Assembly: GCA_022560615.1 (NCBI GenBank)
Contig: JADFSR010000002.1
Coordinates: 1 to 64,000 of the forward strand
Direction: 5' to 3'
DNA from: Gemmatimonadota bacterium
GTDB lineage: Bacteria; Gemmatimonadota; Gemmatimonadetes; Longimicrobiales; Gaopeijiaceae
Length of the DNA: 64,000 nt
The notes under the pieces are model-generated. The model searched no databases. It saw nothing but the letters and a program-made list of their open reading frames with translations, and was not told the DNA's origin. Numbering within the stretch: position 1 is the stretch's first letter; every line of letters begins with the position of its first letter. The position numbers were made by a program, and so were the translations under genes. Shown piece after piece: positions 1 to 64,000 of this stretch.

Positions 1-1042
1 GCACGATCTGATGCATGTACGCTTGTTTGACCGGACCCGCGACGCCCACGGCGCCGGTAACCACGAGTAACAACGCCAGGGCCACCCAAAAGGATCCAGC
101 CAGACCGACTCCGATGGCCGCCACCGCCTGGGCCCCGGCCGCCCAGAGCATCAAGGTCGATCGCTTGCCGCAAAACCTGGTCAACCAGTCGGTGAGCGCG
201 TTGCCGACGATCATCGAAGCCGACACGAGTGCGGCGACGACCCCGGCTATCCACACCTCGTCCCGCCCGAGCAGCTCGAGAAAGTACGGCTGCCAGGCGT
301 AGAAGCCCCAACTGAGGAATCCCCCTTGGATGGCGGAGCACAGCATCAACAACCGCATGGACGGCCGCTGCCACCCGAAGGCAATGCTGGCGCGCGCCAC
401 GGCCCGCATTTCCCGCGGAAGGGCGGTCAGTTGCAGCGCGCGAGGCGTGAACCCGAGGTCGCGCATGACCATCGCGGCCACGATGAAGACCACAACCAGC
501 ATGCCGGCTCTGACCACATAAGGCAGCGCCAAGTCCACGCTGCCCAAGAAGCCGCCGCTCACCGTCCCGACGAGCATCGCCGCGCCCGTCACCATCGCTC
601 CCCTCGCGAACACGCTGTCCAGTCCGCCTGTGAACCCAGTCTCGCGCAGCGCGTCGACCAGCCACGCCTCGACCGCGCCCGAGTAGAAGGTGAACCCGAG
701 GCCCATCACCACGGAGGCGGCGACAAACGCCAGCAAGCTGCCGCCGGAGCGCGCCACCGCCACGTAGGCAACGGTGGTGAAGATCAGAATCCCAACGCTG
801 AGCAAGAACGACACCCGACGGCCGCGAGTGTCGGCGAGCACGCCGGTGGGGATCTCGAAGACCACCATGCCCGCCGTGAACGCGCCGTTGGCCAAGAACA
901 CGCCGAAGATGTCGAGCCCCGCGTCCAGCAGGAACAGCGTATTGACGCCCCAGATCATGGACGCCGAGAGCGTGTACAGTCCCGCCACGGCGTAATAGCT
1001 GCCGATGACCCGGGCTGGCGTATCACGGCTTCCGCCCTTCAC
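1..1042 (-). CDS. MFS transporter, partial (runs off the window)
   Basis: Reads as an integral membrane major facilitator protein of the inner membrane; at least 347 residues are visible and the 3' end lies outside the window. Hydrophobic helices begin at about residue 15 (SYYAVAGLYTL). The loop between helices 2 and 3 carries EIPTGVLADTRGRR, the MFS signature (G-x-x-x-D-x-x-G-R-R). Further helices follow throughout. The best start is a GTG at 1042; there is no strong ribosome site and the frame stays open upstream without an ATG, so the start is uncertain. It is divergent from the membrane-protein gene at 1285, and the shared 240-bp gap contains a possible TetR-type operator. The substrate cannot be told from sequence; an efflux role is only a guess. 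Confidence 0.85.
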   Translation of the reverse strand, partial: MKGGSRDTPARVIGSYYAVAGLYTLSASMIWGVNTLFLLDAGLDIFGVFLANGAFTAGMVVFEIPTGVLADTRGRRVSFLLSVGILIFTTVAYVAVARSGGSLLAFVAASVVMGLGFTFYSGAVEAWLVDALRETGFTGGLDSVFARGAMVTGAAMLVGTVSGGFLGSVDLALPYVVRAGMLVVVFIVAAMVMRDLGFTPRALQLTALPREMRAVARASIAFGWQRPSMRLLMLCSAIQGGFLSWGFYAWQPYFLELLGRDEVWIAGVVAALVSASMIVGNALTDWLTRFCGKRSTLMLWAAGAQAVAAIGVGLAGSFWVALALLLVVTGAVGVAGPVKQAYMHQIV

Positions 1043-1175
1043 GCTACGGACAGCCTTCGGCCGGAGGCAAAGCGTGGCACCCGTGAAGTCATGAGTATTC
1101 CCGCGAACGAGTAGGGCGGAAAGAAGGCCGAGATCTGGTGGAGGCGTGAGGGGTGATCACCACGGAAACCACGCC

Positions 1176-1216
1176 AGTGTAATGAAATGCCTCCTTCGCC
1201 CACTCACTCGCAAGTA
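1176..1216. promoter_or_regulatory. Repeated 41-bp control block (copy 1), TetR-like operator
   Basis: This block matches 10317-10357 at roughly three quarters of positions. Both begin AGTGTAATGAA, continue with CCTTCGC or CTTCGC, then CACTCAC and ACT-N8-AGT. It lies between the divergent MFS gene and the membrane-protein gene. The ACT-N8-AGT core with CTCAC resembles operators of TetR/AcrR-family repressors; that assignment is inference. Confidence 0.5.
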
Positions 1217-1284
1217 ACGGAGCCCGGCTGATGGTCTGGCCGGATTTTCGAATCTCAAGAAACCTACTTGACGAGGATATAAAA

Positions 1285-1731
1285 ATGAGCACGAGAGAAC
1301 TGAAATTGGGCGCCTACGGCGGCTTCGCAGGCGGTTTGGTCTTCGGAGCGATGATGGGATTCACGGGCATGCTTCCGATGATCGGAAGTATGGTCGGCCA
1401 ACCGACGGCCGGCGCCGGTTTCGTTGTGCACATGGTGAACAGCGTAATCATCGGAGCCGGCTTCGCCCTTGTACTCGGCCGGTTCGTGAGCGGGACCCAC
1501 AGCGGTGTGGGGCTCGGCCTCGCGTACGGTGGGGCCTGGTGGATCCTTGGACCGCTCACCTTGATGCCGCTCTTCATGGGCATGGGCTTGGGCGTCAACT
1601 GGAACGCGGCCGCTGCTGCGGCCATGCTCCCAAGCTTGGTCGGTCACCTGATGTTCGGCGGCGTCCTGGGCCTGGTTTACGCCTGGCTCCGTCACCGCAA
1701 TGTCGGCTTAGCCCTAGCGACCGCCGGCTGA
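1285..1731 (+). CDS. Small conserved membrane protein (four helices), unknown function
   Basis: A 148-residue, glycine- and alanine-rich inner-membrane protein with about four hydrophobic helices (roughly residues 8-30, 47-70, 78-105 and 115-138). I do not recognise a named family. The ATG at 1285 (MSTRELKLG) is chosen because GAGG precedes it by 8 nt and hydrophobic coding starts right after it; an in-frame ATG at 1231 would add an unlikely polar leader. The upstream gap holds the repeated 41-bp block. A 43-bp relic of a paralogous gene is present at 20934. DedA-family and nnrE genes follow, but the gaps do not prove an operon. Confidence 0.75.
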   Translation: MSTRELKLGAYGGFAGGLVFGAMMGFTGMLPMIGSMVGQPTAGAGFVVHMVNSVIIGAGFALVLGRFVSGTHSGVGLGLAYGGAWWILGPLTLMPLFMGMGLGVNWNAAAAAAMLPSLVGHLMFGGVLGLVYAWLRHRNVGLALATAG

Positions 1732-1809
1732 TGCAAAGACGCGGACGGCTTCCACGCGATTCGGGGGGCGCCCGCATTCGGACGTCCCGCGCCCGCGACG
1801 GGAGCACCC

Positions 1810-2424
1810 ATGGAAAACCTTGATGCCTTCCTGGGTAGCTACGGCTACTGGGTGTTCTTCGCCGTGGGCTTCGTGGAGTTCGTCGGAGTGCCCATCGTCA
1901 GCGTACCGGTGCTCATCGGCGGAGGGGCGATGGTGGCCTCAGGGACACTCGGCTTTTGGCCGGTTGTCCTGTCCGTGGCGTCAGGCGGCTGGCTCGCGGA
2001 CCTCGGATGGTACTGGGTAGGTCGTCGGCAAGGCTCTTGGTTGATCGATGTAGCCTGCCGTCTTTGGTCCAACCCGAGGGCCTGTGTCTCGACGGTCAAG
2101 GATCGCCTTTCCCGCATGGGCACTCCATACATCCTGCTTGCGAAGATGCTTCCCGGGTCAGGAAACCTCATCGCCGTGGCCGCAGGTCTAGCCGGCTTCG
2201 GGACCCTTCCCTTTATGCTCGCCGACGCCGCCTCGCTGATCCTGTGGGCGGCGATCTACACGGGTACCGGTTGGATCCTTTCTGATCAGGTGGCAGCAGC
2301 GATCGAGTGGGCACTGACGTACAGCTGGGCGGCGATGGTGGTCTTGATATTGCTCGTCCTTGGTGCGTTCTGGCGGCGACGTGAAGTGCAGAGGCCGTCG
2401 GTTCGCGACCGTCTCCTAGGCTAG
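1810..2424 (+). CDS. DedA-family membrane protein (SNARE-associated / VTT domain)
   Basis: A 204-residue inner-membrane protein. It has the DedA layout: an N-terminal re-entrant region near FVEFVGVPIV (residues 20-30), the conserved central segment with GTPYILLAKMLPGSGNL (about 105-121), and two C-terminal helices ending in a basic RRREVQR tail. DedA proteins are thought to move undecaprenyl phosphate or phosphatidylethanolamine across the membrane and to support envelope homeostasis; the lipid here is unknown. The usual F-x-x-R-x-x-P-G-x-R motif is relaxed to AKMLPGSGN. The start ATG has GGGAG 7 nt upstream. Its 3' end overlaps the convergent epimerase gene by 9 bp. Confidence 0.85.
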   Translation: MENLDAFLGSYGYWVFFAVGFVEFVGVPIVSVPVLIGGGAMVASGTLGFWPVVLSVASGGWLADLGWYWVGRRQGSWLIDVACRLWSNPRACVSTVKDRLSRMGTPYILLAKMLPGSGNLIAVAAGLAGFGTLPFMLADAASLILWAAIYTGTGWILSDQVAAAIEWALTYSWAAMVVLILLVLGAFWRRREVQRPSVRDRLLG

Positions 2425-3168
2425 ACGGACCAGGTCGCTCTTTGCGAAGAGTGCACCCGGGTCGGGAAGGTCGATCTCGGCGTAGAGTCGCCGAGGAACG
2501 CCGATGTCTGCGAGATAGAGCTCACCGACGTGCGCATGCGCCCGGCCCGAAACCAACCCGGTCTTCGGAAGGGCCAACGTCAGCGTGGCCGTGGCCCGTA
2601 CCGTGGACTCGCTTACGTCTCCGCTAGTGGCGTCCATCCCGGAAGGAACATCCAGAGCGAGGATCGGAGCTCCCCCCGACCCCGACCAGCGGATGAGAGC
2701 CTCGGCCCCGCCATGGGGAGCGCCGCGAAGGCTGTAGCCGATCACACCGTCGATGACCAGGTCTGGTGTAGGGCCTTCTAGGGTGGCCACCAGCTGTCCT
2801 GAAGAGACGACTTCGACACCGAGGCGGTGCAGGATGGCCAGCTGCTTGGCCGGTACCGGTGCGAAATGCTCCGGCTCCTGGGCCAGGACCGTCCGTATTG
2901 TCGCTCCCCATCCGTGAAGCCGGCGCGCCGCGACCAATGCACCGCCTCCGTTACCACCTGATCCGGCTAGAATCACCACGGTCTTTTCTTGGGGATCACC
3001 GTCCAGGAACCGATCGCGCGCCAAGGCCGCGAGGGCCCGCCCAGCGTTCTCCATCATCTGGATGAGATCGATCTCGTAGTTCTCAACCATGGCCTGATCC
3101 ACGGCGGCCATCTCAACGCTGGTGACGGCCGGTACGAGACGCATGGGAATCTCGGGGATTTCTCTCAT
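2416..3168 (-). CDS. nnrE: NAD(P)H-hydrate epimerase (YjeF N-terminal domain)
   Basis: A stand-alone YjeF_N protein of 250 residues; the ADP-dependent dehydratase domain often fused to it is absent. The family interconverts R- and S-hydrates of NAD(P)H so that the dehydratase can repair them. Visible features are MENAGRALA (about 39-47), the glycine-rich loop GSGGNGGGALVAARRL (69-84), and DGVIGYSL followed by LDVPSGMD (about 180-187). The usual GNNGGDG loop is changed to GNGGGAL, which other stand-alone members may share. The ATG at 3168 is chosen because it lies 8 bp after the redoxin stop; a longer reading would overlap that gene. It probably forms an operon with the upstream redoxin gene. 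Confidence 0.85.
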   Translation of the reverse strand: MREIPEIPMRLVPAVTSVEMAAVDQAMVENYEIDLIQMMENAGRALAALARDRFLDGDPQEKTVVILAGSGGNGGGALVAARRLHGWGATIRTVLAQEPEHFAPVPAKQLAILHRLGVEVVSSGQLVATLEGPTPDLVIDGVIGYSLRGAPHGGAEALIRWSGSGGAPILALDVPSGMDATSGDVSESTVRATATLTLALPKTGLVSGRAHAHVGELYLADIGVPRRLYAEIDLPDPGALFAKSDLVRLA

Positions 3169-3176
3169 CCGTTCGG

Positions 3177-3710
3177 TTACTGTGATCGTTTCTCCGAATA
3201 CACCCAGTCGGGCCGGCGGGACATGAGGGCTCGCAGATCCATGCGGATCTCTTCGGACGTGGGACGGCCGACGAACCACCAGCCGTTGTAGACCTTATAG
3301 ATCGTTCGATCCCGATCCAGGATGAACGTGTAAGGGAGGTATACCTCGCCGTGGGCCGGGTCCGTTCGATCCGTCATCTCCAGCTCGTGGAGCAGGCGGC
3401 GGTCGGGGTCCATGAGAAACGGCCAATCTGCTGCGAGCGCCGTGCGCGTCTCGGTGGTGTTCACACGGTCATCGACCGAGACAGTGATCATTTTGCAGTA
3501 GTTGACTCGAAACTCGGGCTGCAGTTGCTGCACATAGGTCGTCAACTGACGACGATCCTTTGGTCAGTAATATCCGCGGCTGAAAATCAGGACGGTAGGG
3601 AAGCCGCGAATTAATTTGGACAACTTCTGCGACTTGCCATCTTGATCGGGGAGTTCGAAGTCGAGAAACGTGTTTCCCACCTTCAAGTCGGGGTGTATCG
3701 GATAATCCAT
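3177..3710 (-). CDS. Redoxin (AhpC/TSA-like) selenoprotein with in-frame UGA = Sec49
   Basis: A thioredoxin-fold peroxiredoxin-like protein of 177 residues, if UGA at 3566-3564 is read as selenocysteine. The ATG at 3710 has an excellent site, GAGGAG, 4 nt upstream. The N-terminal part is clear redoxin: VGNTFLDFELPDQDGK (11-26), then GFPTVLIF. The active site reads FSRGYY-U-PKDRRQL, matching the family pattern RGxWCPxCRxQL, so UGA replaces the peroxidatic Cys and Asp52 replaces the second Cys. Coding continues in the same frame after UGA (YVQQLQPEF, ITVSVDD, LPYTFILDRD). The only other cysteine is Cys72. A SECIS-like hairpin lies just downstream of UGA. The neighbour is nnrE, 8 bp on. The alternative, a nonsense mutation in a Cys gene, is less likely because the change sits at the one catalytic residue and nothing else is damaged. 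Confidence 0.87.
3538..3566 (-). promoter_or_regulatory. UGA codon and candidate bacterial SECIS hairpin
   Basis: On the minus strand the UGA (3566-3564) is followed by 16 nt, then the loop AGUU (3547-3544) closed by the perfect 6-bp stem GUCGUC/GACGAC (3553-3548 with 3543-3538). Known bacterial SECIS elements have a short apical stem-loop within about 16-37 nt of UGA with a G among the first two loop bases; this one has G second. The hairpin lies inside coding sequence, as expected for bacteria. I see no long lower stem. Confidence 0.7.
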
Positions 3711-3768
3711 GTCTCCTCGCTCGTTCCGCGCCGAGGCGCATCAATTAGATCGAAAGTACCCAGCCCGG

Positions 3769-3798
3769 AGCCCCGAGGGAGCAGCACCCCCGGGGCCT
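3769..3798. terminator. GC-rich hairpin between lipoprotein and redoxin genes
   Basis: AGCCCCGAGGG (3769-3779) can pair with CCCCCGGGGCCT (3787-3798) with one mismatch around a 7-nt loop. It follows the stop of the minus-strand lipoprotein gene and precedes the redoxin start. There is no T-run, so termination is plausible but not shown. Confidence 0.4.
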
Positions 3799-3823
3799 TC
3801 CAACATGCAGCGCAACTAAAACC

Positions 3824-4495
3824 TCAACCCAGCGGCGGGAAGTCTTCTAGGATCTTCTCCACCGCTTCGCTGACATACATCCGGAGCTTCTCAGGATCCG
3901 GATCAAGATCCAGCGATTTTCTGGCCGACCCTCGAAAGACGACTTCGTCCGTTCGCACATCGATTATGTCCAGAACCAAGGTTCCCCGCAGGTATTCGCG
4001 CACGCGGCCCGTGCCCGCGTATCCGTATCCGACACTCGGATAGCCGTAATAGCCGTTATACGGCCTAAGGTACCGGCCACCATAAAGCGAAAAGCCAAGG
4101 TACCCTCGATTATAGGACCGCGGGTACCAGTACGGCCCTCCAAAGCGGTAGGATCCAAAGCCGTAGGATCCAAAGCCGTAGGATCCATCGATCCTCGACT
4201 TCTCCTCTGCCGTCACGCGGTATGCAATCCGGAAGTCAGGAGTGCCAGACGTCGCCTTGCGATAACCCATCCTATCAAGTTCGCCCTCCACGGCATCTCG
4301 GATATGCCGTTTCAATAGTGGGCTATCTATGACCGGATCGCCGCTCGCGTCCGCCTCCTGGTCGACCCAGTCGTACGTGCTCAACTGCGTCAACGACACT
4401 TCCGGGTCGTAATCCGTCCGTACTTGCAGAGTCCCGGCGCAGCCCGCTAGGGCAAGGACCGCAAAGAAACTCAGGGTGGCATGAGAGGTTTTCAT
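3824..4495 (-). CDS. DUF4136-type outer-envelope lipoprotein
   Basis: A 223-residue lipoprotein: a hydrophobic signal ends in the lipobox LAGC (Cys19). The mature part has the DUF4136 layout, with VRTDYDPEVSLTQLSTYDWV (25-44), LLKRHIRDAVEGELDRMGY (60-78), PDFRIAYRV, and the C-terminal TLVLDIIDVRTDEVVFRGSA. A Gly/Tyr-rich insert (about 104-160) contains a short tandem repeat. The start has GGAGG 8 nt upstream. The gene follows the sigma / anti-sigma pair on the same strand, 54 bp after the anti-sigma stop, so it may be part of that regulon. The molecular role of DUF4136 proteins is unknown. Confidence 0.85.
   Translation of the reverse strand: MKTSHATLSFFAVLALAGCAGTLQVRTDYDPEVSLTQLSTYDWVDQEADASGDPVIDSPLLKRHIRDAVEGELDRMGYRKATSGTPDFRIAYRVTAEEKSRIDGSYGFGSYGFGSYRFGGPYWYPRSYNRGYLGFSLYGGRYLRPYNGYYGYPSVGYGYAGTGRVREYLRGTLVLDIIDVRTDEVVFRGSARKSLDLDPDPEKLRMYVSEAVEKILEDFPPLG
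4140..4184 (-). repeat. 15-bp in-frame tandem repeat, three copies
   Basis: Three consecutive copies of CCAAAGCCGTAGGAT on the plus strand (first copy with one change) encode GSYGF repeats inside the lipoprotein. The unit is a multiple of 3, so changes in copy number keep the frame. Confidence 0.9.
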
Positions 4496-4549
4496 CGTCT
4501 GACCTCCTTCCTACAAAGACAAAGATGGGTGTGACGCGTTCGTCAGCGT

Positions 4550-4858
4550 CTAGCGCGGATCGGTTTGTTCTGCCGGAGGTTCGGGGTCGCGATCGCGCCC
4601 GTCCGCAATATTCACATCCGATGCATCCAGGCATCGCTCCAGGATCGAGCTCTGAAGCTGCTCGAAGCCTGCTTTGTCGGCCACGCCCAAGTCCCATCGG
4701 TCCCGTGCAGCGGCTCCGATGGCCCGAAGCTGGGCCGCGTAGCCTCTGCAATGGCGGCACATCAGGAGGTGGAGCCGGACAGGGGCCCGGGTCAACCATA
4801 CGGCGTCGGCCAGCTCATCGCTGGCTATGAGGCGCACAACTTCTTTACAGTTCGGCAT
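4550..4858 (-). CDS. Anti-sigma factor with zinc-binding ZAS motif
   Basis: A small 102-residue protein starting 4 bp after the ECF sigma gene. It has the zinc-associated anti-sigma signature H-x3-C-x2-C at His30, Cys34 and Cys37 (HLLMCRHC), plus an early Cys4. There is no membrane helix, so it should be cytoplasmic. Such proteins hold the partner sigma factor inactive and often respond to thiol oxidation through the zinc site. The C-terminal part is polar and low in complexity. Partner identity follows from gene order and is typical for this family. Confidence 0.8.
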   Translation of the reverse strand: MPNCKEVVRLIASDELADAVWLTRAPVRLHLLMCRHCRGYAAQLRAIGAAARDRWDLGVADKAGFEQLQSSILERCLDASDVNIADGRDRDPEPPAEQTDPR

Positions 4859-4862
4859 GTGA

Positions 4863-5477
4863 CTATGGCTCGATCCCTTTGGCTTCCAGGCATTCGCGCA
4901 GGCGATTGCGCGCCCGATGCAGAAGGACTCCTAGGTTAGTGCGCGTGACCTCCAGAATCTTACAGATTTCTTGGGTATCCATTCCCTCGATTTCACGCAG
5001 GACAAAGGCCATCCGCTGGTTCGTTGGAACCCGGTCCAGGCAGCCGTCAATTCCCTGGCGCACCTCAGCATCGTAGACCTCCGCGTCCACCGGGAGCGGT
5101 GGCCGCGTCCAGCTCCCGGCGTCATCAAACCGCTGCTCGAAGACTTCCTCGATGTCGTCCATCTCGTTGTCTCGCCCCAGATTTCGCCGCGCTGCGGCAA
5201 TCTTCTTGTACAGGATGCCGAACAGCCAGGTCCGGACATGGGAGCGGCCCTCAAATCGGGGCGCTGTCTCGATGAAGGTGACAAACGTGTCCTGCGCGAC
5301 GTCCTCGGCGAGTTGAGGGGCGAAGCCGGCACCGCCGGCGGCGCGCAGGATCTGAGGGAGATAACGACGAACGACCTCTTCGAGCGCCTGGGCATCGCGC
5401 TCCCTGATCCGCGCCGCGAAGTCAGGATCTTCCACATACGTAGCGATCGCTGCGCCACTCGTTTTCGTGTCCGCCAC
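4863..5477 (-). CDS. ECF RNA polymerase sigma factor
   Basis: A 204-residue sigma-70-family factor of the ECF type. Region 2 spans about 28-97, with LAEDVAQDTFVTFIETAPRF and VRTWLFGILYKKIAAARR, the core-binding and -10 reading part. Region 4 spans about 143-195, with RMAFVLREIEGMDTQEICKILEVTRTNL split by the turn, followed by VLLHRARNRLRECLE. The start is GTG at 5477 with GAGGA upstream. It is the first gene of a run with the anti-sigma gene and, possibly, the DUF4136 lipoprotein. Targets and inducing signal are unknown; I found no obvious autoregulatory promoter. Confidence 0.92.
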   Translation of the reverse strand: MADTKTSGAAIATYVEDPDFAARIRERDAQALEEVVRRYLPQILRAAGGAGFAPQLAEDVAQDTFVTFIETAPRFEGRSHVRTWLFGILYKKIAAARRNLGRDNEMDDIEEVFEQRFDDAGSWTRPPLPVDAEVYDAEVRQGIDGCLDRVPTNQRMAFVLREIEGMDTQEICKILEVTRTNLGVLLHRARNRLRECLEAKGIEP

Positions 5478-5524
5478 TCAATCCTCGGCAATCGGGAGTG
5501 TACAAGATCGAGCCGCTAAGCGTG

Positions 5525-6453
5525 TCAACGCCACCGTTCGTCGACGCAAGGCATGGGCACCTCGCCGCGCTCTTGGTCGAGCGAGAGGTAGTCGGTGTAG
5601 CCTCTCGCACCGCCGCCGTAGTAGGTCGTCGCGTCATCAGCGTTCAGGTGAGCACCGAGTTGGATGCGCTGCGGTAGGTCGGGATTCGCCAAGAACTTCC
5701 GCCCGAACGCGATCAGATCCGCCTTGCCGTTTAATACCCATTCCTCTCCTTCGTCACCATCGAACCCTCCGGCTACTATCAGGGTGCCTTTGTACTTGCC
5801 CCGAATCAATTGCATCATCGATTGCGCTTCAGGATCGTCCCAGGATCCGCTCTCAGCTTCCTGGATGCCCGGCCTTACAACGTGGAGATAAGCGAGGTCA
5901 TACTCGTTGAGCCTCTCGACGATGTAGCCAAACGTGGCTTCCGGATCATCGTCGGCCATGTCGTTAAAGGTGCCGAGGGGTGAAAGGCGGACGCCGACGC
6001 GGTCTGAATCCCAGACTTCGTTCACGGCTACGATGATGTCAAGCAGGAGCCTCGCGCGGTTCTCCACCGAGCCCCCATAGTCATCGGTGCGACGGTTATT
6101 GGCTGTCTGGAGAAACTGGTCGAGGAGGTACCCGTTCGCCCCGTGGACCTCGACGCCGTCGAAGCCGGCGTCCAAGGCGTTTTTCGCCCCCCGGACGAAC
6201 TGCCCGACGACGTACGGCATCTCCTCGAGCTGCAAGGCGCGCGGCGTCACAAAGCGTGCGAGCTCGCCTTCGCCGGCCGCCGGCCTTGTTGTACCGCATA
6301 GCAGGCATTGAGGGAGGATGGAATGTTGCCCGGCTGCCGCGCGCGTGAGCGCGTGAGCGGCGCCATGACGATTCGGTGGGCCAGCTCGTAGCGTCCAACC
6401 TGAACGGGCTGAAACATGACCTCGGTCGTCGCGACCGGTGTGGATGACGACAT
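5525..6453 (-). pseudogene. Old yellow enzyme (NemA-like alkene reductase), internally deleted and frameshifted
   Basis: The first 50 or so codons (from ATG 6453, with a strong GGAAGGAGG site) are typical: LFQPVQVG-like start, then IVMAPLTRSRA and NIPSSLNACY. Immediately after NACYAVQQ, near 6285, the frame changes and the sequence resumes far inside the enzyme at FVTPRALQLEEMP, followed by AGFDGVEVHGANGYLLDQF, NRRTDDYGGSVENRARLLL, GVRLSPLGTFNDM and a normal C-terminus. About 85-110 residues, including part of the FMN-binding barrel, are missing. The junction lies in a GC-rich repeat (GGCCGGCGGCCGGCG). The product cannot be an intact reductase. The gene is divergent from the oxidoreductase gene at 6572. 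Confidence 0.85.
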
Positions 6454-6571
6454 AACGACCTCCTTCCGTTCGAATGGCCTGCGCCAGAAAGTGCGGAGTG
6501 GTACCGACCGTTTCAACTCGAGATCCACTGTTCAAAATGGAACCACGCACAGACCGGACAGGGACGTGACC

Positions 6572-7549
6572 ATGAGGACCATGAAAGCCGCGGTCATTCG
6601 TGAACCAGGCGCTCCAGAAGTGCTGAGGATCGAGGAGCTCCCCGTTCCGCGGCCCGCACCCGGGTGGGTCCTAATCCGGGTGAAAGCATTCGGCCTCAAT
6701 CGCTCGGAGCTCTTCACTCGACAGGGACACTCGCCCGGCGTCGAGTTTCCCCGCGTGCTCGGCATTGAGGCGGTGGGCACGGTCGAGAAGGCACCCGGCG
6801 GGGAGTTCCCACGGGGGCAAACCGTGGCAACCGCGATGGGCGGCATGGGCCGGGCATTCGACGGTGGCTACGCCGAATACACCTGTGTGCCCGCCAGCCA
6901 AGTGCAGGCGCTCGATACCACGCTCGATTGGCAAACCCTAGCTGCTCTGCCCGAGATGATTCAAACCGCTTGGGGTTCGCTCAACAGCTCACTGAGGTTG
7001 GAGAGAGGCCAATCATTGCTGATTCGGGGCGGGACCACTTCTGTGGGCCTGGCGGCTGCCGCTCTCGCCAAGAAACAAGGCGCCACCGTGGCCGCCACGA
7101 CTCGCAAGAGCGATCGTGAAGCCATGCTGAGAGACAACGGCGCGGATCACGTCTTCATCGACGGCGGTGAGATCGTGGAAGATGTCCGCCGCGTGTTTCC
7201 CTCGGGCGTCGACAAGGTGCTCGAGCTCGTTGGGACCACCACGCTGCTCGACTCGCTGCAATGCGCCGCGCGCTTCGGCTCGGTGTGCATGACCGGCATG
7301 GTGGGAAACGCATGGGAGCTCGATCGCTTCACTCCAATGGGCGCAATACCGTCGACGGTCAATCTCACGACCTACGCCGGTGAGTCCATCGACTTCATGG
7401 AGACACCGCTCCAGATGGTGCTGAAAGAAGTGGAAGAGGGACACATGAAGCTGAAGATCGGGCGCGTCTTCGAGCTGGACGCGATCGTCGAAGCACACCG
7501 CTGCATGGAAGACAACGCAGCCGGTGGCAAGATCGTCGTGCTCACCTGA
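6572..7549 (+). CDS. Zinc-independent alcohol dehydrogenase / quinone oxidoreductase (MDR family)
   Basis: A 325-residue medium-chain dehydrogenase/reductase. The N-terminal catalytic fold begins MKAAVIREPGAPEVLRIEELP and contains VKAFGLNRSELFTRQG, the quinone-oxidoreductase form that lacks zinc-binding residues. The nucleotide fold has RGGTTSVGLAAAALAKKQG (about 147-165) and a basic residue after the second strand (TTRKSDR), which suggests NADPH. The C-terminus has GRVFELDAIVEAHRCMEDN. ATGs at 6572 and 6581 are both possible. It is divergent from the broken old-yellow-enzyme gene, another NADPH-linked reductase, and lies just upstream of the marR cluster. The substrate is unknown. Confidence 0.85.
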   Translation: MRTMKAAVIREPGAPEVLRIEELPVPRPAPGWVLIRVKAFGLNRSELFTRQGHSPGVEFPRVLGIEAVGTVEKAPGGEFPRGQTVATAMGGMGRAFDGGYAEYTCVPASQVQALDTTLDWQTLAALPEMIQTAWGSLNSSLRLERGQSLLIRGGTTSVGLAAAALAKKQGATVAATTRKSDREAMLRDNGADHVFIDGGEIVEDVRRVFPSGVDKVLELVGTTTLLDSLQCAARFGSVCMTGMVGNAWELDRFTPMGAIPSTVNLTTYAGESIDFMETPLQMVLKEVEEGHMKLKIGRVFELDAIVEAHRCMEDNAAGGKIVVLT

Positions 7550-7578
7550 CCTCATGACCTGTCGCGAAACTCCGGGTG

Positions 7579-7611
7579 TTGACAATCGATTCCGTTAGTT
7601 GTATATACAAC
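7579..7611 (+). promoter_or_regulatory. Sigma-70 promoter with MarR palindrome over the -10 box
   Basis: TTGACA (7579-7584), a 17-nt spacer and TATATA (7602-7607) form a near-consensus promoter. The perfect palindrome GTTGTATATACAAC (7598-7611) covers the -10 box. The marR ATG at 7615 would coincide with the expected transcription start, so this transcript is probably leaderless. Binding of MarR here would shut off its own gene. Confidence 0.75.
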
Positions 7612-7614
7612 ACT

Positions 7615-8088
7615 ATGAATACGATGCCTCCAAAGAACACGCAACCGGTTGACCTCGCCGCCGACCTGATCGCCAAGGATTGCCTCGCGGTCCGGGTTCG
7701 CATGCTCAACCGTACGATCACCGCCATCTACGACGAGGCGCTGCGCCCTCTCGGCCTGACCACCGGCCAGCTGAACATTCTAGTGATCGTCACCAAACGT
7801 GGGCCGATGTCCCCCGGGGACGTCGCCCGGCGGTTCAACATGGAGAAGTCCACGGTCAGCAGGAACGTGCAACGGATGCGTAAGAATGGCTGGTTGACCG
7901 TGACGGAGTCCGGATCGGGTCGCAAGCAGGAGCTGACGCTGACCCGGCAGGGCCAGACGCTGCTCGAGAAGTCGGTCCCCGTGTGGGAAAAGGCGCAGAC
8001 CCGTGCCAAGGCCGTGCTGGGCCGTGGCGGAGCCGCCTCGATCCACAGTGTGGCCAACACCGTGTGGAGCCGTAACGGGCAAGAGTGA
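7615..8088 (+). CDS. MarR-family transcriptional regulator
   Basis: A 157-residue winged-helix repressor. Helix-turn-helix residues run about 47-85: LTTGQLNILVIVTKRGPMSPGDVARRF split over the turn, then MEKSTVSRNVQRMRKNGWL, followed by a wing with GRKQELTLTRQG. The N- and C-terminal helices would form the dimer. The ATG at 7615 is chosen because it follows the promoter directly; no ribosome site exists, consistent with a leaderless message. Palindromes related to AGTTGTATATACAACT occur at its own promoter and before each of the next two genes, which points to an autoregulated three-gene regulon. The ligand is unknown; such regulators often sense phenolics or electrophiles. Confidence 0.9.
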   Translation: MNTMPPKNTQPVDLAADLIAKDCLAVRVRMLNRTITAIYDEALRPLGLTTGQLNILVIVTKRGPMSPGDVARRFNMEKSTVSRNVQRMRKNGWLTVTESGSGRKQELTLTRQGQTLLEKSVPVWEKAQTRAKAVLGRGGAASIHSVANTVWSRNGQE

Positions 8089-8104
8089 TTTTTTTGCTGT
8101 ACTG

Positions 8105-8120
8105 AGTTGCATATACAACT
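8105..8120. promoter_or_regulatory. MarR operator copy 2
   Basis: AGTTGCATATACAACT differs by one base from the perfect 16-bp palindrome at 9324. It lies between marR and the first NmrA-like gene, with TATACA as a possible -10 box, 23 nt before the start codon. Confidence 0.75.
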
Positions 8121-8142
8121 AACGGCCTCCAAGAGGAGCTCG

Positions 8143-9324
8143 ATGATGTCGACAAAACCGAGGATTCTAGTAACCTCCGCCGCTGGACGCACCGGAGCCG
8201 CGGCCGTTAGCGAACTGCTCGCGCAGGGCTTCCCCGTCCGTGCCTTCGTGCGTCGAGAAGACGCCCGCTCCGACAAATTGAAACAGGCCGGGGCTGAGAT
8301 CTTCACGGGCGATCTGTTCGACATGCGCGATCTGCGGGAGGCGCTGGTCGACGTGCAGCGGGCCTACCACGTGCCGCCGTTCGCGCCAAACCTGCTGCAG
8401 GGGACCATGCTGTTTGCGCTGGCCGCCGAAGAGGCTCGGCTCGAGACGCTGGCGCTCATGAGCGGTTGGAACGGGCACCCCTCCCACCCCTCCGCGCTGA
8501 CTCGGGAGCACTGGATCACCAACAACATCGTGCAGTGGATGCCGACGGTGGACGTGACCTACATCAACCCGGGCATCTTTGCGTTCTTTTACCTGACGGG
8601 CCTGCCTGCGATCAAGCATCTGGGCATGTTGGCGTTGCCCTTCGGTGACGGACTAAACGCACCGCCATCCAATGAGGACATCGGTGCAGTGGCGGCGGGC
8701 GTTCTTGCGGATCCGGTGCCCCACATCGGCAAGACCTACCGGCCCACCGGCCCGGAATTGCTGTCGGGGCATGACGTAGCGGAGATTCTCAGCCGCGTGG
8801 TCGACCGCAAGGTCAGCCATCGGGACGTGTCCACCAACATGTTCATCAAGGCGGCGACCGCGCTGGGCATGAGTCCATTCGAAGTGTCGCAGATCCGCAC
8901 GTACGCGGAAGACCTGCGGCGTGGCGCCTTCGCTGTAGGCGCCCCGACGAACCATGTACAGGAGGTCACCGGGCGCCCCCCGGAGGACTTCGAGACGATC
9001 GCGCGGCGCTATATCGCCAACCCGAGCCTCATCCTGCCCGGCTTCTCCGCCGGCTCCAAGCTAGGAGCGGTGGCCGGTATGGTGAAGATGATGCTCACCC
9101 GGCTGACCGACTTCGATCGCTGGGAAGCCGACCGTGGCCACGCGATGCTGAAGGGTCCACAGTTTGCGACCGACAGCAACGAATGGAAGGTAGCTGCGGA
9201 GCAGCAAACGCTTGCCCTGCTCGACTCGAGTGCCACGGCCGCGGCACCGCGGACCCCAGCCGTGGGACGCGGACCCCGTGACAGAGCAAGAACGCGCCCC
9301 TCCGGCATCATTTTCGAAACATAA
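8143..9324 (+). CDS. NmrA-family NAD(P)-binding protein with C-terminal extension
   Basis: A 393-residue atypical short-chain dehydrogenase. The Rossmann motif is ILVTSAAGRTGAAAVSEL (about 7-24) and the cofactor region reads VRAFVRREDARS, suggesting NADPH. NmrA/HSCARG-like features include GDLFDMRDLREAL and the substrate-side RPTGPELLSGHDVAEILS. About 90 residues beyond the usual end (from about 300) carry GSKLGAVAGMVKMMLTRLTDFDRW and a low-complexity Ala/Arg/Pro tail. AAGAGGAG precedes the ATGs at 8143 and 8146; either may start. It is the first target gene of the MarR palindromes and is paralogous to the next gene. Members are redox sensors or quinone/azo reductases; the reaction here is unknown. 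Confidence 0.85.
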   Translation: MMSTKPRILVTSAAGRTGAAAVSELLAQGFPVRAFVRREDARSDKLKQAGAEIFTGDLFDMRDLREALVDVQRAYHVPPFAPNLLQGTMLFALAAEEARLETLALMSGWNGHPSHPSALTREHWITNNIVQWMPTVDVTYINPGIFAFFYLTGLPAIKHLGMLALPFGDGLNAPPSNEDIGAVAAGVLADPVPHIGKTYRPTGPELLSGHDVAEILSRVVDRKVSHRDVSTNMFIKAATALGMSPFEVSQIRTYAEDLRRGAFAVGAPTNHVQEVTGRPPEDFETIARRYIANPSLILPGFSAGSKLGAVAGMVKMMLTRLTDFDRWEADRGHAMLKGPQFATDSNEWKVAAEQQTLALLDSSATAAAPRTPAVGRGPRDRARTRPSGIIFET

Positions 9325-9339
9325 GTTGTATATACAACT
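9324..9339. promoter_or_regulatory. MarR operator copy 3 (perfect palindrome)
   Basis: AGTTGTATATACAACT is a perfect 16-bp palindrome that begins on the last base of the preceding stop codon and lies 18 nt before the next start. It contains TATATA as a possible -10. It gives the second NmrA-like gene its own regulated promoter. Confidence 0.8.
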
Positions 9340-9357
9340 CTTTTGGAGGAAGTACTC

Positions 9358-10269
9358 ATGAAGACGAACAAGAACACTCTGATTCTCGTTACGGGCGCCG
9401 CCGGCAAGACTGGCGCCGCGGTCGTCGAACAGATGCTCGATCACGGATTCCCCGTTCGAGCTCTCGTCCGTCGACTCGACAACCGCTCGGCGCGACTCGA
9501 ATCGCTGGGCGCCGAGGTGGTGGTGGGAGACCTTCACGATCTGAAGTCCATGCGCGCGGCGATGAACAAGGTCAAGCGCGTCTACTTCGTGTACCCGCCG
9601 CAAGGTGAGCTGCTCGTAGAGGCCACCACCATCGTCGCGGTGGCCGCCAGGGATGTGGGTGTCGAGGCGCTGGTCAACATGTCGCAGATCTCCGCGCGAC
9701 AAGACGCCAAGAGCCCGCTGGCACGCCAGCACTGGCTGTCCGAGAACATCCTCGACTGGGCCGACATCGGGGCGGTGCACGTGCGGCCGACCTTCTTCGC
9801 GGAGAACCTCGTGATGATGGGCGCGCGCACGATCGCCGCCGAGGGCAAGCTCTATCTGCCCTACGGCGCCGAGAAGCACGCCCCCGTGGCGGCCGCCGAC
9901 ATCGCGCGCGTGGTAACGGGCATCCTCGCCGACCCGGTGCTACATGTGGGTGAGCGCTACGTGGTGACGGGCCCCCGGAACCTCACGGTCACCGAGATGG
10001 CCGACCTGTTGTCGGAGGAACTGGGCAAGCCGGTCGAGTACGTCGACCTGCCCGTGGACGTCTGGGGTGACGTGCTCGCCGGAGTGGACGGCATGAGCGA
10101 TTCGCTGGTGATCCACCTCAAGGCGGTCGCTGTCGACCACCAGAACGGGATCTTCCGTGGCGAGAGCGATGTCGTCGAGCGCATCGGCGGTCAGCGGCCG
10201 CAGGCTCTGGACGCGTTCATTCGCGAGCACCGGGCGGCTTTCGGTGCCGCCGAGGCGGCCGCGTCATGA
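9358..10269 (+). CDS. NmrA-family NAD(P)H-binding oxidoreductase
   Basis: A 303-residue protein of standard NmrA length. It has the dinucleotide motif LILVTGAAGKTGAAVVEQM (8-26), PVRALVRRLDNRSARL, and DLHDLKSMRAAM; the middle has HVRPTFFAENL and the C-terminal half GERYVVTGPRNLTVTEMADLLSEEL. The start ATG at 9358 follows TTTTGGAGGAAG, a good ribosome site. It is related to the upstream NmrA-like gene but lacks its tail, so the pair looks like a duplication with divergence. It is controlled by its own MarR palindrome. Quinone reductase or azoreductase activity is possible from family knowledge only. Confidence 0.88.
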   Translation: MKTNKNTLILVTGAAGKTGAAVVEQMLDHGFPVRALVRRLDNRSARLESLGAEVVVGDLHDLKSMRAAMNKVKRVYFVYPPQGELLVEATTIVAVAARDVGVEALVNMSQISARQDAKSPLARQHWLSENILDWADIGAVHVRPTFFAENLVMMGARTIAAEGKLYLPYGAEKHAPVAAADIARVVTGILADPVLHVGERYVVTGPRNLTVTEMADLLSEELGKPVEYVDLPVDVWGDVLAGVDGMSDSLVIHLKAVAVDHQNGIFRGESDVVERIGGQRPQALDAFIREHRAAFGAAEAAAS

Positions 10270-10316
10270 AGCAGTACGGTCGATCTCGCGGCGGCCTCCC
10301 CGACGGCCACCCGAGA

Positions 10317-10357
10317 AGTGTAATGAATTCCGCCCTTCGCTCACTCACCAATAAGTG
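10317..10357 (+). promoter_or_regulatory. Repeated 41-bp control block (copy 2), TetR-like operator
   Basis: Second copy of the block at 1176-1216: AGTGTAATGAATTCC, then CTTCGCTCACTCACC and AATAAGTGG. It lies 65 bp upstream of the small secreted-protein gene. Shared sequence upstream of two unrelated genes suggests a common regulator not encoded nearby. Confidence 0.5.
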
Positions 10358-10421
10358 GTAGGAAACGGGTACCGCCAATGAACCGGCGGTTGACCATAGA
10401 TCTGGTGAGGAGATGACTGCA

Positions 10422-10850
10422 ATGACCAAGCGCACGCTTTACACCGCGATACTAGCGCTATTCGTCGGAGGTTTGGCGGGGGTGCCATTACAGGCACAGA
10501 CCCAGAAAGAGGGCAGTCCAGTCGGCCAGAACGAACGGGCCCCTGACCGAGTCGGCGAGCCGGTCACCGTCCGCGTGACGAACAACAACTGGTTGGACAT
10601 GCGGATCTACGTAGTGGAGACCACGACAGGGCGTCGTCGTTGGCCCCTCGGCACTGTCACGTCACTGAGCACGGCCCGCTTCGAGATTCCCGACCACCTG
10701 GGGGCTGAGCTAGGTAGCGTGATTCTGGTCGCGGAGGCCATCGGGTCCCGCCAGCGGCTGTTCACCGATCGTCTTCTGACGTGGCCGGGAGCTCACGTGG
10801 CTTGGAGTATCGAAGGTAGGTTGGGTCTTTCGTTCGCGACGGTCTTCTAG
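10422..10850 (+). CDS. Small secreted protein, unknown function
   Basis: A 142-residue protein with a clear Sec signal peptide: basic MTKRTLYTAILALF, hydrophobic core, and a likely cut after VPLQAQ (about residue 26). The mature part contains VTVRVTNNNWLDMRIYVVE and RWPLGTVTSLSTARFEIP, a beta-rich pattern that I have seen in uncharacterised secreted proteins but cannot name. There are no cysteines in the mature part. The ATG at 10422 is preferred because GAGGAG ends 9 nt before it; the ATG at 10413 touches that site directly. The promoter block at 10317 lies upstream. No partner gene follows. Confidence 0.75.
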   Translation: MTKRTLYTAILALFVGGLAGVPLQAQTQKEGSPVGQNERAPDRVGEPVTVRVTNNNWLDMRIYVVETTTGRRRWPLGTVTSLSTARFEIPDHLGAELGSVILVAEAIGSRQRLFTDRLLTWPGAHVAWSIEGRLGLSFATVF

Positions 10851-10977
10851 GCCCGCACGACTCGGTGCTGGTGGCCCGCCGCGCTAAGACGCGGGAGCGG
10901 GCTGCCGCACCCTGTGCGCACCTCCAAGGCGAGTTCACGTCCCTCCCTCGCCCTTCTGTATCCAAGCGGCCCTCACC

Positions 10978-11000
10978 CCGTCCTGTTCCAAAACTCAGCC
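10978..11000 (+). repeat. Solo copy of a 23-bp mobile-element end
   Basis: CCGTCCTGTTCCAAAACTCA plus GCC; 21 of 23 bases match the reverse complement of 45348-45371. Related copies occur at 43713 and 45164. It lies exactly where the minus-strand hydrolase relic stops making sense. Confidence 0.65.
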
Positions 11001-11269
11001 CAAGCGGAAGGCCTGAGGTGCCAACGTCGGAAGTGGACATCGAAGAAGCCACTCAGGTACCGCCTCGTAATCGCCAGCCCCGTTCGCGGCTTCACACCAC
11101 CGAGCCCGCTCATCCTTGCGAGCACCGACCGAAGAATCCGGCTCTGCGTCAGCGCCTGATCTCCGAAGCTGAAGTGGTGCGCCCCGAGAACAACCACGAT
11201 CAGGTTGTTATCGGGGTCAGGCGCTACGGCCGCACGGACCTCGGCAGCGAAGTCAGCGGAATCAGATCT
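11001..11269 (-). pseudogene. Relic of an alpha/beta hydrolase (C-terminal part)
   Basis: An open minus-strand stretch of about 90 codons reads RRSDSADFAAEVRAAVAPD, LIVVVLGAHHFSFGDQAL, RILRSVLARMSGLG and RRYLSGFFDVHFRRW. Gly-x-x-His-x-x-Phe-x-Asp followed by a helix and a FFDxHF ending is what the last quarter of dienelactone-hydrolase or platelet-activating-factor-acetylhydrolase-like enzymes looks like, with His as the catalytic histidine. The nucleophile half is absent and the ends run into other sequence, including a mobile-element end at 10978. It is a remnant, family assigned with moderate confidence. Confidence 0.5.
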
Positions 11270-11303
11270 GCGGTTTATGGCGGACAGGGAAGGCACGATG
11301 GCA

Positions 11304-11923
11304 ATGGGCAAACTCGTGGGTGTGGGACTCGTGATGGTGGCGGTCGGGATCTTCTGGGGGACCCGGACGGGCGGCCCCGCCGCTCGATGAAACCGGCGGA
11401 TGGACTCTGGAGGATGTGCTGGCCATATCGCGTGACGAGATCATCGAGTTATGGAGTGTGTCGCCAGCGCCAGAGTTCACCGAGTTCAAAGGGCACTACA
11501 TGGGGCTCGTACCCAACGCCGGAGACCCGGAGCGCCGCGCGAGCACCAACGCCACCATGTTCGATGAGGGGTCGGAGCGGGGCTACTGGCTGGGGAAGGC
11601 CTACATGCCGACGACCGCGACCACGGGGGAGGGATACAATCGTTTAGCGTTTCCCGGGCGGCAAGATCGTGCGCAACTTGCGGTTTGGCACCGAGGCGGG
11701 GACTTCGCTCATCGACGGCAAGCCCGCGCTGCTCATGTATTACGGCGCCTACAACGAGGGTAACACGCTCATAGACGAGATCCGCCAGTTGAGCCACGAC
11801 ATCTTTCTCGGGATGGGCACGCGTGAAACCGAAGATGGTGGGTACATTCACACCCGTATGTGGTCCTGGCTCAGACGCGCACCCTCGTCACTGGCTCGAC
11901 CGTCCGTGAAAACGAGATACTGA
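11304..11923 (+). pseudogene. Secreted conserved protein gene with two or more frameshifts
   Basis: The parts of one protein lie in three successive frames. A signal-like start MGKLVGVGLVMVAVGIFWG (from 11304) breaks near 11385; the second frame reads ETGGWTLEDVLAISRDEIIE, FKGHYMGLVPNAGDPERRAS and RGYWLGKAYMPTTATTGEGY, breaking near 11655; the third frame reads GKIVRNLRFGTEAGTSLIDG, PALLMYYGAYNEGNTLIDEI and IFLGMGTRETEDGG. A third break near 11860 seems likely. The family is not one I can name, though its motifs look conserved. It is either a decayed gene or one damaged by sequencing errors. Confidence 0.75.
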
Positions 11924-12333
11924 GGTTGCCAGCGGCCCGGGAAGAGGGGTCGGAGGGATAAGCGGCGGTGCACGCCCCTCTCGATCAGCCCATACCCGAC
12001 CGGGACCATCACCCCCCACCCCCCCCTTTAAGGGCACCCTAGTTACCTGGTAGACGTGCTGGGCGCTGGCCCAGCCGGGTGCACGCTTCGTGGTGTGTCG
12101 GTATCGAGGAAGCTGCTGCGCCGGGGTCGCCATCGCGGAGCTTGCCCCCAAACTCGGGGCGCTGCATGACACACTCGGTGGGAACGCGCACCGTTTTCAG
12201 GTGGCGTCCATCCAGACTGGTGATCCGAAGAGGGGGCCTGCTTTGCCCTGACGTCGATGGATTTTCATGCCCACAGGATAATGGACGCGGCTTCTTGGCG
12301 CGAAATCACCACCACCCCGCGGACATCACGGTC
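11924..12333. other. Intergenic stretch with a possible gene relic
   Basis: No complete gene is visible. A C-rich run lies at about 12011-12028. Between 12126 and 12251 a plus-strand frame stays open for 41 codons to a TGA and has protein-like composition (VAIAELAPKLGALHDTLGG, then FQVASIQTGDP); it has no start of its own and could be the tail of a lost gene. Confidence 0.4.
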
Positions 12334-12801
12334 TCATTCCGGCGAGTCGATCAGGCCCGGGTGATCCGCTGGCCGTGGCCCCTGCGGCCAGTGATAGCGT
12401 CGGTCCGAGGCCTCTATCGGCACGTCGTTGATGCTCGCCTCACGCCGTCGCATCCGCCCCTCCGCATCGAATTCCCACAACTCGTTTCCGTAGGCTCGAA
12501 ACCACTCGTTCGCTTCGTTGTGCCACTCATATTGAAACCGGACCGCAATCCGGTCGTCGCTGAAGGCCCACATCTCCTTGATGAGCCGGTAATCGAGTTC
12601 CTTCTCCCATTTTCCGGTGAGGAAGTCTCGAATCTGATCTCGACCCTCTACAAACTCCGCACGATTCCTCCAATGACTATCCAGGCTGTAGGCCATCGAC
12701 ACACGCTCGGGGTCCCGACTATTCCATGCATCTTCAGCAGCGCGGACCTTCTTGGTGGCTGTTTCTTTCGTGAACGGGGGCACCAGCGCCGTGTTCGACA
12801 T
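12334..12801 (-). CDS. SnoaL-like / nuclear transport factor 2-fold protein (DUF1348)
   Basis: A 155-residue cystatin-like (NTF2 fold) protein of the DUF1348 family. Diagnostic segments are [76 protein letters not shown] and [20 protein letters not shown]. Its enzyme activity is unknown. The ATG at 12801 is favoured because GGAG ends 5 nt before it; the ATG at 12807 touches the site. A sigma-54 promoter lies about 40 nt upstream and the sigma-54 activator gene is divergent, so it is a likely target of that activator together with the doxX operon. Confidence 0.88.
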
Positions 12802-12840
12802 GCTCATCTCCAGTGGTCAGTGTGTGTGGCCACCTACATG

Positions 12841-12855
12841 ACAAGCCTCATGCCA
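12841..12855 (-). promoter_or_regulatory. Sigma-54 promoter for the DUF1348 gene
   Basis: On the minus strand TGGCAT-GAGGC-TTGT matches the -24/-12 consensus TGGCAC-N5-TTGC at 8 of 10 positions with exact spacing. Its -12 end is 40 nt before the start at 12801. It resembles the promoter at 14837, which serves the operon on the other side of the activator gene. Confidence 0.7.
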
Positions 12856-13115
12856 CCGTGGGTTCCGTCGCTCATCCGCCGCAACTCCCTATGCACCTGG
12901 GACTTAGGTCGGCGTGCCCAGTAAGGGCCGCTGGCCTGGCGCTGCGAGATGTCAGGAGGGTACGAAATATCGTGGCGTGGCGTGGCCCCGGCGCCATGCG
13001 AGGAAGAAATCGTTGTGGAGCCTCGCAGCCAAGTCTAGCTTGGTCCCGAAGTTCAATCGCCCGAGTCCGTATCGATGATCTATCAGATCCTCCAACACGA
13101 CGAGCACGCTCTAAA

Positions 13116-14594
13116 GTGACCCATGACGACGGTTGCGGTCCCGAGGAGACCCAACGCGCCCTGGCTGAAATGCAGCGGCGCAACCAATCCATCCTCGATT
13201 CGGCGGGGGAAGGGATATACGGGTTGGACACGGAGGGGAACACGACGTTCGTAAACCCTGCCGCCGCGGAGATTCTCGGTTGGACGGTGGAGGAACTGAT
13301 CGGTAAACCGCAACACGCCATTATCCACCACACTCACGCCAACGGGGATCCCTACACAAGGGAGGAGTGCCCGATTTATGCGGCGTTTACGGACGGCGAG
13401 GTCCACCGCAAGGACGACGAAGTGTTCTGGAGACGGGACGGAACCTCACTGCCCGTCGAATACGTGAGCACACCGATCCGCGACGAAGACGGTGAGTTGG
13501 CGGGCGCCGTGGTGAGTTTCATCGACATCACCCGCAGGAAGCAGCAGCAGGAGGCCCTGGAGCGTGCGCTCGAGGAGGTCAAGGCCCTGAAGGACAGGCT
13601 GGAGCATGAGAACCAGTATCTCCAGGAGGAGATCCGCGTCGAGCACAATTTCGAAGAGATCATCGGCAACAGCGGCGCACTGAAGCGGGTGCTTTCTCGC
13701 CTGGAAAAGGTCGCGGATACCGATGCCACCGTTATGGTCACGGGAGAAACCGGTGTCGGCAAGGAGCTCTTCGCCCGGGCCGTGCATCAGTCCAGCCGAC
13801 GTAGCGAGCGTGCCTTCGTGAAGGTGAACTGCGCTGCACTCCCCCAGAACCTGATCGAGAGCGAGCTGTTCGGACACGAGCGTGGCTCCTTCACCGGGGC
13901 CACCGCCAAACGGATCGGTCGGTTCGAGTTGGCGGACGGTGGCACACTCTTTCTCGACGAGATCGGCGAACTCCCTCTCGAACTCCAGGCCAAGCTCCTT
14001 CGCGTGCTGCAGGAGGGCGAACTGGAGCGAGTGGGTGGCAACCGCACCATCTCGGTAGACGTGCGGATCATTGCCGCAACGAACCGGGATCTCATGAAGG
14101 CTATGGAGGGTGGCACCTTCCGCGACGACCTCTACTACAGGTTGAGCGTCTTCCCCGTGGAGGTCCCGGCCCTGCGGGACCGGCGGGAGGATATTCCTTT
14201 GCTCGTTTCATACTTCGTGAAGAAATACGCGACGGCGATGGGCAAGCGCATCGACCACGTGCCCGACGACGCGCAACGGTCGCTCCAGGGTTACGATTGG
14301 CCGGGAAATGTGCGCGAACTCGAGAACATCATCGAGCGCGGGGTTATCCTGTCCACGCGAGGTGTTCTCTGTGTCGACGAGGCGATTTCGATACACCCTC
14401 CCCAGGAGGTCTCCACCCGCGCGCGACGTACCTTGGAGTCAGTCGAACGGGAGCACATCGTCGAGGTTCTCGACCTGTGCGAATGGATGGTCCAGGGACC
14501 CAAGGGCGCAGCCCGAATCCTGGATATGCATCCCAACACGCTGAGGTCCCGGATGAAAAAGCTGGGGATCGAAAAGAAGGTCGGGCTGGCGTAG
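13116..14594 (+). CDS. Sigma-54-dependent activator with N-terminal PAS domain
   Basis: A bacterial enhancer-binding protein of about 492 residues, depending on the start. A PAS domain comes first ([19 protein letters not shown] to PLPVEY-like [12 protein letters not shown]), then a coiled linker rich in Glu/Leu. The AAA+ domain has Walker A GETGVGKE, the sigma-54 contact loop as GSFTGA, Walker [12 protein letters not shown] and [22 protein letters not shown] Fis-type helix-turn-helix ends the protein ([22 protein letters not shown] split after residue 20). The PAS domain suggests sensing of a small molecule or redox state. GTG at 13116 is my choice; the frame is open further up but does not look coding. 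Matching promoters flank the gene on both sides. Confidence 0.92.
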
Positions 14595-14655
14595 GCGCGG
14601 ACCTCCAACGCCCTGAGGCTCACCCGGAGCCATAGCGCCTGCCGTCACGTCGACT

Positions 14656-14709
14656 CTGGCGCCCACCTTGCGGCGTACCGCGACAGTGATACCGATCCTG
14701 GCGCCCACC
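14656..14709 (+). repeat. Two direct repeats, candidate upstream activator sites
   Basis: CTGGCGCCCACC occurs at 14656-14667 and again at 14698-14709, 42 bp apart (four helical turns), 128-181 bp before the sigma-54 promoter. The GGCGCC core is palindromic. Spacing and place fit an enhancer for the adjacent activator, but binding is inferred. Confidence 0.5.
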
Positions 14710-14836
14710 GTCCTTCGGAGCACTACGATATTTCGGAGTTTCCCTCCTCGGCAGGCTCCTTCGCCGCCGTAGCACGCAACGATTCAAGTTGTTTTCCTCC
14801 AACAGGTTACCGGCCTGGTGTCTCTTTCATCGGGTT

Positions 14837-14851
14837 TGGCACGGGCCTTGT
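14837..14851 (+). promoter_or_regulatory. Sigma-54 promoter of the doxX operon
   Basis: TGGCAC-GGGCC-TTGT matches the -24/-12 consensus at 9 of 10 positions with the obligatory 5-nt gap. The doxX-like start codon lies 53 nt downstream of the -12 element. The stretch 14595-14903 holds no gene: only the direct repeats, this promoter and the ribosome site. Confidence 0.8.
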
Positions 14852-14903
14852 CTCAGCTACCGGGCAAATCACCCCTGATCATATCCGGAAAGGAAGGGAA
14901 ACA

Positions 14904-15395
14904 ATGTTCGACTCAATCAAGTCATGGTCCCCCGCACCACTCCGAGCCGTACTCGGATTCGGTTTCGTCTACCATGGCGTTCCCAAGCTGTTCAGCGTAG
15001 GCGGCCACGACATGTTCGTGGGTATGCTCTCAGCCATTGGCGTGCCTGCTCCCGGCATCACGGCCTACTTCGTAGGTGGCGTGGAACTCGTCGGCGGGCT
15101 GGCCCTGATCGCTGGAGCCTTCACTGCGGTGGCCTCTGCAGTGCTGATCGTGAACATGCTGGTTGCGATGTTCACCGTGCATCTCCCGCAGGGCTTCAAC
15201 TTCATCCACATCACTGGGATGACGGACGCCGGCCCCCAGTTCGGCATGCCTGGCTACGAAGTCACGCTGCTCTACATCGCTGGCCTCGCTTCGATTCTCA
15301 TTTCTGGCGGTGGCGCCGCCTCTGTCGGGCGAACCACGACCGGCTTCAAGCCCAGCACTGCCGTAGCGGAAATCGTCAACCAGACGGCGGCCTGA
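14904..15395 (+). CDS. DoxX-family membrane protein
   Basis: A 163-residue inner-membrane protein with four helices. It has the family pattern: APLRAVLGFGFVYHGVPKLF near the start (residues 10-29), GIPAPGI-like GVPAPGITAYFVGGVELVGG (about 46-65), then ALIAGAFTAVASAVLIVNML and a last helix LLYIAGLASILISG. DoxX-like proteins are linked to quinone or thiol redox processes in membranes, but the biochemical role is mostly unknown. A strong site (GGAAAGGAAGGGAAAC) precedes the ATG. It is the first gene of the operon behind the sigma-54 promoter at 14837, followed by an FMN-oxidase-like and an isochorismatase-like gene. Confidence 0.9.
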   Translation: MFDSIKSWSPAPLRAVLGFGFVYHGVPKLFSVGGHDMFVGMLSAIGVPAPGITAYFVGGVELVGGLALIAGAFTAVASAVLIVNMLVAMFTVHLPQGFNFIHITGMTDAGPQFGMPGYEVTLLYIAGLASILISGGGAASVGRTTTGFKPSTAVAEIVNQTAA

Positions 15396-15435
15396 CAGCC
15401 CTGATCTCCAACCCAACCCAAAGAGGAGGAGCATC

Positions 15436-16113
15436 ATGACCCGCCGTTACCCGGAAATCGCGTTCGGCGACAGCGTGAAGGCCGTCCAGGAAGAGAACGG
15501 GAGCCGCGGATTCGGCCAGCGTCTCGAGAACATGGAGTGGGATGATCGCGCGCTGGGGGACCGAGAGCGCGAGCACATCGAACGTCTCGATCACTTCTAC
15601 ATGGCGACGGTGAACGAAGCCGGCTGGCCGTACGTGCAGTTCCGTGGTGGACCCAAGGGTTTTCTCAAAGTACTGGGTCCTCACACCCTCGCCTTCGCCG
15701 ATTTCCGGGGGAACATGCAGTACATCAGTACCGGCAACGTCCGGGCCGACGATCGAGTGGCGCTCTTCCTGCTCGATCAGGCTCGCCGCAAACGACTCAA
15801 GATCTACGCTAGGGCCGAAGTCCGAGAGGTGGATGACGCCTTGAGATCAAAGCTGGTGGATCCGGCTTACGACGCCGTGATCGAGCGCGCCTACCTGTTC
15901 TACGTCGAGGCGTTCGACTGGAACTGCCAGCAACACATTACTCCCCGCTTCAGCCTCGAAGAAATCAGGGAGGCAGGCCCGGAGGTGTGGGCGGAGATCA
16001 GGGGAGACACCTCCCTCGGCCACCCATCAGGCGACTCCCCCGACAACACCACAGGAAACCCAAGAGATACGACCACCACAGTAACCAACACAACCAAAAG
16101 GACTCCATCATGA
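15436..16113 (+). CDS. Pyridoxamine 5'-phosphate oxidase-fold flavoprotein
   Basis: A 225-residue protein with the split-barrel FMN-binding fold. Key segments are FYMATVNEAGWPYVQFRGGP (about 55-74), ADFRGNMQYISTGNVRADDR (94-113), VALFLLDQARRKRLKIYARA and FDWNCQQHITPRFS. This subgroup is annotated as pyridoxamine 5'-phosphate oxidase-like and probably acts as an FMN or F420 oxidoreductase rather than in vitamin B6 synthesis. The last 35 residues are a disordered Thr/Asn-rich tail. AAGAGGAGG precedes the start by 7 nt. Its stop overlaps the next start (ATGA), so the two are translationally coupled. Confidence 0.85.
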   Translation: MTRRYPEIAFGDSVKAVQEENGSRGFGQRLENMEWDDRALGDREREHIERLDHFYMATVNEAGWPYVQFRGGPKGFLKVLGPHTLAFADFRGNMQYISTGNVRADDRVALFLLDQARRKRLKIYARAEVREVDDALRSKLVDPAYDAVIERAYLFYVEAFDWNCQQHITPRFSLEEIREAGPEVWAEIRGDTSLGHPSGDSPDNTTGNPRDTTTTVTNTTKRTPS

Positions 16114-16859
16114 AACGTATAATCTTCACTACCGCCTGGGTCGCAGCCGCATTCTCACTGTCCTTCGGAGCAACCGAAGCGCAGCTCCCCGACCCGGGGA
16201 TGACAATCGACAGCCGCACAGCACTCGTGATCACAGATCCACAAAACGACTTCCTGTCCCCGGAAGGTGTGACCTGGGGAGTCGTGGGTCAGAGCGTCAC
16301 GGAGAACAACACCGTCCAAAACCTGGAGACACTCCTGCAGACCGCGAAGTCCGTGGGGATGGAGGTATTCATTTCGCCGCACTACTACTACCCGACCGAC
16401 CACGGTTGGCAGTTCGAGGGAGCCCTGGAAGCGCTCATGCACAAGATCGGCATGTTCGACCGCGCCGGGCCGACGGACCTGCACGGCTTTGTGGGATCGG
16501 GTGCCGATTGGCTTGCCCGCTACAAGCCCTACATCGAGGACGGTGAGACCATCGTCACAAGCCCGCACAAGGTCTTCGGGCCGGAGCAGAACGATCTGGC
16601 GTTGCAGCTTCGCAAACGCGGTATCGACCGGGTCATCCTTGCCGGCATGTCCGGAAACCTGTGCGTGGAGTCGCACATGCGCGAGCTGCTGGAGATGGGA
16701 TTCGAAGTCGCGGTCGTGACGGACGCGACAGCCTCTGCGATTCTTCCCGGGCTCGATGGCAATGCAGCCGCACAGACGAACTTCCGGTTCATCGCGAACG
16801 CGACGTGGACGACGGCGGAAGCAGTAGAAAAGATGGGGGCGTACTCGGAGGCTCAGTAG
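16110..16859 (+). CDS. Exported isochorismatase-family cysteine hydrolase
   Basis: A 249-residue protein. An N-terminal signal peptide (MKRIIFTTAW to about residue 24) sends it to the periplasm, which is unusual for this family. The catalytic triad is complete: Asp43 in VITDPQNDF, Lys154 in TSPHKVFGPEQ and Cys185 in MSGNLCVESH, with the cis-peptide region before the cysteine. Family members hydrolyse isochorismate, nicotinamide or N-carbamoyl compounds; the substrate here is unknown. It is the last gene of the sigma-54 operon and is followed by a strong terminator. The start overlaps the upstream stop by 4 nt. Confidence 0.88.
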   Translation: MKRIIFTTAWVAAAFSLSFGATEAQLPDPGMTIDSRTALVITDPQNDFLSPEGVTWGVVGQSVTENNTVQNLETLLQTAKSVGMEVFISPHYYYPTDHGWQFEGALEALMHKIGMFDRAGPTDLHGFVGSGADWLARYKPYIEDGETIVTSPHKVFGPEQNDLALQLRKRGIDRVILAGMSGNLCVESHMRELLEMGFEVAVVTDATASAILPGLDGNAAAQTNFRFIANATWTTAEAVEKMGAYSEAQ

Positions 16860-16895
16860 CGACTGCTGTCTACAAGCACTGATTGCTGGGAATGA

Positions 16896-16933
16896 CGAAG
16901 CCCCGCTGGAGGAGGTCCTCCGGCGGGGCTTCG
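16896..16933 (+). terminator. Strong intrinsic terminator-like hairpin
   Basis: CGAAGCCCCGC pairs perfectly with GCGGGGCTTCG, with an inner GGAGGA/TCCTCC stem. It lies 36 nt after the isochorismatase stop and closes the doxX operon. There is no long T-run. Confidence 0.75.
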
Positions 16934-16989
16934 GCTCGCGGCTCGCCCACTTTCTTCAACAGGCTCCTACACCTAATCCACCTTGCCCA

Positions 16990-17171
16990 TCAGCTAGCGT
17001 AGCTGATGTACGCAGCAGTAACTCCATTGAGCACGGCGTCCCAGGTGTTCTGATCGTCCCCGTCGAAGGGCGGATCACCTGCCCGAGACGCGACGCGCGT
17101 CGGTACTCCGCGGCTCGCGCGATGCGCCGGCCGGTCTTGCCGGTCCCGCCGAGAACCAGCGTGAGTCCTTC
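16990..17171 (-). pseudogene. Relic of an NmrA-like oxidoreductase
   Basis: The minus strand reads LTLVLGGTGKTGRRIA, the start of an NmrA-type Rossmann fold, then, in another frame, PPFDGDDQNTWDAVLNGV and TAAYISYAS ending in TGA. Typical relatives have these two pieces 20-25 residues apart, so this is the first quarter of a gene with a frameshift and an early stop. A G-run (about 17192-17199) lies just upstream. It is a third NmrA-type sequence in the window but not a copy of the two intact ones. Confidence 0.65.
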
Positions 17172-17235
17172 GGATCGGAAACTGGCCGCCGTGGGGGGGG
17201 CTGAGCGCTTCCTCGCGGAGATCAAGACGACTGCT

Positions 17236-18675
17236 CTACAGCTCCTCTGAACGAATGACCACCAGCTTCCTGATCTGCATGTCCTCCATCGTATAGGGAA
17301 TCCCGCCGACGCCCATGCCCGACTCCCTCAGGCCCGCGAACGGCATCCAATCCACGCGGAAGGCGGGGTGATCGTTGATCATCACCGCGGAGGCGTCGAG
17401 CCGGCGCGAAGCCCGTAGCGCCGTATCGATGTCGCGTGTGAATACCGACGCCTGGAAGGCGTAGGGAAGCGAGTTCGATCGGGCGATCGCGTCATCGATG
17501 TCGTCGTACGGATACACACAGACGACCGGGCCAAATATTTCCGAGGTCGAGACCCGGGCGTCGCCGGGCGGGTCGTACAGTACGGTCGGGGCGTAGCACG
17601 TCTCGGAAAGGGCTTCGCCTCCGGCGAGCAACTCGGCACCGCGATCGACGGCTTCGCTCACCCACTCGGCTACGCGTTCCACTTCGGCTGGACGGATCAG
17701 GGGGCCCACTTCGGTGTCCGGACGGGTCGGGTCTCCGACCTCGAGAGCCGTCGCCGCTTCGGCGAGGCGCTCGGCCAAATCGTGAGCGATGCTCCGGTGG
17801 GCAAAGACACGCTGAACCGAAACGCAGACCTGGCCCGCGTGGTAGAATCCCCCCTTGCTGATCAGGGGAAGCGCGCGCTCGAGGTCGGCGTCCTCCGCTA
17901 CGAGGACCGGTGCCGCGCCTCCGTGTTCCAGGGCGCAGCGGGTGCCGGGCGCGAGCTTGGAGCGCAACATCCAACCTACACGAGCGCTGCCAATGAAGCT
18001 GAAGAAGCCCACCCTTTGGTCCGTGGCCAGAGATCCTGCGACGTCCAGGTCGGTGGTCACGAGGCCCTGGCACCACTCCTCCGGTAGACCTGCCTCGCGG
18101 AGAATCGCCACGAAACGCATCCCCGACAGGGGCGTTGCCTCGGCCGGTTTGACGATGCACGGACACCCGGTAGCGACAGCCGGTCCTACCTGGTGAACGA
18201 TCAGGTTCAACGGGTGGTTGAAGGCGCTGAACGCGACGACGACGCCAATGGGCTCGTGGCGGGTGAACGCCAATCGGTTCGCCGACGCGGCATTGAGTCC
18301 CATCGGGATTTCCTCGCCGTGCTGAGTGCGCAGAAATTCTACACACTCGTGCACGCCGTCGACGGCCCGGTCCACCTCGACCCGCGAATCGATGAGTGGC
18401 TTTCCTCCCTCCCGCGCGGCTTCGACCGCTAGCTCCTCTCGTCGCTCCTGCATGATGGCGGCGGCGCGCCTCAGAATCTCGATCCGGCGGGCCGGGCTGA
18501 GCCACGCGTCCCTGTCGCGGAAGAGTCGGTAGGCCGTGTCCAGCGCCTTCTCAACGACCTGGGGTCCCGCGCGCTCTACGGTGGCGATCACGCTCCGATC
18601 GTAGGGCGCGTGTACCTCCATGAGCTCTGTGTCCGGCCTAGCGCCCGGAACCATGAGTCGCAAATGCTCAGGCAT
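17236..18675 (-). CDS. NAD(P)-dependent aldehyde dehydrogenase
   Basis: A 479-residue ALDH-superfamily enzyme that oxidises an aldehyde to the acid. The general base Glu250 (CALEHGGAAP) and the nucleophile Cys284 (YHAGQVCVSVQRV) are present, as are the proline motif AFNHPLNLIVHQVGPA, the cofactor-binding IVKPAEATPLS and FIGSARVGW, and EIFGPVVCVYPYDD near the end. The order and HAGQVC style resemble lactaldehyde, sulfolactaldehyde or phosphonoacetaldehyde dehydrogenases. It starts 36 bp after the acetolactate-synthase-like gene on the same strand with GGAG before its ATG, so the two form an operon; a linked pathway through pyruvate and an aldehyde is likely but the substrate is not known. Confidence 0.9.
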   Translation of the reverse strand: MPEHLRLMVPGARPDTELMEVHAPYDRSVIATVERAGPQVVEKALDTAYRLFRDRDAWLSPARRIEILRRAAAIMQERREELAVEAAREGGKPLIDSRVEVDRAVDGVHECVEFLRTQHGEEIPMGLNAASANRLAFTRHEPIGVVVAFSAFNHPLNLIVHQVGPAVATGCPCIVKPAEATPLSGMRFVAILREAGLPEEWCQGLVTTDLDVAGSLATDQRVGFFSFIGSARVGWMLRSKLAPGTRCALEHGGAAPVLVAEDADLERALPLISKGGFYHAGQVCVSVQRVFAHRSIAHDLAERLAEAATALEVGDPTRPDTEVGPLIRPAEVERVAEWVSEAVDRGAELLAGGEALSETCYAPTVLYDPPGDARVSTSEIFGPVVCVYPYDDIDDAIARSNSLPYAFQASVFTRDIDTALRASRRLDASAVMINDHPAFRVDWMPFAGLRESGMGVGGIPYTMEDMQIRKLVVIRSEEL

Positions 18676-18711
18676 ACTCTTATCTCCGGTTGTTCGGCCA
18701 ACCCCACCGCT

Positions 18712-20346
18712 CTACATGGCACAGACCAGATTACCCAGCTTCTCCGTCAGTTTCATGTTCTCTGAGTAGTCCACAGGGCAGTCGATGATCACTACCGTGT
18801 CGTCGGCGATGGCCTGTTTCAGCGTGGGCACCAACTCGTCGGCGGCTTCCACCCGATAGCCCTTGGCCCCGAAACTCTCGGCGAACATCACGAAGTCGGG
18901 ATTGTTGAAGTCGATGTGGCTGGCGCGTCCGAAGTGGCGGAGTTGATGCCAGCGGATCAGACCGTACTCGCTGTCGTTCCAGATGAGGATGATGATGGCG
19001 GTCCCAATACGCAGCGCGGTCTCGATCTCCTGGCAGTTCATCAGGAAGCCGGCGTCGCCGGTGATCGTTACCGCTGTGCGCTCCGGATGGGCCAGCTTCG
19101 CTGCGATGGCCCCAGGCACGCCGATCCCCATCGAAGCGAAACCGTTCGAGATGATGCAGGTGTTGGGGCGCTCAGCCTGGTAGAGCCGGGCGGTCCACAT
19201 CTTGTGCGCGCCCACGTCGCTGATGACGATGTCCTCCGGCGCGAGGACCTGCCGGAGGTCCGAGAGGATGCGCTGGGGCACCATGGGGAACGCCGGGTTC
19301 TCCGCATGCTCGGAGTGCTCATGGAGGATGAGGTCCCGCAACGCCCCGAGCTTCGGCTCCTCCTGAGGCCGCGCCACCTCGCCGATCCGCTGCAGGGATT
19401 CACCGATATCGCCGATGACTCCGGCGGCCAGGATGTAGTGCTCATCCACTTCGGCCGGCGTCTCGTCTATGTGTAGGAGCTGCGCGTGTTTCTCGGGATG
19501 CCACAGATAGGGATGGTACTCGATCATGTCGTAGCCTACGCAAATGATCACGTCCGCACGGTCGAATCCGCAGCTGACGTAGTCGTGGGCTTGCAAGCCC
19601 ACGGTCCCGAGGCTTAGGGCGTGAGAGAACGGTATCGCGCCCTTGGCCATGAAGGTGGTCGCGACCGAGATCTGGAGCTTCTCCGCGAACGCCTGTAGCT
19701 GCTCCGTGGCTCCGGAGCGGATGACGCCGTTCCCTGCCATGATGACCGGATGCTCCGCGGTCGAGATGATCTCAGCGGCCTGCTCGATCTTGGCCTCCCG
19801 TGCCTCGGGAGCCGTGGCCGCCTGCACCTTGAGCGGCTCCTTTCCTTCTACGTCGGAGCCGGCAACGTTTTCGGGAAACGCTATGAAGCTGGCGCCGGGT
19901 TTCTCCGCGATCGCCTGCTTGAACGCCTTGCGAATCACCTCCGGAATGGTCTCCGCCTCCTTGATCTCCGTGCTGTACTTGCATATGGGAGCGAAGAGCC
20001 TGACCAGATCGAGGTACTGGTGGCTCTCCTTGTGCATCCGCGTCGTAGCGGCCTGGCCCGCGATGGCCACGAGTGGAGCCCGGTCCATGTTCGCGTCCGC
20101 GACACCGGTCACCAGATTCGTAGCACCCGGACCGAGGGTCGACAGGCACACTCCCGCTCTGCCCGTCAGCCGTCCGTAAACGTCGGCCATGAAGGCCGCG
20201 CCCTGCTCATGTCGCGTAGTGATGAAACGGATCGGGCTATCGAGCAGAACGTCCATCATGTCGATGTTCTCCTCGCCCGGGATGCCGAAGATGTAGTCTA
20301 CATCTTCGTTCTCGAGACACCGGACAAGAAGCTCAGCAGCTTTCAT
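18712..20346 (-). CDS. Thiamine-diphosphate enzyme, catabolic acetolactate synthase-like
   Basis: A 544-residue ThDP-dependent enzyme. The pyrimidine domain has IFGIPGEENIDMMD and the activating Glu47 in TTRHEQGAAFMADVYGRL; the central domain follows; the ThDP-binding domain has GFASMGIGVPGAIAAKL and GDAGFLMN...WND (about 440-470). No FAD-domain signature of anabolic IlvB is obvious and no small subunit gene lies nearby, which suggests a catabolic acetolactate synthase or a related 2-oxoacid-cleaving enzyme. GGAAGGGAG precedes the ATG. The downstream aldehyde dehydrogenase is in the same operon; the two might turn a 2-oxoacid into an aldehyde and then an acid. Confidence 0.88.
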   Translation of the reverse strand: MKAAELLVRCLENEDVDYIFGIPGEENIDMMDVLLDSPIRFITTRHEQGAAFMADVYGRLTGRAGVCLSTLGPGATNLVTGVADANMDRAPLVAIAGQAATTRMHKESHQYLDLVRLFAPICKYSTEIKEAETIPEVIRKAFKQAIAEKPGASFIAFPENVAGSDVEGKEPLKVQAATAPEAREAKIEQAAEIISTAEHPVIMAGNGVIRSGATEQLQAFAEKLQISVATTFMAKGAIPFSHALSLGTVGLQAHDYVSCGFDRADVIICVGYDMIEYHPYLWHPEKHAQLLHIDETPAEVDEHYILAAGVIGDIGESLQRIGEVARPQEEPKLGALRDLILHEHSEHAENPAFPMVPQRILSDLRQVLAPEDIVISDVGAHKMWTARLYQAERPNTCIISNGFASMGIGVPGAIAAKLAHPERTAVTITGDAGFLMNCQEIETALRIGTAIIILIWNDSEYGLIRWHQLRHFGRASHIDFNNPDFVMFAESFGAKGYRVEAADELVPTLKQAIADDTVVIIDCPVDYSENMKLTEKLGNLVCAM

Positions 20347-20422
20347 GTGTCGCTCCCTTCCTTATGTACTCGTGGTCCACGGAATATAATCCAGGGGCAC
20401 GCGCGCTCCGCAGGAGGTCCAG

Positions 20423-20848
20423 ATGATCCGAGTTGCTCTCGATTTCGCACGTACGATGCTCCGCTTCCCTGCTGGCTGGCTCATATGGATCGCTGCGCTC
20501 ATCCTCGTCAATGGCGTCGCGCCGATCGTGTTCCTCCCGGCGCCCGAGGCCGTCATCACGCTGGCGACCTTCATGTTGGCTGCGATGCTGCAGATGGCGC
20601 TCTTCGGTCGGCTCGGTTTCGTTCGTCTCCTCGGGATCGGCCACGTTCCGTGGTTGGCCCTCGTCCCCTGGGCCTGGCTACGTAGCGGAGTCCTGCCCGT
20701 CGGGTCTCCGATGCGGATCTGGCTGATCGCCCTCGTCCTGCTCAACACCGGCTCGCTCCTCATCGACGCGGCAGACGTCGTACGCTACCTGCGCGGAGAG
20801 CGGGAGCCGGTTTTGAGACTAGATGTGGGCCCCGACCTCATGCCATGA
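20423..20848 (+). CDS. Small four-helix membrane protein, unknown function
   Basis: A 141-residue inner-membrane protein with hydrophobic segments at about 15-37, 44-62, 70-90 and 97-117, and a short charged C-terminus (RGEREPVLRL). GGAGG precedes the ATG by 6 nt. It is divergent from the acetolactate-synthase-like gene with 76 bp between starts. Similar proteins are common in proteobacteria and bacteroidetes without assigned role; this statement is from memory of the family look, not from a search. Confidence 0.7.
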   Translation: MIRVALDFARTMLRFPAGWLIWIAALILVNGVAPIVFLPAPEAVITLATFMLAAMLQMALFGRLGFVRLLGIGHVPWLALVPWAWLRSGVLPVGSPMRIWLIALVLLNTGSLLIDAADVVRYLRGEREPVLRLDVGPDLMP

Positions 20849-20933
20849 ACTCGAGGACAAGAACGAGCATTCCCACGCCCCTGAATACGTGGGATACTCG
20901 TAGACCAAACCATCACGGGCTCGGACCACCGCG

Positions 20934-20976
20934 GTTGGTCTCGTTGTGCACATCGTGAACAGTACGATCATCGGCG
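20934..20976 (+). pseudogene. 43-bp relic of the small membrane-protein gene at 1285
   Basis: The plus strand reads VGLVVHIVNSTIIG in one frame, matching GFVVHMVNSVIIG of the 1285 gene; about 29 of 34 core bases are identical (TCGTTGTGCACAT, GTGAACAG, ATCATCGG). The surrounding sequence does not match. The 211-bp gap between 20848 and 21060 otherwise holds only the senA ribosome site. Confidence 0.65.
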
Positions 20977-21059
20977 TGAAACCTGGGATGCCGGCCCAGG
21001 GGAGGGCCCACCCCGATCGACCCGTTATGATTGGCTCGTCCCCTCAGACCCGAGGATGA

Positions 21060-22358
21060 ATGAGCGTATCGACGGAACAGCTTCGCGATTGGACCGAGGA
21101 TGCCCGAGCTCGGACGTTCTCGATGGTGGACGATCTCGACGACGACCAGATGCAGGTGCCGTATCTGCCCACGGTGAACCCGTTCCTCTGGGAGCTCGGG
21201 CACGGGATCTGGTTCCAGGAATATTGGGTGTTGCGTCACGCGCTCGGCGGGACGCCGTTGATCGACGACCCGGATCACCTGTTCGACTCGACATACGTCG
21301 GACACGAGATGCGTTGGCATATGAAGATGCCCGATCGAGCCGAAGTGATGCGGTATGGGCAGCGAGTGCGGGACGCCGTTCTCGAGAAGCTCGCCGGCGG
21401 GGAACCCAGTCCCGAGCTGCGCTATTTTGTCCTTCTGTCCGTGTTCCACGAGGACATGCACCAGGAAGCGTTCTGCTACATGCGGCAGACGCTCGGCTAC
21501 TCGCGGCCCAGGTGGCTCGGCCCGCCGCCCCCTCCGGCGGAGCACGCCTCGGCTGATGGGGACGTCGAGATCCCCGGTGGCCAGGTCGAAATCGGAGCGA
21601 GCAGGGACGAGCCGTTCGTCTTCGATAACGAAAAGTGGGCGCATCCGGTCGACATCGAGCCGTTCCGCATCGCACGCGCGGGGGTGACGCAGGCTCAGTT
21701 CGTCCAGTTCGTGGAGGACGGCGGCTACCGGCGGTCCGAGTTGTGGAGCGATCGCGGTTGGCGCTGGAGGCAGGCCTCTGGCGCCGAGTCCCCGGTCTAT
21801 TGGCAACGCGCAGACGATACCTGGCAACGTCGCGTGTTCGACTCGTGGCGCGATCTCGAGCCGGACCTCGCGGTCAGTCACGTCAACTGGTACGAAGCGG
21901 ACGCCTGGTGCCGCTGGGCGGGGCGGCGCCTGCCGACCGAGTCCGAGTGGGAAGTCGCCGCGACGGCCGAGGTTGCGTCCGACGCCTTCACTGGCTCCCG
22001 ACGCGAGTACCCCTGGGGCGACGCGCCCGAGCCGGGCGTCGAGAGGGCGAACCTCGACGGAAGCGGTGGCGGGCCTTGGCCGGTCGCGGCGGCGGCGGCC
22101 GGCGATACGCCCGCTGGCTGTCGCCAGATGCTGGGCAACGTCTGGGAGTGGACAGCCAGCGACTTCCTTCCGTACCCGGGCTTCGTGGTCGACCCCTACG
22201 AGCAGTACTCGAAGCCCTGGTTCGGATGTCGCAAAGTTCTGCGGGGAGGCTGCTGGATGACACGCACCCGCATGCTGCGCCCGACCTGGCGCAACTACTT
22301 CACGCCGAATCGGCGCGACGTGTTCGCGGGCTTCCGCACCTGCGCGATGTCGCGTTGA
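21060..22358 (+). CDS. senA: Selenoneine synthase SenA (EgtB-like non-heme iron enzyme)
   Basis: A 432-residue two-domain enzyme. The N-terminal DinB-like domain supplies the iron ligands: His48 (ELGHGIWFQEYW) and His130/His134 with Glu136 (FHEDMHQEAF). The C-terminal FGE-sulfatase domain follows (GGQVEIGASRDEPFVFDNEK, VTQAQFVQFVEDGGY, WYEADAWCRWAGRRLPTESE, NVWEWTASDFLPYPGF). EgtB enzymes join a sulfur donor to hercynine for ergothioneine; SenA uses selenosugar and hercynine to make selenoneine. I choose SenA because the next gene is the selenosugar synthase SenB, the diagnostic partner. GAGG precedes the ATG. No hercynine-forming egtD is in the window. EgtB remains the alternative. Confidence 0.88.
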   Translation: MSVSTEQLRDWTEDARARTFSMVDDLDDDQMQVPYLPTVNPFLWELGHGIWFQEYWVLRHALGGTPLIDDPDHLFDSTYVGHEMRWHMKMPDRAEVMRYGQRVRDAVLEKLAGGEPSPELRYFVLLSVFHEDMHQEAFCYMRQTLGYSRPRWLGPPPPPAEHASADGDVEIPGGQVEIGASRDEPFVFDNEKWAHPVDIEPFRIARAGVTQAQFVQFVEDGGYRRSELWSDRGWRWRQASGAESPVYWQRADDTWQRRVFDSWRDLEPDLAVSHVNWYEADAWCRWAGRRLPTESEWEVAATAEVASDAFTGSRREYPWGDAPEPGVERANLDGSGGGPWPVAAAAAGDTPAGCRQMLGNVWEWTASDFLPYPGFVVDPYEQYSKPWFGCRKVLRGGCWMTRTRMLRPTWRNYFTPNRRDVFAGFRTCAMSR

Positions 22359-23314
22359 ACGTCACCCTAGTCAGCCCCGCCGGGCCGACATCGCTGGGCG
22401 GGAATAAAACGACAGCGGTGCGCTGGCAACGGCTGCTGGAACAGCTCGGTCACACGACGGTCGTGCTTCGGAGTTGGCAGGGCGAGGACGCCGATGTCCT
22501 GATCGCGCTGCACGCGCGAAAGAGCTTCGATTCGATTCGCAGGTACCATGAGGAACGACCGGGAGCGCCGCTTGTCGTCGCCCTCACCGGCACCGATCTG
22601 TATCGCGACCTGGACCGGGGCGACGAAGTGCCTCGCGCTCTGGAGATGGCGACCCGCGTTGTGGTTCTGCAGCCGGCCGCGCTCGAACGCCTACCGCCGG
22701 CTCTGCACGGCAAGGTTCACGTAATCCTACAGTCAGCCGAGCTCAAACGCTCAATCACGAGGACCGCGTCGGACCGGTTCGAAGTCTCGGTGCTGTCGCA
22801 CCTCCGCGAGATCAAGGATCCACTCCTTGCCGCGGCGGCGACCCGGCACCTACCGGAGACCTCGCGTATCGTCGTCCGGCACGCCGGCGCGGCGCTCAAC
22901 GAGGAGCTCGGCAGGCAGGCGCGCGCCGAGACCGACGCCAACCTGCGCTATGAATGGCTTGGCCCGCTCCCGTTCGACCGGGCCCGAGAGCTGCTCGCGA
23001 GCTCCCGACTGCTGGTACTCAGCTCGCGCGACGAGGGCGGAGCCAACGTGGTCTCGGAAGCGATCGTCGCAGGGGTGCCGGTACTCTCAACCGACATCCC
23101 CGGGTCCAGAGGGTTGCTCGGTGACCACTACCCCGGTTACTACGCGGTCGGGGACGATAGAGGCCTCGGGAGCCTCTTGTTGCGAGCCGAGTCGGAGCCC
23201 GCGTACCTGGCGGAGCTCAAGGAACACTGTAGGCGGTTGCGGCGGCGTTTCGCTCCAGAGGGCGAGCGGGCTGCGTGGCGTGAGCTCCTCACAGGCGTTC
23301 TCTCCACGCGATAG
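22355..23314 (+). CDS. senB: Selenosugar synthase SenB (glycosyltransferase-like)
   Basis: A 319-residue GT-B glycosyltransferase-like protein. Family-typical segments are TLVSPAGPTSLGGNKTTAVR, RWQRLLEQLGH, DVLIALHARKSFDSIRRYH, APLVVALTGTDLYRDL, VVVLQPAALERLP, SVLSHLREIKDPLLAA and LSSRDEGGANVVSEAIVAGV. This matches the family once known only as a GT beside EgtB-like genes and later shown to make 1-seleno-GlcNAc-type selenosugar from selenophosphate and UDP-sugar. The start is a TTG that overlaps the senA stop (TTGA), indicating tight coupling. The third gene, senC (selenophosphate synthetase), is not adjacent; a general selD elsewhere could serve. Confidence 0.88.
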   Translation: MNVTLVSPAGPTSLGGNKTTAVRWQRLLEQLGHTTVVLRSWQGEDADVLIALHARKSFDSIRRYHEERPGAPLVVALTGTDLYRDLDRGDEVPRALEMATRVVVLQPAALERLPPALHGKVHVILQSAELKRSITRTASDRFEVSVLSHLREIKDPLLAAAATRHLPETSRIVVRHAGAALNEELGRQARAETDANLRYEWLGPLPFDRARELLASSRLLVLSSRDEGGANVVSEAIVAGVPVLSTDIPGSRGLLGDHYPGYYAVGDDRGLGSLLLRAESEPAYLAELKEHCRRLRRRFAPEGERAAWRELLTGVLSTR

Positions 23315-23348
23315 CGATAGATTCTGTCTGGCGCACGCAGGGGGCACG

Positions 23349-24902
23349 ATGAGACACGACCAGCACGCAGGGCCCGGGGCAGGTGACGGCCCGATTCCGG
23401 CTGTGGTGTTCCTTTCGGGCAGTCGACGGGGTGAGACGCTGCGTCTCAGGGGTGACACGCTACGAGTGGGGACGGACCCTGACTGCGAGATCCGGATTCC
23501 GGCCGACACCGAGCCGATGCCCCTCCCTCACCACGCGACCCTCGAGCGTCGCGGTCATTCCTACGAGATCAGCAGCATGCCTGGAGCTAGGATCTGGATC
23601 AACGGGGAGCTCCTGGAGCGCCTCGTTCTGGCCTCGGGCGACGTCCTGGAGATTGGTCGCGACGGGGCGGTTCTTCGGTTCCGGTTGTACGACAGTGACA
23701 CGCTACCGTACAAGTCTCTCACAGACGTCTTCTCGGACTGCGCGGAATGCGTCCGTGCCGAGCGAGGCGCCCTTCGGAAGGCGGGCGTCCTCGTTACGGT
23801 GGTTCCCAGGGAACTGGCAACGCGCACGACGCGCCGTTTTAGGGCCTTGACGGTCCTGGCGCTCGCGGCGATCGCTATCACGACCACCATCACCGCGCGG
23901 CGCAGCACGCTGATCGAGGCTCAGCTCCTCAGCCAGATCGAACGCTTCGAGGATATCTCCTCTCTCGCAACGCAGGCTTCGGCGGTGAGCACGGAGGAGT
24001 TGGGCGAGGTGCTGGCGGAGCTGCGCACGACCGGCGAGCGGGTCGAGGCTCTCGAGGCACGGAACAGCGCGACCGCCCGCGTGATCGAGAGTGCGGCCGG
24101 CGCAACACTCTTCATCCAGGGCAGCTACCGGTTCATCCAGCCCGAGAGCGGCCGGCCGCTGAGAATGATCGCCGGGCCTGATGGACACCCACTGAGGAAT
24201 GCCCTGGGTCACCCGGCTCTTACCGTGGACGGGGACGGCCCGCCCTTCGAGATCTTTCTGACCGGAACAGGATTCGTCGTATCGTCGGACGGGCTCGCGC
24301 TGACGAACCGGCACGTAGTTCTGCCCTGGGAGTTCGATGCGGCCGCCCGCGCGCTCCTCGAGTCCGGTTTCGTCGCTGAGTGGAGCCGCATGGTCGGATT
24401 CCTCGCAGACGGATCTGAGGCCCACGACCTCCAGCTACGTGTAGCGTCTGACGACGCCGACCTCGCCGTGGTGCAGGTACTCGGCGTCGAGGGACGCGTG
24501 CCCTTCATCGAGCTTGCCTCCGAGCCGCCATCGGCCGGCGACCCGGTGATCGTCATGGGTTATCCGCTCGGGCTCAAAGCGCTCATGGCGCGTAGCGACG
24601 CCGACTTCATCGACCGTCTTCGTCGGGAGGGGATCGCGGACTTCTTCGAGCAGGCTCAGCGAATCGCCGCGGCTGGGTTCATGAAACCCTTGGCGACGCG
24701 GGGCATCGTCGGACAAGTCACGGCCGCCAGCGTCGTCTACGATGCGGAGACCACGAGCGGTGGCAGCGGTGGGCCGGTGCTGTCACTGGACGGTCGCGTC
24801 GTCGCGGTCAACTCGGCGATTCTGCCCGAGTTCGGCGGGTCCAACCTCGGTGTACCTGTCGCCAAAGCCCGGGCCTTGATCGAGCGATTGACGGGCGGCT
24901 GA
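23349..24902 (+). CDS. FHA domain - membrane helix - trypsin-like serine protease
   Basis: A 517-residue fusion. Residues about 18-113 form an FHA phosphopeptide-binding domain (LRVGTDPDCEIRIP, LPHHATLERRGHSYEIS, LASGDVLEIG). A single helix (about 165-183, ALTVLALAAIAITTTIT) then places the C-terminus in the periplasm, after a short coiled coil (185-245). The protease domain has His322 (LTNRHVVLP), Asp370 (SDDADLAVVQV) and Ser472 (TTSGGSGGPVLS). There is no PDZ domain, unlike DegP/HtrA. The cytoplasmic FHA part suggests that phosphorylation inside the cell may be linked to proteolysis outside. ATG at 23349 lies 34 bp after senB, though a functional link is unproven. Confidence 0.85.
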   Translation: MRHDQHAGPGAGDGPIPAVVFLSGSRRGETLRLRGDTLRVGTDPDCEIRIPADTEPMPLPHHATLERRGHSYEISSMPGARIWINGELLERLVLASGDVLEIGRDGAVLRFRLYDSDTLPYKSLTDVFSDCAECVRAERGALRKAGVLVTVVPRELATRTTRRFRALTVLALAAIAITTTITARRSTLIEAQLLSQIERFEDISSLATQASAVSTEELGEVLAELRTTGERVEALEARNSATARVIESAAGATLFIQGSYRFIQPESGRPLRMIAGPDGHPLRNALGHPALTVDGDGPPFEIFLTGTGFVVSSDGLALTNRHVVLPWEFDAAARALLESGFVAEWSRMVGFLADGSEAHDLQLRVASDDADLAVVQVLGVEGRVPFIELASEPPSAGDPVIVMGYPLGLKALMARSDADFIDRLRREGIADFFEQAQRIAAAGFMKPLATRGIVGQVTAASVVYDAETTSGGSGGPVLSLDGRVVAVNSAILPEFGGSNLGVPVAKARALIERLTGG

Positions 24903-25002
24903 CACCGGCCCATGTCGCCATCCAACCGCCCGGTCATCCAGTCCACGTTCTAGGGCCACGCACTCGGAGGGATCGCCCTGACGGATCCCTTGGAGGGGGT
25001 TG

Positions 25003-25024
25003 CGTATATACAAATACATATACG
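25003..25024. promoter_or_regulatory. BrnA-type operator before brnT
   Basis: CGTATAT-ACAAATAC-ATATACG is a perfect inverted repeat (7-8-7) ending 3 nt before the brnT start. BrnA-BrnT complexes repress their own promoter, so this is the likely site. There is no ribosome site, so the message may be leaderless. Confidence 0.6.
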
Positions 25025-25027
25025 ATC

Positions 25028-25315
25028 TTGGAAATCGAATGGGATCCGGAGAAGAGCGATCGGAACGTGCGGCTGCGCCGCTTCGATTTCGCCTTCGCGT
25101 CTCAGATCTTCGAAGGGGAACACCTGAAAGAGGTTGACACCCGCCGGGAGTATGGGGAACGCCGCGTGCGAGCCATCGGGCTCGCTGACGGGCTTCTGCT
25201 CACCGTCGTGTACACCGATCGGGACAGCAGCGACGGGGGGACCGTACGGAGAATCATCTCAGCACGACGGAGCAACAAGCGTGAGCGAGAAGAGTTTCGC
25301 CGGGCGCGCGGCTAA
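25028..25315 (+). CDS. brnT: BrnT-family toxin (ribonuclease)
   Basis: A 95-residue BrnT toxin: begins IEWDPEKSDRNVRLRRFDF (3-21) and ends with GGTVRRIISARRSNKREREE, the family start and finish; the middle has GERRVRAIGLADGLLLTVVY. BrnT is a RelE-fold ribonuclease that stops translation. The start is TTG at 25028, four nt after the operator; no better codon exists. The antitoxin gene follows with a 35-bp overlap, toxin first as usual for brnTA. It lies between the FHA-protease gene and a convergent flavoprotein gene. Confidence 0.88.
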   Translation: MEIEWDPEKSDRNVRLRRFDFAFASQIFEGEHLKEVDTRREYGERRVRAIGLADGLLLTVVYTDRDSSDGGTVRRIISARRSNKREREEFRRARG

Positions 25316-25577
25316 GAGACGCCCTACTCGGGGCTACGCGGACCTGGACTACCTCGACGCCATGAGCGAAGAGGAAATCATGGCGACCTCCCCACCCGAA
25401 CTGGCGGACCTCCCCGACGACTTCTGGGACGGCGCGGTACTGGTATCTGCGAAGGAACCGATCTCGCTACGTGTCGACCAGGACGTACTCGCATGGTTTC
25501 GCAGCGAGGGGCCGGGCTACCAGACCCGAATGAACGCGGTGCTTCGCAGCTACATGGACCGGATCAAGACCCGCTGA
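25281..25577 (+). CDS. brnA: BrnA-family antitoxin
   Basis: A 98-residue ribbon-helix-helix antitoxin. The family core is visible: ADLPDDFWDGAVLV (about 42-55), EPISLRVDQDVLAWFRSEG (59-77) and YQTRMNAVLRSYM (81-93). The GTG at 25281 is chosen; it overlaps the end of brnT, which couples the two. BrnA binds and neutralises BrnT and represses the operon through its RHH domain, most likely at the inverted repeat 25003-25024. Confidence 0.88.
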   Translation: MSEKSFAGRAAKRRPTRGYADLDYLDAMSEEEIMATSPPELADLPDDFWDGAVLVSAKEPISLRVDQDVLAWFRSEGPGYQTRMNAVLRSYMDRIKTR

Positions 25578-25635
25578 ACTCATGATGGGTCACAGCAGGA
25601 GCGCAGATCGGGAGCGCCCGTCCTCAAGCTGACGT

Positions 25636-26997
25636 TCAAACCGGCTCGAGCGTGTCCAGTATCCAGGGCATGAGCTCGGATATGGTCGGGTGGACAAGAA
25701 CTGATTTCCGGTAGCTCGTGCACGGCAGTCCACTGTACATGTACGCGGCGAACATATTGATGATCTCGTCGCCACCAGGCCCCAAGATCGCCGCCCCAAG
25801 AATCCGATCCGTATCGCCGTCGACCAGGAGCTTGGCGAAGCCGAGCGTCTCGCCCATCTCCTTGGCGCGGTTGATTCGAGACATCGGCCGCGTGGCCTTC
25901 AGGACGTTGTGCCCCTGCGCTATGGCCTCCTTCTCAGTCATTCCGACTCGACCGAGCGCAGGGTCGATGAACAGTCCGTAGACGGGGATCCGGTCCGACA
26001 ATCTCCTGTTGCCGCCGCGCATCTGGTCGAGCACGATTTCGGCGTCGTTGACCGAAGTGTGTGTGAACGCACCGTGGCCGTTGATGTCGCCGACAGCGAA
26101 CACGCCCTCCGCGCTCGTCTGGCAATAGTCGTCGACCACGATGAAGCCCCGGTCGTCGAGCTCGATCCCGGCCGCTTCGGCGTTGAGCAGGTCCGAGTTG
26201 GGAACCCGCCCCACCGCCACGAGCAAGTGAGACCCCCTCAGCAAACGCTCCTCGCCACCCTGGATGATCGCGACCGAAACTCCATCACCGTCGGTGGCAA
26301 CGTTCTCCGCGCTCGAGTCCAGGCAAACTTCGATGCCCTCGAGTTCCAGAATGTCCTTGATGGACGCCGCAACATCGGCATCTTCTCGAAACACGAGTTG
26401 AGATCCCCGCTCGATGATGGTCACCTGCGCTCCGAACCGTCGAAAGATCTGACTGAACTCGAGTGCGACGTAACTCCCGCCCAGGATCACCAGATGCTCC
26501 GGCACCTCAGTCAATTCCAGGATTCGACCGTTGTCCAGCCAAGGCACGGCATCGAGCCCAGGGATCTCGGGCACGAGCGGGCGGGCTCCGGCATTGATAT
26601 AGATTCGATCGGCCGTGATGCTCTCATCGCCGACACGAATCTGCCGCGGACCCTCGAATCGACCCCAGTCCTCGAAGAGCGAAACGCTCTCTGCCGAGGA
26701 GATCCACGAAACCATCCCTGTGTTGTCCCGAATGGCGTTCATGCGAGCCCGAACGGCAGTGTAGTCGATCTCGACTCCACTCGTCTTGACGCCGTATTCC
26801 GATCCTCGTCGCGCCATATGCGCTACCTTGGCGCTGGCCACGAGAGCCTTCGTCGGCGTGCATCCGGTGTTCACGCAGGTGCCGCCAATCCGGTCTCCTT
26901 CGATGACGGCGATCGAGTCTCCGGTTGGCAGAAGGTCGCCCAGTAGGGTGCCCGTTGCCTGGCCGGTCCCTAGGAGGACGTGTTGGAAATGGCGCAT
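25636..26997 (-). CDS. FAD-dependent pyridine nucleotide-disulfide oxidoreductase
   Basis: A 453-residue flavoprotein of the lipoamide dehydrogenase / mercuric reductase group. It has the FAD fold start (LLGTGQATGTL, replacing the common GxGxxG with GTGQAT), the redox-active disulfide GGTCVNTGCTPTKALVA (38-54), the NAD(P)H fold HLVILGGSYVALEFSQIFRR, EGVFAVGDINGHGAFTH, and the C-terminal interface VHPTISELMP, where lipoamide dehydrogenases have HAHPT. No lipoyl or heavy-metal-binding domain is attached. This points to the FAD-containing oxidoreductase relatives of mercuric reductase; the substrate is not known. It stands alone, convergent with brnTA and divergent from the ABC transporter. Confidence 0.88.
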   Translation of the reverse strand: MRHFQHVLLGTGQATGTLLGDLLPTGDSIAVIEGDRIGGTCVNTGCTPTKALVASAKVAHMARRGSEYGVKTSGVEIDYTAVRARMNAIRDNTGMVSWISSAESVSLFEDWGRFEGPRQIRVGDESITADRIYINAGARPLVPEIPGLDAVPWLDNGRILELTEVPEHLVILGGSYVALEFSQIFRRFGAQVTIIERGSQLVFREDADVAASIKDILELEGIEVCLDSSAENVATDGDGVSVAIIQGGEERLLRGSHLLVAVGRVPNSDLLNAEAAGIELDDRGFIVVDDYCQTSAEGVFAVGDINGHGAFTHTSVNDAEIVLDQMRGGNRRLSDRIPVYGLFIDPALGRVGMTEKEAIAQGHNVLKATRPMSRINRAKEMGETLGFAKLLVDGDTDRILGAAILGPGGDEIINMFAAYMYSGLPCTSYRKSVLVHPTISELMPWILDTLEPV

Positions 26998-27093
26998 GAC
27001 TGAGACTCCAGTGTCGTGGGTTCGTCACGATACCCAACGGCCACGTACGGAGCAAAGGATGAACATCCCGCCGCATGCGCCCGTAGGGCAGAC

Positions 27094-28011
27094 ATGATCG
27101 ATCCCGTCATCCAAGTCACGAACCTTAAGAAACGGTACGGCTCCACCATCGCTGTGGCGGGCGTCTCTCTGGAGGTCCGCCGGGGGGAGATCTTCGGCCT
27201 GATCGGGCCCAACGGCGCCGGCAAGACCACGACAATGGAGTGCGTCGAGGGCCTCAGGAAGTGGGACGAAGGCAGCGTTTCAGTGCTCGGTCTGGATCCG
27301 CGCAGGGACGCCCGCGCACTCCAGGAGCGCATCGGCGTGCAACATCAGGAGGCGCAACTCCAGAAGCGGATCAAGGTCTGGGAAGCGATCGACCTCTGGT
27401 CCACTCTCTATACAAGTGTGGTCGACACGGAGGCCCTCCTGGATCAGCTCGGTCTGACCGAGAAGCGCAACGCGTGGTTCATGACACTCTCGGGTGGACA
27501 GAAGCAGCGACTCTTCGTCGCGCTCGCTCTGATCCACGATCCGGAGGTCGTCTTCCTCGACGAGTTGACCACCGGACTCGACCCTCAGGCCCGACGCACC
27601 ATCTGGGATCTCATCAACGGAATGCGCGATCGTGGCAAGACTGTCTTCCTGACGACCCACCTGATGGAGGAGGCCGAGCGCCTCTGTGATCGCGTGGCGA
27701 TCATCGAGCACGGCAAGTTGATCGAGATGGGCACGCCTGAGGAGTTGGTGCAGCGGCATTGCCCCCAACTTGGAGTCGTATTCTCCAGCGAGGGCGACGG
27801 GGTGCGGGACCGGCTGGAGAGGATCGCCGGAATCGACAACGTTGCCCGTGACGGGGAGACCTACACCCTCCTGGGCACCGGCGACGATTTCGTAACCGAC
27901 GTCATCCACGCGATCGCGACGGAAGGGATACACGTCACTGGATTCCGCACGGAGCTCCCCAACCTGGAAGACGTGTTCTTGAAGCTCACCGGCCACCGGA
28001 TTCGAGACTGA
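27094..28011 (+). CDS. ABC transporter ATP-binding protein
   Basis: A 305-residue ATPase of the drug/polysaccharide exporter type. Walker A is GPNGAGKTT (about 38-46), the Q-loop is IGVQHQEAQLQK, the signature motif is LSGGQKQR and Walker B VVFLDELTTGLDPQ; here Glu after Asp is present and the usual Pro is Leu (DELTTG for DEPTTG). The C-terminal 80 residues form the regulatory domain seen in such exporters. The ATG at 27094 begins the domain directly. The permease gene follows 5 bp later, so the two make one exporter. The cargo cannot be inferred. Confidence 0.9.
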   Translation: MIDPVIQVTNLKKRYGSTIAVAGVSLEVRRGEIFGLIGPNGAGKTTTMECVEGLRKWDEGSVSVLGLDPRRDARALQERIGVQHQEAQLQKRIKVWEAIDLWSTLYTSVVDTEALLDQLGLTEKRNAWFMTLSGGQKQRLFVALALIHDPEVVFLDELTTGLDPQARRTIWDLINGMRDRGKTVFLTTHLMEEAERLCDRVAIIEHGKLIEMGTPEELVQRHCPQLGVVFSSEGDGVRDRLERIAGIDNVARDGETYTLLGTGDDFVTDVIHAIATEGIHVTGFRTELPNLEDVFLKLTGHRIRD

Positions 28012-28016
28012 CCGCC

Positions 28017-28757
28017 ATGCTGACCGGACTCTGGAAGCTGACCTGGGTGGAGATCAAGGTCTTCATGCGCGAGCCGATGGGGGTGATTGGGACGCTGGGG
28101 CTCCCCGTCTTCGTCTTCCTGTTCGTCAGCAGAGGGCTCGGCGACTCCCAAGCCTCGAACGCAGCCGAAGCACTGCCCTTCAACGTCGCGATCCTGGCCG
28201 CGCTCGTCATCGCGGTCGGAGCCGCGCTCTCGCTCGTCGCGATCATCACGATCTATAGGGAAGGCGGCATCCTGAAGCGGCTGCGCGCCACGCCGTTGTC
28301 ACCGCTGACGATCCTGGGGGCCCACGTCTTCGTGAAGCTGATCTTCACGGTGGTCGGAATGGGCCTGTTGGTGCTCGCGGGTCGCCAGTTTTTCCCCGGC
28401 GCCCTCGACGTGAACCTGTGGAGCTTCACCGTGGCGCTCCTGCTGGGAACGCTGAGCATCCTGTCAGTGGGCTTCGTGATCTCGAGCATCGTGCCGACCG
28501 CTCGCTTCGCACAGCCTATTGGCAGCATTCTGCTCTATCCGATGATCGCCCTTTCCGGTCTGTTCTTTTCCATCGACGCGCTCCCGACCGGCTGGCGTGT
28601 GTTCGCGAATATACTCCCCACGACACACGCGGTGGCACTGATGCAGGGGATTTGGGATGGCGCGGGTTGGGGGGCGCACTGGGTCAACGTGTTGGGATTA
28701 GTAGCCGTCTTCGTGGTGTGCAGCGCGGTGTCGACAAAAACGTTTCGCTGGGAGTGA
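28017..28757 (+). CDS. ABC-2 type transporter permease
   Basis: A 246-residue inner-membrane permease with six helices, in ABC-2 order: KLTWVEIKVFMREPMGVIGT at the start (a typical amphipathic elbow), GGILKRLRATPLSPLTILGA as the coupling region after helix 2, and a conserved segment LSGLFFSIDALPTGWRVFAN followed by LPTTHAVALMQGIWDG near the end. It is the partner of the ATPase gene just upstream. Together they probably form a dimeric exporter; resistance or lipid export is possible. Confidence 0.9.
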   Translation: MLTGLWKLTWVEIKVFMREPMGVIGTLGLPVFVFLFVSRGLGDSQASNAAEALPFNVAILAALVIAVGAALSLVAIITIYREGGILKRLRATPLSPLTILGAHVFVKLIFTVVGMGLLVLAGRQFFPGALDVNLWSFTVALLLGTLSILSVGFVISSIVPTARFAQPIGSILLYPMIALSGLFFSIDALPTGWRVFANILPTTHAVALMQGIWDGAGWGAHWVNVLGLVAVFVVCSAVSTKTFRWE

Positions 28758-28778
28758 CGCTCGCCAGTGCGTTCCTCG

Positions 28779-29207
28779 CTAGCCCCCAGACGAAATCGTC
28801 AGCAGGAACCCGTCTGGATCCACCAAGTCGAACGTGCGTGCACCCCAGGGCATGTCGGCAGGCTCGCTCGCGATCTCACCACCCCGCGACTTGATCGCCG
28901 CGGCCACATCGTCCACGTCCTGGGTGGTGCTCAAGTAGAGCCGTAGCCCCTGCCCCTTCACGCGGTCCCGACCCTTTGCCCAGTCGTCCTGCGAGAGCAT
29001 CAATCGCGCAACACCCGCAACGAGCGCCGCACCCCGCACCTCCCCCTCGTGCTCGAACTTCTCCGCGATCGTGAAGCCGAGGACGTCGCAGTACCAGGAC
29101 AAGCTCGCCTGGAGGTCGTTCACGGTAATCCCGGGAGCGATGGAGCTGAGTCGGAGAGTTTCGGGTTGCTGGCGTTCCGGGGCAGAAAGCTGTGTTTCGT
29201 CGCTCAT
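28779..29207 (-). CDS. Glyoxalase / bleomycin-resistance superfamily protein
   Basis: A 142-residue vicinal-oxygen-chelate fold protein. Two beta-alpha-beta-beta-beta units are visible: ITVNDLQASLSWYCDVLGFT (27-46) with a hydrophobic strand ARLMLSQDDW, and LYLSTTQDVDDVAAAIKSRG with ARTFDLVDPDGFLLTISS at the end. The closing Asp-Pro-Asp-Gly motif is typical; the metal-site pattern is incomplete, so it may be non-catalytic. GGAGAGAAC precedes the ATG. It is convergent with the ABC permease. The 143-bp gap to the next gene shows nothing notable. Confidence 0.85.
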   Translation of the reverse strand: MSDETQLSAPERQQPETLRLSSIAPGITVNDLQASLSWYCDVLGFTIAEKFEHEGEVRGAALVAGVARLMLSQDDWAKGRDRVKGQGLRLYLSTTQDVDDVAAAIKSRGGEIASEPADMPWGARTFDLVDPDGFLLTISSGG

Positions 29208-29350
29208 GTTCTCTCCAAGCGGTCAGGGTCGTTCTCGACTGGATAGGTGTACCGATCAAGATAGGTCGACCCGACCATCGCCTGCCAGGCTGCGGCACGG
29301 CCGTTGTGATGGGACGCAGAGCCCGGAGAGCTGTCTGGAGTCGGGCGCAA

Positions 29351-30130
29351 CTAGCGCGGCATCCGCCCTCGAGCCATGCGGTCGAGCAACCGCTGAGGCA
29401 GAAGTCTCAGAACCGCCGCCAGCACGCGTATCAGCGGTGGCGCATAGAGAACCGTCGCTCCGGGGCGGCCCACCGCGCGGGCTACGCGCGCAGCGATCAC
29501 GTCCGGAGTGCTCGCCAGCGGAGCGGGCGCCATGCCCTCGGTCATGCGCGTGTGCACGAAGCCGAGCCTCACGGTGAGCACACCGACTCCGCGTTCCTCG
29601 AGTGCACCCCCGAGTCCGCGAGCGAAGGCGTCGAGGCCCGCCTTACCCGCACCGTACGTGAAGTTGTCTCGGCGGGGCCGGAGCGCGGCAATCGTGGATA
29701 GCACTACCAGCGTGCCCTGCCCTCTCTCGGCCATCTGATTGGCGAGCGGGACCATGGCGGAAACGGTGCCCGTCAGGTTGGTCTGAAGCGATCGAGCGGC
29801 CTCAGCGCCGGACCGCTCGGACGCGAGCTGGTCCGGCAGAACGCCGTGCGCGAGTATCACGACGTCGAATGGTCCGTGCTCATCGTGAAGCGCCGCCGCC
29901 CACGCGTCATGGCTGTCGGTCTCCAGGGCATCGAAGTCGACGACGGAGACGTTCGCCACGTGATCCGAGAGATCACGCGCCGCCTGGTCACGGCTGCCCC
30001 CGGGCCTGCCTGCGAGCACCACACCGCTCAGCTCCGGATGTCGGCCCCGGAGCGCGCGCACGATCGCCCGCCCGATCTCGGATCCGCCACCTACGACCAG
30101 TACACGCTCGACGGCACCTCGATTCGCCAT
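29351..30130 (-). CDS. dprE2: SDR reductase, DprE2-like (decaprenylphospho-2-keto-pentose reductase)
   Basis: A 259-residue short-chain dehydrogenase. The cofactor motif is VLVVGGGSEIGRAIVRAL (10-27), the active site has Ser in VVLSTIAALRPRR and the Tyr-x3-Lys pair as FTYGAGKAGLDAFARGL, and the C-terminal half ends with helices of DprE2 type (PPLIRVLAAVLRLLPQRLLD). DprE2 reduces the 2-keto intermediate made by DprE1, giving decaprenylphospho-arabinose. The start lies 5 bp after the dprE1-like stop; the ubiA-like gene overlaps on the other side, so all three form a tight operon. The role follows strongly from this order. Confidence 0.85.
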   Translation of the reverse strand: MANRGAVERVLVVGGGSEIGRAIVRALRGRHPELSGVVLAGRPGGSRDQAARDLSDHVANVSVVDFDALETDSHDAWAAALHDEHGPFDVVILAHGVLPDQLASERSGAEAARSLQTNLTGTVSAMVPLANQMAERGQGTLVVLSTIAALRPRRDNFTYGAGKAGLDAFARGLGGALEERGVGVLTVRLGFVHTRMTEGMAPAPLASTPDVIAARVARAVGRPGATVLYAPPLIRVLAAVLRLLPQRLLDRMARGRMPR

Positions 30131-30135
30131 CTCGG

Positions 30136-31494
30136 CTACCAGCTCAATCCGAGTCGACGACCCAGGTCCGTGGACAGCCGACCGTCCGGGTCGAGCCGAT
30201 CGCGCACCGCCCTCCATTCTTCCAATCGCGGATACATCTCGGTGAACACCTCTCTCGGTAGTCGCGCATCCTTTGCCAGGTAGACGCGGCCACCCGCCCT
30301 CAGCACCTCCCGATCGCACTCGCCGAGCAGATCGTCCAGCGCACGGCCCACACAGGGCAGGTCGACGGCCAGAGTCCACCCCTCCAAGGGAAAAGACAAG
30401 GGCCCCAGGCTCGACGGGCCCATCTTCTTGAGCACCGCCAGGAACGCAGGCACCGGAGACCTCCGGAGCTGCTGGACAACGGTCGCCAACGCCTCTTCGG
30501 CTCCCAGCGGGACCACGAACTGGTACTGTTGAAAGCCTCGACTTCCATACAGTCGGTTCCAATTCCGAACGCCATCCAGCGGAAAGAAGTAGCTCTCGAG
30601 GGACTCGATGCCTTCTCCGGCCTGCGCGACGGCCCGGCGGTACCACAGCTCGTTGAAGAGCGACCCTGTCAGGCGCGTCAACAGCCCGTCGGGTACGGTC
30701 TCAGGGACATCGAAGCCGGCGCGACTCGCGAGCCCGTAGACGGCCCCGTCACGGACGTCTGCGGGCTCAGCGTGTCGGCCCTCCATCAGGATGCCGCGAA
30801 GCGGAGCGCGCGGCCGAACGAGCAGGTCCACCCAGGCGACCGAGTACGGGAAACCCGCGCTCGGATCGGCAAGCTGACTCAGGAGCGAGTCCAGGCCACT
30901 CGTCGGCGTCCGTTTCACCACGATCGCACCCGTCGACACCCGCACGAGCTGCAACTCGATCTCGGTGAGCAGTCCCGTGAGACCCATCCCCCCTGCTGAC
31001 GCCCAGAAGTACTCGGGCTCTTGCTCTGGTGTTATCCACCCTTGCCAAGCCGGCGCCACTAGACGCGCGCCCGTGACGTGCGCGGAAAGCGTGCCCACCT
31101 CGTGATGGTTCTTCCCATGAATGTCCGCGGCTAAGGCGCCCCCAACCGTGACAGAGGCGGTCCCCGGAACGACGGGACAAAACCAGTCGTCGCTCAACAC
31201 GGTGGCGAGCAGCGCACGGAGCTCGATGCCCGCGCCCACCCGGATTCGCCCTGTCGAGCAGTCGAAGTCGAAGACGGTGTCGAGTGCCGTGAGATCGATC
31301 ACGCCGCCACCTTCGTTCCCGGCGGCATCTCCGTACGAACGCCCGAGTCCTCGCGCAGCGACCGTGCCGACCGAGTCGTCGCGGAGTAGCTCGGCGACCT
31401 CTTCGGAGGACCTTGGTATTGCCCTGCGGGCCCTGCCGTACGAGTCCCGACCCCATCCACTCAGCCGGACGGGGCGACTCCACGCATCAGCCAC
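30136..31494 (-). CDS. dprE1: FAD oxidase DprE1-like (decaprenylphospho-ribose 2'-oxidase)
   Basis: A 452-residue FAD-binding (vanillyl-alcohol-oxidase type) enzyme. The FAD domain has VAARGLGRSYGDAAGNEGGG, FCPVVPGTASVTVGGALAAD and DIHGKNHHEVGTLSAHV, the DprE1 signature; the substrate domain has GFQQYQFVVPLG and RVYLAKDARLPRE with the conserved Lys. DprE1 oxidises the ribose 2-OH of decaprenylphospho-ribose. The Cys that benzothiazinones attack in mycobacteria aligns within FQQYQFVVP, where no cysteine is present. The stop lies 5 bp before dprE2 and the start overlaps ubiA by 8 bp. Confidence 0.87.
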   Translation of the reverse strand: MADAWSRPVRLSGWGRDSYGRARRAIPRSSEEVAELLRDDSVGTVAARGLGRSYGDAAGNEGGGVIDLTALDTVFDFDCSTGRIRVGAGIELRALLATVLSDDWFCPVVPGTASVTVGGALAADIHGKNHHEVGTLSAHVTGARLVAPAWQGWITPEQEPEYFWASAGGMGLTGLLTEIELQLVRVSTGAIVVKRTPTSGLDSLLSQLADPSAGFPYSVAWVDLLVRPRAPLRGILMEGRHAEPADVRDGAVYGLASRAGFDVPETVPDGLLTRLTGSLFNELWYRRAVAQAGEGIESLESYFFPLDGVRNWNRLYGSRGFQQYQFVVPLGAEEALATVVQQLRRSPVPAFLAVLKKMGPSSLGPLSFPLEGWTLAVDLPCVGRALDDLLGECDREVLRAGGRVYLAKDARLPREVFTEMYPRLEEWRAVRDRLDPDGRLSTDLGRRLGLSW

Positions 31495-32374
31495 CGGAAA
31501 AGACGTACACGCCGAGCGTGAACACGACGACCCACGAGATCACGAAGCTCAGCAGCAGGCCGTCCTGCCGTAGGATCTTGTCCGGCTGCTCGCCGGATCC
31601 GGACGCTGCCACCTGGGAATAACGGAAGAGGCAAAGCGCGAACGGGATCGCGGACAGGAGCGCCCACGGCTCCGACGCGACTCGTGAATCGCCGGTGAAG
31701 GTCCAGAGCAGGTATCCGATCAACGCCACGGAGAGCGTCGACGAACGAATGAGGTCGAGCAGCTCCTTGCTGTACTCGCTCAATACCGGGCGGGAGTGAC
31801 CCTCACCCGAGTGAGAGAGCTCAGCGGCCCGCTTGGTCGCGACCACGTGGAGCGACACGGTGCTGATCACGATCAAGAACCAGGGGGAGGCCGGCACGCT
31901 CGCGGCCTCGGCACCCGCGAGCGCGCGCAGCACGTAACCCGACGACACGCTGAACAGCTCGAAGAGCACGACGTGCTTGAGCGCGAGGCTGTACGCGGCG
32001 TTGATCGTCAGATAGGCGGTGATCACGAGTGCGAGGTCGTCGAGCCCGGTCGCGAGCGGCAAAGCGACCGCCCCTGCCAGCAGTAGCGCTGCGACAACCA
32101 GGGCCGGCCCGACCCCCAGGGCGCCACTGGCCACCGGGCGGCCGCTCTTCTCTTCATGCTGGCGGTCGCTCTCCCGGTCCCGAACGTCGTTGAACAGGTA
32201 GCCGCACGACGATGCGAGCACGAACGCCACCAGCGCGATAAGCGAATCCCGCCAGCCCGAGCCACTCGACAACACTCCCGCGGCACCGGGCGCCGCGAAC
32301 ACCAGCAGGTTACGCGGCCACAGCGACGGGCGAGCGGAGCGAAGCAGAGGTCCAACGAGTCCGTTCTCGCTCAT
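31487..32374 (-). CDS. ubiA: UbiA-family prenyltransferase, decaprenylphospho-ribose synthase type
   Basis: A 295-residue membrane enzyme with eight or nine helices. The UbiA Asp motif reads NDVRDRESDRQHEEKSGRPV (about 62-81), with the D-x-E-x-D form seen in the phosphoribosyl-transferring subgroup; the second motif region is KRAAELSHSGEGHSRPVLSE (about 182-201). In actinobacteria this enzyme joins phosphoribosyl pyrophosphate to decaprenyl phosphate as the first step to the arabinose donor, followed by a phosphatase and DprE1/DprE2. GGAG precedes the ATG. It leads the three-gene operon; the phosphatase gene is absent here. Confidence 0.87.
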   Translation of the reverse strand: MSENGLVGPLLRSARPSLWPRNLLVFAAPGAAGVLSSGSGWRDSLIALVAFVLASSCGYLFNDVRDRESDRQHEEKSGRPVASGALGVGPALVVAALLLAGAVALPLATGLDDLALVITAYLTINAAYSLALKHVVLFELFSVSSGYVLRALAGAEAASVPASPWFLIVISTVSLHVVATKRAAELSHSGEGHSRPVLSEYSKELLDLIRSSTLSVALIGYLLWTFTGDSRVASEPWALLSAIPFALCLFRYSQVAASGSGEQPDKILRQDGLLLSFVISWVVVFTLGVYVFSGG

Positions 32375-32486
32375 GGAGCTCCGGGCGTTCGGTCAGTCCA
32401 GCAGTCCGTGCGTGACCTTGAAAGCTCTCACTCCTCCAACGAGTTGGCCAACGCCCGGATGTCTCCACGGCGTTGTCGTGCCGGAC

Positions 32487-33495
32487 GTCATCGCCCCCGG
32501 CGGGCCTCGCGCGCCTGCTCGAGAGCGAGCTCGATCTTCCATCGCCGTCCCTCCTTCCAGATGCCGACAACCTTCCTGGTGTCGTGGATATCGGTCGTCG
32601 GATCGCCCTCCACCAGTACGACGTCGGCACGAAGTCCTTGGGCGACGCGGCCTCGTCCACTCAATCGGAACGCGTCGGCAGTAGCCGAGGTCCTGCCTCA
32701 TGCACGGCACGCACACCGGCAAACGCGTTCGCCATCGACAGCATCGTCCCTTCTCGCACTGGAAAGCCGAGGACCAGGTTGTCGATCTCATGGCGCGCGA
32801 GCCGTGGGCCCAACACCGAGTCCGCGATGATCGCCGCTCCCCCCTTGATACCCACCACTCCTTCGAGAACCGTGAGGGTCGGCACCAGAAAGACACCCGC
32901 GTCGGCAACGAGCGCGCCGAAGTCCGGGTCGGGCATGCGATCCAGGAACGTGTGCACGAGACCGTCGGCGCCGGCCTCGACCGCCAGCCGTGCGAACTCG
33001 TAGTGGCCGACGTGCACGACTGCCAAAACCCCGCGGGCATGGGCAGCATCGATCGCGGCTCGAAGAGTAGCCTCGTCGAGTGTGGGCAGCGGCGTGCCAA
33101 ACGTGCTGCCGTCCTCGAGCACGAGCTTGATGTAGTCCGCCCCCTCCGCGATCCGCGCGTCGATGAAATCTTGTGCGTCGGCGGGATCGGAGAGCGTCGG
33201 GATGGGGACCTCGTATTGGGTCCCGTGCCCGCCCGGCGCGGTCACCAGGATGCCGGCCGAGAACAGATCAGGGCGGTCCGCCGAGCGGCCCGTGGGGCGA
33301 TCTGCGCCACCAAGCCACTTTCGAGTACGACGGTCGCACTCGGGATGACCTCGTCTCCGTCGAAGAGCCGCACGTTCTCGAAGATCGTCGGTGCCCAGAT
33401 CTCGAGCGTGTCGGCCGGTTGTGTCTGTTGTCCCGTGCCGGGCGCCACACCGAGCCAGCCACAAAGGACCAAGCGACTAGGGCCGCCCCCTGCAT
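32487..33495 (-). pseudogene. Amidohydrolase-family protein, frameshifted and missing its metal site
   Basis: Pieces of one secreted amidohydrolase lie in several frames. A signal-like start is MQGAALVAWSFVAG (33495); after a shift come PTIFENVRLFDGDEVIPSA and ESGLVAQIAP. The next 80-90 residues expected, including the HxH metal motif, are gone. The protein resumes with DLFSAGILVTAPGGHGTQY, AQDFIDARIAEGADYIKLVL, VLAVVHVGHYEFARLAVEAG and GTMLSMANAFAGVRAVHEAG, shifts near 32675, and ends normally (GLRADVVLVEGDPTTDIHDT, VVGIWKEGRRW). It cannot encode an active enzyme. The type of damage, internal deletion plus frameshift, resembles that of the old-yellow-enzyme gene at 5525. Confidence 0.8.
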
Positions 33496-33623
33496 CACTC
33501 TCGGCACTCGCGCGCCGCGTCGTCTCACCGCTCCACGGATTGTGCGGACGTGGGCTGCTGGAGCGGTCCTAAGAACGACACGCGGGCGACGGGACATTGG
33601 CGAATCACTCTCGGCTGGGGAGG

Positions 33624-34811
33624 CTAGAAGTAGGTCGCAAACCCCACCTGGAAGCCGGCCGTTCTCACCGTCGCGTTCCCCACGAAGTCGTGAGCCCAGT
33701 GATAGCGGTAGTTCGCCCGGAACACAGTGCCCGGCGTGGGCCGGAAGCTTACGCCCGGAACCACGGCGGTCACGTCGTCACGAATCGACAGTCCGGTCGA
33801 GCTGAAGGTGCCCCTGTTGTAGTCGACGCGTTCGAGCCTCAGGCCCAGACTCACGGTCGCGTTGTCGTACCCACTCAGAGTCGGCTTCCACACCGGCGCG
33901 ACGATGTCCAGGTACCCGCCCCACTGGCGGTCCCCAAAGATCTCCGCCATCCCATTGGGCACGTCGATCGTAGCGTACACGAGCTCGCCACGGATGTCGA
34001 CTTTGCCGACCGAGGCGCCGAAGTCGAACGCGGTGATACCGAGCCAGCGACGCTCGTCGACCTCAACCCCCTCGAAGAGGTACGAGTTGTAGTAACCGCC
34101 GTAGTAGGACAGTCCGACCTCGCCGACCCCCGGCCGACGCAGCGCGAAACGTCCTGAGATCGCGGGAGAGCCGTTGTTGTCCTCCTCGAACTGTTCCTCG
34201 CTCTTCCCGGACGGGATGTCGGTGCGACCCAGGTCGTTGCCTACAACCGCGTCGGCGATGCCGTTCGTCAGATACAAGTCGTACGAGAGCATCACCCCGC
34301 CGGACACGCCCTTCCCATACAGCCCCGCCCCGACCTCCGAGAGCGTCGACGGGATCACGTCGGTCGTGACGAGCGGCCGGTCCACGAAGTCCCACTTGGG
34401 ACTGTCGTGGTTCTGATTCAGGTATCCGATCGGAGGTAGAATGATGCCCGCCCGCAGGACGAGCGCCGGCGAGATCTGGAAGTCGATGAGCGCGGTCTCG
34501 AGCGCGATCTCCTCCGTCCCGTGCTCGAATTCCAGCTCGCTCAGGAAGCGCACGCGCTGAGAGATCGCGGAGTACAAGAAAATGTTGAACCGCCGCAGCT
34601 CCATGCTGAAGCCCTCGGTGATCCCGTCCTCGACGAAGTAGTTGGTATTGCCTTCGATGTAGCCGCCGATCGCCGTGTTCGAGACCGAAGCGATGAAGGG
34701 CCGGTTGTAGATGCCCTCTTGGGCCAGCGTGCTGTCGACCTGAGCCGCGGCCGGGATCGCGAACGCGGATACCGCGAACGACAAGACCACCACACGCCAC
34801 CGTCGACTCAT
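33624..34811 (-). CDS. Outer-membrane porin-like beta-barrel protein
   Basis: A 395-residue exported protein. The signal peptide (MSRRWRVVVLSFAVSAFAIP, cut after AAA-Q at about residue 24) is followed by alternating beta strands: GGYIEGNTNYFVEDG, RVRFLSELEFEHGTEEIALE, ALVLRAGIILPPIGYLNQNH, and many aromatic strand ends, ending with the outer-membrane sorting pattern FQVGFATYF (terminal Phe). It resembles phosphate-selective or generic porins. The start overlaps the Rieske stop (ATGA), making it the third gene of the di-heme / Rieske / porin operon. It may bring the metal or electron-transfer substrate to the periplasmic proteins. Confidence 0.83.
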   Translation of the reverse strand: MSRRWRVVVLSFAVSAFAIPAAAQVDSTLAQEGIYNRPFIASVSNTAIGGYIEGNTNYFVEDGITEGFSMELRRFNIFLYSAISQRVRFLSELEFEHGTEEIALETALIDFQISPALVLRAGIILPPIGYLNQNHDSPKWDFVDRPLVTTDVIPSTLSEVGAGLYGKGVSGGVMLSYDLYLTNGIADAVVGNDLGRTDIPSGKSEEQFEEDNNGSPAISGRFALRRPGVGEVGLSYYGGYYNSYLFEGVEVDERRWLGITAFDFGASVGKVDIRGELVYATIDVPNGMAEIFGDRQWGGYLDIVAPVWKPTLSGYDNATVSLGLRLERVDYNRGTFSSTGLSIRDDVTAVVPGVSFRPTPGTVFRANYRYHWAHDFVGNATVRTAGFQVGFATYF

Positions 34812-35245
34812 CGCCCCTCTCCCTGTAACGTGACCACCACGTCTTCCCCTTCCCGCGCGACGCGATACCGCAGCAAGGACCTCTCCGCCGGTCCCCGAAG
34901 CACCGCGCCCTCCAGGTCGAACTCACTGCCGTGGCAAGGGCAGACGAAGCGGTCCCCAACGGGATCCGGCTGGCATCCCCGGTGGGTGCATCGGACCAGA
35001 AGCGCGGTGTACCCTCCCTGCTCGGTCGCATGAACAAAGACAGGGTGCTCCATGCCCGGGCGTTGCAGAAGAACACCCGCCTCCGGCACGCGCGCCGCGC
35101 TGACGACGAGGCGATTCCCCGACCCACGCGGTGCGAGGTACGGCATGCCGCCGCACGCCGAGAGCGTAAGCGCCGAGGCACCGAGCAAAAGCCCCGCCGG
35201 GACGACGGGCAACGACTTAACGAAATCGCGACGGTTCATGCTCAT
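34808..35245 (-). CDS. Rieske [2Fe-2S] lipoprotein with Tat-like signal
   Basis: A 145-residue exported protein. It starts MSMNRRDFVKSLPVVPAGLL, a twin-arginine signal, and then has LSACGG, a likely lipobox. The cluster ligands are complete: CTHRGC (Cys, His plus the extra Cys) and CPCHGSEF about 20 residues later, in the order C-x-H-x2-C and C-x2-H. The ATG overlaps the di-heme gene stop, so translation is coupled. Rieske proteins pass single electrons at fairly high potential; here the donor or acceptor is probably the di-heme lipoprotein encoded just upstream. It is not part of a cytochrome bc1 operon. Confidence 0.88.
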   Translation of the reverse strand: MSMNRRDFVKSLPVVPAGLLLGASALTLSACGGMPYLAPRGSGNRLVVSAARVPEAGVLLQRPGMEHPVFVHATEQGGYTALLVRCTHRGCQPDPVGDRFVCPCHGSEFDLEGAVLRGPAERSLLRYRVAREGEDVVVTLQGEGR

Positions 35246-36507
35246 CACAGAGACCGGAGGAAGCGGACGAGCCGCGCCTTGTCCGCATCGGAGAGCGCCT
35301 GGAATGCACTCCGGGATGCCGCGCCCTCGCCACCGTGCAAGCCGATCGTCTCTTCGAAGGTCTGCGCGCGACCGTCGTGCAGATAGAAGGCCTGCCCGCC
35401 CTGGAAATTTTGCTGGATGCCGATGCCCCAGAGCGGAGGGGTCCTCCACTCGGAGGTGAGCGCGCGTCCCTCGGTATAGCCGTCGTCCAGCTCGGGACCC
35501 ATGTCGTGAAGCAGAAGGTCGGTGTACGCGTGGAACTCGACCTGGTCGAGGACCGCGATTTCGGAACGGCCCGTGCGCATGGTGGGCGTATGGCACGACG
35601 CACACCCGATCGCGTCGAAGAGCTGCTCACCCGCCACGACCTCGGCAACGCCCGCATCCCGACGGGACGGCGCGCGCAACGTCTTCAGATAGAAGACCAC
35701 GTTGGCGACCGTGCTGCTCGAGACCTCAGGATCCGGCGCCTCGTCCGAGGCCCGGTTTCCAGCCTGCGGATTGAAGAGGTCCTCCACGAGCAGGTCGCTC
35801 GTGATGCCCATGTCGTTTAGGTACGCGCCGACCGTCTGGTGCAGCAGGTTCACCGTCAGCGCCTTCTTGCCGAAGCGGCCGATATACTGACCGTCGACGA
35901 GCGTGCCGTGGGTGAAAGGCACAGCCGACTGGGCCTCGAGCGCGAGCGCCGCCTCGATGAGCTCCGAGGGCGGATGGAGTTGCAGCCGGCCACTGATGCC
36001 GTCCCCGTCGGCGTCGTCAGGGTCGGCGAGCGCGATCAGCGTCGCGTCATCGACCGCATCGAGGAACCCGAGACCGGTCACCGCCGGCGCCGTGAACTCC
36101 GTGACCCCCGTGGCCTCCGGGGGAACGACCTCGGGCGGGTAGCCAGGAATGGACCGGTGCTGGAGCTGCGGTCCGCCGAGCCGTGTCAACGGATCGAAGC
36201 CGTTCGGGCCGAGGGTGCCGAACCGCGTAAGGTTGAAGACTGGGTGCCCCTTCCCGTCTCCGACGTGACATTGCTCACACGACGTCGCGACGAAAATCGG
36301 ACCAAGCCCGTCCTCCACGGTGAAACGACGCGCGAAGTCCTCGTCCCCCACGAGGTGCTGCCGCAGCTGGCTGCCAGGCATGCCTTCGATCGTGCCGTCG
36401 AGTAGCTGTTCCTCAGGCGGCCCGTCCGGCGCGAAAGTATCGCACGCGGTGGCTGCCAGGAGACAGAAGAGTCCGAGCAGTCGAGCGGTTGGTACAGCCA
36501 TCGTCAT
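35245..36507 (-). CDS. Di-heme c-type oxidoreductase lipoprotein (DUF1111)
   Basis: A 420-residue protein of the di-heme oxidoreductase (putative thiol oxidoreductase, DUF1111) family. A lipoprotein-like signal ends ATACDTF (Cys about residue 21). Heme sites are CEQCH in VATSCEQCHVGDGKGHP and CASCH in AIGCASCHTPTMRTG. Other family segments are DGISGRLQ, GRFGKKALTVNLLHQ and EWRTPPLWGIG with FYLHDGRAQTFEE. The ATG at 36507 is preferred over a GTG one codon earlier. Two TTTAG-N6-CTAAA boxes lie directly upstream. Family members are often iron-regulated and sit with imelysin or iron-uptake genes; here the partners are a Rieske protein and a porin. Confidence 0.88.
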   Translation of the reverse strand: MTMAVPTARLLGLFCLLAATACDTFAPDGPPEEQLLDGTIEGMPGSQLRQHLVGDEDFARRFTVEDGLGPIFVATSCEQCHVGDGKGHPVFNLTRFGTLGPNGFDPLTRLGGPQLQHRSIPGYPPEVVPPEATGVTEFTAPAVTGLGFLDAVDDATLIALADPDDADGDGISGRLQLHPPSELIEAALALEAQSAVPFTHGTLVDGQYIGRFGKKALTVNLLHQTVGAYLNDMGITSDLLVEDLFNPQAGNRASDEAPDPEVSSSTVANVVFYLKTLRAPSRRDAGVAEVVAGEQLFDAIGCASCHTPTMRTGRSEIAVLDQVEFHAYTDLLLHDMGPELDDGYTEGRALTSEWRTPPLWGIGIQQNFQGGQAFYLHDGRAQTFEETIGLHGGEGAASRSAFQALSDADKARLVRFLRSL

Positions 36508-36514
36508 CACTCAC

Positions 36515-36554
36515 TTTTAGTCTCGCCTAAAAATCTACTTTAGCCGAACCTAAA
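36515..36554. promoter_or_regulatory. Two DtxR/MntR-type operator boxes
   Basis: TTTTAG-TCTCGC-CTAAAA (36515-36532) and TTTAG-CCGAAC-CTAAA (36539-36554) share the form TTTAG-N6-CTAAA; their starts are about 23 bp apart (two helical turns). DtxR/IdeR/MntR operators have this TTAGG..CCTAA-like shape. The first box ends 8 nt from the di-heme start codon, so binding would block transcription or translation when iron or manganese is plentiful. Confidence 0.65.
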
Positions 36555-36633
36555 CGACGGGCGAAGCGCTGTCAACACCGGCCCCGCAGCGCCGAAAGAC
36601 GTTGCGGGGCCTCGCTTCACAGAACGAGACAGC

Positions 36634-37623
36634 TCAGTTGCGGCGGCGGCGCCTCCGGCGCTTGTCCTCCGGGATGTCAACCGTGCCGCGGACGTCGCTG
36701 TGGCTGATGCCACCGCTACCGTCGCGCAGCACCACGAAGTCGCCCCCGACACCACGCACCCGGATCGAGCCGGATCCGTCGCCCTCGACGATGACGTCCT
36801 GCTCCACCTCCGCGACGTCGATGCCACCGGAACCGTCGCTCAGACGGACGGTGCCCTGCACGTCACGAATGTCGATTTCGCCCGAGCCGTCACGGACGTC
36901 GACGTCACCAGACACATCCTCGATCTCGATGCCGCCCGACGAGTCGACGACGTAGACCGAACCGTTGGCGCCGGAGATCTGGATGGAACCAGAGGAATCT
37001 TCGACCCGCAGGTTGCCCGAGCCGAACACCTCAATGGAGCCCGACGAGTCGTCGATATCCACGTCCATGCCCAGCGGCATCAAGACCGTCAGATCGATCT
37101 TGGCAGTGTTGTCGCCGCGCCAGTTGTTGCGGTTGGGATAGTGCGCCGAGAGGATGACCTCAGAACCGACCGTCTCGACCGATAGCGTGAGCTCCTCGAC
37201 CCACTCCTCCCGCGAGGCACAGACGCGGCCGACGACCTCGATCTGACCCAAGCCGGGGCGACCCTCCACACTCAGCTCACCAGAGCCCGCGTTGATCACG
37301 AGTCGGGTCACGCCGGACACCGGGATTGTGAAAGTGCGATCGAGCTCGTAGGAGCACGAGCCGCCGCGGCGGACCTGGACGTCGACCTGAACCGGGTCGA
37401 AGTCGACGTCCACGTCCACGTCCACCTCGACCATCACGTCGGCCACTTCCACCTCGACTACCACCTCTGCCACATCGACCTCGACCGCTAGGTCGTAGTC
37501 ATACTGGTACTCGTGGACCGCATCGATGTCCTGAGCCAACAGGCCCACCGCGTAGTCGCCGCCAAAGCCGATCAGGCTATAACCTAGAAACAGCGACAGT
37601 ACTCTAATTCCGCTCATCATCAT
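36634..37623 (-). CDS. DUF4097-like exported beta-repeat protein
   Basis: A 329-residue exported protein starting at one of three ATGs (37623, 37620, 37617) behind GGAGGGGG. After a weak signal helix (IRVLSLFLGYSLIGFGG) comes an odd acidic stretch of alternating Val and Asp/Glu (VEVDVDVDVDFDPVQVDVQV). The main part is a right-handed beta-solenoid-like repeat of about 19-20 residues, including VEDSSGSIQISG, DSSGGIEIEDVSGDVDV and GSGGIDVAEVEQDVIV, typical of DUF4097 / putative adhesin domains. It ends with seven arginines and Asn. Function is unknown; such proteins are often envelope-associated. A dimerising or ligand-binding role of the VD stretch is speculative. Confidence 0.75.
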   Translation of the reverse strand: MMMSGIRVLSLFLGYSLIGFGGDYAVGLLAQDIDAVHEYQYDYDLAVEVDVAEVVVEVEVADVMVEVDVDVDVDFDPVQVDVQVRRGGSCSYELDRTFTIPVSGVTRLVINAGSGELSVEGRPGLGQIEVVGRVCASREEWVEELTLSVETVGSEVILSAHYPNRNNWRGDNTAKIDLTVLMPLGMDVDIDDSSGSIEVFGSGNLRVEDSSGSIQISGANGSVYVVDSSGGIEIEDVSGDVDVRDGSGEIDIRDVQGTVRLSDGSGGIDVAEVEQDVIVEGDGSGSIRVRGVGGDFVVLRDGSGGISHSDVRGTVDIPEDKRRRRRRRN

Positions 37624-37835
37624 CCCCCTCCTCGGTGGACTCCTCGTCTTCACGCTCGGTATCGTTTGGACACCGCCAATGCGACGTTGGTTGGACTGCT
37701 CGGTGGAGCGATTGCGTTGCTCGAAGTGATGTGCGACTTCGAGCATCGGATTCGTCCTGTCAGCGAGCGGATCCACAGGGACCGTACGACTAGCCGACGC
37801 GTGTTCGGGCCTCGACAAGGGAGTCAGGAGAGTTC

Positions 37836-38429
37836 ATGACAACGACGTTCAGCAAGCTCTCGAGCAAGTGGCTGGTGGTTGGCCTGCTCACGTTTATCAC
37901 ACCGCTCGCGACCGAAGGTCAGCGCCGTGGTCCGCGGCAGCCGGCCGCTGCCGCGTGGCCGTCGGTCACCATCGGGGCGAAGGCTGGGTACGACAGCAAA
38001 GCGAGGGGGGAAGTGCTCGGCGCACAGCTTCGCATCCCGCTCCTTCGTAACGGCACGGTGGAGCTGATGCCGACCGCCGACGTGACCTTCCTGACCGGCC
38101 TCAAGGAATACCAGTATGCGGTCGAGGCGCTCTACCTACTGAGCGGGCGACGCGGCGGACTATACGTCGGAGGCGGACTGGCCTTCCGAAACACGATTTA
38201 CGCGGTCGACCCCAACCTCCCGGCCGACCCCAACCTCCCGAGGGAGACTCGCCAGGGGTACAGCGTCGTCGTCGGCACCAAGTTCGGTGGATCAGGCGGC
38301 TTTGGAGCCCAACTCGAAATCCGATGGGTTTTCATAAAGCAGTCGCCCATCGATCCACAAGTCGTGACGTTCGGGGTCAACATCCCACTGACCGGACGCG
38401 GCTCTCGCCGGGGAGGGCCCGTCTCCTGA
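37836..38429 (+). CDS. Exported protein, probable outer-membrane beta-barrel
   Basis: A 197-residue protein with a signal peptide (WLVVGLLTFITPLATEG, cut near residue 29). The mature part shows alternating strands such as TIGAKAGYDSKARGEVLGAQ, GTVELMPTADVTFLTGL, GGLYVGGGLAFRN and FGAQLEIRWVF, with small-residue turns, the pattern of an 8-strand barrel with OmpA-like or OmpW-like size. There is a duplicated DPNLPADPNLP loop (two copies of an 18-bp unit at about 38211-38240). Family is not certain. It overlaps the PQQ dehydrogenase gene by 4 nt and probably shares its mRNA. Confidence 0.7.
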   Translation: MTTTFSKLSSKWLVVGLLTFITPLATEGQRRGPRQPAAAAWPSVTIGAKAGYDSKARGEVLGAQLRIPLLRNGTVELMPTADVTFLTGLKEYQYAVEALYLLSGRRGGLYVGGGLAFRNTIYAVDPNLPADPNLPRETRQGYSVVVGTKFGGSGGFGAQLEIRWVFIKQSPIDPQVVTFGVNIPLTGRGSRRGGPVS

Positions 38430-39589
38430 GCACGCTTCGGGCGTTGGGGATCGTCGGGTCCGTGGCGCTCGCGGCTTGCACCTCGACGATATTCCCGGAA
38501 CCCAAGGGGACCGATTCCTCGCAGCTCGCGATCAGTTTGGTCGAGCTCGCGAACGGACTCGAGTCACCCGTCTACGCAACGTCGCCGGTCGCCGACCCAC
38601 GGCTCTTCGTGGTGGAACAGCCCGGGCGGATCCGGATCTTGCGCGGCGGCAGCCTGCTACCGGAACCGTTTCTCGATATCACCGACCGCGTGTCCTTCGA
38701 CGACGAACGAGGGCTTCTGGGCCTCGCCTTCGACCCGGACTTCAGGGCGAGCGGCCGCTTCTTCGTGAACTATACGGACGTCGACGGCAACACACGTATC
38801 GAGGCGTACCTGGACAAAGATGGTGGTGACCGGGCGGACCCGAACAGCGCCATGCTCTTTCTGGAGGTCGAGCAGCCGTTCCCGACCCACAACGGAGGGC
38901 AGATCGAGTTCGGCCCGGACAACATGCTCTACATCGCCCTCGGTGACGGCGGGAGCGATGGCGACCCACACGGACACGGCCAGGACGCCACGACACTGCT
39001 GGGCACGATCCTGCGTGTCGATGTGCTCGATCAGGTCGGCCCCCCGTACCGGATCCCCGCGGACAACCCCTTCGTCGAGCACCCGACCTGGCGTCCCGAG
39101 ATCTGGCACTACGGTTTCCGGAACCCGTGGCGGTTTTCGTTCGATGTGAACGGCGGATTCATGTTCATCGCCGACAGGGGGGAGGCCCGTTGGGAGGAGA
39201 TCAACGCCGTCCCCATCGAGAGAGGAGGGGAGAACTTTGGTTGGAGCGTGCTCGAGGGGACCGAGTGCTTCGGTACCAGTTCGTGTGAAGCGGAAGGCAC
39301 GCGCTTCCCGGTCGCGGTCTATGGTCGCAGCGACGGATGCTCGGTTGCGGGCGGATACGTGTACCGCGGGGCCGCGGTCCCCGCGCTTCAGGGCCGGTAT
39401 ATCTACTCGGACTACTGCAGTGGATGGCTGCGCACGTTCCAACTTCAACCGAACGGCACTGCCGGGGACCCTGTCGAGCTCCCCGTCGAGCCGCCCGGCA
39501 ACGTGACGTCTCTGGGCCAGGACTCCGACGGCGAGCTCTACGTACTCACCGACGGTGGGCGTGTTCTACGCATCGCGGCGGCAAACTAG
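38426..39589 (+). CDS. PQQ-dependent sugar dehydrogenase, lipoprotein
   Basis: A soluble-type quinoprotein glucose/aldose dehydrogenase of about 387 residues. A short signal ends in LAACTS (lipobox). The six-blade propeller has ANGLESPVYATSPVADPRLF, LLGLAFDPDFRASGRFFVNY, FPTHNGGQIEFGPDNMLYIA, GDGGSDGDPHGHGQD, WHYGFRNPWRFSFD and ENFGWSVLEGTECF, the catalytic His being in THNGG. It oxidises sugars in the periplasm with PQQ. The frame has no ATG; the site GGGGAGGG lies 8 nt before a CTG (38426) that overlaps the upstream stop, while TTG 38444 is an alternative. No PQQ synthesis genes are seen here. Confidence 0.85.
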   Translation: MSTLRALGIVGSVALAACTSTIFPEPKGTDSSQLAISLVELANGLESPVYATSPVADPRLFVVEQPGRIRILRGGSLLPEPFLDITDRVSFDDERGLLGLAFDPDFRASGRFFVNYTDVDGNTRIEAYLDKDGGDRADPNSAMLFLEVEQPFPTHNGGQIEFGPDNMLYIALGDGGSDGDPHGHGQDATTLLGTILRVDVLDQVGPPYRIPADNPFVEHPTWRPEIWHYGFRNPWRFSFDVNGGFMFIADRGEARWEEINAVPIERGGENFGWSVLEGTECFGTSSCEAEGTRFPVAVYGRSDGCSVAGGYVYRGAAVPALQGRYIYSDYCSGWLRTFQLQPNGTAGDPVELPVEPPGNVTSLGQDSDGELYVLTDGGRVLRIAAAN

Positions 39590-39603
39590 CTCGCAGCGAG
39601 ACG

Positions 39604-40635
39604 TCAGTTTCCGCTGCCGTCGGTCCCCGCCTCGGGCTGTCTGGTGTAGACCACGAAGTCGCCGAGCCCCTCGTGTTCTTTCTCGTCCCATGCCGTGATG
39701 TCGTCGACCGACACCATGACGATGCTCAGGACTCGAGTGCCCGGACCATAGTCCTCGATGCGCTCTGGGATCCCGGTGCCGCGCTGCACGTGGAAGGACC
39801 CCGCCATGTGGATGACGAGCGAGCCCGGGTTGGCGCCGAGTGCCGACGTGACAGCGTGGCCCATGGCGGCATCCCACAGCGCCTGCGAGTAGATGACGTT
39901 CGGGCTCATGGTGTCGTGCTCGTCGGCATCCGCATCGGCGGCAGACGAATCCGTCTGCGTATCCGGCACCGCCATGGCTTCGGCCATCAACGCCTCCCAC
40001 TGGGCCCGGTATTCGATCGAGGGCCCCGGGTACGGCAGCGGCGGCAAGAAGCTCTTGGCGGTCGCAGACAGCGCATCCAACGACTCGGGCCCTTCTCTCG
40101 AGACACGGTTCACGTATCTGCGTGGGGCGTTCGCCGCGATCACCGTGAGGCCGTGCGCTTTGGAGAACTCGACCAGCGGACGGTATCGGTCTTCGTAGTC
40201 GTCCCAAGGACGGGAGCTGTTGAGGAAGTGAGTCTCCGAAATCGTGCCGTCGAGGTATTCGGCCAAGATGTACTGGACGTCGCGCTCGAACATCTCCAAC
40301 GACAGGATCACTTCCCGACCGTCCTCCGCATGGAGCCGGCGATAAGCGGCCCCGAGCAACTCCACCTCGAAGCGGTGTCCGACCACGTCGTCGTGCTCCT
40401 CTCCGACCAAGACCACGTCGGTGGCTGAAAGCGCGCTCAACACCGCCGCGAAAGACGACGAGTGGCCGCCGATGTCGTAGACCTGGAAGTCCTCGCCCTC
40501 CACGGGACGGGAAGACTCGTCGGGATCCTGCCCGTGCACGGGTGAAACGAGCAGCGTCGCGAGCCCGAAAGCGGAAAGCAGAACGGTGGCGGCAAGCCGT
40601 CCGATCATGAACGGAGTCGTTGTAGGAGTGGACAT
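39604..40635 (-). CDS. ChaN-like (haem-binding uptake, Tiki-like) exported protein
   Basis: A 343-residue exported protein starting at ATG 40635 with a signal peptide (IGRLAATVLLSAFGLATLLV). The ChaN/EreA-like fold is shown by DVVLVGEEHDDVVGHRFEVE (an EEHDD metal-type motif, about 72-91), REVILSLEMFERDVQYILAE, the NSSRPWDDYEDRYRPLVEF motif, and LVIHMAGSFHVQRGTGIPER near the end. ChaN of Campylobacter binds haem; other members are peptidase-like. A long Asp/Ala-rich insert lies at about 235-250. It is convergent with the PQQ dehydrogenase gene. Its true ligand is unknown. Confidence 0.8.
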   Translation of the reverse strand: MSTPTTTPFMIGRLAATVLLSAFGLATLLVSPVHGQDPDESSRPVEGEDFQVYDIGGHSSSFAAVLSALSATDVVLVGEEHDDVVGHRFEVELLGAAYRRLHAEDGREVILSLEMFERDVQYILAEYLDGTISETHFLNSSRPWDDYEDRYRPLVEFSKAHGLTVIAANAPRRYVNRVSREGPESLDALSATAKSFLPPLPYPGPSIEYRAQWEALMAEAMAVPDTQTDSSAADADADEHDTMSPNVIYSQALWDAAMGHAVTSALGANPGSLVIHMAGSFHVQRGTGIPERIEDYGPGTRVLSIVMVSVDDITAWDEKEHEGLGDFVVYTRQPEAGTDGSGN

Positions 40636-40751
40636 TGGTCGGAAAGCTAACAGTCGCTCGGTGCGCACCAACGTACTGCCTGGTACAATTCTCCGCGTCC
40701 CGCCCACGACTCGCCACCCGAAGGCTGCTGCCTTCCAGGAGAGGCCACTTG

Positions 40752-42263
40752 ATGACGGAGCTCTGGATCGCGCTCATCGGTCTGCTGTTGGTCGTCGTCC
40801 TGTACGACCTACTTCAGACCAAGCACGCCATCCTCAGGAACTTCCCCGTAATTGGACACTTCCGATACCTGCTGGAGTCGATCGGCCCCGAGCTACGCCA
40901 GTACATCGTCACGTCGAACGATGAGGAGCTGCCGTTCTCCCGTGACCAGAGGCGCTGGGTGTACGCGTCCGCCAAGAAGGAGAACAATTACTCCGGTTTC
41001 GGCACCGACAACGACCTCGAGCGTTCGAACAACTATCTGATCATCAAGCACCACACGCTGGGCCCCTCCCAGGAGCCGCGGCACGACGAGATGTATGCGC
41101 TTCCGTGCGCGAAGGTCTTGGGCGGTCCGCGCGGTCGGCGCAACGCGTTCCGGCCCCAGTCGGTCGTGAACATCAGCGGCATGAGCTTCGGCTCGCTCTC
41201 GTCCGCGGCGGTTGAGGCGATGAACCGCGGCGCAGCGATCGCGGGCTGCCTGCACAATACAGGTGAGGGCGGCGTCTCCCCGCACCATCTGCACGGGGGC
41301 GACCTCATCTGGCAGCTAGGTACCGGCTATTTCGGTGCGCGAGCACCGGACGGGTCCTTCGACCGCGACGCGTGCGTACGGATCGTTCAGGACCACCCCG
41401 TGCGGGCGATCGAGATCAAGCTGAGTCAGGGCGCGAAGCCGGGGCTCGGTGGCGTGCTGCCCGGAGAGAAGGTGTCGGGTGAGATCTCCAGGATTCGTGG
41501 CGTGCCGATTGGGCAGACCGTGATCAGTCCGCCGGGGCATCGATCGTTCGCCACGGTCGACGAGATGCTGGACTTCGTGGAAGACCTCGCCGACGCGACC
41601 GGCGTTCCGGTCGGCATCAAATCCGCAGTGGGTGAGCTCGCTTTTTGGACCGAGTTGGCGGACCGGATGGCGAATGAAGAGCGCGGCATCGACTACATCG
41701 CGATCGACGGGGGTGAAGGCGGCACGGGCGCGGCCCCCTTCGCGTTCTCGGACCACGTGGCGCTGCCGTTCAAGGTCGGCTTCAGCCGCGTGTATCGGAT
41801 CTTCGCCGAGCGCGGCGTCCACCACGACGTGGTGTGGGTCGGGTCGGGCAAGCTCGGCTTCCCCGAAACGGGCCTGCTCGCGTTCTGTCTCGGTGTGGAC
41901 ATGATCGCGGTCGGCCGCGAGGCGATGATGGCGGTCGGGTGCATCCAGGCACAGCGGTGCCACACGGGCCACTGCCCCACCGGCGTGGCGACGCAAAACA
42001 AGTGGCTCGTGCGCGGTCTCGACCCGACCCACAAGGCCGCGCGGCTCGCGAACTACCTGGTGACGATGCGAAAGGAGCTGACGCGGCTCAGTAACGCGTG
42101 CGGTTGCGTGCACCCCGCCCTGCTCACGGCCGAACACATGGAGATCCTGGATGGCAACTTCGGCAGCCGGCCGCTCAGCGAAGTGTTCCATTATCAGCCC
42201 GGATGGGAGCTGGCCTCGGACGCGGACCTGGCGGAGGTGGAGCGGTTGATGGGGGTGGAGTAG
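40752..42263 (+). CDS. FMN-binding glutamate synthase-like protein
   Basis: A 503-residue protein with an N-terminal membrane helix (LWIALIGLLLVVVLYDLL) and a glutamate-synthase FMN domain: VNISGMSFGSLSSAAVEAMN, HNTGEGGVSPHHL, IEIKLSQGAKPGLGGVLPGE, ISPPGHRSFATVDEML, YIAIDGGEGGTGAAPFAFSD and RCHTGHCPTGVATQ with the cysteines of an iron-sulfur site. The glutaminase and central domains of GltB are absent, so this is the stand-alone, membrane-attached type whose substrate is unknown. The ATG at 40752 begins the helix. It is followed by mobile-element debris. Confidence 0.88.
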   Translation: MTELWIALIGLLLVVVLYDLLQTKHAILRNFPVIGHFRYLLESIGPELRQYIVTSNDEELPFSRDQRRWVYASAKKENNYSGFGTDNDLERSNNYLIIKHHTLGPSQEPRHDEMYALPCAKVLGGPRGRRNAFRPQSVVNISGMSFGSLSSAAVEAMNRGAAIAGCLHNTGEGGVSPHHLHGGDLIWQLGTGYFGARAPDGSFDRDACVRIVQDHPVRAIEIKLSQGAKPGLGGVLPGEKVSGEISRIRGVPIGQTVISPPGHRSFATVDEMLDFVEDLADATGVPVGIKSAVGELAFWTELADRMANEERGIDYIAIDGGEGGTGAAPFAFSDHVALPFKVGFSRVYRIFAERGVHHDVVWVGSGKLGFPETGLLAFCLGVDMIAVGREAMMAVGCIQAQRCHTGHCPTGVATQNKWLVRGLDPTHKAARLANYLVTMRKELTRLSNACGCVHPALLTAEHMEILDGNFGSRPLSEVFHYQPGWELASDADLAEVERLMGVE

Positions 42264-42493
42264 TCGACCAAGGGACAGCCGAAACAAAAGCCCTGTGACG
42301 GGTCGCGATGACCTGAAGGAGAGGACCAGACCGGCCGACATGAGGTCTCACGCCAGCGCTAGACGATCAAGCGTGCACTGAGACATCGCCATGCTCGAAT
42401 GGGAAGAGCGCATGCGTAGATGGGCGGCGGTAGGCGAGCGGGATGGAGCCTCAAACCAGAGGGACAAAGGCATGGGGGTATGCTCTCAGTCAG

Positions 42494-43578
42494 TCAGCGA
42501 CTGATCGAACTCGAGGGCACCGCGCGAGCGGGAGACAGTGGAGGGGGTCGGGTGGGGAGATCGAGATAGGAGCCGTGACGGTGAATGCGTGGCGGGTGAA
42601 TGAGCAGAGCGAGCCGCTCGAGGAACTCGAGAGGAGTGAGCGAGAGAGCCGTGGTACCACCCGGTGCGGGATGGGCAAGACGATAGATGATGTGCTCGCC
42701 TCCAGACGCACCGTCCCCGGTAGCCTCGAGCCGTTCGAGGGCGAAGGGAGGACGGGCACAGTAACGCAAGAGTCGTTCGAGCCCACCAGCACGGTCACGG
42801 GCCGGGATGTGGACCGAGGCATCGATGCTGAACCCGCCGGAGGCCTGCCAGTTGAGCATGTCGTCGGTGACGTGGCGTTCGAGCAGACCGTGGCAGTGGA
42901 AGTAACGGAGCACGCGGTGTCGAACGGTCTGCTGTAGCTCGTCCCAGTCGGAGGCCGTGAGGTGGGTGGCCTCGTGGAACTGGACTGAGCCCTCGGGATC
43001 CTCGCTGAACACGCCGTCGATGACACAGACGTGGAAATGGAAGTGAGCGTTTAAAGATGAGCCGAAGCGATGAAGGAACGAGATCGCGCCTATCTGGGCA
43101 CCGGGACCGGCTCCCGGGCTCGCGTGTCGGAGCGTGGTCCGAATGGCGCGTAGAAAGATGCGCAGCACAGCGCCGGCGATCGCGGGGTTGTGGTGCAGGA
43201 AGGGCCGGAGGCGCTTCGGAACGGAGAGCACCCATTGCCGCACCGGAAGCGGCGGCAGGACATGATCGACGAGATGGGCTGCGGTCTCGACCATACGGCG
43301 GGCATTACACGACGGACATGCTCCCCGACTTCTGCAGGAAAACGCCACCAGAAAGTCGTAGCCACAACCGGCACACCGTGCTCGCGCGAATCCGTGAGCG
43401 AGAATGCCGCAACGCAGGGGGCACCGCGCGAAGCGTGGTCCCGGAAGTCGCGCTCGACCCACGAGGGGACGCCGCCGCCCATGGGGTCCGCCTCGGCGGC
43501 CTTTGTGAGGAAAGTCTCGATGTGGTGCTGGACCAGCGGATAGAGCGGCGTCTGAGTGGGACGGCGCCGGCGGTAGAC
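42494..43578 (-). mobile_element. IS91-family transposase gene, frameshifted remnant
   Basis: An IS91-type (Y2 rolling-circle) transposase. The N-terminal part, VYRRRRPTQTPLYPLVQHH to GVPSWVERDFR, is in one frame; after a shift near 43445 the protein continues as CGILAHGFARARCAGCGYDF with the zinc-binding cysteines, CPSCNARRMVETAAHLVDHV, LPVRQWVLSVPKRLRPFLHH, GSSLNAHFHFHVCVIDGVF, LLRYCARPPFALERLE and LTPLEFLERLALLIHPPRI. The last 40-50 residues are replaced by unrelated codons. No intact start exists. The 230 bp before 42494 show no gene. It is an inactive relic. Confidence 0.85.
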
Positions 43579-43712
43579 GAGCCCACAGTTTGGTGCGATG
43601 GGCCGAAGGGCCGGCCCTGATCGAAAGTTGACCCGTGTACGCCGCGAAGTGGGGTGCATCCCGGACAGTGAGCAGAGTCCCGTGGCGGGAACATGGCTCG
43701 GCACGCCTAATG

Positions 43713-43735
43713 CCGTCCTGTTCCAAATCCCAACC
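43713..43735 (+). repeat. Solo copy of the mobile-element end
   Basis: CCGTCCTGTTCCAAATCCCA plus ACC; shares CCGTCCTGTTCCAAA with 10978 and its relatives. It lies between the IS91 and ISL3 relics. Confidence 0.55.
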
Positions 43736-43875
43736 TAGGCCTTGGTCGCTAGAGCTTCGCGGTTGTCGGCCCGCTCGCCCTGCTCGACGATGCCTCCTAT
43801 CCGATTCCTGTTCGTCGGCTCGCGGATGCGCTAGCCCCTTCTTTCAGGTTTTTCACCTGTTTGCGTCCGCGCATC

Positions 43876-44469
43876 TTAACCGACGAGCTGGAGACGGGTC
43901 TCGTGTAGGGCGTAGATCCTGAGGCGGAAGAAGTCTGGATCGCGGAGGCCGTGGGACTGTCTCTGGAGGGGCTTGATCTTGCTGTTCGTGCCCTCCAGAG
44001 GTCCGGTGCTGATCGGCACGTCATAGTAAGCCTGAATGCCGGTTCGGTAGAGGCGCAGGGTGTTGGCCATCTGCTGAAGCTGCCGAAGTCCGGTGGCGCG
44101 GGCTCGCTCGATCCAGCCGTCGAGGAAGCTGGTGGCGCTCTCCCTGTCGGGCTGACTCCAGAGCTGACGGAGATCCTCCTTCAAGTAGTAAGCCGCAGCC
44201 AAGGGTGCGTTCAACTCGACGGCCGCCCGGAGGCGTTGAGCCTCGTCCCTCGTATCGTCCAGCTTCTTGGGGCTCTTCAGCAGGAGCCAGCGGGTGCCCT
44301 TGAGTACCTCCTTGTCCTTCTCTTGCGCGTGGCGCTGCAGCTCCCGCCGCAGATCGGAGAGCTTGTCGTTTATCAACTTCACCACGTGGAAGTGGTCGAA
44401 GACCAAAGTGGCCTCGGGCAGGTGCGTCCCGACGGCCAAGATGTAGGCCTGCGACGTGTCGATGGCCAC
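43876..44469 (-). mobile_element. ISL3-family transposase, 5'-truncated
   Basis: The C-terminal 197 residues of an ISL3 transposase. Visible are the first acid in MAIDTSQAYILAVGTHLPEA, the second in LVFDHFHVVKLINDKLSDLR, and the glutamate in STGPLEGTNSKIKPLQRQSH, so most of the DDE domain remains. The N-terminal zinc-finger and helix-turn-helix half (about 200 residues) is missing: the sequence changes at 44470 into the upstream region of higB. It cannot be active alone. No inverted repeats could be matched. Confidence 0.87.
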
Positions 44470-44524
44470 GGCCCCGCTTACCCCTCTCGAGTCGTTCTAC
44501 GCACCGGCCCCTTTTGTTGATACC

Positions 44525-44543
44525 TGTAACGTGATGGGTTACA
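44525..44543. promoter_or_regulatory. HigA operator
   Basis: TGTAAC-GTGATGG-GTTACA is a perfect inverted repeat (6-7-6) that ends 7 nt before the higB GTG. HigA-type antitoxins repress their own promoters at such sites. Confidence 0.65.
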
Positions 44544-44550
44544 CTAAGGC

Positions 44551-44829
44551 GTGATCAGGAGCTTTCGTCATAAGGGGCTGAAACGTCTCTACGAAAAGGG
44601 CAGTGCGCGCGGGCTACCACCGCAGATGCTGCCCCGGCTGCGCCTCATCCTCGCCGATCTCGATGCGGCAGAAGACCTGGATGGCTTGTCCCTTCCGGGT
44701 TACCAGCTTCATCCGCTGAAGGGCGAGCTGAGGGGCCTCTGGTCCCTGAGGGTCAACGGAAACTTCCGCGTGATCTTCCGCTTTGAGAAAAACGAGCCGT
44801 GGGACGTCGATTTGGTCGACTACCACTAG
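44551..44829 (+). CDS. higB: HigB-type toxin (RelE superfamily)
   Basis: A 92-residue RelE/HigB-fold endoribonuclease: IRSFRHKGLKRLYEKGSARG at the start, then YQLHPLKGELRGLWSLRVNG and NFRVIFRFEKNEPWDVDLVD at the end, with the conserved basic and aromatic catalytic region. HigB cuts ribosome-bound mRNA. GTG start at 44551. It is followed 18 bp later by its antitoxin gene, in the toxin-first order of higBA. The module directly abuts the truncated ISL3 transposase. Confidence 0.92.
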   Translation: MIRSFRHKGLKRLYEKGSARGLPPQMLPRLRLILADLDAAEDLDGLSLPGYQLHPLKGELRGLWSLRVNGNFRVIFRFEKNEPWDVDLVDYH

Positions 44830-44847
44830 CTAGAAGGAGAGAGAACG

Positions 44848-45135
44848 ATGCCGATGCATCATCCACCCCATCCTGGCGAGCACATCCGCCATCTTTGTTT
44901 GGAGCCGCTTGACCTGACCGTAACCGCCGGAGCAAAGGCACTTGGCGTGTCCCGCAAGGCACTTTCGGAGCTTCTGAATGGTCACACCGGGGTTTCCCCG
45001 GAGATGGCTGTGCGGCTCAGCAAGGCGTTCGGCTCGACCACCCGCCACTGGATGCAGCTCCAGATGAACTACGATCTATGGCACGCGGAGCAGCGTAGCG
45101 CCGACCTCAAGATCAAGCGATTGGTGTCTGCGTAA
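44848..45135 (+). CDS. higA: HigA-type antitoxin
   Basis: A 95-residue helix-turn-helix antitoxin of the HigA/VapI family: [40 protein letters not shown] (the recognition helix region, about 31-50), [20 protein letters not shown] and [12 protein letters not shown] good site (GAAGGAGAGAG) precedes ATG 44848. It neutralises the upstream toxin and represses the operon, probably through 44525-44543. The 3' side runs into the integrase-type element relic. Confidence 0.92.
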
Positions 45136-45163
45136 AGCTACCGCACATCAAGGGCGTGCCCAT

Positions 45164-45371
45164 CCTGTCCTGTTCCAATATTCGATCGACCGATCAAGCG
45201 GCTTTTCGATAGTAATGGCTGAGGATCCCTCCCAGCCGTTCTACTGTTCAATATTCCTCAACTCGTCGGTTCCAAAATGCGCCATGTCGACCGAGAATGG
45301 CGTGGAGGGGGCAACCTAATCCCGTGCACGCTCACCGATTAACGATCGGCTGGGTTTTGGAATAGGACGGC
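45164..45371 (-). mobile_element. Internally deleted integrase-type element with inverted ends
   Basis: A 208-bp piece bounded by inverted copies of one motif: CCTGTCCTGTTCCAATA at 45164 and, on the other strand, CCGTCCTATTCCAAAACCCA at 45371. Between them the minus strand ends a protein with ERLGGILSHYYRKAA and a stop (about 45245-45198), the usual tail of rve-integrase transposases, with an earlier in-frame stop. The rest of the transposase is absent. It looks like a decayed or MITE-like derivative whose ends also occur alone at 10978 and 43713. Confidence 0.6.
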
Positions 45372-45689
45372 TTCGCCTCCCTGACGATTGGTATGACCGG
45401 GCATCGGTTTGGTCACCTGATGAGGGTGGAACCTCCCCGACCGGCGGTGGCGTTGTGCCGAGGACCGACAACGGTGAACCGAACTCTTGTTTCACCGAGC
45501 AGCACGAACAGCATCAGGGCGTCCACCCTCCAGCATCTCCTTCGCGATCTTCTCGAAGAGAGGCGCCTCGAGCTTGCGGTACCCGGCGATCGCCTCCGAG
45601 AGGTGAACGCCTCTTCACTTTCGGGCTGCTTTGCTGCTGATCCGAACCGGTAGCGGACGCCACACCCCCATGATGCCTATCCTTTTCAG
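45372..45689. other. Decayed sequence without an intact gene
   Basis: No full gene is visible. On the minus strand a 38-codon piece at about 45500-45610 reads HLSEAIAGYRKLEAPLFEKI and AKEMLEGGRPDAVRAAR before a stop, with another stop just upstream. It looks like a fragment of a lost protein of unknown type. Confidence 0.4.
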
Positions 45690-45797
45690 TCAGCGCCCCT
45701 CCCACTCCGCCCGAAGGCGCGCGATTACCTCGCGGGTCTCGGCGATGCGATCCTCAAACCCTGCTCGGTATCTCCAGGCTAGCTGATTGAGCGACAT
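45690..45797 (-). CDS. Possible small protein, 35 residues
   Basis: A complete short frame from ATG 45797 to TGA 45690 encodes a basic, helix-prone peptide beginning MSLNQLAWRYRAGFEDRIAE and ending IARLRAEWEGR. It is divergent from the Phd-type antitoxin gene and would share its operator region. There is no clear ribosome site, and it could instead be the tail of a decayed gene. Nothing in it allows a functional guess. Confidence 0.3.
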   Translation of the reverse strand: MSLNQLAWRYRAGFEDRIAETREVIARLRAEWEGR

Positions 45798-45814
45798 TCG
45801 CCATCAGCATCGTC

Positions 45815-45838
45815 AATGTAGCTACCTACAGCTACATT
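45815..45838. promoter_or_regulatory. Operator palindrome of the Phd/PIN module
   Basis: AATGTAGCT-ACCTAC-AGCTACATT is a perfect 9-6-9 inverted repeat ending 5 nt before the antitoxin ATG. It fits autorepression by a Phd-type antitoxin. Confidence 0.7.
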
Positions 45839-45843
45839 GCATC

Positions 45844-46140
45844 ATGTGGAGAACCGTGGGAATTCGAGAGCTGAAGAACAAGCTCAGCCAATACCTGCGC
45901 TACGTGCAGCAGGGGGACGACGTGGTCGTGACGGATCGTGGCCGCATCGTCGCCGAGATCCGCGCGCCCGGCAGTCCGCGAAACCTGCCGGACTATCCAC
46001 GGCTGGTTGAGCGAGCCGAGCGCGGAGACGCTCGAATGGGCCAACCCAACCGGCCCGATCTTTACACCTTGATGGGCCCGGTGGCGGGCCCGCCGGGCTT
46101 GGCGGCTCGTCTCCTCGCTGAAGAGCGAGGAGAACGCTGA
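45844..46140 (+). CDS. Phd/YefM-type antitoxin
   Basis: A 98-residue antitoxin. The Phd/YefM DNA-binding part is VGIRELKNKLSQYLRYVQQG (5-24) followed by DDVVVTDRGRIVAEIRAP, the standard sequence. The C-terminal 50 residues are Pro/Gly/Arg-rich and should wrap the toxin. The ATG is immediately after the operator palindrome, with no ribosome site, which suggests a leaderless message. The toxin gene follows with a stop/start overlap. Confidence 0.88.
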   Translation: MWRTVGIRELKNKLSQYLRYVQQGDDVVVTDRGRIVAEIRAPGSPRNLPDYPRLVERAERGDARMGQPNRPDLYTLMGPVAGPPGLAARLLAEERGER

Positions 46141-46562
46141 ACGTCTACGCGGAGCCGAGCGCGGTCCTGTCTTGGTTGCTCGGCGAAGCTGATGGAGCGA
46201 AGACGGCCTCGATACTGGAGCGGGCGGAGCTCGTTTTGACGTCCGATCTCACGCTCATCGAATGTGAGCGAGTGCTCATTCGGACAACCTCTTCCAAGGC
46301 GCTCTCGGAGGCGGATGCGGTCGACCGCAGGGCCGCGCTCAGACGCGCCGCAGAGCACTGGGTGCTCTTGCGGCTCGACGACGAGATCAGAAACCGAAGC
46401 AAGCTGCCGTTCCCTGCCGAGCCAGTGCGTACGCTGGACGCGATCCATTTAGCGAGTGCGTTGATCGGACGCGGCATGGTACCGGGGCTGCTGATGCTCT
46501 CCCTGGACCGCCGAGTGCGCGAGAACGCTGCCGCCCTCGGCTTCGACGTACTTCCCGACTGA
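46137..46562 (+). CDS. PIN-domain (VapC-like) toxin
   Basis: A 141-residue PIN-domain ribonuclease. It begins NVYAEPSAVLSWLLGEADGA, where the first acid is Glu/Asp-like in place of the usual Asp, then LTLIECERVLIRT, RTLDAIHLASALI (second acidic site) and LSLDRRVRENAAALGFDV with the last acid. There is no ATG, GTG or TTG at the needed place: CTG at 46137, overlapping the antitoxin stop as CTGA and preceded by GAGGAG, is the likely start. An ATG at 46189-type position inside the domain would remove the active site. It is the toxin of the Phd/PIN pair. Confidence 0.82.
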   Translation: MNVYAEPSAVLSWLLGEADGAKTASILERAELVLTSDLTLIECERVLIRTTSSKALSEADAVDRRAALRRAAEHWVLLRLDDEIRNRSKLPFPAEPVRTLDAIHLASALIGRGMVPGLLMLSLDRRVRENAAALGFDVLPD

Positions 46563-46652
46563 CGCTTCCGCACTCCCCTTCCTTGCCGCCCGGACGCACC
46601 GAGCGGACATTGCCCTCGCGCTGAGTGGGAGTTCGCACTAAGGAGTCCGACA

Positions 46653-47429
46653 ATGCCCGTGCTCAACCAACTCGTCGACGCGCTGCTCGACGGATCGGTC
46701 CGCGTCGTGGATCTCACTCAGCCTCTCAGCCCGGACACGCCAGTCATCGACCTGCCAGACATCTTTGCACAGTCCCCCGGCCTAACGGTCGACGTGATCA
46801 GCCGCTACAACGACGCTGGGCCGGCGTGGTACTGGAACACGCTCAACCTCGGCGAGCACACGGGCACGCACTTCGACGCGCCGGTACACTGGGTGACGGG
46901 CAAGGACCTCCCGAACAACACGACCGACACGATCCCTGTCCACCGCTATGTGGGTCCGGCATGTGTGCTGGACTGCAGCGCCGATGCAGCGGCGGACCCG
47001 GACTTCTTGCTCACCCCCTCATGGATTGAGCGATGGGAGTCCGACAACGGTCGGATCCCGGCGCACTCCTGGGTACTCCTGCGCACGGACTGGAGCAAGC
47101 GCGAGGGCGCGGAGGCGATCCTGAACGTGGACGAGTCCGGACCTCACTCCCCCGGGTTCCGCGTGGACGCGTCCGAGCTGCTCGCGATCGACCGTGACGT
47201 GCTCGGAGTCGGCGTCGAGACGATCGGCACGGACGCGGGTCAGGCTGGCGGCTTCGAACCGCCATTCCCGAACCACACGACGATGCACGGTGCCGGCAAG
47301 TTCGGGCTGGCGAGCCTGTGCAATCTCGACCTGCTGCCATCCACGGGAGCGATCGTGATCGCGGCGCCACTCAAGATCGTGGGCGGTAGCGGGAGCCCCC
47401 TGAGGGTGTTGGCGCTAGCGCCAGCGTAG
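46653..47429 (+). CDS. Cyclase-family metal hydrolase (kynurenine formamidase-like)
   Basis: A 258-residue protein of the cyclase / KynB family. The metal motif is GEHTGTHFDAPVHW (about 68-81, pattern H-x-G-T-H-x-D-x-P-x-H), with DLTQPLSPDTPVIDLP before it and HSWVLLRTDWSKRE, GVGVETIGTDAG and NHTTMHGAGKFGLASLCNLD later. The family includes arylformamidases that hydrolyse N-formylkynurenine and other amide or lactone hydrolases. No other kynurenine genes lie nearby, so the substrate is open. The ATG at 46653 lies 91 bp after the PIN toxin. Confidence 0.87.
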   Translation: MPVLNQLVDALLDGSVRVVDLTQPLSPDTPVIDLPDIFAQSPGLTVDVISRYNDAGPAWYWNTLNLGEHTGTHFDAPVHWVTGKDLPNNTTDTIPVHRYVGPACVLDCSADAAADPDFLLTPSWIERWESDNGRIPAHSWVLLRTDWSKREGAEAILNVDESGPHSPGFRVDASELLAIDRDVLGVGVETIGTDAGQAGGFEPPFPNHTTMHGAGKFGLASLCNLDLLPSTGAIVIAAPLKIVGGSGSPLRVLALAPA

Positions 47430-47464
47430 CCGCGTGCCCGCTAGCCGTCCGCCTCGTCGGGAAG

Positions 47465-48037
47465 CTACAGCTCCTTCAGCTCCTTTCGCGCTCGCTCGAG
47501 GATGTCACGGATCTTCTCCGTATTCTCGAAGTCGGACTTCGCCGCGGCGGTAAACGCCGCCTTCGTCAGGCGACCCCAACTGCCCCAGATCTCCGCAGAC
47601 TCGGGGCCCATGTGCACACCCCAGTCCTTCCACCCGTGCGCCCGCTCCCAAATCCTCGCCACGTCCTCTTGGCGCAGTTGCAACTCTTCCCGCCCGGTCT
47701 CGGTCACGTGGTACACCTTCTTGCCGTCTTCCTCCTGAACCTTGATCAGGCCCTCGTCCTCCAACTGTTGCAGCACCGGGTACACTGTACCTGCGCTCGC
47801 TTTGTACATGCCGCCCGAACGCTCTTCCAGCCGCTTCATCAGCTCATAGCCGTGGGCAGGCTCCTCGTCGATGAGCGAGAGAAGCGCCATGCGCACTTCC
47901 CCCTGACGGAAGAACCGACGACGCGGGCCGCCTTTGCGGTGGCGGCCGCGTCTGCGAGGTCCCATTCCCATGTCCCAATCGAAAATCCAGTCCATGTCCA
48001 TCAACGGACCCCCCACGCAGTATGCTCGTGCCCTCAT
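47465..48037 (-). CDS. PadR-family transcriptional regulator
   Basis: A 190-residue repressor of the PadR type. A basic, low-complexity leader (RRRGRHRKGGPRRRFFRQGE) precedes the winged helix: VRMALLSLIDEEPAHGYELM, KRLEERSGGMYKASAGTVYP, VLQQLEDEGLIKVQEEDGKK and VYHVTETGREEL. The C-terminal 70 residues form the dimer helices. GGAGTGGGGG precedes the ATG at 48037. Two TATCG-NN-CGATA-like palindromes lie upstream, and the gene has no obvious regulated partner except the divergent direction, where the fpg gene ends; it may act only on itself and on distant genes. Confidence 0.9.
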   Translation of the reverse strand: MRARAYCVGGPLMDMDWIFDWDMGMGPRRRGRHRKGGPRRRFFRQGEVRMALLSLIDEEPAHGYELMKRLEERSGGMYKASAGTVYPVLQQLEDEGLIKVQEEDGKKVYHVTETGREELQLRQEDVARIWERAHGWKDWGVHMGPESAEIWGSWGRLTKAAFTAAAKSDFENTEKIRDILERARKELKEL

Positions 48038-48060
48038 TCCCCCACTCCTATCTAACGTTG

Positions 48061-48108
48061 TATCGTTCGATCGTTAGTACAATAGATCGGACTGTGTATC
48101 GTACGATA
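48061..48108. promoter_or_regulatory. Two PadR-type operators
   Basis: TATCGTACGATA (48097-48108) is a perfect 12-bp palindrome and TATCGTTCGATC (48061-48072) differs at two positions from its consensus. Their starts are 36 bp apart. Both lie 24-71 bp upstream of the padR start, as expected for autoregulation. Confidence 0.65.
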
Positions 48109-48148
48109 TAGCGTCCATACGATTCCGTCAATGGACATGCCTCCTCAC

Positions 48149-49048
48149 CTACCGGCTTTTCAGCTCTTCCAGCTCTTCCAACGTGCGCGGCCAATCGTCC
48201 CCCAGCAGGCGCGACATGCCCCGGTCAGCGAGCACCTTCCCTCCCGTTTGGCACGTCGCACAGTAGTTCGTCTCGCGATTGGCGTACTTGATGCGCTGGA
48301 TCAGTGACCCGCACACCGGGCACGGTTCACCGTACTTGCCGTGCGCGGCCATCGCGGGGTGGAACGCGGTGATCTTCTTCGGGAAGTCGTCTCCGAACTC
48401 AGCCCGTAGGCGCTCGGTCCACTCGGTGAGCGAGCTGCGCGTGACCTCGTAGAGCCGCTTCACTTCGGCGTCTGAGAGGTTTCTCGACAGCTGGAGCGGT
48501 GAGAGCTTCGCGAAGAGCAGAATCTCGTCCGAGTGCGCGTTGCCGATGCCGCTGAAGACGCGCGGATCGGTGAGCGCACCCTTGAGCGTCCGGTTCTCAC
48601 GCGTCAGCGCCTCGTGGAAGTCGGGCAACGACACCTGGAGCGCCTCGATTCCCCCCGGGTCGAGCTCGGCCAGCGCGTCCTCGCCCCTCACCACGTGCAG
48701 TGACGCGCGCTTCTTGCTCGCCTGTTCCGTGAACAGCACCGTGCCCTTCGGGAAGTCGAAAGCCCCGTGAGCTCGCTTCTTGGGTACCGACGCTCCAGGC
48801 TTGGCCCACTTGAAGCGACCGCTGATCATCAGGTGGAAGACGAGGAAGACCTCATCTTCCATTTGCCAGACGACGCGCTTCCCGATACGGCGGAGACCGG
48901 TGACCCGCATGCCCTCCGCAGCCGACAGGGGCGGGTCCCACGTGCGCAGAAGCGACGGGGAGCGTATGCGGATCCTCTCCAGCGGCTCGCCGAGGATCAC
49001 GCGCTCCAGTCCTTCGATGTACGCGTTGATTTCGGGGAGTTCGGGCAT
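48149..49048 (-). CDS. Formamidopyrimidine-DNA glycosylase family protein (Fpg/Nei)
   Basis: A 299-residue DNA repair glycosylase. The catalytic N-terminus PELPE follows Met (Pro2, Glu3). The helix-two-turn-helix reads FSGIGNAHSDEILLFAKLSP (about 172-191), and a C-terminal zinc finger has CPVCGSLIQRIKYANRETNY with CATCQ after it. Lys in the MISGRFKWAKPG region matches the conserved lysine. Fpg removes oxidised purines such as 8-oxoguanine and then cuts the strand. This variant is longer than E. coli Fpg (269) with an acidic tail. It lies 26 bp downstream of the LIC10091-like gene, on the same strand. Confidence 0.9.
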   Translation of the reverse strand: MPELPEINAYIEGLERVILGEPLERIRIRSPSLLRTWDPPLSAAEGMRVTGLRRIGKRVVWQMEDEVFLVFHLMISGRFKWAKPGASVPKKRAHGAFDFPKGTVLFTEQASKKRASLHVVRGEDALAELDPGGIEALQVSLPDFHEALTRENRTLKGALTDPRVFSGIGNAHSDEILLFAKLSPLQLSRNLSDAEVKRLYEVTRSSLTEWTERLRAEFGDDFPKKITAFHPAMAAHGKYGEPCPVCGSLIQRIKYANRETNYCATCQTGGKVLADRGMSRLLGDDWPRTLEELEELKSR

Positions 49049-49074
49049 ACGACGCTCTCGCCGGCGTGAGGCTG

Positions 49075-50274
49075 CTACCCTGCGACTCTCAGCTCGAGCA
49101 CCCCCCGGGTGACAGCGTCCCAGTAACTGGTGAAGCCTCCCCCGAGAAGGGTTGCGGCCGGCTGCAACGTCTGCGTGCTGTAGTAGCCGGGCACCATCGA
49201 GGGATGCCGGCCTCCCGCGTTCGGGAAATAGCTCCGGATGATCACCGCATCGTCCGCCACCGGCATCGACGCGAAGTTCGCTTCCCACTCGTCGAAAGTG
49301 CGGGCGCGCCACAGATAGAACTCGACGTTGGATGTGTAGAACGTCTCGAGCTCGACGCCCATCTCCCGCATGACGACACCCATCTCGCGCAAGGCGTGCG
49401 CACCGGCCAGGTCCCCCACGACGGGGATGATCTTGTTCGCGAGCTGAAGCTGGCGAATAACCTCATAGGCCTCGAGGCTCGAGAGATACGAAGCCTGGTC
49501 ACCGTCGATGTCGGTCTCGAGAACCAACTGACGGTACGTCGGATAGTACGGTTGTGACGCTCTCCCGTAGCTCGTGAAACGCAGTCCGAGACCCGCGCGA
49601 ACGAAGCTCGCATGGAAGCGCTCGATCGCTGCCAGGTCCTCAGCCGTCAGCGGTACGCCGAACGAGCGGACAGCGGCGGCGATCTCCTGGTACAACGCAT
49701 CGAGCCCGGCGTCGTCCGCACGCAGCCCGTCGATGTAGTCGACGATCTCGTCGATGCTTCGGTCCCGCCACGACGCAGCGTCGTCGGGCACGAAGCGCCC
49801 GTGCAGCCCGGCCAAAAACTCGACCCGCGTTGGAGCGCGCTCGATGAGCGCCTTCAACAGCAGATGGTGCAACATGTTGTCGCGCCGCACGTCCGTGATG
49901 AAGACGATATCCGGTCGCGCCTGCGCGATGTATGAGAAGTTCTGATCCGGCCCCACGCCGACGTAGGCGCCACCCTCGATCCCCGTTTGGGCGAGCGCGT
50001 CGATCACCTTGAGATACCCAGACTCGTTGGAGATGAGGTTGTCGGTGTCGAAGTAGCCGCCGGGCTCCGAGATCCGCTCGATGAGGGCTGCGAAGTCCGC
50101 GTCGGAGAGTGCCTGCTGGGGACGAATCGCAGCGCTGCTCGCCGGCTTCGCATCGCAGCCAGCTAGAGCGAGCGTCAGCAGCAGCAACGGCACTCGCCTG
50201 GCGCATGCGACCCGCCGGCGCCCGCCGTGCAGCCGAATAACGGCGGACCCGGTCGTTCGACCCTGTTCGCTCAC
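49075..50274 (-). CDS. LIC_10091-family lipoprotein, methyltransferase-like
   Basis: A 399-residue protein with a lipoprotein signal (VPLLLLTLALAGCDAKP, lipobox LAGC near residue 40). Conserved segments are ERISEPGGYFDTDNLISNES, GVGPDQNFSYIAQARPDIVF, DVRRDNMLHHLLLKALIERA and VVGDLAGAHALREMGVVMRE, the pattern of the Leptospira LIC10091 family, whose fold is like Rossmann methyltransferases but whose role is unknown. The long polar N-terminus before the signal suggests that the real start may be at an internal codon. It is followed by the fpg gene and preceded by the pseudopilin-like gene on the same strand. Confidence 0.78.
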   Translation of the reverse strand: MSEQGRTTGSAVIRLHGGRRRVACARRVPLLLLTLALAGCDAKPASSAAIRPQQALSDADFAALIERISEPGGYFDTDNLISNESGYLKVIDALAQTGIEGGAYVGVGPDQNFSYIAQARPDIVFITDVRRDNMLHHLLLKALIERAPTRVEFLAGLHGRFVPDDAASWRDRSIDEIVDYIDGLRADDAGLDALYQEIAAAVRSFGVPLTAEDLAAIERFHASFVRAGLGLRFTSYGRASQPYYPTYRQLVLETDIDGDQASYLSSLEAYEVIRQLQLANKIIPVVGDLAGAHALREMGVVMREMGVELETFYTSNVEFYLWRARTFDEWEANFASMPVADDAVIIRSYFPNAGGRHPSMVPGYYSTQTLQPAATLLGGGFTSYWDAVTRGVLELRVAG

Positions 50275-50292
50275 CTCGTCCCCCTGATCGTC

Positions 50293-50667
50293 TCAGCGCC
50301 CCCCAGGCAGCCGGCGCGTAACGGTGATGTCGTCCTCGGTCCCCTGCTCGCCGTCGCCCGCCGCCGAGCCTACAGTATAGTCGCGCCGTCCGACCTCGAG
50401 GTAGTAGACGTTGCCCCAGGGATCTTCGGGCACACCCGTATAGTCACGGCGCAACCAGCCCTCGAAATTCGCGGGGAATCCCTCGGCCTGGCCCAGTCGC
50501 ACATCGAGTTGGTCGGCCATGGCGTTCAACCGACCCGGAACCAGACGCGCGATGACATTGTCTATGATGGGCTTGTAGACGTCCTGCCGCAGCTTTGCGC
50601 GCGAGCTCGGCACAGCCATGGCAATTACCAGAGCGATGAACGCGAGAAGTAACACCTTCTTGATCAT
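50293..50667 (-). CDS. Pseudopilin (GspG) C-domain-like protein
   Basis: A 124-residue protein with one N-terminal helix (KKVLLLAFIALVIAMAV). The C-terminal half ends DPWGNVYYLE, DYTVGSAAGDGEQGTEDDI, which is the calcium-binding C-terminal loop of type II secretion pseudopilin GspG. The usual leader with the conserved Phe and Glu5 for prepilin processing is missing, so it is not a normal pilin; a signal-anchored periplasmic relative is more likely. The start overlaps the MFS stop (ATGA). No other secretion genes are near. Confidence 0.72.
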   Translation of the reverse strand: MIKKVLLLAFIALVIAMAVPSSRAKLRQDVYKPIIDNVIARLVPGRLNAMADQLDVRLGQAEGFPANFEGWLRRDYTGVPEDPWGNVYYLEVGRRDYTVGSAAGDGEQGTEDDITVTRRLPGGR

Positions 50668-52409
50668 GTCAGCTCCGAGTCGGCGATTGCGGCGGCTCGA
50701 TCGTGCGTGGTGCGAAGCGGGAGCTCAGGGATCCTCATGGCCAGTCCTCCACCGATAGCGATCATGATCGCGGTCAACCAATAGATGCGCTGAGTCGCTT
50801 CGCCGAAGGCGTCGCGTACCGACGCCCCGACCCGGACCGCAACGACCTCTCCCTCGGCTCTAATGGCGCGGGCTTCCCGCTCGGACTCAGATGAGGCGGC
50901 CCTGGCTTCGAAGCTTGCGAGAATGAGTGCGGGCAGCTCCGCGCCTCCCGTGGAGACGTACTCCCCAACCACGACAGCCCCGTTCGTCAATGGCCCAACC
51001 TCGTCTCCGATCTCGGCGAACGAGGAAGCGAGCGTCACACTGAGCACCGTTCCCATGATCGCAGCACCCACGGTCGCTCCCGTCTGCCGGAAGAACTGAG
51101 ACGCGCTCGTCGCCTGTCCGATAAGGCGGACGTCGGCGGCGTTTTGGATCGCGAGCGTGAAGAGAGGCATGCCGGGTCCCACACCTACACCGCACATCAC
51201 CATGTACAGAGTAATCTGCCAGTACGCGATGTCGGATTCCATGCCCGCGAGCAGAAGAGCTGCCACAAAGAACAGAACGGCACCGAGCACGATCTGCCTT
51301 CGGTACCCGACCTTGGCGACGATCTGACCAGCGAGCGTCGCGCTGAAGACGAGCCCCAACGAGAACGGGATCAGCGCCGCACCGGCCCGCGTGGCGGAGA
51401 CACCCAGCACGTTCACGAGAAACAGCGGGAGGAAGATCGTCACGGAGATGAACGATGCGCCAAAGAAGAAGGTGGACGCGTTCGCACGGCGAAAGACGGG
51501 GTCCTGGAAAAGACGCAGGTCGAGAATGGGCCCTGGCGAAGTCCGCGAGCGCCTGATGAAAAGCGCGAGCAGAACGCAGCCTCCGACGAACAGAGCGAGC
51601 GTGACCCACGACGCAAGAGCCGTCGGATCGGCACCGGGACTCACTCCCGGAAGCCAAGGGTAGCTGCGCTTGTCGATCTGCAGCGACAGGACGAGCGGAA
51701 TAAGTCCACCCAACAGCAGCGCTGCCCCGAGCAGGTCGGGACGCGCCTGTGCCACCGGCGGGTCGAGTCTGGGCATGCGTCTGATGATGAACCATGCGGC
51801 GACGCCTCCGAATGGCACGTTCACATAGAAGACCCAGCGCCATCCCTCGATGCCCGGTATCCAGCCACCCGCGTGGTCGGTGAGTAACCCGCCGATCAGA
51901 GGTCCGAGCACAGACGCGACGCCGAACACCGCGCCGACGAAGCCTTGGTACTTGCCGCGCTCGGCTGGGGTGAACAGGTCGGCGATCACGATGAACGTCA
52001 TCGCGAAGATGCCGCCGCCCCCTGCGCCCTGGATCCCCCGGAAGATGACGAGCTGGGTCATTCCGTTGCCGAGCAGCGGAAGGTCCCCGAACTCGCCGGC
52101 GAGGCCGCACAGGACCGAACCGAAGAGGAAGAGGCCTACCGCTCCGAGCGTGACGAACTTGCGCGGGTACGTGTCGGCGAGCTTGCCGTAGACGAGCGCG
52201 AGGGCGGTCGACATGAGCAGGTATGCGGTCGCGACCCAGGCGTACCGCTCCACACCCTCGAGATCCTCGACCATGCGCGGCAGCGCGGTCGCAACGATGG
52301 TCTGATCGAGCGCCGCCAGGAATAGCGCCAGGAGAATCGACAGATAGATCACCGTACGGTCGCGGTCCGAGACCGGCGCCTGCACGGGAGCTGGAGGAGC
52401 TATCGTCAT
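50664..52409 (-). CDS. DHA2-family MFS drug exporter (14 helices)
   Basis: A 581-residue inner-membrane exporter of the EmrB/QacA type, with 14 predicted helices. The family signature LALFLAALDQTIVATALPRM is at the start (about 27-46), followed by WVATAYLLMSTALALVYGKL and the motif LADTYPRKFV (motif A form), and motif C GVASVLGPLIGGLL. The C-terminal part has a long loop (about 495-545) and a final helix. It uses the proton gradient to export drugs or lipophilic compounds. It stands at the start of a small operon with the pseudopilin-like gene and is divergent from yjbQ. Confidence 0.9.
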   Translation of the reverse strand: MTIAPPAPVQAPVSDRDRTVIYLSILLALFLAALDQTIVATALPRMVEDLEGVERYAWVATAYLLMSTALALVYGKLADTYPRKFVTLGAVGLFLFGSVLCGLAGEFGDLPLLGNGMTQLVIFRGIQGAGGGGIFAMTFIVIADLFTPAERGKYQGFVGAVFGVASVLGPLIGGLLTDHAGGWIPGIEGWRWVFYVNVPFGGVAAWFIIRRMPRLDPPVAQARPDLLGAALLLGGLIPLVLSLQIDKRSYPWLPGVSPGADPTALASWVTLALFVGGCVLLALFIRRSRTSPGPILDLRLFQDPVFRRANASTFFFGASFISVTIFLPLFLVNVLGVSATRAGAALIPFSLGLVFSATLAGQIVAKVGYRRQIVLGAVLFFVAALLLAGMESDIAYWQITLYMVMCGVGVGPGMPLFTLAIQNAADVRLIGQATSASQFFRQTGATVGAAIMGTVLSVTLASSFAEIGDEVGPLTNGAVVVGEYVSTGGAELPALILASFEARAASSESEREARAIRAEGEVVAVRVGASVRDAFGEATQRIYWLTAIMIAIGGGLAMRIPELPLRTTHDRAAAIADSELT

Positions 52410-52496
52410 GGGCCGGTAAGTCTAGCGCACCCGTCGACCCGAGGCTGGACGCGAGCCATGTTGAGCATCCATGCCGTAACCGAAAGGAGAAATGCG

Positions 52497-52925
52497 GTGA
52501 TCGTCGAGAACAGAACCATCGAATGCCGCACTCGCGGCGACGACCACATCGTCGATCTCACGGGTCAGGTCCAGGCCGCCGTGGGCGAAACCGGCGTCAG
52601 CCGGGGACAGGCGGCCCTACTCGTGGAAGGCTCTACGGCGTCGCTTACCACGCTCGAGTTCGAACCCGGCCTGGTGAACCACGACATCCGTGCGGCGCTC
52701 GAGGGCGTCGCACCGCGGAACGCACGGTACGAGCACGAGGAGACGTGGCATGACGACAACGGACACAGCCACGTCCGTGCGTCGCTGGTAGGACCCTCCT
52801 TGGCGCTGCCGATCGTGGACGGCAGAGTGCCACTGGGGACCTGGCAGCAGATCGTGCTCATCGATTCGGACACGCGTCCCAGAAGCCGGACCGTTCACCT
52901 GAGCATCGTGGGCGTGGAGGACTGA
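52497..52925 (+). CDS. YjbQ-family protein (secondary thiamine-phosphate synthase, UPF0047)
   Basis: A 142-residue member of the UPF0047/YjbQ family. Core segments are IVDLTGQVQAAVGETGVSRG, GQAALLVEGSTASLTTLEFE, EETWHDDNGHSHVRASLVGP (the metal-binding HxH pattern) and PLGTWQQIVLIDSDTRPRSR. E. coli YjbQ has weak thiamine-phosphate synthase activity, but the real role is unclear. The start is GTG at 52497: AAAGGAG lies 7 nt before it, and it begins at the expected N-terminus; an upstream ATG frame adds a non-conserved leader. Confidence 0.85.
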   Translation: MIVENRTIECRTRGDDHIVDLTGQVQAAVGETGVSRGQAALLVEGSTASLTTLEFEPGLVNHDIRAALEGVAPRNARYEHEETWHDDNGHSHVRASLVGPSLALPIVDGRVPLGTWQQIVLIDSDTRPRSRTVHLSIVGVED

Positions 52926-52991
52926 ACGAGCTGCACGCCCACAGCCGTAGACGCCGCTCACGTGAGGGACCCCGGCGTTACCGAGTGAGAG

Positions 52992-53750
52992 TCAGCGCGC
53001 GAGCAGGAAGCCCGTCACCGCCTCGAGCCAGGCGTCCGGTCGCTCGAGATGCACTGCGTGCCCCGCGCCCGCGACCACCAACAAGCGCGCGTCCGGGAGT
53101 GCCGCGGCCATGCGCTCGCCCGTCGACACGAACTTGCGGTCGAGCGTACCGACGAGGACCAGCGTCGGCACGTGGATGCCGGGCAGAGCGTCCCACAGTG
53201 AAGGAAGCGCGCCGGTGCCCAAACCGCGGAGCGCGCCCGCGAGGCCCTCCACCGAGTTTTGGAGCCGTTCCGCACGCAGGCGCGAGCGCACGGCCTCGTC
53301 CACGCCGCTCTGTGTCTCGAAGAGCGGCAAGCGTTCCCAACGATCGATGAACGCCTCGACACCGTCGAGCTCGATCGAGCGCGCGAGATCGTCGTCCGAC
53401 TCCCGGCGCAGGCGACGCTCGACCTGGGTCTCGAGTCCGGGTGACGCGGACTCGAGCACGAGGCGCCGCACAGCGTCAGGGCGCCGCGCGGCAAAGTGCA
53501 ACGCGAGCCGCCCTCCCATCGAGTAGCCGACGAGGCCTGCCGGCCAATGTCCCGCGTCCTCCACCGCGGACAGCGCGGAGTCGAGCGAGAAGTGCCTCGC
53601 ATGCCGAGCCGCCACGTTGCGACCATGACCCGGCAGATCGAGCAAGACCGGTGGACAACCCGCCGACGCGAGCCCGTCCACCAGGTGCTCGCCCCAGGAG
53701 TAAGACGACCCTGTGAAGCCGTGCACAAGTACCGGGTAGCACGTCGCCAT
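52992..53750 (-). CDS. menH: Alpha/beta hydrolase, MenH-like (SHCHC synthase)
   Basis: A 252-residue alpha/beta hydrolase. The oxyanion region is VLVHGFTGSSYSWGEHL (8-24), DLPGHGRN follows, the nucleophile elbow is GYSMGGRLALHFAARRPD (Ser about 82), the acid is in LVGTLDRKFV and the histidine in GAGHAVHLERPDAW. HGFTGS with GYSMGGRLA is typical of MenH, the 2-succinyl-6-hydroxy-cyclohexadiene carboxylate synthase of menaquinone synthesis. No other men genes are in the window, so a general hydrolase is the alternative. ATG at 53750; the GHMP kinase-like gene lies 10 bp upstream on the same strand. Confidence 0.82.
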   Translation of the reverse strand: MATCYPVLVHGFTGSSYSWGEHLVDGLASAGCPPVLLDLPGHGRNVAARHARHFSLDSALSAVEDAGHWPAGLVGYSMGGRLALHFAARRPDAVRRLVLESASPGLETQVERRLRRESDDDLARSIELDGVEAFIDRWERLPLFETQSGVDEAVRSRLRAERLQNSVEGLAGALRGLGTGALPSLWDALPGIHVPTLVLVGTLDRKFVSTGERMAAALPDARLLVVAGAGHAVHLERPDAWLEAVTGFLLAR

Positions 53751-53760
53751 CACCGCCCCC

Positions 53761-54891
53761 TCAACAGTGCTCGAATCGGTGGCCACGCTCGAGCAGAGCG
53801 AACTCGATCTCGCGGAGGCCCGCGGGCAGACCGTCACGAACAGCCGAGAGAACCGCGGGATCGGCGGTAACGACGAGGCAGCTCCCTCCGCCTCCGGCAC
53901 CCAGGGGGAAAGCTTCCCCACCAGCTACCCGCACGAAGTCGGCGAGCGCGTCGGCCCCGGCCATGTACGCCGGCACGAGTCGCTCTCGGATCTCCCGAAA
54001 GCCGCGTAGGCTCTCGCAAACCCGCGCCCAATCGGTGGTGCGCAGCCCCTCGCGGTATTCGTACGTCCAGCCGGGCAGGCGCGTCAGCGCGGGGAACGCA
54101 TCCTCGCGTCGGAGCGTGTCCGCCCACTCCTGGTTCACGGTCGCGCTGAAGCGAGTCATGCCGGTGTGCACGATCATCATGTGCGCGCGGACATCCTGGT
54201 AGGCTTCGGGGCCCAAGAGCTCGTACTGCAGCGAGGTTCCGAGTCCCTGTCGTGGCTCGCCGGGCATGCCCCACGGCAACCAGACGTAGTCGCGCACGCC
54301 ACCCCAGACGACGTTGGACTGTTCTTGAGTGCCCGTGAGGGAATTGCCCAGGTCGTTCTCGAGACGCGCCGCGAGAGCGACGACCTGATACCCGTCCATG
54401 GGGTCGCCCGCGAGTCGGTTCGCGAGCAGACAGACCGCGGTCATTGCGGTCGCCGACCCGCCCAATCCCGCCGAGAGCAACCCCGGCCTCAGGCTCTCCA
54501 GTTCGAACGCGGCACCGCTCAGGCCGAAGGCGTCGAGCGCCTTCAGAAGCCAGTTGTCCTTGTGGGCCGCGATCAGTCCGGCGTCACCGCTGACCTCGGT
54601 CGCATGCTCGGCGGACCGGACACAGAGGCGGCCGGGTTCGAAGGCTCGAGCGACCACCCGAGTCCCGGTGTCGATGGTGAGGCAGACGGTACGAGGAAGT
54701 CTTCGGGTCCAAGCCGCGCTCTCGTCCACGTACGGATCGCCGGGCCAATCGGGAGCGGACCAGAGCGCCTGTTGGAACTCGCGCATGTCCAGCGTCGCGC
54801 CCGGTCCGTCAATACGGTGGTGCGCAACGATGGCCGGCACTTCGCCGGCCACTTCGGCGGCGCGCAGCCGCTCTGATACGTCGATGGACAT
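53761..54891 (-). CDS. GHMP-superfamily sugar kinase-like protein
   Basis: A 376-residue protein of the galactokinase / homoserine kinase / mevalonate kinase superfamily. The ATP-binding loop is PGLLSAGLGGSATAMTAVCL (about 134-153), and the C-terminal GHMP motif is PLGAGGGGSCLVVTADP (about 333-349). The middle has ALAARLENDLGNSLTGTQEQ and a long insert. This pattern is near the D-glycero-D-manno-heptose 7-phosphate kinase / fucokinase-like group, where GTQEQ(D) is characteristic. The phosphorylated substrate is unknown. It may be co-transcribed with the menH-like gene, 10 bp downstream. Confidence 0.78.
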   Translation of the reverse strand: MSIDVSERLRAAEVAGEVPAIVAHHRIDGPGATLDMREFQQALWSAPDWPGDPYVDESAAWTRRLPRTVCLTIDTGTRVVARAFEPGRLCVRSAEHATEVSGDAGLIAAHKDNWLLKALDAFGLSGAAFELESLRPGLLSAGLGGSATAMTAVCLLANRLAGDPMDGYQVVALAARLENDLGNSLTGTQEQSNVVWGGVRDYVWLPWGMPGEPRQGLGTSLQYELLGPEAYQDVRAHMMIVHTGMTRFSATVNQEWADTLRREDAFPALTRLPGWTYEYREGLRTTDWARVCESLRGFREIRERLVPAYMAGADALADFVRVAGGEAFPLGAGGGGSCLVVTADPAVLSAVRDGLPAGLREIEFALLERGHRFEHC

Positions 54892-54970
54892 GACTCGCGC
54901 CCTAGCGCATCACCCCGCGCATGGATACTCCTTCGATCTTCTCAGCAACCCTCTCAAGGAGGACTCCGGC

Positions 54971-55234
54971 ATGGCCACCGTATTCATCCGTCACCCCGTG
55001 GCCGACTTCGATACTTGGCGACCGCATTACGATGCGGACGCTCACCGCCGTGACGAAGCGGGGCTCACCGAAATAGGCGTCTTCCAGGACGCGTCGGATC
55101 CGAATTCGGTACTGCTCGTGTGGAGCACGGACAACGTCGACGGGGTCGAGGCCATGCTAGCCGACGAGGGCCTGAAGCAGAAGATGCAGGACGCAGGTGT
55201 GTTGGCACCGCCGGAGGTCTGGATCGCCGACTAG
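54971..55234 (+). CDS. Small dimeric alpha/beta-barrel protein (ABM-like)
   Basis: An 87-residue protein with the ferredoxin-like dimeric fold of antibiotic-biosynthesis monooxygenases: ATVFIRHPVADFDTWRPHYD at the start, then TEIGVFQDASDPNSVLLVWS, DGVEAMLADEGLKQKMQDAG and a final VLAPPEVWIAD. No cofactor residues are evident. AAGGAGG lies 9 nt before ATG 54971. Its stop codon TAG lies inside the left arm of the 308-bp inverted-repeat element that follows, so the element sits right at the gene end. The role is unknown. Confidence 0.78.
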   Translation: MATVFIRHPVADFDTWRPHYDADAHRRDEAGLTEIGVFQDASDPNSVLLVWSTDNVDGVEAMLADEGLKQKMQDAGVLAPPEVWIAD

Positions 55235-55538
55235 AAGGGTGATCGGAAAGGGGGGCGGGCCGCGTTGGAGTGCCACGGCCCCATATCCTAGGCGGAGGGG
55301 CGAAGGCGTAGCCGTAGCTCCTCCGAGGCGCTCCAACGACGGAGATGGGGCCGTGCCACCCCAACCCACAGAGGTGTAAGATCATATCAACCATGATGTT
55401 GGGCACATGGCGGTTGCGCGGTTGATCCTGCGTCTCTCCTCGTCGCCGTAGCTCGGCTACGACTCCTCGTCGTTCCTTGCCTGAACGCGCGCAAGCACCA
55501 TGTGCGCGGCCCACCCCCCTTTCCGATCACCCTTCTAG
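55231..55538. repeat. 308-bp element with 34-bp inverted ends (MITE-like)
   Basis: The arms 55231-55264 and 55505-55538 are inverted copies with one mismatch in 34; both ends read CTAGAAGGGTGATCGGAAAG inward. Inside is a second, imperfect inverted pair (GTTGG.GTG.CACGGCCCCAT at about 55265 and 55358) and GTAGC..GCTAC hairpins near 55305 and 55448. No coding potential is evident. The arms and a CTAG at both ends fit a non-autonomous transposon, although a transcript would also fold strongly. The gap 55235-55653 holds only this and a plain flank. Confidence 0.75.
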
Positions 55539-55653
55539 GCGCCGGCGGAGGCGTGTCTGCAAACGGACCGAGCAGGCCCGGCGAGGCTGAACGATTCCCG
55601 CCGGGCCTGGTCGTATCTGGGTCAGCAGCCCGTGGCAGAAGTACAGTGGGCTG

Positions 55654-56091
55654 CTAGATGCGCTGGTGGTCCGCGCGCCAGTTCTTCACGGCCTGCTTGA
55701 TCGCCTTCCGGTTCGAGATGCCCTCGTCGAGTACGCGGCGCGCGAGGTCCGGCAGCTCTTCGTCCGGAGCAAACCGCAACCCGACGAGCTGATCGGTCGT
55801 GAAATCACCCACGCGGTTCTGCAGCTCTTCAGGAAGCAGCCGCTGCAGGCGCATGCGCTCCTCGAGGCGGATCACCCGGTCCTGAACCCCGAGCGGGAAT
55901 AGTCTCGCGAAGAATGCCACGACCACCACGCCGAACGCGAAGACCACGAGCATGAGCGCGTTCACGCTGAAGTCCGTCACGGCTTGGTAGGCGAACCACA
56001 GCGTGGGGACCATGAGCATCCCGAAGGCGGCGCCGTGGTACGCGGGTACCATTTTGCCGTGGTTCTCGAAGTTCTGCGCAGGTTCGCTCAT
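55654..56091 (-). CDS. DUF6526-like two-helix membrane protein
   Basis: A 145-residue protein with two membrane helices (about 22-40 and 45-66: MLMVPTLWFAYQAVTDFSV, ALMLVVFAFGVVVVAFFARL) and a cytoplasmic C-terminal part beginning VQDRVIRLEERMRLQRLLPE and containing LVGLRFAPDEELPDLARRVL. This two-helix plus helical-tail form, starting NFENHGKMVPAYHG, is that of the DUF6526 family, of unknown role. The ATG at 56091 is chosen at the conserved start. An HNH-like gene lies 7 bp upstream on the same strand and is likely co-transcribed. Confidence 0.8.
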   Translation of the reverse strand: MSEPAQNFENHGKMVPAYHGAAFGMLMVPTLWFAYQAVTDFSVNALMLVVFAFGVVVVAFFARLFPLGVQDRVIRLEERMRLQRLLPEELQNRVGDFTTDQLVGLRFAPDEELPDLARRVLDEGISNRKAIKQAVKNWRADHQRI

Positions 56092-56098
56092 TGGATCC

Positions 56099-56320
56099 TC
56101 AACCGTAGTTGTTCTTGAAGCAATCCAGGCACCACGCCTCGAGATTCCAAAGCGCGGCCCCAGCCGATTCCGTCCTGTAGTAGATCTTCCACTGCCTCGC
56201 GCGCAAGCCGCGCGGGCACCGAGCTCCCTCGCGGTGATGGCGGCACTGCCCACTCACGCACTCGCACCGGCGCCGTGCCCTCTCGAGAATCTCGGCGCGC
56301 ATCTTATCGGTGATTTCCAT
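56099..56320 (-). CDS. Small Cys/His-rich HNH-like protein
   Basis: A 73-residue protein: ITDKMRAEILERARRRCECV, then SGQCRHHREGARCPRGL, and at the end NLEAWCLDCFKNNYG. The RCEC...C.HH...C and WC.DC arrangement matches short HNH-nuclease-type zinc proteins, with the second His of HH as the possible catalytic residue; the final H-N-H histidine is replaced by Asn (FKNN). It may be a structural zinc protein or inactive nuclease. It lies 7 bp before the DUF6526-like gene. Confidence 0.65.
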   Translation of the reverse strand: MEITDKMRAEILERARRRCECVSGQCRHHREGARCPRGLRARQWKIYYRTESAGAALWNLEAWCLDCFKNNYG

Positions 56321-56619
56321 TTTCGACCCATTGGGGGGGATCGCTCGTTCGGCAGGCTAATCGGGCACGCGGAAACTGTTTTTGCAAGATCTAATGATCC
56401 GGTTCTCGTCTACCGCGCGATAGTGAAGAGGCGCCGCCGTGCCATGGGCGAACTGTTCGAGCAGGTGCTCACCGAGGTGCGGGCGTGTCTAGTCGACGAG
56501 GCGCTGCCCGCCGGAGACGACCCGGTAGGCTAATCTTGCGCGCGTCCCATCTTCGGTGTTTATTCGGTGCCCCTGATCGATTCCGATGAAGACTCACACA
56601 AGAACGGAAGAGGACAACG
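56321..56619. other. Intergenic stretch without a supported gene
   Basis: A 299-bp gap. A 29-codon plus-strand frame from ATG 56442 (MGELFEQVLTEVRACLVDEA, ending GDDPVG) is open, but there is no ribosome site or conserved feature. The start of the DinB-like gene has AGAGGA near 56604. Confidence 0.4.
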
Positions 56620-57114
56620 ATGGTGAACGGTTCCACGCTGCTGCCCGAGTTCGATGCCGAGGTGGCCAACACGCGCCGCATGTTCGCAGCAATCCCCGAC
56701 GAAAAACTCGACTTCCAGCCGCACGAGAAGTCGTACACGCTACTCAAGCTCGCTGCGCACGTCGCGAACCTGCCCAGCTGGATCAGCCTGACGTTGGCCA
56801 CGGACGAGCTGGACCTCGCCGCCGGCTTCGATCAGCCGGATCCCAAGAACATGGCGGACATCGTCGCGATCTTCGACGGCGCGGTTGCGGAAGGCCGGAC
56901 CGCGCTCGAGGGCGCGAGCGCGGACGCGATGACGGCCGACTGGACGCTCAGGACCGGAGACGAGGTGCACTTTCAGATGCCGAAGGGTGTGGTGCTCCGT
57001 TCGTTCGTGTTCAACCACCTCGTTCACCACCGCGCGCAAATCTGCGTGTATCTGCGGTTGCTCGACATCCCCGTGCCCGGCATGTACGGACCGTCCGCAG
57101 ACGAAACGATGTAG
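56620..57114 (+). CDS. DinB-family protein (DUF1993-like four-helix bundle)
   Basis: A 164-residue four-helix bundle protein. The metal-binding histidines are seen in LKLAAHVANLPSWISLTL (His about 48) and VFNHLVHHRAQICVYLRLLD (about 133-152), the usual DinB pattern; LDFQPHEKSYTLLKLAAHVA fits the first pair of helices. DinB-like proteins bind divalent metals and some act as thiol-dependent enzymes. Here there is no partner gene. The start ATG follows AGAGGACAACG. It is convergent with the recQ gene. Confidence 0.88.
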   Translation: MVNGSTLLPEFDAEVANTRRMFAAIPDEKLDFQPHEKSYTLLKLAAHVANLPSWISLTLATDELDLAAGFDQPDPKNMADIVAIFDGAVAEGRTALEGASADAMTADWTLRTGDEVHFQMPKGVVLRSFVFNHLVHHRAQICVYLRLLDIPVPGMYGPSADETM

Positions 57115-57154
57115 CGGCCCTTTCGCGGAGAGGAACTCGTTCCCCCACGGGCTG

Positions 57155-58678
57155 CTACCTCTCCCGAAGAGCCTCGAGGAAGGCGTTGCCGTACCGATCG
57201 AGCTTGGTCGGCCCGACTCCGGATACATCCAGCAATTCACCGGCGGTGCGGGGGCGGCGAGCGACCATCTCGCGTAGAACCTTGTCGCTGAAGACGACGT
57301 AGGCGGGGACGCCCTGCCGATCCGCGAGATCCCTCCTCAAGTCGCGCAGCGTCTGGAAGAGCTCTTCCTCTTCAGCCGTGGCCGGACCCGCCGTCGAGTG
57401 AACGTGCATGGCGCGCTTGCGGCCAGGCTTTAAGCGGCCACTAGGCATGAACGCCGCGGCCAACTCCTCTACGGAGACTCCGGAGCAGACGTCGCACGAG
57501 CTTTCACACGGCGCCATCACCTCGTCGAAGTGCGCGAGGATCGCTTGATGGCGGCACCGCCTTCCCTCCACGAGGCGGAAGAGATCGACCGTAGCTTGCC
57601 GTTTGATGCGCCACAGTTCCGGATCGTCGATGTCGTTCAGGAAACGCTCGTGCAGCTTGACGTCGGCCCAGGAATAGAAAAGCACACAGTCGCTCTCGAG
57701 CCCGTCCCGCCCGGCGCGCCCGATCTCCTGGTACCACGACTCGACGTCCTTCGGCATATCGCGGTGGATCACGTAGCGCACGTTCGACTTGTCGATGCCC
57801 ATCCCGAACGCCACGGTCGCGACGATGACGTCAACGTCGTCGTGCTGGAACGCATCCTGGTTGGTCTGGCGCACGTCGGTCGGCAGTCCGGCGTGGTACG
57901 GACGCGCGCGCACGCCCTGCTCGCGGAGGAACGCTGCGGTCTGCTCCACGCCCCGTCGGCTGAGGCAGTACACGATGCCGCTCTCACCCTCCCGGCGCCG
58001 GATAAGAGCGAGGATCTCTTTGCGCGTATTCCCGATCCCCTTCTTGCGACACCGGACCAGCAGATTGGGTCGGAAGAACGAGCCCTTGAAGCCCGCGGGG
58101 TTGGTCATGCCGAGTTGGCGAAGGATGTCTCGAGCCACGGCCTTCGTAGCGGTCGCGGTGAGCGCCAGGACCGGTACGTCGAGGCTGTCCTTCAAGCGTT
58201 GCAGCCGCCGATAGGACGGCCGGAAGTCGTGTCCCCATTGGCTGATACAGTGCGCCTCATCGACTACCAAGAGCGAGATCGGACAGCCTTGGATGAAGTC
58301 TCGTAGGGTCCCGTCGAGAGCCTCCGGCGCCAGATACACCAGCTCGAATTCCCCACGCCGAAGAGCCGATAAGCGACGTTGCCTCTCATCGAAACCGAGA
58401 GTCGAGTTGATCTCGGCGGCGCGGAAGCCCAACGACCGCAACGCGTCGACTTGGTCCTTCATCAGACTGATGAGCGGCGACAGCACGAGCACCGTCCCGT
58501 CGAGAATTCGGGCCGGGAGCTGGAAGGTCAGCGACTTACCTGCACCGGTGGGCATCACGGCAATGCAGTCACGGCCGGCGAGTACCGCTTCGACGACCTC
58601 GCGCTGGCCGGGTCGGAAGTCCTCGAAGCCGAAGGTGTCTCGAAGGACGGTGAGCGGGTCGAGTCGGGTCACGGACAT
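57155..58678 (-). CDS. recQ: ATP-dependent DNA helicase RecQ
   Basis: A 507-residue RecQ helicase. Motif 0 is [14 protein letters not shown], motif [16 protein letters not shown], motif [21 protein letters not shown], motif III LTATAT, motif [21 protein letters not shown] and motif [12 protein letters not shown]. The zinc-binding segment has [10 protein letters not shown] and [10 protein letters not shown]-terminal HRDC domain follows ([20 protein letters not shown], then [20 protein letters not shown]); the winged-helix part between is shortened, so the protein is about 100 residues less than E. coli RecQ. It unwinds DNA 3' to 5' in recombination and repair. Confidence 0.93.
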
Positions 58679-58884
58679 GGCGTCGAGAGGAGCGCGAACG
58701 GCGACCGAAGACTAATCCTGGACCCCGGCCTCGCGTATGGTCGGATGCGAAGTCATGCGCCCCCACCGGCGCGGGCCGTCACCGCCACGACCACCGAGTC
58801 GGTCACTGCACCTGACGCCCCGAGTACATGTGGAGCGGTGCCACCAAGGCATCGGCAACCGGCCCTTAGATATTGTATATCCCG

Positions 58885-58912
58885 TTGACATATCCCACAC
58901 CCCGAATAGCGT
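58885..58912 (+). promoter_or_regulatory. Putative promoter of vapBC
   Basis: TTGACA (58885-58890), 16 nt, and TAGCGT (58907-58912) lie 30 nt before the vapB start. GTATATCCC and CATATCCCA repeated around the -35 box could be antitoxin sites. Confidence 0.4.
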
Positions 58913-58942
58913 TGATCAACAGCCTGAGTACAGGAGAGTCCA

Positions 58943-59182
58943 ATGTCCACAGCGAGAACCAAGGTCTTCATGAGCAATAGGAGTCAAGCCGTCAGGCTGC
59001 CGAAGAGTGTTGCGCTCCCAGAAGGGGTCAAAGACGTGGTGATCGTCGCCATCGACAATAGACGCATCATTACTCCAGTGGGTGAGTCCTGGGACGATTG
59101 GTTCGACCAAGGCGGCGTCTCCGACGACTTCATGCGTGTACGTGAACAGCCTCAAGACCAAAACCGAGAACCCATCGAGTGA
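58943..59182 (+). CDS. vapB: VapB-type antitoxin (AbrB/SpoVT fold)
   Basis: A 79-residue antitoxin with a swapped-hairpin AbrB domain: RTKVFMSNRSQAVRLPKSVA (5-24) is the classic VapB/VagC start, followed by LPEGVKDVVIVAIDNRRIIT and an acidic/aromatic toxin-binding tail (SWDDWFDQGGVSDDFM). The toxin gene overlaps its stop (TGATG). It blocks the VapC nuclease and represses its own promoter. Confidence 0.92.
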   Translation: MSTARTKVFMSNRSQAVRLPKSVALPEGVKDVVIVAIDNRRIITPVGESWDDWFDQGGVSDDFMRVREQPQDQNREPIE

Positions 59183-59577
59183 TGAAGTTCATGCTCGACA
59201 CGAACACTTTAATTTACACGATCAACAACCGACCAGCGAACGTGCGAAAGCGCTTTAGTCGCCATGAGGGTCAACTCTGCATCTCCACGGTCAGTTGGGG
59301 AGAGCTCGTGTACGCCTGCGAAAAATCGTCGCGACCGGAGGAAAACTTGGCAGACATAGAGTCGATGGCGAACCGCCTTGAGATCGCCGTATTCGACACG
59401 ACAGCCGCCGCCCATTTCGGCCAGATTCGGGCTGACCTGGCTCGACTGGGTAAGCCGATCGGTCCCTACGACATGATGATCGCCGGCCATGCACGTTCTT
59501 TAGGGTTGGTGCTGATCACCAATAACGTGAAGGAGTTCCGTCGCGTTTCCGGACTTCGTGTTGAGAATTGGACCTGA
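59182..59577 (+). CDS. vapC: VapC toxin (PIN-domain ribonuclease)
   Basis: A 131-residue PIN-domain toxin. Acidic active-site residues are in FMLDTNTLIYTI (Asp5), TVSWGELVYACEKS (Glu), GPYDMMIAGHARSLG (Asp) and LITNNVKEFRRVSGL (Asn in place of the usual Asp-Asn pair order). It cleaves tRNA or rRNA in known members. ATG 59182 overlaps the vapB stop; a GTG one codon earlier is possible. This is a standard vapBC pair. Confidence 0.92.
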   Translation: MKFMLDTNTLIYTINNRPANVRKRFSRHEGQLCISTVSWGELVYACEKSSRPEENLADIESMANRLEIAVFDTTAAAHFGQIRADLARLGKPIGPYDMMIAGHARSLGLVLITNNVKEFRRVSGLRVENWT

Positions 59578-59837
59578 TTTAGGAAAATCACCAAGGACAA
59601 CAGCGACCCCACCACGTCCATGGTGATCGCGGAGGTAAGACGATGCCGTTCGGCGACCTCTACGTCCCTGTCAACCTCGCTGTAGCGTTCGCCGAGCGTG
59701 GCCCTCGTATCACAACGCTGCTCGGATGGATCGTGGGGTGACCCGGGAGCCACGCCCGCCGGTCGACGACACGTCGGCCGGCGGGCTATACTGCAGTCCC
59801 CGTCCCGGACCAAAGAGCACATCGGAGCTCGTACACA
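59578..59837. other. Intergenic stretch, no supported gene
   Basis: A 260-bp gap between vapC and the peptidase gene. No complete frame with a start and ribosome site is evident. The short inverted pair CCGGTCGACGACACGTCGGC at 59758 is probably chance in GC-rich DNA. Confidence 0.4.
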
Positions 59838-62447
59838 ATGTTGAAGGCCTTCGCGCTCGTCGCGCTGATCCAGGTACCCGCGCCCACTCAGGAACTGTCT
59901 CCGGGCACACGGTACGACGCGTCGATCCCCACGCTCGAGCAGGTCGCGGGCCACGACTTCCGCGAGGAGATCACGCCGCCCGATCAGGTGGTCGCATACC
60001 TGAAGGCTTTGGCCGAGGCGGCGCCGGACCGCGCTGAGCTGATGTGGACGGGCGAGACGTGGGAAGGGCGACCGACCGTCATGCTGGTGATCGGGTCCGC
60101 GGAACGAATGGCCAGCCTCGAGGCGGTCAAGACCGACCTGCGCCGCCTCGCTGACCCGCGCACGCTCGAGGGCGGAGATGCCGAGCGTCTGATCGCGGAG
60201 CTGCCGGTCGTCACCGCGCTCGTGCACGGCGTACATGGAAACGAGATCAGTTCGAGCGGAGCGGCGATGGCCGAGGCGTACCACCTGCTCGCGGCCGAGG
60301 GCGACGCGACCGTGGAGTTGATCCTGCGTGAATCGCTCGTGCTCATCGACCCGATGCAAAACCCCGACGGCCGCGCGCGCTTCGTCTTCCAGAATACGAT
60401 GGCGCGCGCGCGCTGGGAGGATGCGGAGCCGGCGTCGGCTGAGCACGACGAGCCGTGGCCGGGCGGACGCGTGAACCACTACTTGTTCGATCTGAACCGG
60501 GACTGGTTCGCCCAGACCCAGCCGGAGACGCGCGGCCGCGTGGCCGCACTGCTCGAGTTCATGCCACATGTGGTCGTCGACCTGCACGAGATGGGCGGCA
60601 ACTCGACGTACTATTTTCCGCCCAATGCCATCCCTGGGAACACGTGGACGACCGACGAGCAGAGGGCGCTCAACGATGTCTTCGGTGCCGCGAATGCCGC
60701 CTCGTTCGACGAGCGTGGCTTCGCCTATTTCAACCGCGACACCTACGACGCCTTCTATCCCGGATACGGCGTCTCGTGGCCGATGGCGCAGGGAGCGATC
60801 GGCGCCACGTACGAGCAGGCCTCGGCGCGTGGGCTCGTATTCCTGCGCAGTGACGGCGACCGACTGACATACGGCGACGGAGTGCTGCACCACTTCACCG
60901 CCGCGATCCAGACCGCCGCGACGGCCGCGACCCACCGGGAGCGCATTCTGCGCACCTTCCTGGAGTTCCGGGCGAGCGCGGTCGCGTTGGGCCGTTCGGG
61001 AGCGAGGGAGTACGTGCTCACGTCCGAGCATGACCCGGGAATGGCGCGCCGCCTCGCCGAGACGCTCGTGCGCTCCGGCATCGAGGTGAACAAGGCGCTC
61101 GAGCCAGTCTCGGTGGATGGACGCACGCTGCCCGCCGAGGGCACCTACATCGTGCCGATGGATCAGCCGACGCACAGACTCATCCGCAACCTGCTCGATC
61201 CGCACACGCCGATGGATGCCGACTTCGTCGCTCGGCAGGTCGAGCGGCGCGCGAACCGGCTACCGGATCAGATCTACGACGTCACGGCGTGGAGCATGCC
61301 CTCACTCTGGGACGTCGAGTTGATCATGGCGGACCGCCCGACCGGCGCCGCGACCGTATCGCTCAACTACACGCGCCAGATGCGCGACGTCGCGTCACTC
61401 CGGGACGCCGCTGTCGGTTACCTCATGCCGTGGGGCACAAGCGCGGCGGCAGCGGTCGCCGAAGCGTTGAGAGAAGGCATTCGCGTCCGGTCCGCCGGTG
61501 GCGAGTTCACCCTCGGCGGGCGGGAATACGCGGTCGGGACGGCGATCATCCGTAACTCGGACAACGGAAGCGATCTCCCGCAGAGGCTGGCGCGCATCGC
61601 AACGAAGCACGGCGCCGAAGTCGTGCCGATCGACGACTCGTATGTGAGCGAGGGCATGTCGCTCGGCAGCGGCCGGGTCCGTCACCTCACCGAGCCACGC
61701 GTGCTGCTCGTATATGACCGGCCCGGCCAGACATACTCGGTCGGGTGGGCCCGCTATGTGCTGGAGCAGCGATACGGGCAGCGCACGACCGCTGTACGTG
61801 CCTCGAGCCTCGGCCGCGTCGACTTCTCGGACTTCGACGTCATCGTCTTCCCGAGTGGCAACTACGCGAGCGCCGTAGGCGACGGAATGCAGGACGAGCT
61901 GCGCGCGTGGATGCGCGCCGGCGGCACGATGATCACAATGGCGGAGTCGACGCGCTGGGCGGCAGATACGGGGCTGCTCGCGACGACCGCCGAGCGACGC
62001 GGCGGACGCGAGGAGGGAGACGAGCCGCCAGAGTCGGGGACCGCGGACCAGCCGATCGATTTCCTGGAAGCGATCGCCCCGACCGATGAGGCGCCCGAAC
62101 AGACTCCCGGCGCGATCGTGCGCGGGATCCTGGACACCGGGCACTGGCTCGCGAGTGGCACCGACGGTGAGATCGGCGTGCTGGTCGAAGGCACGCGCAT
62201 CTTCAGCCCGATCACGCTCGACCGCGGCACCAACGTCGGCCGGTACGCCGGAGTCGACGACCTGGTCATGGGGGGCATCGTCTGGGAGGACGCCAAGCCC
62301 CAGCTCGCGAGCAAGCCGTTCCTCATTCATCAGCCGATGGGTGGCGGGCAACTGATCGCCTTTGCGGAGGATCCGAACTACCGCGCGTACGCCGAAGCGA
62401 CGCAGTTGCTCTTCATCAACGCCGTACTGCTCGGGCCCGGTCGCTAG
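59838..62447 (+). CDS. M14-family zinc carboxypeptidase-like exported protein
   Basis: An 869-residue exported protein of the M14 metallopeptidase family. A short signal (LKAFALVALIQVPAP) precedes the catalytic domain: zinc ligands His133/Glu136 in HGVHGNEISS, later His250 in VVVDLHEMGGNS, and the catalytic Glu326 in IGATYEQASARGL, with LVLIDPMQNPDGRARFVF as the family core. The last 450 residues are a beta-rich region with a glutamine-amidotransferase-like fold (LLVYDRPGQTYSVGWARYVL, DVIVFPSGNY, GGTMITMAES). Members are common in Gemmatimonadota- and Bacteroidota-like genomes, with unknown peptide substrates. Its 3' end overlaps the convergent gene by 4 bp. Confidence 0.9.
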   Translation: MLKAFALVALIQVPAPTQELSPGTRYDASIPTLEQVAGHDFREEITPPDQVVAYLKALAEAAPDRAELMWTGETWEGRPTVMLVIGSAERMASLEAVKTDLRRLADPRTLEGGDAERLIAELPVVTALVHGVHGNEISSSGAAMAEAYHLLAAEGDATVELILRESLVLIDPMQNPDGRARFVFQNTMARARWEDAEPASAEHDEPWPGGRVNHYLFDLNRDWFAQTQPETRGRVAALLEFMPHVVVDLHEMGGNSTYYFPPNAIPGNTWTTDEQRALNDVFGAANAASFDERGFAYFNRDTYDAFYPGYGVSWPMAQGAIGATYEQASARGLVFLRSDGDRLTYGDGVLHHFTAAIQTAATAATHRERILRTFLEFRASAVALGRSGAREYVLTSEHDPGMARRLAETLVRSGIEVNKALEPVSVDGRTLPAEGTYIVPMDQPTHRLIRNLLDPHTPMDADFVARQVERRANRLPDQIYDVTAWSMPSLWDVELIMADRPTGAATVSLNYTRQMRDVASLRDAAVGYLMPWGTSAAAAVAEALREGIRVRSAGGEFTLGGREYAVGTAIIRNSDNGSDLPQRLARIATKHGAEVVPIDDSYVSEGMSLGSGRVRHLTEPRVLLVYDRPGQTYSVGWARYVLEQRYGQRTTAVRASSLGRVDFSDFDVIVFPSGNYASAVGDGMQDELRAWMRAGGTMITMAESTRWAADTGLLATTAERRGGREEGDEPPESGTADQPIDFLEAIAPTDEAPEQTPGAIVRGILDTGHWLASGTDGEIGVLVEGTRIFSPITLDRGTNVGRYAGVDDLVMGGIVWEDAKPQLASKPFLIHQPMGGGQLIAFAEDPNYRAYAEATQLLFINAVLLGPGR

Positions 62448-63730
62448 TCGTCGCGGAGACTTCCCAGCGCCTGCTGCTCGACCTCGATGATTTCAGCCAA
62501 GACCTCGCCCAAACGGCCGAACACGTCGGCTGCCTCGACTGGAGTCAGGTCGCAGTTGGCGACCAGGTCCCGTTGCTCGGCGTGGAGCATGGCCATCTGC
62601 TCGGCCACCGGCTGTCCATCCATCTGGGCACTGCGGAGATCGGCGAGCTCGGCGTAACGAGTGAGGTCGTCGCTGGCTGCGATCGCGGTTGTGGCCAGTC
62701 GAGACCACAACTCGCCACTCCGCCGGAAAGCCGACGCCGCCTCCGAGGTGCGTTCGCCGCCGAGGATCCCCGCGGCCTCCTCCAGGAAGTCCGCGTACAG
62801 AAAGCGACCGGCCCCGGGCGCCGTGTAGGCGTGCGTCACGCAATCGTACAGTCGCGTGAGCCCGATGGCGGCGCGGGAGCCGTCCGCGAAGATGCGGTGC
62901 CAGCTCTTCTTTTCGCTGGGCCTCGTGAGCAGTCGATGCCACTTCTTCAGCCCAGCCATACCGACATTTGCTGCAAACTGAGGAACAGGCGGCGTGTCGT
63001 AACCGCGCACGCCCGCACGCAGCGCGGTGTTCACCGCTCCGACCCAGTCGTGCTCGCCTGGCACCGCCGTGACCGAGATCACTCGGTGCTTGGCCGGGCG
63101 GTATGCCGCGCGCGCAGCCGCAAAGGTGTCGGCATCCACCGAAAGCGCCTGGGGCGCACGATCATCGAGCAGCAAGGTCCCGTCCGTGCGACCGATCACG
63201 CCGACCACATGCGGGCTCATGGCGGACTCGTCACGCGGCAGACCAAGGTAGTCCAGCCACCCCGCGCCCACCGTGCAAATCGCGGGGGTCTCCTCATCCA
63301 GAAGTGCATCCAACTCCCGGCGGCCCTTGGCTGCACTCCCCGTGGTCGAAATTCGAACCTTCGCGCCCGCCCGCTCGAATAGCGGTTCGAGGAAGGAGTC
63401 CGGCGTGGAGCTGTTCCGACCCACAATCGTCATCGTCGGCGTGCCCTCGTACTCGAAGACCCCGTACAGGAATCCCACGCCGCCTGCCAAACCAAAGGCC
63501 ATGGCCTCGGTGAGAGGGGCACCGTCGTGACCCACGACGCCCGCATTGGCCAGCAGGTTGCGTGCAGCGGCCACGTCCGCCTGCTGACCTCCGACCGCAT
63601 GAACGGAGGGGAAGAGAGGTAGCGTGATCGGGGCCTCCGCTCGGGGTTGGTCAGGACGGGCGGCCAGGATCTGGGCGCGGGCGACAGCATACCGCTCGCC
63701 GGTTGAACGTACCCGCTCCTTCGCTCTCAA
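62444..63730 (-). CDS. BtrH N-terminal / DUF4872-like protein
   Basis: A protein of about 428 residues with a BtrH-type N-terminal domain (a papain-fold, acyl-handling domain): AVGGQQADVAAARNLLANAG, EAMAFGLAGGVGFLYGVFEY and TICTVGAG-like PAICTVGAGWLDYLGLPRDE with HVVGVIGRTDGTLLLDDRAP. The second half (DUF4872-like) has KKWHRLLTRPSEKKSWHRIF and TAPGAGRFLYADFLEEAAGI. BtrH transfers an acyl group in butirosin synthesis; relatives occur in peptide-modifying clusters, but no such genes are seen here. The only start is TTG at 63730, 26 bp from the divergent alcohol dehydrogenase gene; the N-terminal 40 residues are basic and not conserved-looking. Confidence 0.8.
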   Translation of the reverse strand: MRAKERVRSTGERYAVARAQILAARPDQPRAEAPITLPLFPSVHAVGGQQADVAAARNLLANAGVVGHDGAPLTEAMAFGLAGGVGFLYGVFEYEGTPTMTIVGRNSSTPDSFLEPLFERAGAKVRISTTGSAAKGRRELDALLDEETPAICTVGAGWLDYLGLPRDESAMSPHVVGVIGRTDGTLLLDDRAPQALSVDADTFAAARAAYRPAKHRVISVTAVPGEHDWVGAVNTALRAGVRGYDTPPVPQFAANVGMAGLKKWHRLLTRPSEKKSWHRIFADGSRAAIGLTRLYDCVTHAYTAPGAGRFLYADFLEEAAGILGGERTSEAASAFRRSGELWSRLATTAIAASDDLTRYAELADLRSAQMDGQPVAEQMAMLHAEQRDLVANCDLTPVEAADVFGRLGEVLAEIIEVEQQALGSLRDD

Positions 63731-63756
63731 CCCAAACCCCTGTAGATTCGCCGCCT

Positions 63757-64000
63757 ATGAAAAGCTACCAGTTTCGAGACTACGGTCAGCCGCTCGAGGC
63801 CATCGAGGCCCCGACACCCGAGCCCGTCGGCACCGAGCTGTTGATGCGCGTCGTCGCGTGCGGTGCGTGCCACAGCGACGTGCACGTCTGGGAGGGCCAA
63901 TACGACATGGGTGGTGGGCGGAAGCTGGACGTGCGCGTGGGCCGCGACCTGCCCTTCACGCTCGGCCACGAAATCGTCGGTGAGGTCGTCGCGATGGGAC
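63757..64000 (+). CDS. Zinc-dependent alcohol dehydrogenase, partial (3' end outside)
   Basis: The first 81 residues of a medium-chain zinc alcohol dehydrogenase: MKSYQFRDYGQPLEAIEAPT, then VVACGACHSDVHVWEG, where Cys and the following His-Ser-Asp are the catalytic zinc site, and LGHEIVGEVVAMG with the His-Glu pair. The rest, including the structural zinc loop, lies outside. No ribosome site is obvious before the ATG; the divergent promoter region is only 26 bp long. Confidence 0.88.
   Translation, partial: MKSYQFRDYGQPLEAIEAPTPEPVGTELLMRVVACGACHSDVHVWEGQYDMGGGRKLDVRVGRDLPFTLGHEIVGEVVAMG

Follow-up and report, generated by a model that had tools for sequence, protein, structure and literature searches.

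When an in-frame TGA interrupts a redoxin-like gene, does it end the protein or specify selenocysteine (Sec), and if Sec, what kind of enzyme results? The question arises at positions 3177–3710 (minus strand) of the window, the 64,000-nucleotide stretch of a Gemmatimonadota contig analysed here, for which a preliminary description had proposed a redoxin-family selenoprotein. Support for that proposal now comes from homologues with TGA or Cys, selection on both sides of the TGA, conservation of the hairpin codons and the Sec machinery of the genome.

The reading frame and its relatives

The gene has 177 codons, from an ATG at 3710 to a TAA at 3179–3177, and its sole in-frame TGA (3564–3566, minus strand) is codon 49, in the context RGYY-U-PKDRRQL. 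Just 5' of the ATG is a ribosome-binding site GAGGAG (3711–3718, minus strand), its AGGAG sitting two bases from the start codon, and the GCGAGGAGAC of this site is also found 5' of the start codon in one homologue (L009). Translated with Cys at the TGA, the full frame hits Pfam AhpC-TSA (4.7e-17, residues 11–139) and Redoxin (1.3e-12), both matches spanning the TGA, and the protein scores 62.5 bits for PF00578/PF08534 against a cut-off of 26. The start, the ribosome-binding site and the redoxin likeness either side of the TGA are confirmed as first described. The expectation that gene callers would truncate at TTG 3545, with loss of the active site, also holds up, in that an open reading frame for 122 amino acids does begin there; this fragment matches AhpC-TSA at only 2.5e-7. 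Downstream, a YjeF_N gene (NAD(P)H-hydrate epimerase-like; 2416–3168, minus strand; Pfam YjeF_N 3.3e-40) has its ATG 8 nt past the selenoprotein stop, and so the two are probably co-transcribed in the window genome. This neighbour is not conserved, the Sec-form loci have no conserved synteny, and among them no conserved gene neighbourhood offers a clue to function. An Rfam scan over 2–5 kb of the window gave no match above cut-off.

A scan of a genome collection yielded 22 relatives. The codon aligned with the TGA is again TGA in eight (L009–L014, L020 and L022; 75–92% identity) and is TGC or TGT in 13, so the alignment with redoxins around the U, suggested at the outset as a check, places Cys there. 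The eight TGA homologues are full-length and spread over seven genomes besides that of the window, labelled Gemmatimonadota, Neomarinimicrobiota, KSB1 and, for one MAG, 'Alphaproteobacteria'; the sequencing error at 3564–3566 that the preliminary description had considered is therefore ruled out. Nine TGA genes, the window's included, and 13 Cys genes are otherwise collinear, the exchange being confined to one codon with no gaps around codon 49 in the protein alignment of the two forms, and all 21 members match both PF00578 and PF08534. Comparison of the window gene with each of the remaining TGA genes gives a dN of 0.03–0.24 5' of the TGA and 0.05–0.15 3' of it, with dS from 0.3 to saturated. 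Since dN is low where dS is high, the part 5' of the TGA is selected as protein in the same frame, and by these values both flanks of the TGA are under strong purifying selection.

Two incomplete sequences were also seen. In a betaproteobacterial relative (L028:3001–3336) the match begins at residue 60 and the N-terminal part is not recognisable, the active-site half being absent or replaced. One TGA gene is followed on its own contig, about 3 kb downstream, by another copy that is partial and starts near residue 94 (L011:6213–6524, the same as L046); the N-terminal part of this copy was not found. No relatives were found in viral contigs.

The downstream hairpin and the Sec machinery

Within the coding region a SECIS-like hairpin, GUCGUC-AGUU-GACGAC (3538–3553, minus strand; apical loop 3544–3547), has a stem that starts 10 nt past the UGA, a loop that starts 16 nt past it, and an energy of −7.5 kcal/mol. 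The 6-bp AGUU hairpin described earlier is thus present, with the 16 nt originally given for its beginning being the distance to the loop and not to the stem. It agrees with the published bacterial SECIS model as given in PMC13188914, at the lower limit of spacing (16 nt) and at the limit of energy, and so the claim that it fits bacterial SECIS rules is borne out, but as a single observation it is weak: 141 of the 1,610 TGA trinucleotides of the window (9%) have a rule-conforming hairpin of the same or better energy, and the hairpin alone was accordingly dropped as proof of recoding. When TGA genes were tested one at a time against nulls made by synonymous recoding, P ranged from 0.001 to 0.19, a further reason for not relying on the hairpin alone.

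It is only by comparison between genes that the SECIS hairpin is well supported. Across nine TGA genes codons 53–56 have a codon identity of 0.94 against 0.47 at other invariant residues (P=1e-5), and no other stretch of the gene is as strongly conserved at synonymous sites, whereas in the set of ten Cys genes these codons fall below the average (0.30 against 0.41); the hairpin pair cells are formed in 96% of cases in TGA genes and in 38% in Cys genes. Covariation amounts to one double change, a compensatory U-A to C-G in L020. In several members the minimum-energy fold adopts a shifted register, UCGUCG/UGACGA, whose loop UCAGU has no G at its first two positions, and the L020 change favours the AGUU register over the shifted one. 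One Cys gene in a betaproteobacterial MAG (L015, 2898–3410) retains the TGA-type hairpin codons CGT CGT CAG TTG ACG and at the DNA level is nearest to the TGA gene L022; apparently it holds a relic SECIS left after a change from Sec to Cys.

The preliminary description had proposed a search for selA, selB, selD and tRNA-Sec and would have counted the absence of selA, selB and tRNA-Sec as refutation; all four are found in the window genome (4.5 Mb, 99% complete): tRNA-Sec on contig C15 (66 bits, with ARAGORN in agreement), SelA on C36 (5.9e-132), the C-terminal domain of SelB within a 635-aa frame on C38, and SelD on C1 (L034, G000:C1:137397–138323). The SelD gene has an in-frame TGA in SHGAG-U-ACK with the hairpin TGACGCAGGTTCTGCGTCA downstream of it, and SelD, too, is predicted to be a selenoprotein. 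An open reading frame with the motif TFCPLTGSG (L031:4788–5981), some 1 kb upstream of the tRNA-Sec gene, may encode a Cys-containing DUF3179 protein; in other organisms DUF3179 is one of the listed selenoprotein families.

Each of the eight genomes that carry the TGA form has tRNA-Sec, and in seven of them SelA is present too; it was not detected in the TGA-carrying MAG G005 (2.1 Mb), plausibly through incompleteness of that MAG. Among the 13 genomes with the Cys form eight have tRNA-Sec, five do not, and three have neither tRNA-Sec nor SelA, and so co-occurrence with tRNA-Sec (8/8 against 8/13) was set aside as proof and is suggestive only. SelA is found in 55 of 78 genomes of the window's family, the same-genus genome G138 among them, in which no close TGA form was found; the close TGA-form redoxin is rare, occurring in 3 of 395 sampled genomes of the phylum, the window's own counted. 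Genome searches in this phylum and in the phyla of two relatives apparently gave no Sec members beyond those of the collection scan. In the tree eight of the nine TGA genes, from several phyla, cluster and L022 falls among unresolved Cys lines; horizontal transfer into bacteria already decoding Sec is the simplest reading, with the caveat that phylum labels of MAG contigs may be wrong, that of L009 especially.

It might be held that translation really ends at the TGA, or that the TGA is a sequencing or assembly error, within a pseudogene or split gene from which the short protein starting at TTG 3545 is made, and that frame does exist and does still score for AhpC-TSA. The short protein would however have neither the active site nor the first strands, TTG 3545 is a plain Leu56 codon inside the hairpin, the Cys relatives are full-length, and the same TGA stands in eight other genes, most at near-saturated synonymous divergence from the window's; this sharing, together with the purifying selection 5' of the TGA, counts decisively against a stop or an error, and we consider either very improbable. 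Just as little credence goes to decoding of the UGA by near-cognate readthrough or under a reassigned code, for instance as Trp or Gly. Any recoding would leave the frame intact, but relatives with a sense codon at this position have Cys and never Trp, the neighbouring DUF4136 gene, which ends GGT TGA, uses UGA as a normal stop, the machinery for Sec is present, and the hairpin is kept in the UGA members and not in the Cys members as a group.

The active site among known redoxins

With the UGA read as Sec, the product might still belong to a catalogued Prx-like family, SelL-related or the UxxC 'Redoxin family protein' for example, a less remote prospect than the former two although in our view an unlikely one. 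The selenoproteins of prokaryotes catalogued in a 2026 review include PF00578, PF08534 and cd02970 families with TxxU, UxxC, UxxU and UxxS motifs (PMC13188914), and the best NCBIfam match of the window protein is the SelL-related redox protein NF040769 (4.1e-9). That match reaches 36.3 bits against a cut-off of 120, however, and no NCBIfam model scores above its cut-off. A 2022 selenoprotein review adds a UGC form; searches of the two reviews did not show the UxxD motif, nor were 'UxxD' and 'selenoprotein' found together in the literature searched. All TGA members have UPKD and the Cys members CPKD or CPKE, position 52 being Asp throughout except for Glu in L025, L040 and L041, and so none has UxxC, UxxU, UxxS, UGC or TxxU. 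The UPKD redoxins are probably a subfamily, of a well-known kind, that is absent from published lists.

An AlphaFold model of the window protein (mean pLDDT 83.8, pTM 0.83) has the peroxiredoxin/TlpA-type thioredoxin fold, and its best PDB matches are BcpB (3.1e-12), PrxQ-type proteins and ResA. Sec49 aligns with the first Cys of the ResA CxxC and with the Thr of the PrxQ-type TxxC, and Asp52 occupies the peroxidatic or second-Cys slot, giving the motif UxxD; the initial placement of the UGA at the peroxidatic Cys is thus to be revised. RGYYUPKD likewise departs from the true-peroxiredoxin motif PxxxTxxC/U, with Sec at the Thr position and Asp at the peroxidatic one. Conservation of Cys72 is limited to the close subfamily; the distant homologue L029 has Thr at this position.

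The Prx-like thiol:disulfide oxidoreductase selenoproteins (PF00578, UxxC/UxxU; bacterial 'Prx-like' and eukaryotic SelL) belong to the AhpC/TSA superfamily, as the window protein does, and like it carry Sec at the leading position of a CxxC-like motif, but the window protein has Asp at the second motif position and no resolving residue in the motif. The cd02970 peroxiredoxin-like UxxS selenoprotein (PMC13188914) is likewise of AhpC/TSA type with no resolving Cys in its motif, and it is by the described motif alone that UxxD is set apart from it. With the selenocysteine peroxiredoxins of TxxU type (e.g. that of Eubacterium acidaminophilum, cited in PMC13188914) superfamily and fold are shared, but there Sec is the peroxidatic residue, where the window protein has Asp52 and carries its Sec in the Thr slot. 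The ResA/TlpA thiol-disulfide oxidoreductases (e.g. PDB 1st9, 3c71) share the fold, with TM 0.64–0.68 by query length, and their nucleophile position matches Sec49; in contrast to them the window protein has Sec for Cys, no second Cys in the motif and, judging the sequence by eye, no N-terminal membrane anchor.

In the Chloroflexi MAGs of L016, L018, L021 and L027 the Cys form adjoins genes for 6-phosphogluconolactonase, glucose-6-phosphate dehydrogenase or 6-phosphogluconate dehydrogenase. Such oxidative pentose-phosphate neighbours in several Chloroflexi relatives hint, if faintly, at a redox role linked to NADPH.

Decoding, chemistry and significance

By the standard bacterial mechanism, a ribosome arriving at UGA 49 would meet the hairpin 11–26 nt downstream, which would recruit SelB with Sec-tRNA-Sec, and selenocysteine would go in without termination. 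The product would be a small enzyme with a thioredoxin fold, belonging to the AhpC/TSA-redoxin superfamily, with a single selenol at the N-terminal end of the active-site helix, in the attacking-Cys slot of CxxC, and Asp52 replacing the partner Cys. Its most likely chemistry would be a one-selenol reduction of peroxide or another oxidised substrate, in which a selenenic or mixed selenenyl-sulfide intermediate is resolved by an external thiol, with Cys72 as a possible alternative. The Sec form seems to have arisen from Cys forms, with a return to Cys probable in places, and it would move horizontally among bacteria that already decode Sec.

From comparative sequence evidence, then, we put at about 95% the reading that the gene encodes a selenoprotein, with a one-selenol redoxin as product, that has spread horizontally and switched between Sec and Cys. 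The more specific proposition is favoured with distinctly less assurance, namely that this is an unlisted UPKD subfamily with Sec in the attacking-Cys slot and an acidic peroxidatic slot, whose one-selenol chemistry would be unlike that of peroxiredoxins and thioredoxins and which would pass horizontally between Sec-decoding phyla with Sec/Cys switching.

The locus would add a well-supported subfamily to the selenoproteins, one from which standard annotation would yield just the 122-aa fragment without an active site, and it indicates that these bacteria use selenium in more than SelD. Taken together, the Sec, Cys and apparent relic-hairpin forms would constitute a natural series bearing on the benefit of selenium in a redoxin that has no resolving residue in its motif.
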